Assembly (NCBI GenBank): GCA_017438265.1
Contig: JAFRVZ010000059.1
Span: 1-48,256 of the forward strand
Direction of reading: 5' to 3'
DNA from: Bacteroidales bacterium
GTDB lineage: Bacteria; Bacteroidota; Bacteroidia; Bacteroidales; UBA932
Length of the DNA stretch: 48,256 nucleotides
Below, piece after piece: positions 1 to 48,256 of the stretch (its first letter is position 1; every line of letters begins with the position of its first letter). The notes under the pieces are model-generated. The model worked only from the letters and a program-made list of their open reading frames with translations, was not told where the DNA came from and searched no databases. A program made the translations under genes and the position numbers.

Positions 1-1
1 C

Positions 2-979
2 TATGTCGAGACGACGCGTCCGCTGGTCGTCGTGACGGCGCCGGGTCCGGGCAGCGGCAAGATGGCCGTCTGCCTGAGCCAGCTCTACCAGGAGAACAAG
101 CGCGGCATCAAGGCCGGCTATGCCAAGTTCGAGACCTTCCCGATCTGGAACCTGCCGTTGAAACACCCCGTGAACATCGCTTACGAGGCCGCGACGGCGG
201 ACCTGAACGATGTCAACATGATCGACCCGTTCCACCTCGAGGCCTACGGCAAGACCGCCGTCAACTACAACCGCGACATCGAGATCTTCCCGGTCCTGAA
301 CGCCCTGTTCGAGGGAATCTACGGGGAGAATCCGTACAAGTCCCCGACGGATATGGGCGTCAATATGGTCGGCTTCTGCATGTGTGACGAGGATGTCTGC
401 TGCGACGCCGCGCGTGAAGAGATCATCCGCCGCTATTATACGGCCCTGAACCGGCTTGCGGAAGGGGACTGCAACGACAACGAAGTCAACAAGATTGCCC
501 TGCTGATGAAGCAGGCGAAGATATCGACCGACTACCGCCGCACGACCGTGGCCGCGAAGGAGCGCCTCGAGAGCTCCGGCGCCGCGGCCGCCGCGATCGA
601 ACTCCACGACGGAACCATCATCTGCGCTAACGCAAGCCCGCTCCTCGGGTCGAGCGCCGCGCTGCTGCTGAACGTGACGAAACACCTGGCCGGCATCCCC
701 CACGAGGTGAAGCTGATTCCGCAGAATATGATCGAGCCGATCCAGAAGACCAAGCTCTCGTACCTCCACGGCCGCAACCCGCGGCTCCACACGGACGAGG
801 TCCTCGTCGCCCTCTCGATGCTCAGCCCGCAGGACGAAAACTGCCGGCGCGCCCTGAACCAGCTCCCCGAGCTGAAGGGCTGCCAGGTCCATTCGACCGT
901 GATGCTCAGCGAGGTGGACCGGAAGATCTTCGGCAAGCTCGGAATCGGCCTGACCTGCGACCCGGTCCGGAAAGTATAG
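2..979 (+). CDS. DUF1846 family protein, C-terminal two thirds (5' truncated by window)
   Basis: The frame is open from the first base, so the N-terminus lies outside the window; about 325 residues are visible. The sequence resembles the DUF1846 (UPF0371) family, whose members are usually about 500 residues and have no settled function. Near the visible start is a P-loop-like GPGSGK. A cysteine-rich stretch, GFCMCDEDVCC, follows at roughly residues 122-132 of the visible part. The C-terminal half has a regular alpha/beta pattern with an Ala-rich segment (SSGAAAAAIELHDG). No signal peptide can be judged. It ends 7 bp before the TonB-dependent receptor, but their functions look unrelated, so co-transcription is only possible. 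Family assignment is from recognition of the sequence, not a search. Confidence 0.85.
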   Translation, partial: YVETTRPLVVVTAPGPGSGKMAVCLSQLYQENKRGIKAGYAKFETFPIWNLPLKHPVNIAYEAATADLNDVNMIDPFHLEAYGKTAVNYNRDIEIFPVLNALFEGIYGENPYKSPTDMGVNMVGFCMCDEDVCCDAAREEIIRRYYTALNRLAEGDCNDNEVNKIALLMKQAKISTDYRRTTVAAKERLESSGAAAAAIELHDGTIICANASPLLGSSAALLLNVTKHLAGIPHEVKLIPQNMIEPIQKTKLSYLHGRNPRLHTDEVLVALSMLSPQDENCRRALNQLPELKGCQVHSTVMLSEVDRKIFGKLGIGLTCDPVRKV

Positions 980-986
980 CCCCTTT

Positions 987-3143
987 ATGAGAAAGTTGCT
1001 GATCCTGGCGGGGCTGCTGCTCTGTGCGGCGGCGCTCGCCCAGAACGTAGGGGAGATGCGCGACACGCTCCAGGCGTCGCGCGTCTCCACCGATGCGCAG
1101 AAGCGCGAGGACGTCGCCACGCAGACCAGCCTCACGCGCATCGACGGCAGCGCCATCGGCCGCGGCTTCGCCTTCCTGGGCTCGCCGGACGTGATCAAGA
1201 TGCTCCAGCAGCTGCCGGGCGTCGCGAGCGGGACGGAACTGATGTCCGGGCTGTATGTGCGCGGCGGCGACGGCAGCGACAACCTCTTCCTGCTGGACGG
1301 CGTGCCGATGTACCAGGTCTCCCACCTGATCGGCCTCTTCTCCTCGTTCAACTCCGACATCGTCGACAACGTGGATTTCTACAAGGGCGGCTTTCCGGCG
1401 CGCTACGGCGGGCGGATGTCTTCCGTCGTGGACGTCACGACGCGCGAAGGGGACTGCGAGGCCGTCCACGGCCATTTCGGCCTCGGCAACATCGACGGCC
1501 GCCTGCAGCTCGAAGGACCCATCGTCCGGGGGAAGACCTCCTTCAACGTGTCCCTGCGGCGCACCTGGATGGAAACGCTCACCGTCCCCCTCATCGCCTA
1601 CGCGAACCATACCTACCGGAAAAACGGCGACGACGAGCACGTCAGCGGCCATTACCTCTTCGGCGACCTGAACGCCAAGCTGGCCCACAGGTTCTCCCCC
1701 CGGAGCAAAGTGGTGCTGAATTTCTACCGCGGGCGCGACAACTTCGGGGCGGGGAACAGCACCGTCGACAAGGACGGCTCGGAGACCCTCGGCATCGGAA
1801 TGATCTGGGGCAACACCCTCGGCTCACTCGACTGGACCGTTGATTTCAGCGATGCCCTCACGATGAAAATCACGCCGTACTATTCCCGCTACAAATCGCA
1901 GGTCCGCGCCCAGATGGAAGAGGACGAACGCGACGACGATTTCTATATGAGCCTGGACGAGCGGATCAACACGGTCATCCGCGACGGCGGTCTCAACGCG
2001 TCCTTCGTCTGGAATCCGGACGGGACGCATACCGTCCGTTTCGGTGCGACGGGGCAGTACCACGACTACTCGCCCGGAACCAGCGAAAGGCTCAAAATAG
2101 CGCAGGAAGGACAGAAATACGAGAACAAGGACGACTCCACCGTTCCCTACCACGGCGGTGAGGCGGCGGTCTTCTTCGAGGACGAAATCCGGTTCACCGA
2201 CCGCTGGCGGCTCAACCTGGGCCTGCGGGATGCGGTTTTCTTTTCGGTCGGGAAGACCCGCAACCTGCTGGAACCGCGCGTCGCGGCGAAGTTCCAGGCT
2301 TCGGAGCGGGTCTCGCTGCGGGCCTCCTATGCCGCGATGAACCAGTTCGCCCACCAGATCTCTTCGCTGTACATCGACCTCCCGATCAACGCCTGGATGC
2401 CCTCCACGGCCCTCATCAAGCCGATGCACTCCGACCAGTACACGATGGGCGTCTACGCCCAGCTGCCGGCGGGCCTGGAAATCACCGTGGAAGGCTGGTA
2501 CAAGCGGATGAGCCACCTATATGAGTACTACGGCCCCGTGACCCTGCTGCCGCCGCTGACGAGCTGGGAGCGGGACTATACGGAAGGCCGCGGACGCAGC
2601 TACGGCGGCGAATTCTCGCTGGAATACCGGACGGAAAAGCTGCAGGCGGCGGCCTACTACACGCTGTCCTGGAGCCAGCGTTACTTCGGGAAGATTTTCC
2701 CGGAATGGTACGCCGACCGGAATGACAACCGCCACAAGCTGACCCTGACCGCCAGCTGGCGTCCCGGGAAAAAGTTCGAGCTCTACGGCGGCTGGACCTG
2801 GCATACCGGCAACCGGATCACCTTCCCGACTTCCCTGGAGTACCATTCCGAGTGGAACTCCTTCCAGGAGAAGGAAGCGCTATACCTGTGGGGGAAGCTC
2901 TATTCCCAGCCGAACAACGTGAAGCTGCCGGACTACCACCGGCTGGACCTCGGACTCAATTTCCACCGGACGACCCGCCGCGGGAACGAAGTGACATGGA
3001 ATCTCAGCTTCTACAACGCCTACTGCCGGATGAATCCGGTGGCGGCCAGCGTGGAGTGGAACGAGAAGAAACAGGAATATGTGGCGACGGCCTACGGGGT
3101 CATCCCGATCGTGCCGTCCCTGAGTTACAGCCTCAAATTCTGA
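987..3143 (+). CDS. TonB-dependent receptor, outer membrane
   Basis: Predicted outer-membrane gated channel importing an unidentified ligand with TonB-ExbBD energy. A signal peptide (MRKLLILAGLLLCAAALAQ) is followed directly by a plug domain: the segments QLPGVASG, LYVRGGDGSDNLFLLDGVPM and GGFPARYGGRMSSVVDV at about residues 75-148 are typical plug motifs. The rest is a 22-strand-type barrel with alternating aromatic/polar residues and a C-terminal aromatic (SLKF). Unlike many Bacteroidota receptors it has no carboxypeptidase-like N-terminal extension, so it is short at 718 residues. The DUF4249 lipoprotein gene starts 4 bp downstream, the usual receptor/DUF4249 pairing; the two probably form one outer-membrane unit. 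Substrate cannot be inferred. Confidence 0.93.
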   Translation: MRKLLILAGLLLCAAALAQNVGEMRDTLQASRVSTDAQKREDVATQTSLTRIDGSAIGRGFAFLGSPDVIKMLQQLPGVASGTELMSGLYVRGGDGSDNLFLLDGVPMYQVSHLIGLFSSFNSDIVDNVDFYKGGFPARYGGRMSSVVDVTTREGDCEAVHGHFGLGNIDGRLQLEGPIVRGKTSFNVSLRRTWMETLTVPLIAYANHTYRKNGDDEHVSGHYLFGDLNAKLAHRFSPRSKVVLNFYRGRDNFGAGNSTVDKDGSETLGIGMIWGNTLGSLDWTVDFSDALTMKITPYYSRYKSQVRAQMEEDERDDDFYMSLDERINTVIRDGGLNASFVWNPDGTHTVRFGATGQYHDYSPGTSERLKIAQEGQKYENKDDSTVPYHGGEAAVFFEDEIRFTDRWRLNLGLRDAVFFSVGKTRNLLEPRVAAKFQASERVSLRASYAAMNQFAHQISSLYIDLPINAWMPSTALIKPMHSDQYTMGVYAQLPAGLEITVEGWYKRMSHLYEYYGPVTLLPPLTSWERDYTEGRGRSYGGEFSLEYRTEKLQAAAYYTLSWSQRYFGKIFPEWYADRNDNRHKLTLTASWRPGKKFELYGGWTWHTGNRITFPTSLEYHSEWNSFQEKEALYLWGKLYSQPNNVKLPDYHRLDLGLNFHRTTRRGNEVTWNLSFYNAYCRMNPVAASVEWNEKKQEYVATAYGVIPIVPSLSYSLKF

Positions 3144-3147
3144 TGCG

Positions 3148-4149
3148 ATGAGAAGGATGGCAGTCATAGGCGCGGCGGCGCTGCTTCTGAGCGCCTGCGA
3201 GTATACGTTCGACCCGAAGCTGGATGTGAACGAGGACCGGATGTACGTCCAGGCCTATGTCACCGATGCGGATACGACTTTTGTCCGCGTGTCCCGCACG
3301 GTCCCGCTGGAGGCCGCCAAAACCGCCGGTACGGACTACCGGGTCGAGGAATTCTCGGTCCGGGCGGACGGAGCGGAGGTCGCGCTGGAGCGCAAGGACG
3401 ACTGGCGCTGGTATTTCCTCGGCCACAACGCACCCGGCACGACCCTGGACCTGTACGTCAAGGCCGCCGGCATCGGCGCCGCCAGCGCGCGGACGGTGGT
3501 CCCGGCGGCCCCGAAGATCGCCTCGCTGCGGTCGGAACATATCACCGTGAAGGACCGGGAACTGCAGAAGATCACCCTCACGCTGGCGGAGGATCCCGAT
3601 CCGGACGCCTGTTATGCCCTGGCTTATTTCCTGAAGGAGGAGCTGGCGTGGTCGGCCGTCGGGGAAGAAGGGACGGAGGACGGCAGCGCCATCACCCACG
3701 TCACCAGCCTGTATCCGACGTCGCTGACGGAGCCGGAGAGCCTGACCGGCCTGCTCGAAGAAGCGTCCCGGACGGTTTTCAGTTTCCGTCCGACCTGGGA
3801 TTACCGCGACGATGCGGCGCAGCTGCTGGTCCTGGACGGCCGGGAAATCAAGGACCGGACGATCGAGCAGTATTACACCTGGTATGCGCCGTTTGAGCGC
3901 ACCTATGACTGGGGAGACGGCAACTCCTACTGGTCGAAAGGCGATTATGCCTGGAAGGTTAAGTTGTACCGGCTGTCCGGCGAAGCCTACAGCTATCTGA
4001 TGGCGCGGAAGAACGAGGATTATTCCGAGCTTGCGATGTTCGGCCTCATCCCCCCGGGCTTCACCTACTCGAACGTCACGGGCGGCTACGGCGTCTTCGC
4101 CTCCCTCTCCAGCGACGAAACTCCCTGGCAGGACGTTCTTCCCGAATAG
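3148..4149 (+). CDS. DUF4249 domain lipoprotein, partner of the TonB-dependent receptor
   Basis: Predicted surface or periplasmic lipoprotein of 333 residues. The N-terminus is a lipoprotein signal with lipobox LLSAC, placing the acylated cysteine at residue 17. The following MYVQAYVTDADTTFVRVSRT segment matches the beta-sandwich start of DUF4249 proteins, which in Bacteroidota are usually encoded next to a TonB-dependent receptor. It starts 4 bp after that receptor and surely shares its transcript. The family is thought to be an accessory to the receptor, but its biochemical role is unknown. The gene ends at the convergent boundary with the DUF1080 gene, where a dispersed repeat fills the gap. 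Confidence 0.85.
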   Translation: MRRMAVIGAAALLLSACEYTFDPKLDVNEDRMYVQAYVTDADTTFVRVSRTVPLEAAKTAGTDYRVEEFSVRADGAEVALERKDDWRWYFLGHNAPGTTLDLYVKAAGIGAASARTVVPAAPKIASLRSEHITVKDRELQKITLTLAEDPDPDACYALAYFLKEELAWSAVGEEGTEDGSAITHVTSLYPTSLTEPESLTGLLEEASRTVFSFRPTWDYRDDAAQLLVLDGREIKDRTIEQYYTWYAPFERTYDWGDGNSYWSKGDYAWKVKLYRLSGEAYSYLMARKNEDYSELAMFGLIPPGFTYSNVTGGYGVFASLSSDETPWQDVLPE

Positions 4150-4186
4150 ATTTCTCGACTCCGCTTCGCTCCGCTCGAAATGACAG
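4148..4186. repeat. Dispersed short repeat (TCATTTCGAGCGGAGCG family) in convergent gap
   Basis: The 54-bp gap between two convergent genes is largely filled by this element; on the minus strand it begins TGTCATTTCGAGCGGAGCG and ends GGAGTCGAGAAATCT. It contains a direct repeat GCGGAG. Elements of this type (GTCATTYCGA...GAATCT) are recognised as abundant short dispersed repeats in Bacteroidota genomes. Related copies lie inside the manC coding region at 7111-7149 and 7330-7360. The plus-strand gene's TAG overlaps its edge. Confidence 0.6.
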
Positions 4187-4203
4187 AAAAGCAGACGGTT
4201 GCC

Positions 4204-5097
4204 TTATTCGGGGAAATAATTCAGGAATTCGTCGGGGAAGGCGGCGAGGGGACGGATGCGGATGTCCTTGACGTAGAGCTCCCCGGCCTCACACTGGAGC
4301 TGGATCTGGCCACGCGTGATCGGGGTCTCGGAGCCGTCCTGGTCGCGGAAACGCATGTTCTCCACCGCCATCACGACCTGGCCGTTCACGACGTGGAGGC
4401 TCTTGTCGCCGATGCAGTAGACGGCCACCTCGGTCCATTCGCCGTCCGGGCTGTTGTTGTCGGCGGCGCGGAAGCCGCTTCCGGCACGGAGTTCACCGGC
4501 CGGGTCGAAGAACCAGGCGCGGAGCTCCTCGTTGCGGGTCGCACGGACGTCGGCACGGGTTCCGCTGGTGCCCCAGAAGTCACCGGTGTTGCCCTCGGCC
4601 GTGCCGCTCGCCATCAGCTGGCACTCGAAGCCCCTCTTCCAGGAGAAGAGGTGGTTCGTGCCGGGCTCGCCGAAGGAGTTGTAGATCAGGCCGGAGTCGA
4701 TCGCCTTGCCGGCGCGGACGCCCCAGGCCTGCTTCCCGTAGCGGACCTTCATCCGGAACTCATAGTTCTCGAACGACTCCCGGGTCATCAGGGCGCCGTA
4801 GATCGGGGAGCAGATGCGGAGGACGACGTCCTTGCCTTCCTTCAGGGTGCTGAAGGCGTCGCCTTCGTTCTTGTCGTAGCCGATGGCGGGGAGGGGATTG
4901 CCGTCTTCTCCGAGGGGCAGGCGGCCCTGGAAACCTTCTTCCGGGGTCGCGTAGCTCTGCCAGATGCGCCACGCCGAGAGGTCTTCGTCGAGGAGGTTGG
5001 TCCATCGGGGACCGCGGCTGCAGCCGGGCAGCGCGGAAAGGGCCAGCAGGGCGCAGAGGAGCGCCAGCGGGCCGCGGGGGATGCGGGTGAAGTTCAT
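4204..5097 (-). CDS. DUF1080 (3-keto-disaccharide hydrolase-like) lipoprotein
   Basis: A 297-residue predicted lipoprotein with lipobox LPGC (Cys26) after a Leu/Ala-rich signal. The mature part fits the DUF1080 beta-jelly-roll family, some members of which hydrolyse 3-keto-glucosides: see WTNLLDEDLSAWRIW near the start, YENYEFRMKVRYGKQAWGVR-type strands around residues 110-130, DSGLIYN, and the C-terminal QIQLQCEAGELYVKDIRIRP segment typical of the fold. No catalytic residues are assigned. It starts 7 bp after the HerA-like ATPase stop on the same strand, so it is probably transcribed with it, though no functional link is apparent. Substrate unknown. Confidence 0.82.
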   Translation of the reverse strand: MNFTRIPRGPLALLCALLALSALPGCSRGPRWTNLLDEDLSAWRIWQSYATPEEGFQGRLPLGEDGNPLPAIGYDKNEGDAFSTLKEGKDVVLRICSPIYGALMTRESFENYEFRMKVRYGKQAWGVRAGKAIDSGLIYNSFGEPGTNHLFSWKRGFECQLMASGTAEGNTGDFWGTSGTRADVRATRNEELRAWFFDPAGELRAGSGFRAADNNSPDGEWTEVAVYCIGDKSLHVVNGQVVMAVENMRFRDQDGSETPITRGQIQLQCEAGELYVKDIRIRPLAAFPDEFLNYFPE

Positions 5098-5104
5098 TCT
5101 ATCG

Positions 5105-6685
5105 TTATTTAACGAGGTTGCCGAGGATGCTGCGGGTCAGTTTCTTCGTGACGTTGCGGGTCACGGCGGAGGTCGTGTTGCGGATGGTGCGCTCGGCGAT
5201 GCTCTTGCCGCTGATCTTCTTGCCGGTCGCGGCGCGGGAGATTTCCGTGCCGATGGAGTTGCTGACGGCGGTTACGGCGCTGCCGAGGACGGCGCCGAGG
5301 ATGGTCTTGCCGATGCCTTTGCCCTTGCCCTTCCTGTCGGCCTTTTCCTTGCGCTCCTGGACGGCTTCGGCCTGGCGCTCCTGGACTTCCTGCTGCTGCG
5401 CTTCGTTCATCGCCATCAGGTCCTCGAAGGCGCTCTGGCGGTCGATGACTTCGTCATACTTGCCGTAGATGCTCGAGCCCTTGACAGCGTCGAGGCGCTG
5501 GCCTTCGGTGATGGCGCCGATCTGGCTCAGGGGGAAGAGGATGCGCGCGCGCTCGACGACGCAGGGGGCGCCCTTCGGGTCGAGGAAGGAGACGAGGGCC
5601 TCGCCGGTGCTGAGCTCCATGATCGCGTCTTCGGTCTTGAATTCCGGGTTGGTGCGGAAGGTCTCGGCGGCGGCGCGGACGGCGCGCTGGTCGCGCGGGG
5701 TATAGGCGCGCAGGGCGTGCTGGACGCGGTTGCCGAGCTGGCCGAGGATGACGTCCGGGATGTCGGTCGGGTTCTGGGTCACGAAATAGACGCCGACGCC
5801 CTTGGAGCGGATCAGGCGGACGACCTGCTCGATCTTGTCGACGAGGGCTTTCGGGGTATCGTCGAAGAGGGTGTGGGCTTCGTCGAAGAAGAAGACGAGG
5901 CGCGGGAGGTCGAGGTCGCCGACTTCCGGGAGGCGGGAATAGATGTCGGACAGGAGCCAGAGCAGGAAGGTCGAATAGAGTTTCGGGTTCTGCATCAGCT
6001 TGTCGGCCGCGAGGACACTCATGATGCCCTTGCCGTCCTGGGTCTGGAGGAGGTCTTCGATGTCGAAGGCGGGCTCGGCGAAGAACTTCTCGGCGCCCTG
6101 GGAGTCGAGCTGCAGGAGGGCGCGCTGGATCGCGCCGATCGAGGCGGCGGAGACGTTGCCGTAGGTCGCGGTATACTCGGCGGCGTGCTCGGAGACGTAG
6201 TTCAGCATCGCGCGGAGGTCCTTCATGTCGATCAGCAGGAGGCCCATGTCGTCCGCGACGCGGAAGACGATGTTGAGGACGCCGGTCTGGACTTCGTTGA
6301 GGCTCATCAGGCGGGCGAGGAGCTGGGGGCCCATGTTGGAGATCGTCGTGCGCATGGGATGGCCCTGTTCGCCGAAGACATCGTAGAAGCGCACCGGGCA
6401 GCCCTTGAAGGGGGGATTCTCGATTCCGAATTCGGCGCAGCGCTTTTCGATGAAGCCGCTCATCGCGCCGGCCTGGCTGATGCCGGAAAGGTCGCCCTTC
6501 ATGTCCGCCATGAAGCAGGGGACACCGGCCTGGCAGAAGGTTTCCGCCAGCACCTGGAGGGTCACGGTCTTGCCCGTGCCCGTCGCTCCGGCGATCAGTC
6601 CGTGGCGGTTCGCCATTTTACCGCAGATTGAAATCGGCCCCTTCGGGCCGTGGGCTACATAGAGTCCAAGGTTCTCGTCCAACAT
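5105..6685 (-). CDS. HerA/YjgR-like ATPase (DUF853 family)
   Basis: A 526-residue cytoplasmic P-loop ATPase of the DUF853/YjgR branch of the HerA-FtsK superfamily. Walker A is GATGTGKT (residues 33-40), Walker B is LVFFFDEAH (263-271) and the sensor-like segment GVYFVTQNPTDIPD follows. The last 90 or so residues are a Lys/Glu/Gln-rich, probably coiled-coil stretch (about 430-470) and a basic Ser/Thr-rich tail, normal for the family. E. coli YjgR has no established function; a DNA or protein-pumping role is inferred only from the superfamily. The gene is first in a two-gene minus-strand unit and faces manC across a 69-bp divergent promoter region. Confidence 0.9.
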   Translation of the reverse strand: MLDENLGLYVAHGPKGPISICGKMANRHGLIAGATGTGKTVTLQVLAETFCQAGVPCFMADMKGDLSGISQAGAMSGFIEKRCAEFGIENPPFKGCPVRFYDVFGEQGHPMRTTISNMGPQLLARLMSLNEVQTGVLNIVFRVADDMGLLLIDMKDLRAMLNYVSEHAAEYTATYGNVSAASIGAIQRALLQLDSQGAEKFFAEPAFDIEDLLQTQDGKGIMSVLAADKLMQNPKLYSTFLLWLLSDIYSRLPEVGDLDLPRLVFFFDEAHTLFDDTPKALVDKIEQVVRLIRSKGVGVYFVTQNPTDIPDVILGQLGNRVQHALRAYTPRDQRAVRAAAETFRTNPEFKTEDAIMELSTGEALVSFLDPKGAPCVVERARILFPLSQIGAITEGQRLDAVKGSSIYGKYDEVIDRQSAFEDLMAMNEAQQQEVQERQAEAVQERKEKADRKGKGKGIGKTILGAVLGSAVTAVSNSIGTEISRAATGKKISGKSIAERTIRNTTSAVTRNVTKKLTRSILGNLVK

Positions 6686-6713
6686 AGTGCTGTTCAGTTT
6701 CGTGTTATTTCCT

Positions 6714-6721
6714 CAAATATA
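6714..6721 (-). promoter_or_regulatory. -7 box for the HerA-like ATPase operon
   Basis: Minus-strand TATATTTG, an exact match to the Bacteroidota TAnnTTTG -7 consensus, 28 nt upstream of the ATG. No clear -33 TTTG is seen at the usual distance. Confidence 0.5.
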
Positions 6722-6733
6722 AGAAATAATGTG

Positions 6734-6741
6734 TAATTTTG
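6734..6741 (+). promoter_or_regulatory. -7 box for manC
   Basis: TAATTTTG matches TAnnTTTG, 13 nt before the manC ATG. It lies 12 bp from the divergent minus-strand box, so the two promoters share a compact AT-rich region. Confidence 0.5.
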
Positions 6742-6754
6742 CCGCAGTCCCGAT

Positions 6755-7735
6755 ATGAAAACACACGTAGTCATCATGGCCGGGGGCGTAGGAAGCCGGC
6801 TCTATCCCCTGAGCACCCCGGAGCATCCGAAACAGTTCTGCGACCTGCTGGAATGCGGCAAGTCGATGATCCGGCTGACCTGGGAGCGCTTCCTGCGCGT
6901 CGACCCGGAGGCGGAGTTCTGGGTCGTGACCTCCGCCCAGTATGGCCATTTCGTCCGCGAGCAGCTGCCCTCCGTTCCGGAGGACCACATCCTCCTCGAG
7001 CCCGCCGCCCGCAACACCGCCCCCTGCATCGCCTATGCCAGCGCCAAAATCGCCGCCTCCTGCCCCTCCGCCAGCGCACCCTCCTGTCATTCCGCCAATG
7101 CGCCCTCCCTCTGTCATTCCGACCAAGCGAAGCGCGCGGAGGAATCTCCTTCCGCCAACATCGTCGTGACGCCGGCGGACCCTTATGTCCCCGACGCCGA
7201 CGCGTTCGCCACGACCCTGCGGGAAGCGCTGGCCTTCACGGCCTCCCGCGACGCCCTCGTCTGCGTCGGCATCGCCCCGACCCGCCCCGAGACCGGCTAC
7301 GGCTACATCCACGCCCCCGCCGCCTCCCTTTGTCATTCCGAGCGCAGCGAAGGAATCTCCTCCGTCGTGAAGGTCGAGGCCTTCAAGGAAAAACCCGACC
7401 TGGCGACCGCGGAGCGCTACCTCGCCGCCGGCGGCTACTTCTGGAACGCCGGCATCTTCGTCTGGAACGTCGCGACGATCCTCGCGGAGCTGCGGACCTA
7501 TGCCCCGTCCATCTGCGCCGTGATGGACCGGCTCGCGCCGTCCTTCGGCACGCCGGAGGAGGCCGCCGCCCTCTCGGAGCTCTTTCCGACCTGCGAGAAG
7601 ATTTCGATCGACTACGCGGTCATGGAAAAGTCCGCCAAAGTCCACATGATCCCCGGCCGCTGGGCCTGGAGCGACCTCGGCAGCTTCGCCGCCCTCGCCC
7701 AGATCACCGGCAAAGATTACTCCTCCCTCCAGTGA
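6755..7735 (+). CDS. manC: Mannose-1-phosphate guanylyltransferase with two repeat-derived insertions
   Basis: Makes GDP-mannose from mannose-1-phosphate and GTP for surface glycans. The nucleotidyltransferase signature GGVGSRLYPLSTPEHPKQF is at residues 10-28; PAARNTAP (83-90), NIVVTPAD (135-142), TGYGYI (180-185), AFKEKPD (209-215) and FWNAGIFVW (229-237) are all in family order. The C-terminus carries the expected IPGRWAWSDLGSF. Two stretches do not belong to the fold: residues about 101-133 (two CHS-type peptides) and 187-203 (SLCHSERSEGISS). They are encoded by dispersed DNA repeats that happen to stay in frame. The enzyme is therefore intact in frame but carries about 45-50 extra residues on surface loops; whether it is active is unknown. 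The downstream gene overlaps its stop codon. Confidence 0.92.
   Translation: MKTHVVIMAGGVGSRLYPLSTPEHPKQFCDLLECGKSMIRLTWERFLRVDPEAEFWVVTSAQYGHFVREQLPSVPEDHILLEPAARNTAPCIAYASAKIAASCPSASAPSCHSANAPSLCHSDQAKRAEESPSANIVVTPADPYVPDADAFATTLREALAFTASRDALVCVGIAPTRPETGYGYIHAPAASLCHSERSEGISSVVKVEAFKEKPDLATAERYLAAGGYFWNAGIFVWNVATILAELRTYAPSICAVMDRLAPSFGTPEEAAALSELFPTCEKISIDYAVMEKSAKVHMIPGRWAWSDLGSFAALAQITGKDYSSLQ
7111..7149 (+). repeat. Dispersed repeat inserted in frame in manC (copy 1)
   Basis: CTGTCATTCCGACCAAGCG...GGAATCTCC reads through the manC frame as a CHSDQAKRAEES peptide. A degenerate partial copy starting CTGTCATTCCG lies just upstream at 7084-7094. The conserved family sequence before (YASAKIA) and after (NIVVTPAD) should be nearly adjacent. 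Confidence 0.7.
7330..7360 (+). repeat. Dispersed repeat inserted in frame in manC (copy 2)
   Basis: TGTCATTCCGAGCGCAGCG followed by AAGGAATCTCC, translated CHSERSEGIS. This peptide signature is well known from translated short repeats in Bacteroidota. It separates GYGYIH from KVEAFKEKPD, which are close together in normal homologues. Confidence 0.75.
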
Positions 7736-8373
7736 ACCCGGCCGCCGATACCTTCAAGGACCGCCTGCTTACCCATCTGCTGTCCGTCTGCAGCGGCGCA
7801 GGATACCTCGACGGCGTCCTGCTGGCCACGCCGGACATCGACGCCGCCTGGGAGCGCCTTGCGCCGGACTACCTGGGGGACGCCGTGCGCGAATTCAACG
7901 GCTACCCCGAATACACCCTCGCGTGCGCCGGCTTCCTCGGCATGGCCGTCGCCCACCTTTGGGACACCGACCTCCCGCGCTTCCGGAACTGCACCTTCGC
8001 CGACTTCCTCGGCCCCCGCGGCTTCGACGACATGGACGACTTCATCACCGGCACCCTCCTCCAGCCTCCTGCTGCTCCCGCTGCCAGCGCTCCCTCCGTC
8101 AGCGCCCCCGGCCCAGCCCCCGCCGCCCCTGCCGCCCCCGCCGTCGCCGCCCCCGATGCTCCGCTGCCGGGCGTCGCGGCGATGCAGACCTGCGCCGGGG
8201 AAGCGTACCACTTCCTGATGCGCGAGAACGCGGAGCCCGGGACCGCCGGCGCCTACCGGCAGTTCCTCGCCACCGCCGAGGCGATGTTCCGCTTTGGCGC
8301 CGCCATCGAGCTCCGCCGCCTCGGCTACAAGCTCGTCGCCGTCACCCCCGCCGCGTCCACCCACCCCTCCTGA
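7732..8373 (+). CDS. Hypothetical protein overlapping the manC stop (GTGA)
   Basis: Not recognised. A GTG at 7732 overlaps the manC TGA, the only start near the beginning of the homologous-looking sequence, giving 213 residues. The protein looks cytoplasmic: no signal peptide or membrane segment. Two globular parts (about 1-110, with AWERLAPDYLGDAVREFNGY and GMAVAHLWDTD; and about 147-213, with AGEAYHFLMREN and FRFGAAIELRRLGYKL) are joined by an Ala/Pro low-complexity linker at 111-146. The linker's base composition resembles that of the insertion in manC, so it too may be expanded repeat DNA. Tight coupling to manC implies co-translation but does not give a function. I recall similar small proteins in other Bacteroidales without a known role. 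Confidence 0.7.
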   Translation: MNPAADTFKDRLLTHLLSVCSGAGYLDGVLLATPDIDAAWERLAPDYLGDAVREFNGYPEYTLACAGFLGMAVAHLWDTDLPRFRNCTFADFLGPRGFDDMDDFITGTLLQPPAAPAASAPSVSAPGPAPAAPAAPAVAAPDAPLPGVAAMQTCAGEAYHFLMRENAEPGTAGAYRQFLATAEAMFRFGAAIELRRLGYKLVAVTPAASTHPS

Positions 8374-8473
8374 CGCCTCCCCCTCCGGCCCCCGCCTCTG
8401 CTGCCACCCCGCCTCTCGCCGTCGCGGCTGCCTCCCGTCCCCGCCTCTCGCCGCGATTCCTCCGTATCCCCAC

Positions 8474-8828
8474 CCCCGCCTGGCCCGGAGAAGACACAAT
8501 TCCGCCCGAAATGTGTCTGGCAACCCCCGCCCGGCCCGGAAAAGACACAATTCCGCCCGAATTGTGTCTCGCAACCCCCGCCCGGCTCGCAAAAGACACA
8601 ATTCCGCCCGAAATGTGTCTCGCAACCACCCGCCTGGCCCGGAAAAGACACAATTCCGCCCGAATCGTGTCTCGCAACCCCCGCCTGGCCCGGAGAAGAC
8701 ACAATTCCGCCCGAAATGTGTCTCGCAACCCCCGCCTGGCCCGCAAAAGACACAATTCCGCCCGACATGTGTCTCGCAACCCCCGCCCGGCCCGCAAAAG
8801 ACACAATTCCGCCCGAAATGTGTCTGGC
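8474..8828. repeat. Seven tandem 51-bp units, each with a hairpin
   Basis: Each unit has a GC-rich spacer (CCCCGCCYGGCCCGSARA) and an inverted repeat: left arm AGACACAATTC, loop CGCCC, right arm GAAWTGTGTCT. Hairpins begin at 8492, 8543, 8594, 8646, 8697, 8748 and 8799; all spacings are 51 bp except one of 52. The left arm is invariant; the right arm varies, and only unit 2 pairs perfectly over 11 bp. On the minus strand several hairpins are followed by TTTT. There are no unique spacers, so it is not a CRISPR array. Confidence 0.9.
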
Positions 8829-8936
8829 GAGGAAAAGGAGGGACGGGAAGGGCAGGGACCGGCGGGAGAGGTGAGGGGGCGAGGCGGTAGTGGGGGCGAG
8901 GCGGCGGCGAGGGGTGTCGCGGCGAGGGCGGCGTCG

Positions 8937-8992
8937 CGGTGAGGGGGCGAGACGGCGGCGAGGGCGGCGGCGGTGAGGGGGCGAGACGGCGG
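8937..8992 (+). repeat. G-rich direct repeats
   Basis: CGGTGAGGGGGCGAGACGGC occurs at 8937 and again at 8971, followed by two copies of GCGGATAGGATGGGGGCG about 24 bp apart. The many runs of three to five G could form quadruplexes on the plus strand. Confidence 0.65.
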
Positions 8993-9065
8993 ATAGGATG
9001 GGGGCGAGGCGGCGGATAGGATGGGGGCGGAAGAAGGAAGGAGGCGCGGGAAGTGCGGGAGGTCG

Positions 9066-9172
9066 GCGGGTTTCTGGACCGCCTCCCGCAAAAAGGGCGG
9101 ATTTTGAGGGAGCCCTGCGGGTTTCTGGACCGCCTCCCGCACCCCGCACCCGGCACCCGGCACCCGGCGCCC
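9066..9172 (+). repeat. 51-bp-spaced direct repeat and CACCCGG tandem run
   Basis: GCGGGTTTCTGGACCGCCTC, continuing CCGCA, starts at 9066 and at 9117, exactly 51 bp apart; each copy can fold through GCGGG and CCCGC. The second copy runs into about three CACCCGG heptamers ending before the tRNA promoter. Confidence 0.75.
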
Positions 9173-9240
9173 GGATGGATTCTTGAAGCGCAGTGTCTGG
9201 CGGGCGGGGCCGGAGGCATTGTAAAATTTGTTAAAATAAA

Positions 9241-9272
9241 TTTGGAGAATTGAAGCGAAAACGATACCTTTG
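9241..9272 (+). promoter_or_regulatory. Promoter of the tRNA-Lys pair
   Basis: TTTG at 9241-9244 and TACCTTTG at 9265-9272 are separated by 20 bp, an ideal -33/-7 arrangement for the Bacteroidota housekeeping sigma factor. The first tRNA begins 20 bp downstream. Confidence 0.75.
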
Positions 9273-9291
9273 CAATCCCAAAACGGTGGAA

Positions 9292-9364
9292 GACTCGTTA
9301 GCTCAGTTGGTAGAGCATCACACTTTTAATGTGGGGGTCTCGGGTTCGAGCCCCGAACGGGTCA
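9292..9364 (+). tRNA. tRNA-Lys (anticodon TTT)
   Basis: A complete 73-nt cloverleaf. The acceptor arms GACTCGT and ACGGGTC pair with one G-T wobble, the D arm is GCTC/GAGC, the anticodon stem TCACA/TGTGG encloses loop CTTTTAA with anticodon TTT, and the T arm is TCGGG/CCCGA with TTCGAGC. Discriminator A; the CCA end is not encoded. It reads AAA and AAG. Confidence 0.95.
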
Positions 9365-9380
9365 CGTGAATTGAAATTCT

Positions 9381-9453
9381 GCACCCCTAGCTCAGCTGGT
9401 AGAGCAACTGACTCTTAATCAGTGGGTCTAGGGTTCGAATCCCTAGGGGTGCA
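9381..9453 (+). tRNA. tRNA-Lys (anticodon CTT)
   Basis: A complete 73-nt cloverleaf 16 bp after the first tRNA. Acceptor GCACCCC/GGGGTGC, D arm GCTC/GAGC, anticodon stem ACTGA/TCAGT around loop CTCTTAA (anticodon CTT), T arm TAGGG/CCCTA. Discriminator A, no encoded CCA. It reads AAG only, useful in a GC-rich genome. Co-transcribed with the TTT tRNA. Confidence 0.95.
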
Positions 9454-9458
9454 CATAC

Positions 9459-9493
9459 GGCTCCGGACTGACAGCGGTCCGGAGCCTTTTTTT
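9459..9493 (+). terminator. Rho-independent terminator of the tRNA pair
   Basis: Perfect 9-bp arms GGCTCCGGA and TCCGGAGCC with a 10-nt loop, followed by seven T. Starts 6 bp after the second tRNA. Confidence 0.9.
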
Positions 9494-9511
9494 GTATTCT
9501 GTATTCTTTTG

Positions 9512-9519
9512 TAACTTTG
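9512..9519 (+). promoter_or_regulatory. -7 box for the hydrolase/nitroreductase genes
   Basis: TAACTTTG lies only 4 nt before the ATG at 9524, so the transcript probably starts at or next to the start codon. A TTTG at 9491-9494, inside the terminator T-run, is 17 bp upstream. Confidence 0.6.
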
Positions 9520-9523
9520 GGAC

Positions 9524-10813
9524 ATGAAGCGGTTTCTCATTCTCCTCGCCATGCTGCTCTCGGCCGCAGGTGTCTCCCCGGCCCAGACCGGTACCTGGTC
9601 GGGAAAAATCGACGTCCAGGGCGCGAAACTGACGATCGTGTTCCATCTGGACGAAGACAAACCCACGATGGACGTCCCGGACCAGGCCGCCCAGGGCATT
9701 CCCGTCCAGGTCGAAAGGACCGCATTCGGCAAGCTTACCATCCAGGTCCCGATGATCGGGGCCAGCTATGACGGCATGTGGCTGGGGAAGCAGATTGTCG
9801 GGACATTCCGGCAGTCGGGGCTGGAGCTGGCGCTGACGCTGGCGCCCGAGGCGCTGAACCGGCCGCAGACGCCCCGCGGGCCGTTCCCGTATGCCACGGA
9901 GGAGGTCACTTTCTCCAACGGGGAGGCGACCCTGGCCGGGACGCTCGTGCTGCCGGAGGGATGCTCCCGCACGACGCCGGTGCTGGTCCTGGTGACCGGC
10001 AGCGGCCAGGAGGACCGGGATGAGACCCTCTTCGAGCACAAGCCCTTCGCGGTCATCGCCGATGCGCTCGGCCGTGCGGGAATCGCCACGCTCCGCTACG
10101 ATGACCGCGGCGTGGGCGGCTCGACCGGCGAGGTCGCGCGTGCGACCACGATGGACTTCAAGGAGGACGCCCTTGCCGGGATCCGGCTGCTCCGGGAGCG
10201 CTTCGACCGGGTCGGCGTCATCGGCCACAGCGAAGGCGGTACCATCGCCCTGCTGCTGGCCGCCGAGGGGCAGGCCGACTGGGTCGTGAGCCTGGCCGGG
10301 ATGGCCGTCTCCGGGCTGGAGACGGTCGTCGCGCAGAGCCGGACGGCAATCCTGGCCGCCGGCTTCTCCGGGGAGGTGGTGGATGCGTATTGCAGCGCCG
10401 TGGAAAAGGCGGGCGATGCGTGCATCCACGGCGGCAGGGCGCCGCTTCCCGAGGAACTGGACCTGCCGGACGCGCTGAAACAGAACTACCAGGCGGTGCT
10501 GGTCCAGTTCCAGTCCCCCTGGATGAACCGGTCCCTGTCGCTCGACCCGCGGCCGTTGCTGGGCGGCATCCGCTGTCCGGTCCTCGCGCTGAACGGGACC
10601 CGGGACATCCAGGTCGACGCGGAGCGCAACCTGGAGGCGCTGCGCAGCGGCCTGCCGGCAAGCGCCGCGAACCGGATCGAAGCGCTGGAGGGGCTGAACC
10701 ACCTGTTCCAGCACTGCACGACCGGCGCGGTCACGGAATACCGGGAAATCGAAGAGACCTTCGCTCCCGAAGCATTGGAAATCATTATTCACTGGATAAA
10801 ACGCAACATATGA
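9524..10813 (+). CDS. Secreted alpha/beta hydrolase (S33-like serine hydrolase)
   Basis: A 429-residue exported serine hydrolase. The signal peptide ends near SPAQ (residue 21). Residues about 22-115 form a beta-rich N-terminal domain seen in Bacteroidota esterase/peptidase-like proteins. The alpha/beta-hydrolase core follows: oxyanion region VLVTGSG (155-161), nucleophile elbow GHSEGG (234-239, Ser236), Asp361 in LNGTRDIQV and His393 in GLNHLF complete a plausible triad. The substrate, ester or peptide, is unknown. The nitroreductase gene overlaps its stop by ATGA, so the two are translated together. Confidence 0.88.
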   Translation: MKRFLILLAMLLSAAGVSPAQTGTWSGKIDVQGAKLTIVFHLDEDKPTMDVPDQAAQGIPVQVERTAFGKLTIQVPMIGASYDGMWLGKQIVGTFRQSGLELALTLAPEALNRPQTPRGPFPYATEEVTFSNGEATLAGTLVLPEGCSRTTPVLVLVTGSGQEDRDETLFEHKPFAVIADALGRAGIATLRYDDRGVGGSTGEVARATTMDFKEDALAGIRLLRERFDRVGVIGHSEGGTIALLLAAEGQADWVVSLAGMAVSGLETVVAQSRTAILAAGFSGEVVDAYCSAVEKAGDACIHGGRAPLPEELDLPDALKQNYQAVLVQFQSPWMNRSLSLDPRPLLGGIRCPVLALNGTRDIQVDAERNLEALRSGLPASAANRIEALEGLNHLFQHCTTGAVTEYREIEETFAPEALEIIIHWIKRNI

Positions 10814-11424
10814 AAGCTTTCCCCGCATTCGCGCTGCTGAGCGCGGCCCTGCTGGCCGGCTGCAGCCGCCCGGGAACGCCGTCCCAGGCGTCCCCGACCT
10901 TCGACGAGGTCCTTGCGACCCGGCGCAGCGTCCGCAGCTATGACGCATCGAAGTCCATCTCCGAGGCGGAGGTGCGCGAACTCCTCACCGCCGTCCAGGA
11001 CGCGCCGTCCTGGGCCAACACGCAGCCGACGCGCTACTATGTCGCCCTCAGCGCGGAGAAGCGCGCGGCCCTGCTGGGCCTGATCGGGGCGAACCGGCAG
11101 CGCGTCGCGGAGGCTCCGGTCCTGATCGTCTCCGCCTTCGAGCGCGGCCTCTCCGGCTTCTTCAACGGGGAGCCGACGGACGCGACCGGCGACCTCTGGG
11201 GGGCGCACGACAACGGCCTGAGCGATTCCTACCTCGTCCTGAAGGCGCGGGCCATGGGATTCGACACGCTGATCATGGGCCTGCGCGACGCCGACGGCAT
11301 CCGCGCGCTCTTCGACATTCCGGCCTCACAGACCGTGATGGCCGTCATCGCGCTGGGCTACCGCGCCTCCGAGCCCCAGCGGCCGGACCGCAAGCCGCTC
11401 GACGCGGTCGTGAAAATCGATTGA
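10810..11424 (+). CDS. Nitroreductase-family lipoprotein
   Basis: A 204-residue flavin-type nitroreductase fold with a lipoprotein signal (lipobox LLAGC, Cys18), so it is anchored outside the cytoplasm, which is unusual for a family that normally uses NAD(P)H. The family start FDEVLATRRSVRSYD and DAPSWANTQPTRYYV (FMN-binding) are clear, as is GLSDSYLVLKARAMGFDT in the middle; IPASQTVMAVIALGY is the conserved C-terminal part. The start at 10810 overlaps the preceding stop; longer reading-frame extensions upstream are antisense-like shadow. Electron donor and substrate unknown. Confidence 0.88.
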   Translation: MKAFPAFALLSAALLAGCSRPGTPSQASPTFDEVLATRRSVRSYDASKSISEAEVRELLTAVQDAPSWANTQPTRYYVALSAEKRAALLGLIGANRQRVAEAPVLIVSAFERGLSGFFNGEPTDATGDLWGAHDNGLSDSYLVLKARAMGFDTLIMGLRDADGIRALFDIPASQTVMAVIALGYRASEPQRPDRKPLDAVVKID

Positions 11425-11434
11425 CCGCAGGAAG

Positions 11435-12646
11435 ATGAAAAGGATCTGGATCATAGCGGCGCTGGCCGTGCTGGCGCTGCCGGCGGCGGGGCAGGGGCTG
11501 GAACAGCTGCTGCCGTGGCTGCGGCAGCAGGAGCAGCAGCGGCAGCGCGGGCAGCAGGAGCGGGACGGCGCCGTGGCGGAAGCGCTGGGGCTGCGGAACC
11601 GCTTCGAGTGGGAGTATGACGCCGATTTCCTGTACTGGTTCGACAACCGGGAGTTTGCCGCGTCGGGGGACAGGCCGCTGGCGTCGATGACGCTGAACGC
11701 CGTCGTGCTTACGCCGGCGGTGGGCTTCCGCGTCACGCAGACGCCGCGGGTGACCCACCGGCTCCGGCTGGGTGTCGAATATGCCCACGACATGGGTGCG
11801 GCGGACTGGGAGAACCTTGCGCGGGAGGTGATCGTCTATTACGACGGCCACGTGCGCACGCGCCGGGGGATGTTCGAGGGGCTCGCGGGCGTGTTTCCGC
11901 GGCGCTATGCGGAGGGCTCCTATTCGGAAGCCTTCTACTCGGATGAATTCCGCTTCCGGGACCGCAACCTCGAAGGGCTGCTGCTGAAGTGGCGGGCGTC
12001 CCGTTTCTATGCGGAGCTGGGCTGCGACTGGATGGGACAGAAGGGTTTTGAGCGCAAGGAGCGCTTCCAGGTCTTCACCGCCGGGGAGTGGCAGGCAGCG
12101 CGCTGGCTGTCGCTCGGATGGACGGGGAGCCTGTACCATTATGCCGGTTCGGTCGCGGCGCCGGGGGTGGTCGACAACCACCTGCTGGAGCCGTGGGCGA
12201 AAGTGGACCTGGTGGGCGGGACGCGCTGGCAGGAGCTTTCCCTCCAGGCGGGTGCGCTGCTTTCCTACCAGCGGGACCGCGCCCGGACCCACGACGTGCT
12301 GTTCCCGATGGGCGGGGAACTGGTCGCGACGGTGCGGCGCTGGAACGTCGCCCTGCAGAACACGGCTTATTTCGGGGACAACCTGCTTCCGCTGTATGCG
12401 GGGCGGGACACGGGCGGCAACCCCTACGGCAGCATGCTGTATTTCGGGCAGCCCTGCTATACAGGGTTCTATGACCGCGTGGAGGTCTCCTGGGAGCCGG
12501 TCATCGCGCGGTACGTGTCGTTGAAACTGGCCGCCCGCGCCCATTTTACGCAGGCGGGATTCCTCGGATGGCAGCAGCAGTTCGGCCTGGTCTTCGACCT
12601 GGACGCGCTGCGCAGCCCGGGACAGGCGTCCGGGCGCTGCCGGTAA
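11435..12646 (+). CDS. Putative outer-membrane beta-barrel protein
   Basis: A 403-residue exported protein with signal peptide MKRIWIIAALAVLALPAAGQ. Residues 24-45 form a Gln/Arg-rich helix (QQEQQRQRGQQERD), after which the sequence is a series of amphipathic beta strands with many Tyr/Trp, typical of a barrel (FEWEYDADFLYWF, HRLRLGVEYAHDM, LGWTGSLYHYAGS, GLVFDLDAL). No family is recognised with confidence. It starts 10 bp after the nitroreductase and is likely the last gene of that unit. A GC-rich hairpin (GCAGC at 12612 pairing with GCTGC at 12636) inside the 3' end may help terminate transcription against the convergent amidase gene. Confidence 0.7.
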   Translation: MKRIWIIAALAVLALPAAGQGLEQLLPWLRQQEQQRQRGQQERDGAVAEALGLRNRFEWEYDADFLYWFDNREFAASGDRPLASMTLNAVVLTPAVGFRVTQTPRVTHRLRLGVEYAHDMGAADWENLAREVIVYYDGHVRTRRGMFEGLAGVFPRRYAEGSYSEAFYSDEFRFRDRNLEGLLLKWRASRFYAELGCDWMGQKGFERKERFQVFTAGEWQAARWLSLGWTGSLYHYAGSVAAPGVVDNHLLEPWAKVDLVGGTRWQELSLQAGALLSYQRDRARTHDVLFPMGGELVATVRRWNVALQNTAYFGDNLLPLYAGRDTGGNPYGSMLYFGQPCYTGFYDRVEVSWEPVIARYVSLKLAARAHFTQAGFLGWQQQFGLVFDLDALRSPGQASGRCR

Positions 12647-12653
12647 TCCTTTA

Positions 12654-15600
12654 TCAGAACAGGGACAGGGTCGACGCCATCAGCGCAGCGAGGGCGTCGG
12701 GGGAGCGAAGCGTCTCCAGCGGGAATCCGAAGGACGCGACCTTGTAGCTGCCGGCGTCGTAGAGGACGGCGGCGGAGACGTCGCTCCCGCGGTAGCGGAG
12801 GGTCGTCCGGGCCGTCGAGGCCGCGGGGACGAGGCCGTTGACGTTCTCGGCGCTGTAGATTTCCGGATTCAGCGTGTTCGAGAAGCGGAGCTCCGGGGCG
12901 CCGGCATAGGTCGTGCCGACCGGGTAGACGAGGCCGGAGCGACCGGCGTAGTTGCTGCGCCAGGTATAGCCCAGCGTGTTCTCGACGAAGCGGATCCGGG
13001 CGTCGCGGTCTTCCTTGTCAATCTCGATCGGATAGATGCGGTCCCAGACGTCCGTGCCGATGTAGGAGCCGGAGATCAGGAGGCTGCCGCCGCCCGCCGT
13101 GAAGGCGGAAATCGCGCTGCGGAGCGGGGCGGGGAAGACCTGGAAGCGGTTCGGGACGGCGCCGCGGCCGATCCGGGTCGTGACCTGCTTGCCGCAGATC
13201 AGGTCCGCGGCGGCGCAGCCGGCACCGAGGTCCGGGTTCTCCGCCCAGGCTTCGCTGCCGGCGGAGCAGAAGGCCCACCCGGCGGCCAGCGCGGCCTTTC
13301 CGTGGACATACACGTAGTCGAACGTGTTGCCGGCGACCTTCTCGCCGGCGCGGTCGGTGTAGGACGCGCCGAAGCCGGCGTTGTCGTCATCGACCCACGG
13401 CAGGTCCCGCCGCAGCTGGTAGTTCTCGCCGATATAGGAGATGTCCTCCAGGTACGGGACGCCGCTGTCGGTCGCGGCGTCGAAGCCGGCGACGACGGGC
13501 GTATCGAACCAGGTCGGTGCGGAAATCCGGTAGAAGTTATTGACAATCAGCAGGTCGCGCGCGTCTCCCGCGGGGGAGCCGATTGCGAGCGTCTCCGAGG
13601 GGAAACTCCGCCCGCCGTCGTTCCAGGCGAGGATGCGGAAGCTGTAGATATGGCCGGGCGTGACGGGGACCTCGAAGGAGTACAGGCCGTCGTGCGCGGA
13701 GTAATCCGTGAGGATGCGGCCTCCGTCGAAGGCGCGGTCGTCGATGCGCGTCTGGAGGATGAAGCCTTTCGCTGTGGCCGTCGGCTCCAGCGGGTCGGGC
13801 GTCTGGCGCCACTGCAGGACTGCCCTGGAGCGGTCCGGGCGGCCGTCCGCGCCCGTCGCGAAGCGCACGGAGAAGGTCCGGACCGGCAGCGGCTGGACTT
13901 CGTACGGCACTTCGTACATGTTGCTCATGAACTTCAGCAGGCCCTTGTAGATCGCCCGGCTGACGGCAAAGCGGAAACTCGGGTCGAGGCCGTATTTCAT
14001 GTCTGCGAAGTTCTGGTGGGAGAGCATCTCGATGATCATTCCCGGAGCGGGGGTCGTCCGGCTTTCGCTGTAGGAACGGTCCCAGAGTTCGCGCCGGCTC
14101 CACTCCGGCTCGAATCCGGCGCGGATGTCCTGCACGAGCTGGGTCTGGACGAGGTCGCTCATCGAGCGGGCGAGCGCGCGGCTCCGCCCGTCCGGCAGCC
14201 GGGAGGAATTCTCGTTCAGGAGGGTGTAGATGGCCAGCGTCCCGACGATCGAGTCGTTCTGGGTCGCGCCGGCGTCGCTGTGGACGGCCAGGGTCAGGTC
14301 GAAGGGAACGCCCCGCTCCTTTTTCATCATCGTCGCCCAGGTTCCGTGGCCGGCGAGGTCTTTCGTATAGTCGCCGTCCCATTTCTCCGTGTAGGAGGCG
14401 TCGATGCCGGCCCAGCGGGTCCAGTAGAGCGACGCTTCGGTGTAGGCCGGCAGTCCGGACAACTGCCCGCCGCGGGCGATCCGGCCCATGCCGCCGCCGA
14501 ACTTGCAGCCGTCGGCGGTCACGGTGTCGCCGCTTCCGGGCTGCGCGCCCGCCGGAACGGCGTTGTCCAGTTCGACCCAGCCGTCGGCGCCGGCGTCGAA
14601 CTCGAAGGTGCCGAGGTAGATCCAGGTCCCGCCGCCGACCCGCTGGTCGACGGAGAACTCCGTCGTCCCGCCGAGGTGGCGGACGGTGTAGTGGGCGGCG
14701 CCGGTACTGCCCGGAACCGTCTTATACGAGACGTAAACGGCGTAGCGGCCCCGCTCCGGGATGTCCGGCGTCCAGCGGGCCGTCGCCGTCGGCACGTTCG
14801 ACCCGACGGCCGCCGCCTGCCGCGCCGTTCCCATCGCGAAGGGGTTGTCGTCGACCGCATACTCCCGTTTCGCATCGGCGAAACCTTCGCCCGCAGCGCT
14901 CCAGGAGCCCGTTTCGCGGTAGCGGCCGGCGCGCCGCAGCAGCCCGTCCCGCGCGCCCGGGAACGCCGGGTCGTTGTCGCAGATGACTTCCATCACCTGC
15001 GTGTCCCGCTCGCGCGGCGTCATGACATAGGCCCCCGCGTTCTCCAGCATCGGAATCAGGAACGGCAGCACGTAGCTCTGCGTGTACAGGTCCTCCACCG
15101 TGCGGTGGAGCGGCGCCCGCTGCCACATCCATCGTCCTTCCTGCTCATTGTAATAGCGCCCGTGGCTCTGCCAGACCGCAAGCGTCCGCCCGCTCATCCC
15201 GCGCCGGAAGCGCTGCCCGCCGACCTGGCGGACGAAGCTTTCCTGCGCGGCCGCTTCCGGACTGCTCAGCTCGTACGCCACCGGCTTCCCGTCGTTGCCG
15301 AGGCGCGGCGTCGCGAGCCCCTCCAGCGGCGTCCGGTAGGCGTAGATGCGCCCCAGCGAATAGTCCTTGTAGCCGTCCGGGAACAGGCTGCGCAGCGTGC
15401 GCTGCAGCCAGGCGACGTCCTCCGTGCTCCAGGAGAAAGAGCCCAGCTCCCGGTTGAAGTAAAAGTCCAGTACCTTATCGCGCTTCAGGATCTGGTTCAC
15501 CTCCAGCGCGACGTTGGCGTGCATCCGCTCCTGCAGCAGCACCTTGACCGAGTCCGTCGCGGCGCGGAAATCGCTCCGGACGTTCTGCGCCGGCAGCGGC

Positions 15601-15656
15601 GCCGCGAGCAGCAGCGCCAGCCCTGCGGGCAGCAGCCGATGGATCCATCTTCTCAC
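12654..15656 (-). CDS. Large secreted N-acetylmuramoyl-L-alanine amidase-like protein with golvesin-type and FnIII-like domains
   Basis: A 1000-residue exported protein (signal peptide ending LPAQ). The N-terminal part contains TLAVWQSHGRYY and an adjacent Trp-rich segment typical of Bacteroidota amidase_3-like proteins often labelled xanthan lyase. A golvesin C-terminal-like beta sandwich is inserted at about residues 250-390 (RWTPDIPERGRYAVYVSYK, GGTWIYLGTFEFDAG). The amidase core resumes with LAVHSDAG (His459) and IIEMLSHQNFADM, followed by an FnIII-like domain (about 590-690) and a C-terminal alpha/beta domain (LLISGSYIGTDVWD). It probably cleaves peptidoglycan or binds glycans; activity is inferred. 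Its ATG overlaps the VanZ-like stop by 4 bp. Confidence 0.82.
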   Translation of the reverse strand: MRRWIHRLLPAGLALLLAAPLPAQNVRSDFRAATDSVKVLLQERMHANVALEVNQILKRDKVLDFYFNRELGSFSWSTEDVAWLQRTLRSLFPDGYKDYSLGRIYAYRTPLEGLATPRLGNDGKPVAYELSSPEAAAQESFVRQVGGQRFRRGMSGRTLAVWQSHGRYYNEQEGRWMWQRAPLHRTVEDLYTQSYVLPFLIPMLENAGAYVMTPRERDTQVMEVICDNDPAFPGARDGLLRRAGRYRETGSWSAAGEGFADAKREYAVDDNPFAMGTARQAAAVGSNVPTATARWTPDIPERGRYAVYVSYKTVPGSTGAAHYTVRHLGGTTEFSVDQRVGGGTWIYLGTFEFDAGADGWVELDNAVPAGAQPGSGDTVTADGCKFGGGMGRIARGGQLSGLPAYTEASLYWTRWAGIDASYTEKWDGDYTKDLAGHGTWATMMKKERGVPFDLTLAVHSDAGATQNDSIVGTLAIYTLLNENSSRLPDGRSRALARSMSDLVQTQLVQDIRAGFEPEWSRRELWDRSYSESRTTPAPGMIIEMLSHQNFADMKYGLDPSFRFAVSRAIYKGLLKFMSNMYEVPYEVQPLPVRTFSVRFATGADGRPDRSRAVLQWRQTPDPLEPTATAKGFILQTRIDDRAFDGGRILTDYSAHDGLYSFEVPVTPGHIYSFRILAWNDGGRSFPSETLAIGSPAGDARDLLIVNNFYRISAPTWFDTPVVAGFDAATDSGVPYLEDISYIGENYQLRRDLPWVDDDNAGFGASYTDRAGEKVAGNTFDYVYVHGKAALAAGWAFCSAGSEAWAENPDLGAGCAAADLICGKQVTTRIGRGAVPNRFQVFPAPLRSAISAFTAGGGSLLISGSYIGTDVWDRIYPIEIDKEDRDARIRFVENTLGYTWRSNYAGRSGLVYPVGTTYAGAPELRFSNTLNPEIYSAENVNGLVPAASTARTTLRYRGSDVSAAVLYDAGSYKVASFGFPLETLRSPDALAALMASTLSLF

Positions 15657-16039
15657 AGCAGCCGCAGGATAAAGGTTACAAGGGAAGCGACGGCGAGCGA
15701 CAGCCCGTCCGCGCGGAAGTCCAGGATGTCGGCGGAGCGGTAGCCCAGCTTGCCCTGCACGATTTCCGTCACGCCGGCCAGCACGCAGCCGACGGCGAAG
15801 ACGAGGAGCGTCTTCAGGATGGCTTTCCAGGCCTTGTTCCCCCGTTTTCCGAACGAGAAGAAGACCAGGAAAGGGAAGGGAAAGAACATCAGGAAATGGA
15901 CGATCTTGTCCATTTCGATTCCGAAGAGGGTTTTCGGCACGTCCTGGATGTCCGAGAAGTTCCCGAAACAGAGCCAGGCCAGCGCGGCGATATAGAGGAC
16001 CAGGATCAGCCTGGCGGTAAATCTCGTTTTCTTTCCCAT
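15653..16039 (-). CDS. VanZ-like membrane protein
   Basis: A 128-residue integral membrane protein with about four hydrophobic segments. MDKIVHFLMFFPFPFLVFF (from about residue 43) is the hallmark VanZ motif: an Asp-Lys followed by His-Phe at the start of a helix. VanZ proteins confer low-level teicoplanin resistance in enterococci, but most chromosomal homologues have no known role. It lies 3 bp after the ABC transporter stop and overlaps the amidase start by 4 bp, so the three form a cell-envelope operon. Confidence 0.85.
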   Translation of the reverse strand: MGKKTRFTARLILVLYIAALAWLCFGNFSDIQDVPKTLFGIEMDKIVHFLMFFPFPFLVFFSFGKRGNKAWKAILKTLLVFAVGCVLAGVTEIVQGKLGYRSADILDFRADGLSLAVASLVTFILRLL

Positions 16040-16042
16040 GGT

Positions 16043-17875
16043 CTAGAATGCCTGCATGTCGTAAAGTTTGCGGTAGTGGCCGCCGAGGGCGAGCAGCTCC
16101 TCGTGGCGGCCGCGCTCCACGATGCGTCCTTCGTCGAGCACGACGATCTCGTCCGCGTTGCGGATGGTCGAGAGCCGGTGGGCGATCGCGATCGTCGTGC
16201 GGCTGGACATCAGCCGGTCCAGCGCCTCCTGTACGAGGCGCTCGGACTCGGTGTCGAGCGCCGCCGTCGCTTCATCCAGGATCAGGATCGGCGGATTCTT
16301 CAGGATGGCGCGGGCGATCGAGATGCGCTGGCGCTGGCCGCCGCTGAGCTTGACGCCGCGGTCGCCGACGTTCGTGTCATAGCCCTCTTCCTTCTCGAGG
16401 ATGAATTCGTGGGCGTTCGCAATCTTTGCGGCCTCCTCGACCTGCGCGCGCGTCGCGCCCGCGGATCCGAAGGCGATGTTGTTAAGTATCGTGTCGTTGA
16501 AGAGGATCGGGTCCTGGTTGACGTTGCCCATCAGGCTCCGCAGGTCGCTGACGGCGACTTCGCGGATGTCCTTGCCGTCGATGGTGACGGCGCCGGCGCT
16601 GACGTCGTAGAAGCGGGGAATCAGGTCCACCAGGGTCGTCTTTCCGGCGCCGGAAGCGCCGACGATCGCGACCGTCTTGCCTTTGCCGATTTCGAGGTCG
16701 ATGTCCCGGAGCACCTGCTTCCCGCCAGCCTCATAGCAGAAGCTGACCCCGCGGAAGCGGATGGCGTCCTCGAAGCGGTCCAGCGGCAGCGGGTGCGCCG
16801 GCTCCGTGAGCGGGTTCCCGGCGTCGAGGATCCGGTCGATGCGCTCCATCGAGGCCATTCCCTTCGGGATGTTGTAGGCGGCCTTCGAGAGGTCCTTGAT
16901 CGGCTGGATGACGCTGTAGAGGATGACGAGGAAGAAGATGAAGGTCGGGGCGTCGATCGGCGCGTTGTCGCCCAGGATCAGCATGCCGCCGAACCAGAGG
17001 ACCACGGCGATCAGGATCGTGCCGAGGCATTCGCTGACGGGGTGGGCCGAGGCCTGGCGGACGGCGACGCGGGTGTTCTTGCGGCGCATCGCTTCCGTGA
17101 TGCGGCCGAAGCGGCCGGACATCAGCTTCTCCGCGAGGAACGCCTTCACGACCCGCAGGCCCCCCAGCGTCTCCTCGACCTGGCTCATCGTGTCGCTCCA
17201 GAGCGCCTGCGCCTCCAGCGACTGCGCCTTCAGCTTCCGCCCGATCTTGCCCATCACCCAGAGCATCAGCGGCGCGAAGACCAGCACGAACAGCGTCATC
17301 TCCCAGGAAATCCAGATCAGCGCGGCGAAATAGCCGGCGATCAGGATCGGGTTCTTGATCAGCATGTCCAGCGATCCCGTGATCGAGTTCTCGACTTCCT
17401 GCACGTCACCGCTCATCCGCGCGATGATGTCGCCCTTCTTCTCCTGCGAGAAGAAGCCCAGCGGCAGCGCGAGGATCTTGTCGTAGATCTTCATCCGGAG
17501 GTCCCGGACGACACCCGTGCGGATCGGGACCATCACCGCGGCCGCGCCGAAGTAGCAGGCGGTCTTCAGGACGGTCATCACGACGAGGAAGAGGCAGAGC
17601 ACGAGCAGCGTGCGCGACGCGCCGTGGGACGCCGTGAACTGGGCGACGTAGTAGTAGAGGTTGTTGATGTAGTCCTGCGAGGAGGCTGCCTCGCTCCAGG
17701 GAATCAGCACGTAGGTCTTGTCGTCCAACCCGAAGAGCATGTTGAGGATCGGCATGATCATGCTGAACGAGAAGAGATTGAAGACAACCGAAAGGATGTT
17801 GAACACCACCGAGCCGCCCAGGTATTTCCTGTACGGTCCGATGTATTCACGCAGCATTTTCCAAAAACCTTTCAT
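16043..17875 (-). CDS. ABC transporter, fused permease and ATPase (MsbA-like)
   Basis: A 610-residue half-transporter of the exporter type. Six transmembrane helices occupy about residues 20-325. The nucleotide-binding domain has Walker A GASGAGKT, Q-loop NVNQDPILF, signature LSGGQRQR, Walker B ILILDEAT and the H-loop IAHRL. Homodimers of this type flip lipids or export hydrophobic compounds; MsbA-like lipid A transport is plausible but not shown by the sequence. It is first in the operon with the VanZ-like protein and the secreted amidase. Confidence 0.93.
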   Translation of the reverse strand: MKGFWKMLREYIGPYRKYLGGSVVFNILSVVFNLFSFSMIMPILNMLFGLDDKTYVLIPWSEAASSQDYINNLYYYVAQFTASHGASRTLLVLCLFLVVMTVLKTACYFGAAAVMVPIRTGVVRDLRMKIYDKILALPLGFFSQEKKGDIIARMSGDVQEVENSITGSLDMLIKNPILIAGYFAALIWISWEMTLFVLVFAPLMLWVMGKIGRKLKAQSLEAQALWSDTMSQVEETLGGLRVVKAFLAEKLMSGRFGRITEAMRRKNTRVAVRQASAHPVSECLGTILIAVVLWFGGMLILGDNAPIDAPTFIFFLVILYSVIQPIKDLSKAAYNIPKGMASMERIDRILDAGNPLTEPAHPLPLDRFEDAIRFRGVSFCYEAGGKQVLRDIDLEIGKGKTVAIVGASGAGKTTLVDLIPRFYDVSAGAVTIDGKDIREVAVSDLRSLMGNVNQDPILFNDTILNNIAFGSAGATRAQVEEAAKIANAHEFILEKEEGYDTNVGDRGVKLSGGQRQRISIARAILKNPPILILDEATAALDTESERLVQEALDRLMSSRTTIAIAHRLSTIRNADEIVVLDEGRIVERGRHEELLALGGHYRKLYDMQAF

Positions 17876-17897
17876 CCTTCTCCCGGGCGGAATCTCA

Positions 17898-17905
17898 CAA
17901 ATATA
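17898..17905 (-). promoter_or_regulatory. -7 box for the ABC transporter operon
   Basis: Minus-strand TATATTTG, 22 nt upstream of the ATG. It lies just before, or overlapping, the 3' end of the M28-like gene on the same strand (stop at 17907). Confidence 0.5.
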
Positions 17906-17906
17906 C

Positions 17907-18905
17907 TCAAAGTATCTGAATGACCCGCTCCGTCCAGTGGAAAATCAGCCAGGTCCGTTTCAGCAGGATCCCGTAGTCCAGGGTGTCTGCGCGGTCGGCC
18001 TCGCGGTTGGTGCTGAGGGTGATGCCGGAGGTGAACATGACGGAGTAGAGGCCGTTCTCGAGGAAGATGCGCTGGTCGCTGACTTTCCGCAGGAACATGT
18101 CCGTGAAGCCGGCGCTCCCGTAATAGTCGAAGCCGAGGTCCAGGTAGAGGTTGTAGTTGCGGTTCGTGCGGGTGAGCAGGTCCGCGTGGCGGTTGCCCAG
18201 CGAGAGGAGGTAGTCGCCGCGGCCGTCGTGGATCGGGGAGAGCGTGCTCCCGAGGATGTCGAGGTTGACGAGGAGGGAGACGTCGCGGCGGGTGATGGGG
18301 CGGCCGGTCCGCGGGTCGCGGAGGCTGCCGGCGGCGATCTGCGCCCAGAGGGCGTTCGCGCCGGCCATGCTCAGCTGCTTGGCGTCGAGGGCGACGAAGA
18401 GGATATGGCGGTTGTAGGTGCGCCCCGCGTCGCGCATCGCGCGGAACATCGTGGCGATGCCGAGCATCGCCGCGACGCCGGAGGCGTTGCTGTCCGCGCC
18501 GGGATACAGGCGGTCCCCGAGCGTGCCGAGGTTATCGTAATGGGCGGTGATGATGATGTACCTGTCGCTCGCGGGGTGGTCGGAGGAGGGGAGGAGGCCG
18601 ATGATGTTGCGGCCGTACTTGCCTTCCGCGACGAAGGAGCTGAAATAGCCTTCCGTGAGGGGCAGGAGCCCGAGGGAGCGGAAGCGGCGGGCGATGTAGG
18701 CCGAGGCTTCGACCTGGCCGCGGGTCGCGGTCGCACGGCCGCCGCAGAGCGAGTCGGCGAGGAAGGCGACGTCGCGCTCCAGGCTTTCCGCGCTGATGGT
18801 GCTTTCCGCGTCCTTGCTGGTGACGAAGGTGCTCTGGGCGCGGAGGGGAAGGGCGGCCGGGAGCAACAGCGCGAGGAGAAGTCCTATTTTTGATGCGAAG
18901 CGCAA
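17907..18905 (-). CDS. M28-family protein lacking key catalytic residues (probable pseudoenzyme)
   Basis: A 332-residue exported protein with the M28 zinc-aminopeptidase fold: SDRYIIITAHYDNLG holds the first ligand His, PGADSNASGVAA the bridging Asp, and LLVNLDILG the third ligand region. The catalytic pair normally Glu-Glu is replaced by LDAKQLSMAG (Lys176-Gln177), and the last zinc ligand His in the usual YHTPAD motif is Asn in STNREAD (about residue 300). It is therefore unlikely to be a standard peptidase. No ATG exists at the N-terminus. TTG at 18905 gives a normal signal peptide (LRFASKIGLLLALLLPAALP, then LRAQ); TTG at 18938 is the alternative but would overlap the divergent TPR promoter. 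Confidence 0.8.
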   Translation of the reverse strand: MRFASKIGLLLALLLPAALPLRAQSTFVTSKDAESTISAESLERDVAFLADSLCGGRATATRGQVEASAYIARRFRSLGLLPLTEGYFSSFVAEGKYGRNIIGLLPSSDHPASDRYIIITAHYDNLGTLGDRLYPGADSNASGVAAMLGIATMFRAMRDAGRTYNRHILFVALDAKQLSMAGANALWAQIAAGSLRDPRTGRPITRRDVSLLVNLDILGSTLSPIHDGRGDYLLSLGNRHADLLTRTNRNYNLYLDLGFDYYGSAGFTDMFLRKVSDQRIFLENGLYSVMFTSGITLSTNREADRADTLDYGILLKRTWLIFHWTERVIQIL

Positions 18906-18925
18906 GATTGGGCTCGATTTATGTG

Positions 18926-18933
18926 TATATTTG
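18926..18933 (+). promoter_or_regulatory. -7 box for the TPR gene
   Basis: TATATTTG, 46 nt upstream of the TPR ATG and 11 bp from an opposite-strand box, forming a divergent promoter pair. Confidence 0.5.
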
Positions 18934-18943
18934 TACAATCTGC

Positions 18944-18951
18944 CAAATTTA
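18944..18951 (-). promoter_or_regulatory. -7 box for the M28-like gene
   Basis: Minus-strand TAAATTTG matches TAnnTTTG. It would give a leader of about 35 nt to the TTG at 18905, or an essentially leaderless start at the TTG at 18938. Confidence 0.45.
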
Positions 18952-18979
18952 GCGATTTCGGCGCATTTTAGGAAATAAT

Positions 18980-20971
18980 ATGAAGGGAAGGTTGGCCTTG
19001 ACGCTCGTGTTTCTCCTGTTTTTCGTGCAGGGGGCGCGGGCGCAGTATGACAAGGACGTGTTTTTCTTCCGGGGGCGGACTGCGCTCTCCGAAGGGAAAT
19101 ACGCCGAGGCCATCGCGCAGTTCAACGTCCTCGCGAACCTGGACCCGAACGACTACTGGACCTTCTTTTTCCGCGGGATCGCGAAATACAACCTCGGCGA
19201 CTACCGCGGCGCGTTCCAGGATTTCGACTACTCGGTCAGCGTGAACCCCGTCTTCACGGATGGCTACCACTACCGCGCCATCACCCGCAGCCGCTTCGGC
19301 GACTACGACGCGGCGCTCGCGGACCTGGAGTCCGCGATCAACCTGCGTCCGGGCTTCGTGGGGCTCTATTTCAGCCGGGGCGTGACCTACTTCCTCGCCC
19401 AGCAGTTCGAGAATGCGGTCGCGGACTTCGACCGCTATATCCGCAAGGAGCCGCGCGACCCTTCCGCCTACCTGAACCGCGGCGCCTCCTATCTTTATAT
19501 GGCGGACACGACGAAAGCCCTGGCGGATTACAACCGCGCGATCCGCCTCGACCGCTTCGAACCGGAGGGCTATATCCGCCGCGGCCGCCTCTATGCGGAC
19601 CAGAAGCAGTACAAGCAGGCGCTCGCAGACATGGACCGCGCGATCGAGCTCGACTCGACGAACACCTTCGCCTTCTTCAACCGGGCGCTGATGTATTATG
19701 AGACAAACGATTACAATGCGGCGATGCGCGACCTCAACCGCGTGCTGCGCGACGAGCCCGGCAATGCGCTGACCCTGTACAACCGCGCGCTAATCAACGC
19801 GCAGGTGGGGGATTACGAGAGCGCGCTCGCGGATATGGACCGCGTCATCAACATCAATCCGGGCAACGTGCTGGCCTATTACAACCGCGCGGCCTTCTTC
19901 ATCGAGATGGGCCGCTGGCGCGACGCGCTCGACGACTACACGAAGGCGATTGAACTGTATCCGGATTTCGCCAAGGCCTACATGAACCGCTCCTATGTCG
20001 AGAACATGCTCGGCCGGACGGCCGCTTCGCGGGCCGACTACCAGACGGCCCAGCGGAAGGTCGCCGAGTACCGTGCGAAGAACGCGGAACAGGCCGGCTC
20101 CTTCGCCGATACGACGCGCAAATACAGCTCCCTGCTGGCCCTGGACGCCGATTTCGCCAAGAAAGATTTCGACAACGAACTCCTCCAGCACCGCGACCTC
20201 GACATCCGCCTGCGCCCGCTCTTCCGCTTCAGCCTGACCCGGGAACGCGGCAATGTCTCCTATGCGCTCCGCAACCGCTTCGAGCACCCGCTGGTCGACA
20301 AGTTCATCGCCGACGCCCCCGCGCCCCTCGCCATCACGAACGCCGACACGCTCGGCGGCAGCATCTCCCGCGCGCTGATCGCGACCCAGCCGGATTTCAT
20401 CCGCGGCCTCTACGAACTCCAGAACAAGCAGTACAACCAGGCCCAGGTCTATTTCGACCGGGCGATCGAGGCGGCCGACGCCGTGGCGACGGACGCCGCC
20501 GGCAGCGCGGAGTCCTACTACCGCTCGTTCTACCGGATGAACCGCGGCGTGCTCCGCGCGGAGATGATCGACTTCATCGCTTCGATCCAGTCGAATGTCC
20601 AGACCCTCACGATGGACGACAAGGGCACGATCCGCGCCCGCGTCGGCGACCAGGTCACGCAGACCTACGACTATTCCGAAGCCATCGCCGACATGCAGGC
20701 CGCCGTGGATCTCGCCCCCGACATCCCGTACTTCTATTACAACCTCGGCAACCTCTACTGCCTGTCCTCGCAGCTGGTCGAGGCGATCGGCAACTACGAC
20801 AAGGCAATCGAGCTGTATCCGGGGATGGGGGATGCGTACTACAACCGCGGCCTGGTGCTGATCTACCTGAAAGACAAGGAGAAGGGTTGTATCGACCTTT
20901 CCCGCTCCGGCGAGCTGGGCGTCTCCCAGGCCTACGGGGTCATTTCCAAATACTGTGAGGAGGAGCCGTAG
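18980..20971 (+). CDS. Exported tetratricopeptide-repeat protein
   Basis: A 663-residue protein with signal peptide ending ARAQ (residue 22) followed by TPR units at 34-residue spacing from about residue 25 to 365, for example YAEAIAQFNVLANLDPNDYW, KALADYNRAIRLDRFEPEGY and RDALDDYTKAIELYPDFAKA. A less regular middle domain (about 370-520) precedes two more TPRs at the C-terminus (IPYFYYNLGNLY, AIGNYDKAIELYPGMGDAYY). TPR arrays bind proteins; this one presumably scaffolds something in the periplasm. The MBL-fold gene begins 3 bp after its stop. Confidence 0.93.
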   Translation: MKGRLALTLVFLLFFVQGARAQYDKDVFFFRGRTALSEGKYAEAIAQFNVLANLDPNDYWTFFFRGIAKYNLGDYRGAFQDFDYSVSVNPVFTDGYHYRAITRSRFGDYDAALADLESAINLRPGFVGLYFSRGVTYFLAQQFENAVADFDRYIRKEPRDPSAYLNRGASYLYMADTTKALADYNRAIRLDRFEPEGYIRRGRLYADQKQYKQALADMDRAIELDSTNTFAFFNRALMYYETNDYNAAMRDLNRVLRDEPGNALTLYNRALINAQVGDYESALADMDRVININPGNVLAYYNRAAFFIEMGRWRDALDDYTKAIELYPDFAKAYMNRSYVENMLGRTAASRADYQTAQRKVAEYRAKNAEQAGSFADTTRKYSSLLALDADFAKKDFDNELLQHRDLDIRLRPLFRFSLTRERGNVSYALRNRFEHPLVDKFIADAPAPLAITNADTLGGSISRALIATQPDFIRGLYELQNKQYNQAQVYFDRAIEAADAVATDAAGSAESYYRSFYRMNRGVLRAEMIDFIASIQSNVQTLTMDDKGTIRARVGDQVTQTYDYSEAIADMQAAVDLAPDIPYFYYNLGNLYCLSSQLVEAIGNYDKAIELYPGMGDAYYNRGLVLIYLKDKEKGCIDLSRSGELGVSQAYGVISKYCEEEP

Positions 20972-20974
20972 AAG

Positions 20975-21808
20975 ATGGAGCCGATCCTGCGTTTCAAGAG
21001 TTTTTCCAGCGGCAGCTGCGGCAACTGCTACTTCCTCGGCCTCGAGGAGGAAGGGGCGATTACGGCCGCCGTGCTGATCGACGCCGGGGTGAGCCTGCGG
21101 CGCCTGAAGCGGGAGCTCGCCGCCGAGGGGCTGGGGCTGGATTCCTTCTCCGCCGTGCTCGTGACCCACGATCACCTCGACCACATCCGCGCCCTCGGCT
21201 CCTATTGCAAGCACCTCGGCAAGCCCGTCTATGCGACCCCGGAGCTGCTTTACGCCCTCTCGCACCATACCTTCACGCTCGACTACATCGGCGCCGTCAA
21301 GCGCCCGCTGTCCGACGGCGACTGGACGGAAATCGTCCTCGGGAAAATCTCCGTCCGCGCTTTCGTCGTCCCGCACGACGCGACCCAGACGGTCGGTTAC
21401 GCCGTCCGGATCGGCGGCCGCAACTTCGTGATCATGACGGACATCGGCGCGATGACGGACCAGGCCCTGGCCTACGCCCGCGGCGCGGATACGGTCGTCA
21501 TCGAGTCGAACTACGACCTGGAGATGCTTCTGAAGGGCCCCTACACCTATGACCTGAAAATGCGGATCACGCGCGGCAGCGGCCACCTCAGCAACGACCA
21601 GTGCGCCTCCGCCATCCGCGCCTTCCTCCATCCCGGCCTGCGCCACATCTTCCTCTGCCACCTCAGCGAGAACAACAACACCCCGGAACTCGCCCTCGCC
21701 GCCTCCCGCGCCGCCCTCGCCGACGCCCCCGGCCCCGACGGCAGCCTCCCCGTCCCGACGCTCCGCGCCCTTCCGCGCCGCACCCCCTCCCAGTTGTTCC
21801 GGCTATAA
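20975..21808 (+). CDS. MBL-fold metallo-hydrolase (YycJ/WalJ-like)
   Basis: A 277-residue cytoplasmic metallo-beta-lactamase-fold protein. The N-terminus RFKSFSSGSCGNCYFLG and the metal motif HDHLDH (65-70) match the YycJ/WalJ branch; later metal ligands are in VVPHDATQTVGYAV, FVIMTDIG and the C-terminal LCHLSENNNTPELA. WalJ in Firmicutes is linked to cell-wall control and has 5'-3' exonuclease activity; the equivalent role here is inference. The last 35 residues are Ala/Pro/Arg-rich and look like a divergent tail. Three bases separate it from the TPR gene. Confidence 0.9.
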   Translation: MEPILRFKSFSSGSCGNCYFLGLEEEGAITAAVLIDAGVSLRRLKRELAAEGLGLDSFSAVLVTHDHLDHIRALGSYCKHLGKPVYATPELLYALSHHTFTLDYIGAVKRPLSDGDWTEIVLGKISVRAFVVPHDATQTVGYAVRIGGRNFVIMTDIGAMTDQALAYARGADTVVIESNYDLEMLLKGPYTYDLKMRITRGSGHLSNDQCASAIRAFLHPGLRHIFLCHLSENNNTPELALAASRAALADAPGPDGSLPVPTLRALPRRTPSQLFRL

Positions 21809-21887
21809 AGCCCCTGCCTGATGGCGCCCTGATGACACCATCGCGGCCGTAAATTGCAAGCGACTGATGCTCAGCGAAATATAAAAA

Positions 21888-21912
21888 GGACTTATGCAAA
21901 ATGCGTAAGTCC
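21888..21912. terminator. Candidate bidirectional terminator hairpin
   Basis: GGACTTA and TAAGTCC are perfect 7-bp arms around an 11-nt loop, preceded by AAAAA on the plus strand, which reads as a T-tract for the minus-strand CPBP transcript. It lies between the convergent MBL and CPBP genes. Confidence 0.5.
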
Positions 21913-21964
21913 ATCTTGGAACTGCTTCAGTAGCAGTGCTTTCCAAAAAACGGGGGAGGCGGCG

Positions 21965-22648
21965 CTAGATCGGGAGGAGGACGAAGACCAGGGCGTCCCA
22001 GAGGGCGTGGCTGAGGATGAGGGCGGGGAGCAGCTGCGGGCGGAGGCGATAGATGAGGCCCCAGACCGCGCCGGCGACGAGGGCCGCCATCACGAGCATG
22101 AAGTTGAACGACCAGAGGTGGACCAGCGCGTAGACGGCGGTGGTCAGCAGGAAGGCGGCGTCTGCCGCCCGGCGGCCGGGAAGGAGCCGGCCCAGCGTGC
22201 GCTGCACATATCCCCGCCAGAAATACTCTTCCGCCGGCCCGATCAGGACCAGCAGCAGAAGCGCGATCATCCAGGCCGGGGAGCCTTCCTTCATCGCATA
22301 GACGGCATCCACTTCCGGCCGTGCGAACCCGAACATCCATGCCGCTGCCTTGTCCCCGATCCAGAACACGCCCCACAGCGCAAAGGCGATCGCCACCCCC
22401 GCCAGCACCTGCACGGGCCAGGCGCATTTCGCGCCGTTTTCGTGCCCGGGCGCCGGGGAAGGGCCGAAGCGGAGCGCAAGGGCCGTGAGGATGACGGCGG
22501 AAGCCGACATCGCGAGCCAGAAATTCAGGCGGCCGCCGGTCCAGGGGCTGAACATGAGGAACCACAGCAGCGCTGCGGCCGCGACGGCGGCGCCCAGCCG
22601 GCGGGCGGCCGGCCGGGCGTCGGGGCCGGAGAGGGGAGCCGGGGTCAT
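21965..22648 (-). CDS. CPBP-family intramembrane metalloprotease
   Basis: A 227-residue membrane protein with six or more hydrophobic segments. The CPBP/Abi signature EEYFWRGYVQR supplies the Glu-Glu and Arg of motif 1; later segments contain the conserved FLLTTAVYALVHLWSFNF (motif 2, His) and ALILSHALWD (motif 4 His). Eukaryotic relatives (Rce1) cleave prenylated CAAX proteins; bacterial members act in bacteriocin immunity or are unassigned. Its ATG overlaps the MenA-type prenyltransferase stop by 4 bp, a suggestive but unproven pairing. Confidence 0.88.
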   Translation of the reverse strand: MTPAPLSGPDARPAARRLGAAVAAAALLWFLMFSPWTGGRLNFWLAMSASAVILTALALRFGPSPAPGHENGAKCAWPVQVLAGVAIAFALWGVFWIGDKAAAWMFGFARPEVDAVYAMKEGSPAWMIALLLLVLIGPAEEYFWRGYVQRTLGRLLPGRRAADAAFLLTTAVYALVHLWSFNFMLVMAALVAGAVWGLIYRLRPQLLPALILSHALWDALVFVLLPI

Positions 22649-23544
22649 AACAGGCCGGCGATCAGCAGGCCGAGGGACAGGAGGCCGGAGAAGGCGAGGT
22701 GGAGTTTCGCCGTGGCCTGGTCCAGGCCGCGCATGGCCTCGAGTCCGTTCTTGTCATACGTGGCGGCCTGCCGGAGGTTCTTCCAGGCGGGAATGGCGGC
22801 GGGCAGGCAGAGGAGGGCGAGCGGATGGAGCGCGCCGAAGAGGACGGCGAGGATGACGAAGAGGAACGGGGTCGCCATGTAGCAGCAGTAGAGGATGCTG
22901 GAGACCTTGCCGCCGAGGAGCATCGCGAAGGTCTTGATGCCGGCCGCACCGTCCGAAGGGATGTCGTAGGTGTTGTTGGCGTGGAGGACGGAAACCGTGA
23001 TGATGCCCAGGGGAACCGAGAGGATCAGGGCGTCCGGCTGGAAGCTGCCCGTCATCGCGTAGCCTGCGCCGAGGACGGTCAGCACGCCGAAGATGATGAA
23101 GATGTCCAGGTCGCCGAGGGCGCGGAATTTCAGGAAGGAGTACAGCGCGGTCAGCAGGACGCCGATGCCGCCGACGATGAGCAGGCCGGGGCCGCTCAGC
23201 AGGGTGATGCCGAGGCCGACGAGAATGCCGGCGGCGAAGAGCAGCAGGCTGAAGCGCTTGTACTCTTCCGGCTCGAAGTGGTGGAACACCAGGTTGGGGA
23301 CGGCGAACGCGTTTTCGTTGTCCACGCCGGACTTGTAGTCATAGTAATCGCTCAGGACGTTTCCTGCGGAGTGGAGCAGGATCACCCCCACCAGCGAGAG
23401 TACGAAGCAGACATATGGCATCGGGCCCGCAGGCAGCAGGTCCCGGCTGAAAAGATACGCAAACGTAGCGACGACGGGCATCGTCGAAACCGGCAGCGCC
23501 CAGTAGCGCGTTGCTACAACCCAATCTTTCAAATTGTGTTTCAT
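22645..23544 (-). CDS. menA: UbiA-family prenyltransferase, likely 1,4-dihydroxy-2-naphthoate polyprenyltransferase
   Basis: A 299-residue integral membrane enzyme, eight or nine helices. The two Asp-rich prenyl-diphosphate/Mg sites are NVLSDYYDYKSG (Asn62, Asp66, Asp69) and NNTYDIPSDGAAGIKT (Asn191, Asp194, Asp198). The start WVVATRYWALPVSTMPVV and the spacing fit MenA, which attaches the isoprenoid tail in menaquinone synthesis. Menaquinone is the acceptor expected for the GlpABC dehydrogenase elsewhere in the window. Other men genes are not in view. A -7 box sits 4 nt before the ATG. Confidence 0.85.
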   Translation of the reverse strand: MKHNLKDWVVATRYWALPVSTMPVVATFAYLFSRDLLPAGPMPYVCFVLSLVGVILLHSAGNVLSDYYDYKSGVDNENAFAVPNLVFHHFEPEEYKRFSLLLFAAGILVGLGITLLSGPGLLIVGGIGVLLTALYSFLKFRALGDLDIFIIFGVLTVLGAGYAMTGSFQPDALILSVPLGIITVSVLHANNTYDIPSDGAAGIKTFAMLLGGKVSSILYCCYMATPFLFVILAVLFGALHPLALLCLPAAIPAWKNLRQAATYDKNGLEAMRGLDQATAKLHLAFSGLLSLGLLIAGLL

Positions 23545-23548
23545 GGTG

Positions 23549-23556
23549 CAAATATA
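23549..23556 (-). promoter_or_regulatory. -7 box for the menA operon
   Basis: Minus-strand TATATTTG followed by CACC and the menA ATG. The 4-nt gap matches that at 9512-9524 and suggests a leaderless mRNA. Confidence 0.55.
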
Positions 23557-23568
23557 GCGATTATTGCG

Positions 23569-24105
23569 TCAGGCGATTTCGGTGAGGGCGCCGGTCGTGG
23601 AGTCGATGATGAATCCGCGGACGACGACGTCCTTCGGGACCAGGGGATGGTTCCGGACGGCGGCGACGGTGCGGCGCACGGAGGCTTCCGTGTCGTGGAA
23701 GCCCTCCAGCCAGTCCGCGACACCGCGGGCCTCCCACGCGGCGAGGGTCGCTTCGGGGATGCCGCGCTCCTGCATATGGGGCTTGAACTCCGCGTAGCTC
23801 ATATGGCAGGCGCCGCAGGTCGAATGGTGGACGACCATCACCTCCGTCACGCCCAGCTCGTAGATGGCGACCAGCAGGGAGCGGATGGCGGAGTCGGTTT
23901 CGGAGAGGATCAGGCCGCCGGCGTTCTTGATGATCTTGGCGTCGCCGTTCTTGAGGCCCAGGGCCTTGGGAAGCAGTTCCGTGAGGCGCGTGTCCATGCA
24001 GGTCAGCACGGCGACGTGCTTCGACGGGAATTTGTCGGTCACAAAAGGTTCGTAGGCTTTCGCCCGGACGAAATAATCGTTGAATCTCAGGATGTCGTCA
24101 ATCAT
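23569..24105 (-). CDS. Beta-class carbonic anhydrase
   Basis: A 178-residue cytoplasmic zinc enzyme interconverting CO2 and bicarbonate. Zinc ligands are Cys36 in LTCMDTR, His94 and Cys97 in VVHHSTCGAC; Asp38-Arg40 form the catalytic dyad. Length and the KNAGG segment (60-64) fit the small archaeal-like (clade D) beta enzymes. The reading frame stays open for 480 codons upstream, but that is antisense to the Omp85-like gene; ATG at 24105 begins exactly at the family start MIDDILRFNDYFV. It is transcribed divergently from the Omp85-like gene and ends 12 bp upstream of the menA -7 box. Confidence 0.93.
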   Translation of the reverse strand: MIDDILRFNDYFVRAKAYEPFVTDKFPSKHVAVLTCMDTRLTELLPKALGLKNGDAKIIKNAGGLILSETDSAIRSLLVAIYELGVTEVMVVHHSTCGACHMSYAEFKPHMQERGIPEATLAAWEARGVADWLEGFHDTEASVRRTVAAVRNHPLVPKDVVVRGFIIDSTTGALTEIA

Positions 24106-24128
24106 GGCAGCGGGTTTGTTCTGTCGGG

Positions 24129-24136
24129 TAAAGATA
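24129..24136 (-). promoter_or_regulatory. Candidate -7 box for carbonic anhydrase
   Basis: Minus-strand TATCTTTA differs from TAnnTTTG only in the last base; it lies 23 nt upstream of the ATG. Confidence 0.35.
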
Positions 24137-24185
24137 CGGATTCTTACGGGAAAAGCCCGCAAAAGCGCGGTGAAACGCGGTGATT

Positions 24186-24217
24186 TTTGGTTTATTGGAT
24201 GAAAGTCGCTATCTTTC
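24186..24217 (+). promoter_or_regulatory. Promoter for the Omp85-like/GH3 genes
   Basis: TTTG (24186-24189), 20 bp, then TATCTTTC (24210-24217), one base off the -7 consensus. The gene starts 38 nt downstream. Confidence 0.5.
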
Positions 24218-24255
24218 GGGATATTTGAAACGGCCGTCGTTTCGCGTCTGAAAGA

Positions 24256-25545
24256 ATGAGAAGAAAGACCCTGCTGCTGACGCTGCTCTGCCTCCTCGCC
24301 TGGAACCTCCGGGCGCAGGACGAGGCGGAAGAAAAGCACGTGACGGGCTGGAACAACGTAATCCTTCCCAGCCTCGGTCTCTCGAGCGATTCCGGCTTCC
24401 AGTACGGCCTGTTCGGCGAGATTTACTATTACGGGGACGGCAGCACCTATCCGGACCCGGTCCACCAGATCAAGTGGACGGCGAACCATTCGACCCAGGG
24501 CCGCACCCGCCTGAATCTCCTCTACGACTCGAAATACCTGATTCCCGGGATGCGCGTGACGGCCCTCGCCCTCTTCGTGGATGACCCCCTGTACCGCTTC
24601 TACGGTTTCAACGGCGCGGCTTCCCCCTTTACCAAAGAGCTGAAGGCCGTCCGCTATTTCAACCTTGCGCGGCGCTATTTCCAGTCCTTCGTGAACCTCC
24701 AGGGCGACATTACGGAAAACCTGAAATGGGCGGCCGGCATCTCCTACTGGAGTTTCCATACCCAGCCGTTCAATGACGCGAAATACGGCGGAGATGCCGC
24801 GAATTCGCTCTACAGCCGCTATGTCGCCGCCGACATCATCAAGGAGCACGAGCGCGACGGCGGCCGCGTGCTGGAACTCCGGGCGGGCCTCGCCTACGAC
24901 TCCCGCGACCGGGAGGCGGCCCCGAACCGCGGCATCCTGGCGGACGCCTACCTGAACGGGGCGCCCGACCTGTTCGGCAGCGGCGCGCCGTACCTGAAGG
25001 CCTGCTTCCATTGGGCGCAGTTCCTGACGGTCCCCTTCGGCCTCCCCGCCGGCGACCCGGTCTTCGCCTACCGCATTTCCTACCAGGGGACCGTCGCCGG
25101 CGAAGCGCCGTTCTACATGCAGCAGGTCATCTCCGCCCTCGTGCCGAAGAAGGTCATCCTGGAGGGTCTGGGCGGTTCCAGCACCATCCGCGGCATCTAC
25201 GCGAACCGCGTCGTGGCGGACGACTATTTCTGGGGCAACTTCGAACTGCGCACCAAGCTCTTCCGCTTCAATTTCCGGGGCGGAGACGTCTACGTGGCGG
25301 TCAACCCCTTCTTCGACTGCGGCTTCGTCCCCGGCACGTACCGGATCTCCGAAATGGCCGCGATGGCCGGCGTGACGCCGGCGGAAATCCGCGCCAAGGC
25401 GCGCGAACTGGTCCGCAGCGCGGGCGCCGGCCTCAAAATCGCCTACAACGAGAACTTCATCCTCTCCGCGGAAATGGCCCACTGCTTCAATCCCGGCTTC
25501 GGCGATCCCGTCTGGTTCAATTTCGGGACCAGCTACTCCTTCTGA
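24256..25545 (+). CDS. Omp85-superfamily outer-membrane barrel (surface antigen D15 type)
   Basis: A 429-residue exported barrel: signal peptide ending LRAQ, then no POTRA domains, just strands of a 16-stranded Omp85-like barrel. The strand-swap region GGSSTIRGIYANRVVADDY with an RGxY motif, followed by GNFELRTKLFRFNF, is the conserved Omp85 loop-6/strand signature. The C-terminus ends in Phe. Proteins of this POTRA-less type are common in Bacteroidota and may carry or translocate other proteins or lipids; function unknown. The GH3 gene begins 22 bp downstream on the same strand, so they are probably one transcript. Confidence 0.82.
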   Translation: MRRKTLLLTLLCLLAWNLRAQDEAEEKHVTGWNNVILPSLGLSSDSGFQYGLFGEIYYYGDGSTYPDPVHQIKWTANHSTQGRTRLNLLYDSKYLIPGMRVTALALFVDDPLYRFYGFNGAASPFTKELKAVRYFNLARRYFQSFVNLQGDITENLKWAAGISYWSFHTQPFNDAKYGGDAANSLYSRYVAADIIKEHERDGGRVLELRAGLAYDSRDREAAPNRGILADAYLNGAPDLFGSGAPYLKACFHWAQFLTVPFGLPAGDPVFAYRISYQGTVAGEAPFYMQQVISALVPKKVILEGLGGSSTIRGIYANRVVADDYFWGNFELRTKLFRFNFRGGDVYVAVNPFFDCGFVPGTYRISEMAAMAGVTPAEIRAKARELVRSAGAGLKIAYNENFILSAEMAHCFNPGFGDPVWFNFGTSYSF

Positions 25546-25567
25546 TATACCCATAAACCAATCTGAT

Positions 25568-27889
<2,322 letters not shown>

Positions 27890-27918
27890 CGACCCGACTT
27901 CCGAAACCAAAAAATGAT

Positions 27919-27926
27919 TATCTTTG
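27919..27926 (+). promoter_or_regulatory. -7 box for the queuosine operon
   Basis: TATCTTTG, exact consensus. The mRNA is expected to start around 27930, directly before the hairpin and riboswitch. Confidence 0.65.
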
Positions 27927-27932
27927 CGGCGA

Positions 27933-27953
27933 GGTCGGCCCGGAGGGCCGGCC
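27933..27953 (+). other. GC-rich 5' hairpin abutting the riboswitch
   Basis: GGTCGGCCC and GGGCCGGCC pair over 9 bp (one G-U) around loop GGA. It occupies the predicted 5' end of the mRNA and ends at the base before the aptamer; a protective or insulating role is possible. Confidence 0.7.
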
Positions 27954-27987
27954 AAGTGTAACAGGTACCACTCTAAAAACTGCAAGG
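27954..27987 (+). promoter_or_regulatory. preQ1-I riboswitch
   Basis: A 34-nt aptamer controlling the queuosine genes. P1 is AAGUG/CACUC (first pair open). The 10-nt loop UAACAGGUAC has the U, CAG and AC expected of the Thermoanaerobacter (type II) aptamer, including the C that binds preQ1. The 14-nt A-rich tail UAAAAACUGCAAGG can form the H-type pseudoknot: CAG in the loop with CUG in the tail. Every segment length equals that of the characterised 34-nt aptamer. The tail's AAGG is 1 nt from the ATG of the transporter, so preQ1 binding would hide the start region (translational control). Confidence 0.85.
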
Positions 27988-27988
27988 A

Positions 27989-28666
27989 ATGAACAAGAAA
28001 GTTTCTGCCAACTTCATGGTGATGGCGGTGGTGTTCACCGTCTGCCTGATCACCTCCAATCTGTTTGCGAGCAAGATCATCTCCGTCTTCGGGGTCAACC
28101 TTCCCGGGGCGGTAATCGTGTTCCCGGTTTCGTATATCCTGAACGACTGCATCGCGGAGGTCTGGGGCTTCCGCAAGGCGCGGATCGTCATCTGGCTTGC
28201 GTTCCTGATGAATTTCATGGTCGTGCTGCTGGGACAGCTGGTCGTCTGGCTGCCGGCGGCGGACTTCTGGGACGGGGCCGAACACTTCAACTATATGTTC
28301 ACGCTGGCGCCGCGGGTCGCGTTTGCCTCGCTGCTGGCTTTCGTGGTCGGCTCGAACGTGAACGCGTGGGTGATGAGCCGGATGAAGGTCGCCTCCGGGG
28401 GACGCCGCTTCTGGCTGCGCGCCGTCGTCTCCTCGCTCGCCGGCGAGGGGGCGGATTCGCTGATCTTCATGCCGATTGCCTTCTGGGGGACGCCGCTGGC
28501 CGCGCTCGGGACGATGATGCTGGCGCAGGTGACCTTCAAGGTCTGCTACGAGATCATCGTGCTGCCGATGACGAGCCGGATCGTGCGGCACGTGAAACAG
28601 GCCGAAGGGGTCGACGTCTTCGACCGCAACATTTCGTATAACCCGTTTAAGATTACTGATATATAA
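27989..28666 (+). CDS. Queuosine-precursor transporter, YhhQ/VUT family
   Basis: A 225-residue membrane protein with about six helices. The start [20 protein letters not shown] and the [17 protein letters not shown] segment are characteristic of the YhhQ family, which takes up queuosine precursors such as preQ0/preQ1. The [16 protein letters not shown] segment is also conserved. A preQ1-I riboswitch in its leader and queF directly after it support this role. The stop TAA shares its last base with the queF ATG (TAATG), so queF is translationally coupled. Salvage rather than synthesis is suggested, as no queC/D/E lies nearby. Confidence 0.92.
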
Positions 28667-29127
28667 TGGACGAGAATCGCAAGGCCGAGGGCCTGAAGGC
28701 CCTGGGGCGGGAGACGGAATACCGCCAGACCTATGATCCCGGCGTGCTCGAGGCGTTCGAGAACCGCCATCCCGGGAACGACTACTGGGTGCGTTTCAAC
28801 TGCCCGGAATTCACGGCGCTCTGCCCGATCACGGGCCAGCCGGATTTCGCGGAAATCCGCATCAGCTACATTCCGGACCGCCGGATGGTCGAGAGCAAGA
28901 GCCTGAAGCTGTACCTGTTCAGCTTCCGCAACCACGGCGCTTTCCACGAGGACTGCGTCAACATCATCATGAAGGACCTGATCGCGCTGATGGACCCGCG
29001 GTACATCGAAGTGACGGGCTTCTTCCTGCCGCGCGGCGGCATCAGCATCCACCCGTACGCCAACTACGGCCGCCCGGGGACGCGCTACGAAGAACTGGCA
29101 TTCAAACGTCTATCAGAAAGGGAATAG
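28666..29127 (+). CDS. queF: NADPH-dependent 7-cyano-7-deazaguanine reductase
   Basis: Reduces preQ0 to preQ1 in queuosine synthesis. It is a short, unimodular (YkvM-type) QueF of 153 residues. The catalytic Cys53 is in [13 protein letters not shown]; the QueF motif ESKSLKLY is at 76-83; [10 protein letters not shown] contributes the substrate-binding Glu and His. Together with the riboswitch and transporter this gives a three-part preQ0/preQ1 salvage and control unit: import, reduction, product sensing. Confidence 0.96.
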
Positions 29128-29172
29128 GATTATGAAACGAACCGCTCTCCGCAGGGCGCTGATCCTGCAGCC

Positions 29173-29751
29173 ATGATGCGTTTCTGGGAAGTACTGCTTG
29201 TTGCGTTCGCGCTGGCGATGGACTGCTTCACGGTCTCGGCCGTGAGCGGGGTCATCCAGCGGAAGGTGCGCCGGGGGACCCTGTTGCGGATGGCGCTGCT
29301 GTTCGGCCTGTTCCAGGCGCTGATGCCCCTGCTGGGCTGGGTCGCCATCTATTATTTCCGCCACAGCGTCGAAGCGTATGACCACTGGATCGCGTTCGCG
29401 ATGCTCGCTTTCATCGGAGTCAAGATGATCCGGGACGCGTTCGCGCCGGAGGAGGAGAAGCAACTCAGCCCGGAGAAGCTGCGCACGCAGCTGGCGCTGG
29501 CTGTCGCGACGAGCATCGACGCGCTCGCCGTAGGGATTTCGATGGGCTGTTCCGGCTACGCGACCCTCTCCTCGCTGCTGCTGCCGCTGGCGGTTATCGG
29601 GCTCGTGTCGTTCCTGATGAGCATCGCCGGAACCCTGCTGGGCGTGCGCTTCGGGGAGGCCGTCGCACGCCGCTGGAAGCCGGAACTCGCAGGCGGTGTC
29701 ATTTTAATCGCCATCGGTGTCAAAATCCTCCTGGAACATCTCCTCGGCTGA
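29173..29751 (+). CDS. mntP: Manganese efflux pump MntP
   Basis: A 192-residue inner-membrane protein with six helices in two three-helix repeats. Each repeat has its conserved Asp: LAMDCFTVSAVSG in the first half and TSIDALAVGISMG in the second, the DUF204/MntP signature. It exports Mn2+. It starts 45 bp after queF with no promoter seen, so may be read from the queuosine promoter. ATG at 29173 is followed by a second ATG at 29176. No Mn-sensing yybP-ykoY element is visible. Confidence 0.93.
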   Translation: MMRFWEVLLVAFALAMDCFTVSAVSGVIQRKVRRGTLLRMALLFGLFQALMPLLGWVAIYYFRHSVEAYDHWIAFAMLAFIGVKMIRDAFAPEEEKQLSPEKLRTQLALAVATSIDALAVGISMGCSGYATLSSLLLPLAVIGLVSFLMSIAGTLLGVRFGEAVARRWKPELAGGVILIAIGVKILLEHLLG

Positions 29752-29762
29752 GAATAATTTCC

Positions 29763-29770
29763 TATCTTTG
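29763..29770 (+). promoter_or_regulatory. -7 box for the glp operon
   Basis: TATCTTTG, exact consensus, 23 nt before the glpQ ATG. The leader carries ACTAACCAC at 29777-29785, 8 nt before the ATG, the same arrangement as at hypB. Confidence 0.65.
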
Positions 29771-29793
29771 GGAAGTACTAACCACGTTATGCC

Positions 29794-30681
29794 ATGAAAA
29801 AAGCCCTGCTCTTTTTCGTGCTTGCGGTCCTGCTTCCCGCTTCCTGCAACCGCAAGGACGCCATTGACCTCCAGGCCCACCGCGGCGGCGCCGGCCTGAT
29901 GCCGGAGAACACGATCGTCGCGATGCGGAACGCCATCGACCTCGGTGTCAATACCCTGGAGTTCGACCTGCAGCTTTCCGGCGACGGCCAGGTCGTCGTC
30001 TCCCACGAGAATTATTTCCATCAGCGCTACTCGACGCGCCCGGACGGTACGCCCGTCCAGAACGGCGAGCCGCGGGAATACCTCTATAAGATGCCCTACG
30101 ACAGCATCGCGAAATACGACGTCGGCCTGCGTCCGAACACGACCTGGCTGACGCAGCAGCGCGTCGCCGCCGTCAAGCCCCTGGCGTCCGAACTGATCGA
30201 CGACGCCGAGCGCTACGCCGCCTCCAAAGGCATGAAAATGAACTACAACATCGAAATCAAGTCCTCCGCGTCGGCCGGCGAGGGAGAGAACTGGCCCGAA
30301 TACCACGAATTCTGCGACGTCTGCATCCCGCTCCTCCTGTCGAAGAACCTCGGCGACCGCCTGGTCGTCCAGAGCTTCGATACCCGCTCGCTGGAGTACA
30401 TCCACGAAAAATGGCCGCAGGTCATCCTCTCCTACCTGACCGACCAGGAGCCCGACATCGAGGAAATCATGGCGAACCTCAGTTTCCGGCCGCAGTGGTG
30501 GAGTCCGAATTACAAGCCTGTCACCCCGGAGAACGTCGCCTGGTGCCACCGCAAGGGCATCAAGGTCGTCCCGTGGACCGTGGACGACCCCGACGAGATC
30601 CGCCGGATGGTGGACTGCGGCGTCGACGCCATCATCTCGAACTACCCCGACCGTCTGATTGAAATCTGCCGCGCGAAATGA
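29794..30681 (+). CDS. glpQ: Glycerophosphodiester phosphodiesterase lipoprotein
   Basis: Hydrolyses glycerophosphodiesters to sn-glycerol-3-phosphate and an alcohol. The 295-residue protein has lipobox LPASC (Cys18), so it acts outside the cytoplasm. GDPD signatures: QAHRGGAGLMPENT (His29, Arg30, Glu38), LEFDLQLS (Glu and Asp metal ligands) and VVSHENYF (second His). NYNIEIKS and the C-terminal VVPWTVDDPDEIRRM and DAIISNYPD complete the TIM barrel. Its TGA overlaps the glpT ATG, so product release, uptake and oxidation are linked in one transcript. Confidence 0.93.
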   Translation: MKKALLFFVLAVLLPASCNRKDAIDLQAHRGGAGLMPENTIVAMRNAIDLGVNTLEFDLQLSGDGQVVVSHENYFHQRYSTRPDGTPVQNGEPREYLYKMPYDSIAKYDVGLRPNTTWLTQQRVAAVKPLASELIDDAERYAASKGMKMNYNIEIKSSASAGEGENWPEYHEFCDVCIPLLLSKNLGDRLVVQSFDTRSLEYIHEKWPQVILSYLTDQEPDIEEIMANLSFRPQWWSPNYKPVTPENVAWCHRKGIKVVPWTVDDPDEIRRMVDCGVDAIISNYPDRLIEICRAK

Positions 30682-32066
30682 TCAAGTTCCTCCAGCAGCC
30701 CGCCTACAAACCGGCGGAGACCGGCCCCGAAGCCGATGCCAGGTATAAAAGAATGCGCCTGCAGGTCTTCCTGGGCGCTTTCATCGGATATGCGGGCTTC
30801 TACCTGGTCCGCAAGAATTTCTCGATGGCCATCCCGGCCCTCGCGCCGCTCGGCTTCGCCAAGACGGAGCTCGGCGTCGTCCTGTCGATGAACGCCGTCG
30901 CCTATGCGCTTTCCAAGTTCCTGATGGGCAGCGTGTCCGACCGCTCGAACGCGCGCGCGTTCCTGCCGCTCGGCCTCGTCCTGGCGGCCGTTTCGATGGC
31001 CTTCATGATCGTCCCGGTCCAGTGGATCGGCGCGGACCACAAGGCGCTCGCAATCCTGCTGATGGGCGTGCTGAACTTCCTGGTCGGCTGGTTCAACGGC
31101 ATGGGCTGGCCGCCCTGCGGACGCGTGATGACACACTGGTTCTCCGTGAGCGAGCGCGGTACGATGATGAGCATCTGGAACTGTGCCCACAACGTCGGCG
31201 GCGCCCTGGTGGGCCCGATGGCGACCTACGGCGCCGTCTGGTTCGGCAGCTGGCTCTACGGCGCCCACGCGGAGTTCTACTTCCTGGCCGGCACCTTCCT
31301 GTTCCCGGCGGCGGTCGCGCTGCTGATTGCGCTGCTCGCATACGTGCTGCTGCGGGACACGCCGCAGTCCTGCGGACTGCCTTCCGTCGAACAGTGGCGG
31401 GACGACTATCCGAAGAATTATTCCGAGAAGCACGAGCAGACCCTGACGACCCGGGAGATCTTCTTCAAGTACGTGCTGACCAACAAGTTCCTCTGGTTCA
31501 TCGCGGTTGCGAACGCGTTCGTCTACATGGTCCGCTACGGCTGCCTCGACTGGGCGCCGACGATCCTGACGGAGAAGGGGATCGACCTGAAGAGCGCGGG
31601 CTGGGCGTATTTCGCCTATGAGTTCGCGGCGATTCCGGGGACGCTGATCTGCGGCTGGCTGTCCGACAAGCTGTTCCACGGCCGGCGCGCGCTTCCGACG
31701 ATGATCTTCATGGCGCTCGTGGCCGTCTTCATCGTCCTGTACTGGATATTCATCGACAACCTTACGATGGTCATCATTTCCCTGATCGGCATCGGCTTCT
31801 TCATCTACGGACCGGTGATGCTGATCGGCGTCCAGGCGCTCGACCTCGCCCCGAAGAACGCCGCCGGCACGGCCGCGGGCCTGACCGGCTTCTTCGGCTA
31901 TTTCTTCGGGACCGCCATCCTGGCGAACGTCGTAATCGGCGCCGTCGCCCAGGCTGCCGGCTGGAACTGGACTTTCCTGCTGCTGCTCGCCGCCTGCGTG
32001 CTGGCCATCGTCTTCATGGGACTGACCTACAAGGAAGAGTTGTACCTTGTCAAGAAACAGAAATAA
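30678..32066 (+). CDS. glpT: Glycerol-3-phosphate transporter, MFS family
   Basis: A 462-residue major-facilitator antiporter exchanging G3P for phosphate. Twelve helices are visible; GYAGFYLVRKNFSMAIPAL in helix 1 is the organophosphate:Pi antiporter signature, with the conserved Arg that binds the phosphate. GWFNGMGWPPCGRVMTHWFS (helix 4/5 region) and FVYMVRYGCLDWAPTIL also match GlpT/UhpT. The four-base overlaps with glpQ and direct abutment with glpA favour GlpT over UhpT. Confidence 0.93.
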   Translation: MIKFLQQPAYKPAETGPEADARYKRMRLQVFLGAFIGYAGFYLVRKNFSMAIPALAPLGFAKTELGVVLSMNAVAYALSKFLMGSVSDRSNARAFLPLGLVLAAVSMAFMIVPVQWIGADHKALAILLMGVLNFLVGWFNGMGWPPCGRVMTHWFSVSERGTMMSIWNCAHNVGGALVGPMATYGAVWFGSWLYGAHAEFYFLAGTFLFPAAVALLIALLAYVLLRDTPQSCGLPSVEQWRDDYPKNYSEKHEQTLTTREIFFKYVLTNKFLWFIAVANAFVYMVRYGCLDWAPTILTEKGIDLKSAGWAYFAYEFAAIPGTLICGWLSDKLFHGRRALPTMIFMALVAVFIVLYWIFIDNLTMVIISLIGIGFFIYGPVMLIGVQALDLAPKNAAGTAAGLTGFFGYFFGTAILANVVIGAVAQAAGWNWTFLLLLAACVLAIVFMGLTYKEELYLVKKQK

Positions 32067-33662
32067 ATGAGATCCAACGAGTTTGATGTCATCATCATCG
32101 GCGGTGGCATAACGGGGGCCGGGACGCAGCGCGACTGTGCGATGCGCGGCCTGCGGACCCTCCTCGTCGAGCGGAGCGACATTGCGACGGGCGCGACGGG
32201 CCGCAACCACGGCCTGCTCCACTCGGGCGCACGCTATGCCGTGAACGACCCGGAGTCCGCCCGGGAATGCATCCGGGAGAACCGGATCCTGCGCCGCATC
32301 GCCTCCCACTGCGTGGACGATACGCAGGGCCTCTTCATCACCCTCCCGGAGGATGACCTGGCTTACCAGAAAACCTTTGTCGAGAGCTGCCGCAAGGCGG
32401 ACATCGATGCGGAGATCATCGATCCCGCGGAGGCGCTCCGCCTCGAGCCGAGCGTCAATCCGGCGCTTGTCGGCGCCGTCCGGGTTCCCGACGGGAGCGT
32501 CGATCCCTTCCGCCTCACGGCGGCGAACATGCTCGACGCGAAGCTCCACGGCGGCCAGGTCCTCCTGCAGACCGAAGTGACCGGCTTCATCCGGGAAGGG
32601 GATACCGTCAAGGGCATCCGGACCCGCAACGTCCAGACCGGCGCGACCGGCGCGTACTATGCGCCCGTCGTCGTCAACGCAGCCGGTATCTGGGGCCAGC
32701 ACATCGCCGAAATGGCCGGCGTGCAGGTCGGCATGTTCCCCTCGAAGGGCGCGCTGCTGATCTTCGCCCACCGCGTCAACAGCGTCGTGATCAACCGCTG
32801 CCGCAAGCCCGCCAACGCGGACATCCTCGTCCCGGGCGATACCGTCTGCATCATCGGTACGACCTCGACCCGGATTCCGTTCGAGGAGTGCGACAACGTC
32901 GCCGTGACGCCGGAAGAGGTCAACCTGCTGATCTCCGAGGGCGCGAAGCTCGCGCCGTCGCTGGCCTCGACCCGCATCCTGCGGGCCTACGCCGGCGTGC
33001 GCCCGCTCGTCAGTGCCGACAACGACCCGTCCGGCCGCAACATCTCCCGCGGTATCGTCTGTCTCGACCACGAGACTCGGGACGGCCTGAAGGGCTTTGT
33101 CACCATCACCGGCGGCAAGCTGATGACCTACCGCCTGATGGCCGAGATGGCCACGGACGCCGTCTGCCGCAAGCTGGGCGTCAGCAAGGCCTGCGAGACG
33201 GCGACGACCCCGCTGCCGGGCTCCGGCGCAAACTCGCTGCGGGAAGTGGCCGAGGTGATCTGGGAGAATCCGAATACGGTCCAGAAAGCCTCCGCGAGCC
33301 GCCTGGGGACCCGGGCGGAGCGCCTGCGCGGCAGCGACCGCTACGACCAGGCCCTGATTTGCGAGTGTGAGGAGGTCTCCGTCGGGGAGATTAACTCCGC
33401 GATCGAGCGGCTCGACGTCAGCGACCTGACGGACCTGCGCCGGCGCACGCGCGTCGGGATGGGTACCTGCCAGGGCGAGCTCTGCGCCTGCCGCGCCTCC
33501 GCGCTGCTGGCCCGCGCCCACGGCTGCGTCGAGCGCGAGCGCCAGGACATGAAGGATTACCTGACCGAGCGCTGGAAGGGGAATTTCCCCATCGGCTGGG
33601 GCGATACGCTCCGCGAGGCGGAGTACACGCAGTGGGTCTATAAACACGTGCTTGGCCTATGA
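32067..33662 (+). CDS. glpA: Anaerobic glycerol-3-phosphate dehydrogenase subunit A
   Basis: The catalytic FAD subunit that oxidises G3P to dihydroxyacetone phosphate. The 531-residue protein opens with the dinucleotide-binding IIIGGGITGAGTQRD; RNHGLLHSGARYA contacts FAD/substrate. The C-terminal BFD-type [2Fe-2S] domain has Cys432, Cys434, Cys468 and Cys473 (CECEEVS and TCQGELCAC). Its ATG follows the glpT stop without a gap, and its own stop overlaps glpB by 4 bp. Confidence 0.95.
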   Translation: MRSNEFDVIIIGGGITGAGTQRDCAMRGLRTLLVERSDIATGATGRNHGLLHSGARYAVNDPESARECIRENRILRRIASHCVDDTQGLFITLPEDDLAYQKTFVESCRKADIDAEIIDPAEALRLEPSVNPALVGAVRVPDGSVDPFRLTAANMLDAKLHGGQVLLQTEVTGFIREGDTVKGIRTRNVQTGATGAYYAPVVVNAAGIWGQHIAEMAGVQVGMFPSKGALLIFAHRVNSVVINRCRKPANADILVPGDTVCIIGTTSTRIPFEECDNVAVTPEEVNLLISEGAKLAPSLASTRILRAYAGVRPLVSADNDPSGRNISRGIVCLDHETRDGLKGFVTITGGKLMTYRLMAEMATDAVCRKLGVSKACETATTPLPGSGANSLREVAEVIWENPNTVQKASASRLGTRAERLRGSDRYDQALICECEEVSVGEINSAIERLDVSDLTDLRRRTRVGMGTCQGELCACRASALLARAHGCVERERQDMKDYLTERWKGNFPIGWGDTLREAEYTQWVYKHVLGL

Positions 33663-34786
33663 AATTCGATACCGTCATCATCGGAGGCGGCCTTGCCGGA
33701 CTGATTGCCGGCATCAGCCTCCAGAAAGCCGGCCGCTCGACCGCCATCGTGAGCGCCGGCCAGAATGCCCTGCACTTCTTCTCCGGGACCTTCGAGTCGA
33801 TGGAGCAGGATGCGCGGACCGAGGACCTCTTCGCGGAAGCCGGGATCCGGCTTTCCTGGCGGGAGGGCTGGCGGCTGATGCCGCTCGGGACCTTCCGTCC
33901 CGCGGGACTGTCCCTCGAGGACGTCAGCCTGCTCGAGACGCCGTCCCTGCCGGGCTCGGCCCTGATCGTGAATTTCGCTGGCTTCCACGACTTCTTCGCG
34001 TCCTTCCTGGCGGAAGGGCTGGAGAAGGCGGGGACGTCCTGCCGGACCCGCGTCCTGCAGTTGCCGGAGATGGAAGACATGCGTCTCTCGCCGAGTGAGA
34101 TGCGCTCCGTCAACATCGCGCGTACGATGGACCGGGTCTGGGAAAAGGTGGTCCGCGAGGTGCGCGAGCTCCTCAAGGACGAAGATACCGTCATCCTGCC
34201 GCAGGTCTTCGGCCTCGAGGACCCGGCCGTGCCCGGGAAGATCCGCTCGGCGCTGCCCGCGCGCGTGGTCTTCGTCGGGACGCTGCCGCCGTCCGTCCCC
34301 GGCATCCGTACGCAGCACCAGCTCCAGCGCCGCTACGGCGTGTTGGGTGGCACGTACCTGATGGGCGACGAGGTCGTCTCCGCCCGGATGGATGAAAACC
34401 GCGTCCTGAGCGTCTCCACGAAGAACCTCGGCTCCCACGTCCTTTCTGCGGACAGTTTCGTGCTGTCTTCCGGGGCCTTCTTCTCCAAGGGACTGTTGTC
34501 CACGCCGGAGCACGTCTACGAGCCGCTCTTCAAGCTCGACGTCGTCTTTGCGGAGGAGCGGAGCGGGTGGTACCGGCCGGACTTCATGGAAGACCAGCCG
34601 TATCTCTCGTTCGGCGTCCGGACGGATGCGGACCTGCGCGCCCTGAAGGGCGGCAGGCCGGTCGAAAACCTGTATGCGATGGGGTCCATCCTGGGCGGAA
34701 CCCGCCCGGAATTCGGGACCGGCGGCGGCCTTGCCATCCGCTCCGCCTTTGCTGTTGCTGATGCTTTAACCCGTTCTGCCTTATGA
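33659..34786 (+). CDS. glpB: Anaerobic glycerol-3-phosphate dehydrogenase subunit B
   Basis: A 375-residue flavoprotein subunit with N-terminal FDTVIIGGGLAGLIAGISLQ nucleotide-binding motif and the GlpB C-terminal segment NLYAMGSILGGTRPEFGTGG. It passes electrons between GlpA and the Fe-S subunit GlpC. HFFSGTFESM near residues 38-47 is also typical of GlpB. ATGA overlaps with both neighbours point to stoichiometric translation of the three subunits. Confidence 0.93.
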   Translation: MKFDTVIIGGGLAGLIAGISLQKAGRSTAIVSAGQNALHFFSGTFESMEQDARTEDLFAEAGIRLSWREGWRLMPLGTFRPAGLSLEDVSLLETPSLPGSALIVNFAGFHDFFASFLAEGLEKAGTSCRTRVLQLPEMEDMRLSPSEMRSVNIARTMDRVWEKVVREVRELLKDEDTVILPQVFGLEDPAVPGKIRSALPARVVFVGTLPPSVPGIRTQHQLQRRYGVLGGTYLMGDEVVSARMDENRVLSVSTKNLGSHVLSADSFVLSSGAFFSKGLLSTPEHVYEPLFKLDVVFAEERSGWYRPDFMEDQPYLSFGVRTDADLRALKGGRPVENLYAMGSILGGTRPEFGTGGGLAIRSAFAVADALTRSAL

Positions 34787-36003
34787 AGTTGCAAGATTAT
34801 ACAACCAGTGCGCACAACTTCGAAGAGTGTATGAAATGCACCATCTGCACCGCCTACTGCCCGGTGGTGCCGGTCAATCCGCTCTATCCCGGTCCGAAGC
34901 AGGCCGGTCCGGACGGGGAGCGCCTGCGCCTGAAGGATCCCTGGTTCTTCAACAAGGCCCTGAAGTACTGCCTGAACTGCAAGCGCTGCGAGGTGGCCTG
35001 TCCCTCCGGGGTGCACGTCGCCGACCTGATCCAGGCCGCACGCATCCGCTATGACCATACGCCCCCGAAGCTGCGCGACGTGATGCTCGCGTCCACGGAC
35101 TTCATGGGCACGCTGGCGCGGCCGTTCGCGCCGGTCGTGAACGCCGTAACCTCGCTGGGAGTGACGAAGAAGGTGCTGGACGCGACGATGGCGATCGACC
35201 ACCGCCGCAGTTTCCCGAAATACAGCGGCCGCGGCTTCGAGGCCTGGCTGCGGCGCCACGCCAAGGAGCAGGCGGTGTTCCCGGAGCAGGTGGCCTACTT
35301 CCACGGCTGCTATGTGAATTACAATTATCCCCAGCTGGGGAAGGACCTCGTGAAGGTGATGAACGCGCTGGGCGTCGGCGTGCAGCTGCTCGACCGGGAG
35401 AAGTGCTGCGGCGTGGCGATGATTGCGAACGGGATGTCCCGGCGGGCGCGGGAGCACGCGCAGCACAACGTGGAAGTCATCGGCGCGGCGGTCGAAAAGG
35501 GGCTGCCGGTGGTGGCGACTTCCTCGACCTGCACCTTTACGATCCGCGACGAGTATCCGTCGCTGCTGGAGGTGGACAATTCCGCCGTGCGGGACAGCCT
35601 CACGCTGGCGACGCGCTTCGTGTTCGAAAAACTGGAGGCGGGCGCGCAGCTGCGCTTCAAGCCGGATTTCCGGATGAAGGTGGCGTACCATGTGCCCTGC
35701 CATCTGGAGAAGCTGGGCTGGGGCGTGTTCTCCGAGCGGCTGATGAAGCTGATTCCGGGGGTGGAGTTCCAATTGCTGGATTCCGCGTGCTGCGGCATCT
35801 CAGGCACCTACGGCTTCAAGAAGGAAAACTACGACGCCTCCCAGGCCATCGGCGCGAAACTCTTCGACCAGATCCGCCAGGTCAACCCGGACGCCGTCGC
35901 CTGCGACTGTGAGACCTGCAAGTGGCAGATTGAAATGTCCACCGGCTACCCGGTCCTCCACCCGATCACCATCCTTGCCCAGGCGCTTGTAGATCCAGAG
36001 TAA
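34783..36003 (+). CDS. glpC: Anaerobic glycerol-3-phosphate dehydrogenase subunit C
   Basis: The Fe-S subunit that anchors GlpAB and passes electrons to menaquinone. Two [4Fe-4S] clusters bind at Cys16, 19, 22, 26 and Cys63, 66, 69, 73. Two CCG domains follow (FHGCYVNYNYP, DREKCCGVAMIANG; YHVPCHLEKLG, DSACCGISGTYGF). The last Cys set, CDCETCKW, resembles those of heterodisulfide-reductase-like quinone-reducing subunits. 406 residues. The metallophosphoesterase gene starts 13 bp later with no promoter in between. Confidence 0.95.
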   Translation: MKLQDYTTSAHNFEECMKCTICTAYCPVVPVNPLYPGPKQAGPDGERLRLKDPWFFNKALKYCLNCKRCEVACPSGVHVADLIQAARIRYDHTPPKLRDVMLASTDFMGTLARPFAPVVNAVTSLGVTKKVLDATMAIDHRRSFPKYSGRGFEAWLRRHAKEQAVFPEQVAYFHGCYVNYNYPQLGKDLVKVMNALGVGVQLLDREKCCGVAMIANGMSRRAREHAQHNVEVIGAAVEKGLPVVATSSTCTFTIRDEYPSLLEVDNSAVRDSLTLATRFVFEKLEAGAQLRFKPDFRMKVAYHVPCHLEKLGWGVFSERLMKLIPGVEFQLLDSACCGISGTYGFKKENYDASQAIGAKLFDQIRQVNPDAVACDCETCKWQIEMSTGYPVLHPITILAQALVDPE

Positions 36004-36016
36004 AACTGATTCAGAT

Positions 36017-37135
36017 ATGGACAGAAGGGAATTTCTGACCACGGCCGCGGTGGGGATCGCCGGAGCCGGACTGCTGGGCGCCGGGCTGACCGGCTGCGCG
36101 GGCGCCGATCGCCGCTACTCAGTCGTCATCCTGGGCGACACCCACTTCGACACCGAGCCCGCCGACGTCTACCATTCGCATTACAACGAGCCCGTCGAGT
36201 GGCTGAACCGCGTCCAGCGCGCGGAATTCGCCCGCAACGGCGAGATGTGGCGGGAGCGCTGCCCGCGCCTCGTCCGTCGCGCCGCACAGCTCGTCGGCCC
36301 CGACACGAAGATGGTCTTCCAGATGGGCGACCTGATCCAGGGTGACTGCGGCAGCGGCGAAGTCCACCGCCGGATGCTGGACGACGTGATGAACCGCTTC
36401 AAGGACGACTTCGGCGGCCTTCCCTTCATCACCGTGGTCGGCAACCACGACATCCGCGGCGTCGACGCCGAGCAGGCCTACAAGGATTATATGCCCGCCC
36501 GGATGGCCCGCGAGCTCGGAAAGCCCGTTTCGAAGACGACCTTCTCCTTCAACATCGGCGACGACGCCTTCCTCGTCGCGGACTTCAACACGCCCGACGA
36601 CGCGGAGATGGAGAAGCTGCTGAAAGACTCCGAAGGCGCGCGCCATACCTTCGTGATCGTCCACGGTCCCCTCTTCCCCTACGACAGCGCCAGCTGCCGC
36701 TGGTTCTACCACGGCAGCGCGCGCGACACGGAGATCCGCCGCCATTTCCGCCGCGAATTCGCCCGCCGCGGCGTCATCGGCCTCTGCGGCCATACCCACC
36801 GGACCGAGTTCTTCGACTGGGTCGGCGACGGCGGCCGCATCACGCAGCTGACGATGAACAGCGTCTGGACGACAAACGAGAAGACGGGTATTTACGAGAT
36901 TGATTCCGAAGGCGCCGCGAAGTACGGGACCCTGCGCATCGGGACGAAGAACGACGACGGAACGCCCGTCGCGGACGAGACCGCCCTCTTCGACGAGTAC
37001 CGCGACGGCCTCCGCGCCTACTCCCGCTCCCGCGCCGCCGGCTCCTACAAGCTCACCGTCGGTCCCAGGGACGTCTCCGTCGACTTCTACGCCGGCGCCA
37101 GCCAGGAACTAAGCGAGCGCTTCGTTTTAAGGTAG
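36017..37135 (+). CDS. Exported calcineurin-like metallophosphoesterase
   Basis: A 372-residue phosphoesterase with a twin-arginine-like start (MDRREFLTTAAVG) and a possible lipobox LTGC (Cys27), so it is exported folded or anchored. The metallophosphoesterase motifs are in order: GDTHFD (Asp41, His43), QMGDLIQGD, VVGNHDIRG, VIVHGPLFP and CGHTHRTEF, giving a full two-metal site. The C-terminal 80 residues form a beta domain. Thirteen bases after glpC and 1 bp before a TonB-dependent receptor, it may cut phosphodiesters or phosphomonoesters that feed the glp pathway; this is inference from position. Confidence 0.88.
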   Translation: MDRREFLTTAAVGIAGAGLLGAGLTGCAGADRRYSVVILGDTHFDTEPADVYHSHYNEPVEWLNRVQRAEFARNGEMWRERCPRLVRRAAQLVGPDTKMVFQMGDLIQGDCGSGEVHRRMLDDVMNRFKDDFGGLPFITVVGNHDIRGVDAEQAYKDYMPARMARELGKPVSKTTFSFNIGDDAFLVADFNTPDDAEMEKLLKDSEGARHTFVIVHGPLFPYDSASCRWFYHGSARDTEIRRHFRREFARRGVIGLCGHTHRTEFFDWVGDGGRITQLTMNSVWTTNEKTGIYEIDSEGAAKYGTLRIGTKNDDGTPVADETALFDEYRDGLRAYSRSRAAGSYKLTVGPRDVSVDFYAGASQELSERFVLR

Positions 37136-37136
37136 C

Positions 37137-39383
37137 ATGAACGGGATGTTGAAAGCAAGCCTGATCCTGGCTGCCGGCCTGCTCGCGTGCCTTGCGGCCG
37201 CGGCGCAGCAGCCTGCCGACACGCTCGGCAGCGGCGAGCGCCGCAGCAACCAGAACGTCCTGCTGAACGCTTCCTCGACCTCCCAGCCCCGGGTGATCTC
37301 CCTCGGTATCCCGCAGTGGGGCACGGCCATCCTCGAGGACGGCCTCCCGGCGTCGATGTACACTGATTTCTTCCCGGGATTCTGGTCCTGGCACAGCGGT
37401 CTCTCGACGGAATCGATGGAACTGACACGGCTGGACGAGTCCGCCCTGCAGCTGGGCAATACGGGTTTCTACCCGATGTCGGTCTCCAGGACAGGCGCTT
37501 TGCGCCCGGAGGCCGCCGTGACCTACACGGTCAACCATTACGGCCGCAACCTCGTCGACCTGAATGTCGCAACCCCGCTGGGACGCGGCTGGGGCCTGGA
37601 CCTCAACGTCTACCAAGACCTCAACCGGGGCTCGAACCACCTCGACCTGACCTACCTCCAGGAGCACATCCAATACTACAAGGCCGGCGTCTCGAAGGCG
37701 TTTCCCGACGGCTCGGGCCGCTTTTTTGCGACCTATCTCTATACGAAGGTGCTCAACCTGAGCGATCCTTACGGTCCGTTCATCTTCGTCGGTGACGGCA
37801 GCGTGGCGCCCTACGGCGACTTCGTGCTGGGACAGGACCAGTACCTGCCCGCAACGGCCACGTTCGATTATATCGACATCGCAGACGGGCAGCGGAAGTC
37901 CCGCCGCTTCGTGGAGGACGGCGGCATGTCTTTCCACGTGCTGACGGCAGGGATGGAGCGTCGACTCGCGGGCGGCGCGACGCTCTCGCTCTCGACGCGC
38001 CTGCGTCTCGCGCACTGCGACCTGACGGAAGCGATGCTCGGCTCCATCGAGGAAGCCTCCCTGCTCTCAGGCTATTCCAACGTCGACGGAACGCCCTACG
38101 TGGGCAAGGTCCAGACCCGCTACATGCTCTACCATCAGGACGACTGCGACGAGTGGTTCACCACGGCGACCCTGAAGGGCCGCAGCGGCCGCTCCGAATG
38201 GCTCCTCGGCGCCAACACCTGGCTCAACCGGACGATCGACCACGTCATGGCGACGAACTTCGCCTACGAGGCGAAAAAGGATCCGGCGGCGCTGCGCTAC
38301 GGAGGAGACCTGTTCTATGTCCCGAATACCGGTGCCATGTTCTTTGAAGGCACGCAGGGCCGTTTCGCCCTTTTCGGCCAGAACCAGTGGACGCTGTCCC
38401 CGCGCCTGACCCTACGGGCGGGCCTGCGCCTCGAATACAGCACCGTCCGCGGCGAAGGCGCCCATAACCTCGACGGAAAGGAGAACAACACCCGCGGCAC
38501 AGGCTGGAGCCTGGCCAGCCCCGGCGTAACCCGCACGCCGGTCTCCGTCGGCAACGCCAACGGCGCGGCGACCCTGGTCGCCCTTTACCGCTTCAACGAT
38601 GCCTGGGGCCTGGAATTCGACGCGATCGCAACCCGCCAGCACGCCGAAATCTGGCAGTATGCGGAGGAAACCCTCCCGCCGACCCTCCCGAAAGACAACC
38701 TCCTCGCCCGCGGCGGCTTCAACTTTAAAAACAGCTGGCTCGACCTCCAGTCCATGCTGATGTGGTACCGCCAGAACAACAACTACTACACGGCCCTCTG
38801 GACCCACGAACTCACGCGGCCCGCCGGCGGCTATCCCGCCGGCTACAAGGAGAGCATCTTCGTCGGCTCCCTCTACAGCATGCAGGTGCTCGGCTGGACC
38901 ACCGACGCACTCGTCAGCGCCGGCAACTTCCACTTCCACGGCCTGCTGACCCTCCGCAGCCCCCGCTACAGCGATTACCGTTTCCAACCCCGCTTCAGCG
39001 ACGGCTACACCGAAACATTCGATTTCTCAGGCAGATACATCACCGGCTCCCCGGCGGTCGAGATGGAGCTCGAACCCTCCTACAGCCCCGGCAAATGGCG
39101 TTTCTGGCTCAGCGCACGCTACTACAGCCGCCAGTACGTCAACATTACCAACAGCCTCTTCTTCAAGGCACGCTGGGAAACCTTCGGCGGCATTGACTAT
39201 GCCCTCAGCGACCGCGTTTCCTTCAGCCTGAACGTAGTGAATTTCCTGAATCAGAAGGGTGCCAGCGCCGGCATCCAGGCCGCCTCGCTCGCGACCGATC
39301 CCGCCCCCTTCAAGAATTATCTCACAGCCGGCACATACATCCGCCCCTTCACCCTCGAATTCAGCACCTCGCTGAAATTCTAG
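37137..39383 (+). CDS. TonB-dependent receptor-like outer-membrane protein
   Basis: A 748-residue exported protein with signal peptide ending AAAQ. A reduced plug is visible at about residues 35-120 (QNVLLNASSTSQPRVISLG, ILEDGLPASMY). The remainder is a large barrel of amphipathic strands (RLTLRAGLRLEYSTVRGE, FWLSARYYSRQYVNITN) ending in Phe. No carboxypeptidase-like domain or clear TonB box is seen. Its ATG is 1 bp after the metallophosphoesterase stop, so the two form a unit that may deliver phosphorylated ligands. The assignment as a receptor is good, the substrate unknown. Confidence 0.83.
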   Translation: MNGMLKASLILAAGLLACLAAAAQQPADTLGSGERRSNQNVLLNASSTSQPRVISLGIPQWGTAILEDGLPASMYTDFFPGFWSWHSGLSTESMELTRLDESALQLGNTGFYPMSVSRTGALRPEAAVTYTVNHYGRNLVDLNVATPLGRGWGLDLNVYQDLNRGSNHLDLTYLQEHIQYYKAGVSKAFPDGSGRFFATYLYTKVLNLSDPYGPFIFVGDGSVAPYGDFVLGQDQYLPATATFDYIDIADGQRKSRRFVEDGGMSFHVLTAGMERRLAGGATLSLSTRLRLAHCDLTEAMLGSIEEASLLSGYSNVDGTPYVGKVQTRYMLYHQDDCDEWFTTATLKGRSGRSEWLLGANTWLNRTIDHVMATNFAYEAKKDPAALRYGGDLFYVPNTGAMFFEGTQGRFALFGQNQWTLSPRLTLRAGLRLEYSTVRGEGAHNLDGKENNTRGTGWSLASPGVTRTPVSVGNANGAATLVALYRFNDAWGLEFDAIATRQHAEIWQYAEETLPPTLPKDNLLARGGFNFKNSWLDLQSMLMWYRQNNNYYTALWTHELTRPAGGYPAGYKESIFVGSLYSMQVLGWTTDALVSAGNFHFHGLLTLRSPRYSDYRFQPRFSDGYTETFDFSGRYITGSPAVEMELEPSYSPGKWRFWLSARYYSRQYVNITNSLFFKARWETFGGIDYALSDRVSFSLNVVNFLNQKGASAGIQAASLATDPAPFKNYLTAGTYIRPFTLEFSTSLKF

Positions 39384-39386
39384 AAA

Positions 39387-39800
39387 TTAAAGGTGTATTG
39401 CAATCAGCTCCTTCCCGAGTTGATGCAGCGCCTGCTCAATGCGTTGTACCTGTGCCCTTCGGGGAGTGGAAAGCCCCTGGGCATAGTGCCAAAGCTGTTT
39501 TTGGTTGATACCTGTCAAGCGCTCAAGCCCGGACTTGGTAAAAATCCCCGTGTAGAGCCCTAAAAAACTTTTAACGTCCATCCTGAAAGTTATTTCATAC
39601 TCTCCGAACAGATCCTCCGGCAATTCACATCCCAAATCCCTGCACGCCTCGATGTAAGCCTCAACTGCACCGGACAAATTCTTCTTGATTTCATCTAACG
39701 TTGCCCCGCTGGCAGCGATCCCGTCAAAGCCATCAACATACGCGGAATAATTGTCTCCCGCATACTCTATAACCGCAGTAATGGTTTTCATATTCCTCAT
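39387..39800 (-). CDS. hicB: HicB-family antitoxin with C-terminal HTH
   Basis: A 137-residue antitoxin. The N-terminal partial RNase-H-like HicB domain includes TAVIEYAGDNYSAYVDGFDG and GATLDEIKKNLSGAVEAYIE; the C-terminal third has a helix-turn-helix (SGLERLTGINQKQLWHYAQG) expected to bind the operator. An internal Met at 39791 (MKTITAVIEY) is an equally good start. It lies 7 bp downstream of hicA on the same strand and converges on the receptor gene with a 3-bp gap. Confidence 0.9.
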   Translation of the reverse strand: MRNMKTITAVIEYAGDNYSAYVDGFDGIAASGATLDEIKKNLSGAVEAYIEACRDLGCELPEDLFGEYEITFRMDVKSFLGLYTGIFTKSGLERLTGINQKQLWHYAQGLSTPRRAQVQRIEQALHQLGKELIAIHL

Positions 39801-39807
39801 TCTATTA

Positions 39808-40008
39808 TCATTTCATGCCTTTCAGTCCGGCAGCACGCAAGATCGAGCGAAATGTTCCTTCTGCCAGATCGTCGTTCATGTTCCCCGGGACAATAATCGG
39901 ACGCATCGCGCCTTCCTTGAAATACTTGTGGTGGTCTCCCCGCGTTCCGACATACTTCCACCCGTTCCGCTCCAGCAGGTCTATGACCTGTTTAACCTTC
40001 CAGGTCAT
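39808..40008 (-). CDS. hicA: HicA-family mRNA interferase toxin
   Basis: A 66-residue dsRBD-fold toxin: VIDLLERNGWKYVGTRGDHH and VPGNMNDDLAEGTFRSILRA match HicA, with the catalytic His in GDHHKYF. HicA cleaves mRNA unless bound by HicB. Toxin first, antitoxin second is the usual order for this system. The pair sits at the edge of a low-GC patch, consistent with horizontal acquisition. Confidence 0.92.
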   Translation of the reverse strand: MTWKVKQVIDLLERNGWKYVGTRGDHHKYFKEGAMRPIIVPGNMNDDLAEGTFRSILRAAGLKGMK

Positions 40009-40030
40009 AATTGTCCGGTTTTATCGAGGA

Positions 40031-40038
40031 TAAAGGTA
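40031..40038 (-). promoter_or_regulatory. Candidate -7 box for hicAB
   Basis: Minus-strand TACCTTTA, one base from consensus, 22 nt before the hicA ATG. Confidence 0.4.
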
Positions 40039-40071
40039 ACTAAATTTCTATTAACATACAAGAAAAGCGGC

Positions 40072-40106
40072 GAAATAGTTACTATTTCAACCGCGAGATG
40101 GTTGAA
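40072..40106. promoter_or_regulatory. Two overlapping palindromes upstream of hicA, possible HicB operator
   Basis: GAAATAG-TTA-CTATTTC (40072-40088) is perfect, and TTCAACC (40086-40092) pairs perfectly with GGTTGAA (40100-40106). They lie 34-75 bp upstream of the candidate hicAB -7 box. HicB antitoxins with an HTH domain bind palindromes near their promoter; binding here is inferred. Confidence 0.4.
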
Positions 40107-40306
40107 GCTCTTCATGATTTCAAAGTTTAAGTCGGTTGTAAAAATGCGTAATAATAATGAAGATAGCAAGGAAAAACGGGCGGTTATTTAAGCGACTACG
40201 TGTATTATGACTTTTTTTTTGTGTGTATTTGAACCGAGCAGGGAGCTATCCCGGCTCGAGACATATAGACATACAGCGTTCGCTATTTGTTCGGTCTTGG
40301 TTGAAA

Positions 40307-40401
40307 CGTAGGAACTTTCGAATTTAGGGATCACGAACAAGTACTAACGTCCGCATAGTATTTACGCGGGCGTTAACTTGTTTCCCTAAAGGTTTCCTAC
40401 G
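40307..40401. other. 95-nt imperfect inverted repeat (long hairpin)
   Basis: Nested pairing arms: CGTAGGAA (40307) with TTCCTACG (40394); TTTAGGGA (40323) with TCCCTAAA (40383); AACAAGT (40336) with ACTTGTT (40376); TAACG (40345) with CGTTA (40371); CCGC (40351) with GCGG (40366). About 32-33 pairs in all, with bulges mainly on the 5' side and an 11-nt loop. It could be a structured RNA or a recombination or mobile-element end; no known family recognised. Confidence 0.75.
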
Positions 40402-40534
40402 ACCTCAACAAGAGCAAGTTTCGCTCGCGTATTTGTATTGTTCTATTTGACAATGCGGTAAGGTAATAGAATCAAATTATCGAAAACATATGAATAGAAG
40501 GGCAATTCTCTTTTCATTAAGCGCAAAACGAGTA

Positions 40535-40825
40535 ATGCGCAATTTGGTCCTGCTTCCATTTGTTGCTTTTTTGTCGCTTGCCGGATGCCAGGTGGATCAG
40601 ATGGATGCGGATCTTTCAGATTCAATAGAACAGAAGTTGGTCATTCGGGCGACGTATGAGTCCCCGGATATTGATACGAAGACTATGCGTGACGGATCCG
40701 GCAAGATATACTGGGTGCCTGGTGACGCAATCAGCCTGTTCTACGGAAGCGGAACGGCCGGCGGCAGTAAGTTCGTAGCCATGACGGACACTGTCGCTTT
40801 GGTTACCAACTTCTCCGGAACCATT
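40535..40825 (+). pseudogene. 5' fragment of a Bacteroidales surface lipoprotein gene
   Basis: A lipoprotein signal (MRNLVLLPFVAFLSLAGC) and about 80 residues resembling the N-terminal domain of Bacteroidales surface lipoproteins (GKIYWVPGDAISLFYGSGT, KFVAMTD, VTNFSGTIT). Homology stops near 40815-40825; after this the frame runs on to 41044 only as a shadow of the following gene. An upstream ATG at 40490 exists but gives a poorer signal. The fragment is joined to the interior of an unrelated nucleotidyltransferase gene, so this is a deletion or recombination remnant. Confidence 0.65.
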
Positions 40826-41441
40826 ACACTGTTAACGAGACAATCTATCTCCATACAGAGCCCGTTATGTTTGAGAACATCCGGGTCGAAGTACATTTCA
40901 CGCCCAGTTGGTTCTCTTCGCCTCGGGCTAATCGTCGGCTGCAAAAATGGTTTGCCATTCATGCCACGGAGCAGTTTGACCATTACGATGAGGATCTGGG
41001 CGCAAGCATTCCAACACTTCGATTCAACGGGGTTTATCTGCTGATGCACCTTTACCGCCATCAGATCTATGAAGGTATCAGTCTCCGCCAATTGTTGGAT
41101 TATTGCCTCCTGCTGCGCCATTTGGATGATGCTGGCCGAAAAAAGCTCTCAGAGGATCTGTATAGTCTCGGTCTAATGCGCTTCGCCGGGGCATTGATGC
41201 ATGTCCTAGGCACTCTTTTCCTGATTGAAGAATCGTATATGCCTTGTCCCCCAACCCTTGTCTTGGGAAACTACTGTTAAGAGAAATCAATCGAAAGAAG
41301 GGGGTTCAGTCTCCAATCGGACAAAGGATAATGCGGAACTATTGTTCCTTGCGGATATGTCCGGAGGAAATGATCTGGCGGCCATTCTTTGGGATATGGC
41401 ATTATTTCTGGCGCCGGAAAAACGGCTATTTGAAGCAGTAG
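40826..41441 (+). pseudogene. Truncated, frameshifted nucleotidyltransferase-family gene (NTP_transf_5-like)
   Basis: The C-terminal half of the nucleotidyltransferase family found in Bacteroides surface-polysaccharide regions: FENIRVEVHFTPSWF, YLLMHLYRHQIYEGISLRQL and LDYCLLLRHLD are in one frame to 41280, then the family C-terminus (KLLLREINRKKG, RICPEEMIWRPFFGIWHYFW) continues in another frame to the TAG at 41439-41441. The switch occurs near a run of five C at 41248-41252. The N-terminal catalytic half is missing. GC content is far below that of the neighbours. Its stop abuts the convergent deoD stop with no gap. Confidence 0.75.
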
Positions 41442-42155
41442 TTATAGGAGGGCGAGGGCGACGTCCATCATATGGGTAAAGGTCGTGCGGCGCTCTTCCG
41501 GGGTACAGGCTTCGCCGGTCACGAGGTGGTCCGAGACCGTGAGGATGGCGAGGGCGCGCTTTTTCGCCCAGGCGGCGTTCATGTAGAGCGCCGAAGCCTC
41601 CATCTCGACGGCGAGGACGCCCATCGACGCCCATTTTTCGTTCTGGGGGTTGACCGAGTAGAAGGTGTCGGACGAGAGGACGTTGCCGACCTTGAAGCGG
41701 TAGCCGAAGGTCTCGCCGGCCTCGACGGCCTTGCGCAGCAGCCCGAAGTCCGCGATCGGGGCGAACGTCCCCGGCAGCCCGAACTGGGCGCCGTAGTTGG
41801 AATCGGTGCTGGCGCCCTGGGCGAAGACCAGGTCGCCGATGTGGAGGTCCGGATGGTAGGAGCCGGCCGAGCCGATGCGGATGATGGTGTCGACGTCGTA
41901 GAAGTTGAAGAGTTCGTAGGTGTAGATGCTGATCGAGGGGATCCCCATCCCGTGGCCCATCACGCTGACTTTCTTTCCTTGATATGTCCCCGTGAAGCCG
42001 AGCATCCCGCGGATCCGGTTCACGACGACCGGGTTTTCGAGGTAGTTGTCCGCCATGTACTGGGCGCGGAGCGGGTCGCCGGCCATAATGACGGTCCGGG
42101 CGATTTCGTCGTAGTGGGCCCCGATGTGGGGCGTGGGGGTCTGGTTCGCTGACAT
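41442..42155 (-). CDS. deoD: Purine-nucleoside phosphorylase, DeoD type
   Basis: A 237-residue cytoplasmic enzyme splitting purine (deoxy)ribonucleosides with phosphate. TPHIGAHYDEIARTVIMAGD holds the phosphate-binding Gly/Arg region, GHGMGIPSISIYTYEL the conserved family loop, RIGSAGSY the central motif, VLAVEMEASALY the ribose-binding MExE-like site, and TVSDHLVTGE the catalytic Asp. The frame is open 20 codons further upstream, but MSANQTPTPHIGAHY at 42155 is the family start. High GC again marks the end of the foreign patch. Confidence 0.93.
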   Translation of the reverse strand: MSANQTPTPHIGAHYDEIARTVIMAGDPLRAQYMADNYLENPVVVNRIRGMLGFTGTYQGKKVSVMGHGMGIPSISIYTYELFNFYDVDTIIRIGSAGSYHPDLHIGDLVFAQGASTDSNYGAQFGLPGTFAPIADFGLLRKAVEAGETFGYRFKVGNVLSSDTFYSVNPQNEKWASMGVLAVEMEASALYMNAAWAKKRALAILTVSDHLVTGEACTPEERRTTFTHMMDVALALL

Positions 42156-42275
42156 AGGCAAATCGTAAGTAGTATCGTACGAAGATACGAATTTTAACGG
42201 TTTAATCCGTCGCAAGATTGGAATTATGGTCGGATTTGCCTATATTGAACGCGTATCTACCTAAAAACAAAGGCC

Positions 42276-44714
42276 ATGAGAATGAAAATGATTGCGGCTG
42301 CGGCGCTGTTTGCGCTCAGCCTCGGGGTATTCGCCCAAAACCGCGGACCGGCCCGTCCTGCCGCCGCGGACGCCGAAAAGAAAGAAGACGCGGCCGTCGA
42401 ACTGCAGTTCACGGCAGGCCTCCACGGCATCGCGCAGCACGAGAACGACTGGTATTTCGAGATTCCGGATTCCCTGCTGGGCCGCCGGATGCTGGTCGTG
42501 ACGCGCTTCGTCAGCAACACCGTCGACGCCGGCACCTACGGCGGCGAGGAAGTGAACGAAGTGATGATCTACTGGGAGAAGGCCTCCAACGGCAACCTCC
42601 TCCTCCGCAGCGACGTCCTCTCGATCCAGGCAGCCGAGGACCAGGAAATCTCCAAGGCTGTCCGCGTCAGTTCGGAGAACCCCATCGTGGCCTCCTTCAA
42701 GCCGGAAAAGAACAGCCCCGCCGGTGCCACGCGCATCAAGGTCAACAGCCTCTTCGAAGGCGACACGCAGATCTTCTCCCTGTCCGCCGCCGACAAGCGC
42801 CGCTACAACCTGGGCGGCCTCAAGGGCGACGCCTCCTTTATCGAGAGCATCCGCACCTACCCGATCAATACCGAGGTGACCGTCACCAAGACCTATAACT
42901 ACAACGCCCCGTCCGGCGGCCCCGCCGGCCCGATGCCCCAGACTTCCACCAACCTGCCCGCAGGACGCCAGGCCGGCGCCGTGACCGTGGTGCTCAATTC
43001 CTCGATCGTCCTTCTGCCGAAAGAGCCGATGGAGCAGCGCTGGTTCGACCCGCGCGTGGGCTTCTTTGCCGGCGGCTACCGGGAGTTCTCCGATGACCAG
43101 CAGGGGGTCGAGACGATCCGTTTCATCGCCCGCTACCGCCTCGAGGCCCGTCCCGAGGACGTCGAGCGCCAGAAGCGCGGCGAACTCGTCGAGCCCGTCA
43201 AGCCGATTGTCTATTATATCGACCCCGCGACGCCGAAGCAGTGGCGCAAGTACCTGATCGCCGGCGTCAACGACTGGAACGTCGCCTTCGAGCAGGCCGG
43301 CTGGAAGAACGCCATCCGCGGCGAGGAATGGCCGGAGGACAATCCGGACATGAGCCTGGAGGACGCCCGCTTCTGCGTGATCCGCTACCTGGCATCCCCG
43401 ATTGCGAATGCCTACGGCCCGAACGTCCACGACCCGCGTTCCGGCGAGATTATCGAGAGCCATGTCGGCTGGTATCACAACGTCATGACCCTGGTCCACG
43501 ACTGGTACCAGATCCAGGCCGGCGCCGTCGACCCGCGCGCCCGCAAGATCAAGTATGACGAGGAGCTGATGGGCGACCTGATCCGCTTCGTCTCCTCCCA
43601 CGAAGTCGGCCATACCCTCGGCCTGCGCCACAACATGGGCTCCAGCGCCCAGACGCCGGTCGAGAAGCTCCGCGACAAGGCCTGGGTCGAAGCCAACGGC
43701 CATACGATCAGCATCATGGACTACGCCCGCTTCAACTATGTCGCCCAGCCGGAAGACGGCATCGGCAAGGCCGGCCTCTACCCGCGCATCGGCGACTATG
43801 ACAAGTGGGCCATCGAATTCGGCTACAAGCCGACCTATCTCGGCAGTCCGAAGGAGGACCACCTCTACTGGAACAAGGTCATCATCGAGCGCCTTGCGGC
43901 CAACCCGCGCCTCTGGTTCGGCGGCGAAGGCCGTGACGGCGATCCGCGCGCGCTGACCGAGGACCTCGGCGACGACGCCGTGGCCGCGAGCGACTACGGT
44001 ATCCTGAACCTGAAGCGGACGATCACGGAAATCCCGGCCTGGAACGCCGAGGAGGCCGACATGTATGCCAACGTGACCCGGATGTACGAAGCCCTCGTCG
44101 GCCAGTACAACCGCTACCTGGGCCACGTCAGCGCGAACATCGGCGGTCGCTTCATCACCAACCACAGCATCGAGGAGCCGAACGCGGTCAAGTACGCCCC
44201 TGTGCCGAAGGCGCGCCAGAAGGCCGCCCTCGACTGGCTGGACCGCAACCTCTTCCAGAAGCCGTCCTGGCTGGTCGACGTCCCCTACATCTTCGAGATT
44301 ACCGACCAGCCCGACAATTACCTCTACACCCTGGTCAACAACGTCGTCAGCGCCTCCAACCTGCTCAGCACCGCGAAACTCGCGCGCCTCGGCCAGTTCG
44401 CCCAGTACGACGCCTCCGCCTACAAGCCCGAGGAGTACCTCTCCGACCTGGAGGGCATGGTCTTCTCCGAGCTTTCGAAGGGCGGCAAGGTCGACAGCTA
44501 CCGCCGCTATCTCCAGCGCCGGTACGTGACGACCGCCCTGTCCGTCATCGCCAGCGACGCAGCCAAGACCTCCGATGCCCGGACCCTGCTCGCCGCGCAG
44601 CTGGAGGGCATCCGCAAGCGTGCCGCCAAGGCCAAGTCCTCCGACGAGGTGACCCGGGCCCATTGGCAGATGCTTGCCCGCCAGATCGAGACGGGACTGA
44701 AAGAAATGAAATAA
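42276..44714 (+). CDS. Secreted zinc-dependent metalloprotease (DUF5117/DUF4953 type)
   Basis: An 812-residue exported metzincin-like protease of the large Bacteroidota family. Signal peptide ends VFAQ. The zinc site HEVGHTLGLRH begins at His442 (ligands His442, His446, His452; base Glu443); the downstream SIMDYARFNY supplies the Met-turn. The N-terminal domain (about 40-300) is beta-rich. Residues 227-234 read LPAGRQAG, a peptide typical of a dispersed DNA repeat inserted in frame, in a variable loop. The natural substrate is unknown. It stands alone between divergent deoD and the convergent ATP-grasp gene. Confidence 0.88.
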   Translation: MRMKMIAAAALFALSLGVFAQNRGPARPAAADAEKKEDAAVELQFTAGLHGIAQHENDWYFEIPDSLLGRRMLVVTRFVSNTVDAGTYGGEEVNEVMIYWEKASNGNLLLRSDVLSIQAAEDQEISKAVRVSSENPIVASFKPEKNSPAGATRIKVNSLFEGDTQIFSLSAADKRRYNLGGLKGDASFIESIRTYPINTEVTVTKTYNYNAPSGGPAGPMPQTSTNLPAGRQAGAVTVVLNSSIVLLPKEPMEQRWFDPRVGFFAGGYREFSDDQQGVETIRFIARYRLEARPEDVERQKRGELVEPVKPIVYYIDPATPKQWRKYLIAGVNDWNVAFEQAGWKNAIRGEEWPEDNPDMSLEDARFCVIRYLASPIANAYGPNVHDPRSGEIIESHVGWYHNVMTLVHDWYQIQAGAVDPRARKIKYDEELMGDLIRFVSSHEVGHTLGLRHNMGSSAQTPVEKLRDKAWVEANGHTISIMDYARFNYVAQPEDGIGKAGLYPRIGDYDKWAIEFGYKPTYLGSPKEDHLYWNKVIIERLAANPRLWFGGEGRDGDPRALTEDLGDDAVAASDYGILNLKRTITEIPAWNAEEADMYANVTRMYEALVGQYNRYLGHVSANIGGRFITNHSIEEPNAVKYAPVPKARQKAALDWLDRNLFQKPSWLVDVPYIFEITDQPDNYLYTLVNNVVSASNLLSTAKLARLGQFAQYDASAYKPEEYLSDLEGMVFSELSKGGKVDSYRRYLQRRYVTTALSVIASDAAKTSDARTLLAAQLEGIRKRAAKAKSSDEVTRAHWQMLARQIETGLKEMK

Positions 44715-44718
44715 CGGT

Positions 44719-46647
44719 TTACCGGACGCGGGCCGTTACGAAACGGAAGTAAGGCTCGATGTCCTTCCTGTTGCGGAAGCGGGCGATGTAGGCGAAGTTG
44801 CCTAGATCGTCCGCTAATGCGTCCGGGACGCGCTCGCACATGCAGATGTCGGCACCGTAGCGCGCCAGGACTTCGTCGTGGCCGTGGACGTACGCCTGCC
44901 CGTCGCGGCGGGACGCATAGGCGCAGTAATACTGCTCGCCCAGCGGCTTGCGGCGCTCGTCGAAGGCGACCATGTCCGCCCAGATCTGGAAGACGTCGGT
45001 CGAGTGGGCGAAATTCATCATGTCCGGCGTGTAGCCGCCCGGCGGGCGCATGTTCACCTCCAGGCCGACGTAGTCGCCCTTGCTGCCGAGGCCGGCGCGG
45101 TCGCGGTCCAGCTGGAAGAATTCCAGGTGGACGAAGCGGCTGCGGATGCCGAAGGCTTCGACCGTGCGGCGTCCGATGGCGGCGAGCGCCGCGGGGACGG
45201 TCTTGTTCGTCCAGTAGCAGGTGTCGAGGTTGCCGTGGACGATGTCCATGATGGGGGTGGGGAAGACCGTATTGTTTTCGAAAACGGGCTCCATCTCCGC
45301 ATTGAAGATCGCGTCGTAGCTGACCAGCAGGCCGGTGATGAATTCCTCGAATACGAAACAGGCGTGGTTGGGGTGGGCGTCGAACCAGGCGTCCAGCGCC
45401 GCGTCGTCGGCGATCTTGAAGGTGCCGGAGGCGCCCATGCCGCTGTCGGGCTTGGCGATGATCGGATAGCCGGTCTGTGCGGCGAAGGCCTTGACGGCCG
45501 CCCGGCCTTCGGCGCCCTTGATCTGGCGGGCCGTCGGGATGCCGCCGAGGGCGTAGTATTTCTTCATCTCGGACTTGTTCCGGATGGCGGACACGCGGTC
45601 GCTCCCGATGCCGGAAGTGACGTTGAAGTCCGTGCGCAGGCGTGCGTCCTGCTCCAGCCAGTATTCGTTGTTCGACTCGATCCAGTCGATCTTTCCGTAT
45701 TTGTGGGCGAACCAGGCCACGGCGCGGTAGACTTCGCCGTAATCTTCGAGGCTGTTTACCTTATAGTAGTCCGTAAGGCTGTCGCGCAGGTCCCAGGGGA
45801 GCCGGTCGTAATCCGTGTCCGCGATGCCGAGCACGTTGAGGCCGTTGCGCTTGGCGCCGGCGCAGAAATGCCGATAGGTCTGGGGAAAATGGGGGGAAAT
45901 GAAAACGAGGTTCATAAGCGTACAGGATTGGTTTTCAGAACAGATCCGGCGCATCGCGCCGTCCGCGATTGCGTAGGCTTCGCCGCGGAGCTCCGCCCGG
46001 CCGCCACGGACGCGGATGAAGCCGCCGTCCGGGAAGGTGATGAAGCGGCGGCCGCGGCTGTCGGGGAAGGCGATGTCCTCGAAGAGGCGCCGTCCGTCGA
46101 CGGTCGCGTGGCGCACCTGTTCCAGGTGGGGAATCAAGTTGATGTCGGTCAGCCCCAGGCCGTCGAGCCAGCGCCGGTAGCCGGGATCGGCGGCTTCGCC
46201 GGGGAGTTCCGGGTGGGAGTAGACGCGGCCGGCGCAGTTCATCGAGCCGGCGCTGCAGCCCATCACGACCCCGGGGAAGTCCCGCAGGAGCTCCCGGAGG
46301 CCGATTTCGTGGAGGAAACGGTTCTGGGTCGGAGTATGGCCGCCGCAGAGGACGATCCAGTCGGCCTGCCGCACCAGCGTCGCCGCCTGCGCCGCATTGC
46401 GGCGGTCCAGCATGATCAGCGAGGCGACCCGGATGCCCGATTTGCGGATACATGCGCCCATGCCCTCGCGGACGGACTCGGTAAAGCCGCGGTCGTCCGG
46501 GGCGGCGCTGACCAGCAGGACGCGCGGCAGCCGCGTGCCGCCCGTCGCCTCCCGCAACGCCGCCTTCACTGCCGCGAGGAATCCGTTGTCGGAAGTGAAG
46601 CGGTCTTCGCCGAAGCGCGTCGGGCTGCCTGTCAGAAAAAGGGTCAT
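44719..46647 (-). CDS. Fusion of S51-type (peptidase E/cyanophycinase-like) domain and ATP-grasp ligase
   Basis: One uninterrupted frame of 642 residues. Residues 1-240 are a class-I-glutaminase-like S51 domain: MTLFLTGSPTRFGED at the start, VLCGGHTPTQNRF, and nucleophile elbow GCSAGSMN (Ser132) with His145 close by. Residues 245-642 are an ATP-grasp ligase starting MNLVFISPHFPQTY, with the GYPIIAKPDSGMGASGTF nucleotide loop and the Mg-binding VGLEVNMRPPGGYTPD. In other genomes each looks like a full gene, and Met245 (45915) could serve as a separate start, so this may be a natural fusion or two genes whose stop was lost. A peptide-forming ligase with a peptide-cleaving domain is notable; substrate unknown. 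Confidence 0.8.
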   Translation of the reverse strand: MTLFLTGSPTRFGEDRFTSDNGFLAAVKAALREATGGTRLPRVLLVSAAPDDRGFTESVREGMGACIRKSGIRVASLIMLDRRNAAQAATLVRQADWIVLCGGHTPTQNRFLHEIGLRELLRDFPGVVMGCSAGSMNCAGRVYSHPELPGEAADPGYRRWLDGLGLTDINLIPHLEQVRHATVDGRRLFEDIAFPDSRGRRFITFPDGGFIRVRGGRAELRGEAYAIADGAMRRICSENQSCTLMNLVFISPHFPQTYRHFCAGAKRNGLNVLGIADTDYDRLPWDLRDSLTDYYKVNSLEDYGEVYRAVAWFAHKYGKIDWIESNNEYWLEQDARLRTDFNVTSGIGSDRVSAIRNKSEMKKYYALGGIPTARQIKGAEGRAAVKAFAAQTGYPIIAKPDSGMGASGTFKIADDAALDAWFDAHPNHACFVFEEFITGLLVSYDAIFNAEMEPVFENNTVFPTPIMDIVHGNLDTCYWTNKTVPAALAAIGRRTVEAFGIRSRFVHLEFFQLDRDRAGLGSKGDYVGLEVNMRPPGGYTPDMMNFAHSTDVFQIWADMVAFDERRKPLGEQYYCAYASRRDGQAYVHGHDEVLARYGADICMCERVPDALADDLGNFAYIARFRNRKDIEPYFRFVTARVR

Positions 46648-46654
46648 CGTGTCG

Positions 46655-46662
46655 CAAAGGTA
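46655..46662 (-). promoter_or_regulatory. -7 box for the S51/ATP-grasp gene
   Basis: Minus-strand TACCTTTG, exact consensus, 7 nt before the ATG at 46647. The short leader supports that ATG as the true start of the fusion. Confidence 0.6.
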
Positions 46663-46694
46663 GCGCTTTTCACCGGAAATCCGGATTCTTTTCG

Positions 46695-46702
46695 TATCTT
46701 TG
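46695..46702 (+). promoter_or_regulatory. -7 box for hypB
   Basis: TATCTTTG, 20 nt before the hypB ATG, with ACTAACCAC at 46706-46714 in the leader, 8 nt before the ATG. It diverges from the box at 46655. Confidence 0.65.
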
Positions 46703-46722
46703 AAAACTAACCACATTCTCCT

Positions 46723-47415
46723 ATGACGGACGTCAAGGTCATCGAAATCAAGAAAAGCGTATTCGCGGAGAACGACAGGGACGCCGCTGCGCTGCGTACT
46801 GAACTGAAAGAGAAAGGCGTTTTCCTGCTGAATCTGATGTCCTCCCCCGGAAGCGGAAAGACGACGACGCTGATCCGGACGCTGAACCTGCTGAAGGACC
46901 GGCTCCGCATCGCCGTGATGGAGGCGGACATCGACAGCGACGTCGACGCCGTCAAGGTCCGCGAGGCGACGGGCGTCGAAAGCATCCAGCTCCATACCGG
47001 CGGCATGTGCCACCTCGACGCGGAAATGACCCGCCAGGGCCTGGACAACCTTCCGCTCGCGGAGACGGACCTCGTAATCCTCGAGAATGTCGGGAACCTC
47101 GTCTGCCCGGCCGAATTCGATACCGGCGCCGTGCGCAACGCGATGATCCTGTCCGTCCCGGAAGGGGATGACAAGCCCCTGAAGTACCCCCTGATGTTCT
47201 CCGTCTGCGACCTCGTCCTCATCAACAAGACCGATGTCCTGCCGTATTTCGACTTCGACCTGGAGCGATGCCGGGCGAACGTCGCCCTGCGCAACCCGCA
47301 GGCGCAGGTAATCCCGATCTGCGCCCGGACCGGCGAAGGCGTCGACCGCTTCGCCGGCTGGCTGCTGGAACAAGTCCTGCGCTGGAAAGAACAACCGATA
47401 ACCGATAACCTGTAA
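46723..47415 (+). CDS. hypB: Hydrogenase/urease nickel-insertion GTPase HypB
   Basis: A 230-residue SIMIBI-class GTPase that, with HypA, delivers nickel to NiFe hydrogenase or urease. The P-loop SSPGSGKTTT is at 40-49, EADIDSDVDAVK carries the switch Asp, HTGGMCHLDAEM the metal-binding region (Cys/His), ILENVGNLVCP the Walker B and second Cys, and LINKTDVLPYF the GTP-specificity motif. The N-terminal His-rich nickel-storage segment is absent. The C-terminal tail QPITDNL is encoded by an AACCGAT microrepeat that continues past the stop. No hydrogenase or other hyp genes are in view. Confidence 0.94.
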   Translation: MTDVKVIEIKKSVFAENDRDAAALRTELKEKGVFLLNLMSSPGSGKTTTLIRTLNLLKDRLRIAVMEADIDSDVDAVKVREATGVESIQLHTGGMCHLDAEMTRQGLDNLPLAETDLVILENVGNLVCPAEFDTGAVRNAMILSVPEGDDKPLKYPLMFSVCDLVLINKTDVLPYFDFDLERCRANVALRNPQAQVIPICARTGEGVDRFAGWLLEQVLRWKEQPITDNL

Positions 47416-47429
47416 CCCATCCTGCCGAT

Positions 47430-48256
47430 ATGCCTGAAATGTCGACCAAGTTTGTCCCCAAGCACAAGGGAGACAAGAACCCGAATCCGAAACTCCTCAA
47501 ATTCGTCCGCCACGTCACGGACCGCATTCCCGGAAAGATCAAGATGACGACCGACGCGCCCGAGTACTGGGGCCTCGCGTGCATCTTCGAGGACGAGATG
47601 GACCCCATCACCCGGGAAGCCTCGCTGGACCTGCTGCTGGATATGCTGCCGGGCGATTTCTTCAAGGTGCGCAAGCACCACACCTACGCCGAGCTCCACG
47701 CGATGAACCGCCAGAAGCACTATGCCTCGAGCGAGGAAGGCTTCGACGCGCTGCTGGACAAGCTGGCCTGGTTCGGCATGCTGGAGTATGACTACGGCGA
47801 CAGGTATACCAAGGACGGGCCCGTGCCCGGAACGACGTACGCGCGCGAGGACCGCATCTACTGGGTCCCGCAGTTCGTCCCCGGCAGCGCCGAGTACACG
47901 AACATGAGCGTCGAACTGATGGACCGGCATCCGGAACTGGCGATGTTCTTCGAGCGGATGACCTTCCTGCCGCTCGAGAAAATCACCCCGATGGTCCCGA
48001 TGGGCGGCTCCGGCATCGGCATGCACGTCATCCCCGTCGAGAAGGCCATCTCCATGGAGAACGAATCCATCGACATCGAGCACATCTCCTACTGGCTCAA
48101 ACGCTACGAAGGCCACCTCGCCGTCGGCATCTGTTCCTGCCGCTACGGCCGCAAGAAGCTTGACGAGGGCTGTGCGGACGACTACCGCGACTGGTGCATC
48201 GGCGTCGGCGACATGGCTGAATACCTCGCCGAGACCGGCCGCGGCCACTTCATCAC
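47430..48256 (+). CDS. Fe-S cluster-binding protein, N-terminal part (3' truncated by window)
   Basis: Open from ATG at 47430 to the end of the window: 275 residues are visible with no signal peptide. The start is a soluble helical region (KLLKFVRHVTDRIPG, WGLACIFEDEMDPITREASL). A cysteine set ICSCRYGRKKLDEGCADDYR followed by DWCIGVG (C-x-C-x11-C-x7-C, residues about 240-262) resembles the Fe-S motif of larger NAD(P)/FAD Fe-S oxidoreductases. It lies 14 bp after hypB, most likely in the same transcript. The rest of the protein, including any flavin domain, is beyond the window, so the reaction cannot be named. Confidence 0.7.
   Translation, partial: MPEMSTKFVPKHKGDKNPNPKLLKFVRHVTDRIPGKIKMTTDAPEYWGLACIFEDEMDPITREASLDLLLDMLPGDFFKVRKHHTYAELHAMNRQKHYASSEEGFDALLDKLAWFGMLEYDYGDRYTKDGPVPGTTYAREDRIYWVPQFVPGSAEYTNMSVELMDRHPELAMFFERMTFLPLEKITPMVPMGGSGIGMHVIPVEKAISMENESIDIEHISYWLKRYEGHLAVGICSCRYGRKKLDEGCADDYRDWCIGVGDMAEYLAETGRGHFI

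Follow-up and report, generated by a model that had tools for sequence, protein, structure and literature searches.

A probable type II-like preQ1-I riboswitch with an abutting 5' hairpin ahead of queuosine salvage genes in Bacteroidales

The leader of a queuosine precursor transporter gene, yhhQ, in a Bacteroidales genome raises the question of whether a metabolite-sensing RNA lies there, to which known class it would belong, and how it might act in bacteria reported to lack Shine-Dalgarno (SD) sequences. The window considered here is the whole stretch of DNA analysed, 48,256 nt of contig JAFRVZ010000059.1 (assembly GCA_017438265.1). Within it, yhhQ is preceded by a 99-nt intergenic gap, at the other side of which a beta-glucosidase/xylosidase-like gene ends at 27889; several NCBIfam glycosidase models match this neighbour, every one below its cut-off. 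The same strand carries, 3' of queF, a gene for an MntP-like manganese efflux pump (29173-29751; NF008546, 93.2 bits, below the cut-off of 214), and two neighbouring tRNA genes at 9292-9364 and 9381-9453 both appear by eye to be lysine tRNAs (anticodons UUU and CUU). The gap itself is ordered as a box of the TAnnTTTG kind (the -7 consensus of Bacteroidota as given in PMC7366714), six bases, a hairpin, one A, the putative aptamer, CAAGGA and the AUG (Table 1). We read this leader, with a probability of roughly 0.8, as a class I, type II-like preQ1 riboswitch acting on the translation of yhhQ and, by coupling, on that of queF.

Table 1. Features of the yhhQ leader and of the two genes that follow it in the window
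Feature	Position	Strand	Basis
-7 promoter box TATCTTTG, Bacteroidota TAnnTTTG type	27919..27926	+	read from sequence
5' hairpin, 9 bp, 3-nt GGA loop	27933..27953	+	fold; 6 nt after -7 box, 1 nt before P1
P1 5' strand AGUG	27955..27958	+	pairs with 27969-27972; AU/CG and UA/AU double changes among relatives
Aptamer loop UAACAGGUAC, 10 nt, U first, AC last	27959..27968	+	compared with type II features of review
L1 U (U27959); predicted preQ1-specificity cytosine of type II AC motif (C27968)	27959; 27968	+	sequence reading
P2 5' strand CAG	27962..27964	+	covaries with 27980-27982
P1 3' strand CACU	27969..27972	+	pairs with 27955-27958
A-rich L3 CUAAAAA	27973..27979	+	A run before P2 3' strand is a parser requirement
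P2 3' strand CUG	27980..27982	+	ends 6 nt before ATG at 27989
yhhQ, queuosine precursor transporter	27989..28666	+	TIGR00697, 118.8 bits, cut-off 50.95
queF, preQ1 synthase (preQ0 reductase)	28666..29127	+	TIGR03139, 171.4 bits, cut-off 86.9

Positions 27955-27982 can be drawn as an H-type pseudoknot, six bases 5' of the yhhQ ATG, bearing the hallmarks of class I, type II preQ1 riboswitches; the RNA reads AGUG-UAACAGGUAC-CACU-CUAAAAA-CUG-CAAGGA-AUG. The sequence-only reading had described a 10-nt loop with a U, a CAG and a terminal AC, a CAG/CUG pseudoknot pairing, and an A-rich tail directly before yhhQ with queF next, and each of these is borne out, both gene products lying above their model cut-offs. 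The loop of the type II riboswitch of Thermoanaerobacter tengcongensis (Tte) is likewise 10 nt long. The same reading had counted a 5-nt P1 arm, but P1 has 4 bp, because a fifth pair would be an A27954-C27973 mismatch; this outer position is paired in only 10 of 57 aligned relatives. The tail ending in CAAGG is indeed present in the window, but it lies outside P2 and is not common to the family. Folded as a single sequence, the window element is unremarkable (z -1.67; 13 of 200 shuffles fold equally well) and says little, so that conservation and covariation in relatives have to decide whether the structure is real.

We collected 110 yhhQ loci, 30 from the window's family (the window included) and the best 80 of 468, retaining duplicates such as L004 and L049. 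A strict parser demanded a 4-bp P1, a U after it, AC before the return strand, an A run and a C, and found the element directly 5' of yhhQ in 99 of the 110 loci, the window and duplicates being counted. The parser itself imposed the U, AC, A run and next C, whose invariance is therefore by construction; the counts are not independent, since most yhhQ-bearing loci are related. Five further loci show the element by eye (L012, L015, L016, L105 and L107), and it is absent from the remaining six of the 110 (L007, L019, L020, L022, L027 and L029). Among these leaders, L012, L015 and L016 have a longer P1 and tail; L105 and L107 have, by eye, an apparent hairpin insertion in the loop, placed after the P2 5' strand and before the ACC running into P1; and L019 holds a degenerate look-alike.

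Pairs were counted in 57 of 68 unique cores; in a first alignment of all 68 the long-L1 group was misaligned. The 11 rows left out (L018, L063, L064, L066, L067, L072, L080, L092, L097, L100 and L101) comprise two with a 5-bp Watson-Crick P2 (L066 and L067) and nine of the A-A mismatch kind. The covariation score of the 57 aligned cores is 0.305, as against 0.101 +/- 0.012 in shuffles, none of 500 reaching the observed value, and at most 0.047 when partners are slid. Two measures that count pairs or pair types give no excess over shuffles in the same cores. Covariation of P1 in orthologous yhhQ leaders had been put forward as a check on the structure; double compensatory changes occur in these 57 cores not only in P1 but in P2 as well. 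The P2 pairs seen are CAG/CUG, CUUG/CAAG, CUAG/CUAG and CAAG/CUUG, together with CACAG/CUGUG and UUCAG/CUGAA from rows outside the alignment.

A wider set of 135 leaders was what remained of 145 parsed elements once 10 had been removed, either as duplicates or because too little sequence lay upstream; L133 (the same site as L017), L162, L163 and L181 (no queuosine gene) and L169 (unparsed) had been excluded beforehand. In 90 of these leaders P2 has at least 4 bp; 28, like the window, have 3 bp, 15 have a P2 broken by a single A-A mismatch, and in two P2 lacks support, so that it is supported in 133 of 135 if the 15 with a mismatch are included. In L004/L049 and L086 the core is intact but pairing between the loop and the P2 3' strand has been lost; these may be decaying copies. 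Judged by how relatives conserve it and covary in it, the element is real and exceeds what chance would give.

A covariance model, R1, was built from the aligned elements, the window and G005 (at least two of the 49 order sites below) being in the model. On the window's own genome it gives one strong site, the window element, itself in the model. It matches at least 43 of the 295 genomes sampled from the window's order and at least 5 of 296 sampled phylum-wide, two of these five probably by chance; these are lower bounds, as at most 24 candidates per genome were scored and the filters were strict. One genome, G022, which carries the long-P1 variant L015, goes unmatched. The 49 sites in the order lie before yhhQ in 40 cases (the window among them), before queC in eight and before neither in one (L181), so that 48 of 49 are linked to a queuosine gene. 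At all eight queC sites the QueC protein scores above the TIGR00364 cut-off, and six genomes (G501, G546, G562, G605, G697 and G727) have one copy before yhhQ and another before queC. In 80 named loci, yhhQ is immediately followed by queF in 55, by queC in 20 and by neither within the examined flank in five. Three matches, the two weakest in the phylum sample (L162 and L163) and L181 in the order, have no queuosine gene downstream and were taken as chance.

Covariation, together with the association with yhhQ and queC, two queuosine genes unrelated to each other, thus supports the sequence-only proposal that a leader of the preQ1-I type, abutted on its 5' side by a hairpin, precedes an operon for queuosine salvage. 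That association also bears on the idea that the element is a translational operator for a regulatory protein, with no metabolite-binding RNA involved. None of our computations separates ligand binding from protein binding, which leaves some room for such an operator; a type II preQ1 pseudoknot before two unrelated queuosine genes would, however, be a very specific coincidence, and we consider the operator highly improbable.

How the element relates to known preQ1 riboswitches was approached through the Rfam PreQ1 model (RF00522) and through the structural types of the class. A match to the Rfam model had been suggested as a check, and none was obtained for the window: nothing was reported for the element at E-values up to 10, nor anywhere in its own genome (0 matches), in the loci of seven relatives, or for the queC element of L149. 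On short stretches around L164 and L069 the model scores 11.3 and 12.2 bits, far from its gathering cut-off of 39 bits, and is there the best of 4227 families by E-value. None of the 11 elements tested (the window, the seven loci, L164, L069 and L149) reaches the cut-off, and annotation that relies on Rfam would therefore miss the Bacteroidales switch. Across the phylum sample, with 20 candidates scored per genome, RF00522 exceeds its cut-off in one of 296 genomes, a figure that shows rarity in the phylum, since the sample holds few genomes of the window's order. That sole match is L111 (G255:C120:37309-37353), at 50.7 bits.

Type II is described in a 2024 review of preQ1 riboswitches by the AC before the P1 return strand (PMC11625349), and by this description the Bacteroidales element looks like type II. 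It shares with type II members such as those of Tte and Bacillus subtilis the H-type pseudoknot of P1 and P2, with covariation in both helices, the AC directly before the P1 3' strand, the L1 U and the A-rich L3 (present in the window, and parser requirements in the 99 of 110 yhhQ loci that pass), a G-C pair closing P2, the linkage to queuosine biosynthesis or transport genes and, as reported for Tte and proposed here, control of translation. It departs from type II in its 4-bp P1, in a P2 that is fully Watson-Crick in many members, in the lack of an SD-like 4-mer in most leaders, in the 5' hairpin that abuts P1 in about half of them, and in not being reported by RF00522. Type I would have UC before the P1 3' strand and UU atop the P1 5' strand, whereas the window has AC, and U followed by A. 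Type III, the E. coli yhhQ leader, resembles our element in preceding yhhQ, in the AC at the specificity base and in control of translation (here a proposal). It buries an AAGG Shine-Dalgarno sequence in P2 and has a pyrimidine-rich loop (PMC11625349), unlike the window, where the P2 3' strand is CUG, the loop is UAACAGGUAC, and AAGGA lies outside P2, touching the ATG.

The best reading of these marks is a Bacteroidales variant of the known preQ1-I class. The presence of that class in the phylum, which had been thought unusual, is not new, as the review places both types I and II of class I in Bacteroidota (PMC11625349). Our literature search found no description of the element in Bacteroidales; the alignments of the McCown 2014 survey may already contain some. 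The regulons described in PMC6593275 name TPP, FMN, THF and B12 riboswitches and not preQ1, and the main text of the B. thetaiotaomicron transcriptome study, with its classification by Rfam homology, gives three TPP riboswitches and no preQ1 (PMC7366714). PMC6593275 and a further paper, PMC10570037, both mention preQ1 and the phylum or order, the latter having the word 'riboswitch' only in its reference list.

The gene content of the window's own genome, an assembly 88% complete, fits a route in which YhhQ would import preQ0, QueF would reduce it and preQ1 would serve as the feedback signal: tgt is present, and the best QueC match, at 20.4 bits, is far under the cut-off of 150.3. Such a pattern fits preQ0 salvage, absence from an incomplete assembly being weak evidence. 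It is conceivable that the same fold senses another ligand, either preQ0 itself, which is both the imported substrate and the product of QueC, or another queuosine intermediate. The importer and the preQ0 synthase would both be under its control, YhhQ reportedly imports preQ0 in preference to preQ1, the Tte type II switch prefers preQ1 by 17-fold only (both PMC10622847), and RF00522 scores very low or is absent. Every known class I type nevertheless binds preQ1 (PMC11625349), and the pocket, as far as sequence reveals it, has the marks of type II; we regard a ligand other than preQ1 as improbable.

A 9-bp hairpin stacked against the aptamer had also been noted from the letters; it is borne out at 27933-27953, and an abutting stem recurs in the leaders of relatives. 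In 40 unique leaders with an A before AGTG, the preceding 21 nt pair as 9+3+9 in 65.6% of cells, compared with 49.1% after halves have been exchanged between leaders (highest value 57.5% in 1000 exchanges) and at most 44.4% when the frame is slid. Of the 135 leaders, 71 have a stem of at least 5 bp that ends 0-2 nt before P1; 20 shuffles gave 14 on average and never more than 25. These hairpin counts are inflated by related sequences. In relatives the position and the pairing are kept while the sequence varies, a pattern that tells against reading the inverted repeat, which lies at the predicted start site, as a DNA operator. A generic 5' hairpin of promoters in these genomes is a related possibility, in that 29 of 131 other TAnnTTTG sites carry a stem, about 19% being expected from shuffled letters. 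Stems are commoner in element leaders, being found near the box in 28 of the 41 that have a strict TAnnTTTG box (odds ratio 7.6), and in 20 of these 41 the stem starts 6 nt after it. On this comparison the generic promoter hairpin is disfavoured, and an operator or generic hairpin is, taken together, quite improbable.

In the window the hairpin is predicted to be 5'-terminal on the mRNA or only a few nt from that end. Of the 97 leaders with their own box (relaxed to T[A/C]nnTTTG) 62 have the hairpin, as do one of nine that follow prfA, four of nine that follow other ORF ends and four of 20 of unassigned context, and by these counts it is associated more closely with the mRNA 5' terminus than with the aptamer; the prfA group consists of close relatives and may represent a single event. 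A closer bond with the aptamer is imaginable, in which the hairpin is a P0 helix stacked under a P1 of only 4 bp and stabilising it, and in many leaders it does end 0 or 1 nt before P1. The core, however, passes the same parser in the prfA-linked leaders, nearly all of which lack the hairpin, and 35 of the 97 own-box leaders are also without a stem by our threshold, so that a P0 helix seems unlikely, if not strikingly so. The hairpin is most likely an mRNA 5'-end element, giving protection from 5'-end-dependent decay or acting as an insulator, and not an obligate part of the aptamer.

The prfA-linked leaders also inform the level at which control would be exerted. In nine leaders ahead of yhhQ (L054, L056, L071, L073, L084, L087, L088, L089 and L091) the aptamer lies within 45 nt of the end of prfA, the distance being about 10 nt in five of six loci inspected, the prfA identity of the L073 copy resting on a TIGR00019 score above cut-off. 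An aptamer so closely 3' of prfA argues for translational, not transcriptional, control there. Distances to the start codon are similarly short: with a P2 3' strand taken to be 4 nt long, the interval from its end to the first ATG is 0-6 nt in 129 of the 135 leaders. The other six are L014 and L061, with a GTG or TTG start close by, and four of the eight queC leaders (L137, L140, L151 and L168), in which the start codon lies about 100-200 nt past the element. At that distance direct occlusion cannot act and a different expression platform must operate, and these four leaders speak against one uniform mechanism.

Bacteroidetes are described as lacking SD sequences, and in Flavobacterium johnsoniae adenines are favoured at -3, -6, -12 and -13, with low structure from -20 to +20 (PMC6847099). 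An SD-like 4-mer lies between P2 and the ATG in 22 of 129 leaders, and the P2 3' strands of the 135 leaders are mostly CAAG, CUGC/CUGU or CUAG; the AAGGA of the window touches the ATG and so is probably too close for an SD role. The switch seems to work mostly without the usual ribosome-binding site, and, given the reported absence of SD usage in Bacteroidota, it probably hides an A-rich initiation region instead. The A run of L3 in the window stands at -14 to -10 relative to the ATG, and together with the reported preference for A and for low structure this makes it a natural reading that ligand binding structures the initiation region. Were preQ1 plentiful, it would pair with C27968 between P1 and P2, stabilise P2 and dock the A-rich tail into P1; structure would then extend from about -34 to -7 and the 30S subunit could not load. 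Were preQ1 scarce, the tail would be a free A-rich stretch, and the transporter and reductase would be made.

A stronger form of this proposal, that the Bacteroidales elements are a distinct preQ1-I subtype with a non-SD platform, in which docking of the ligand conceals the A-rich initiation tract and a 5'-terminal hairpin of variable sequence occurs mostly where the aptamer heads the mRNA, is offered tentatively, at a little under even odds. If it is true, the subtype would be a worked example of a riboswitch class rebuilt for ribosomes that do not use SD pairing. Confirmation of the switch would, in turn, provide a small model for riboswitch control of translation without Shine-Dalgarno sequences and would show how rumen and gut Bacteroidales regulate their salvage of queuosine precursors.
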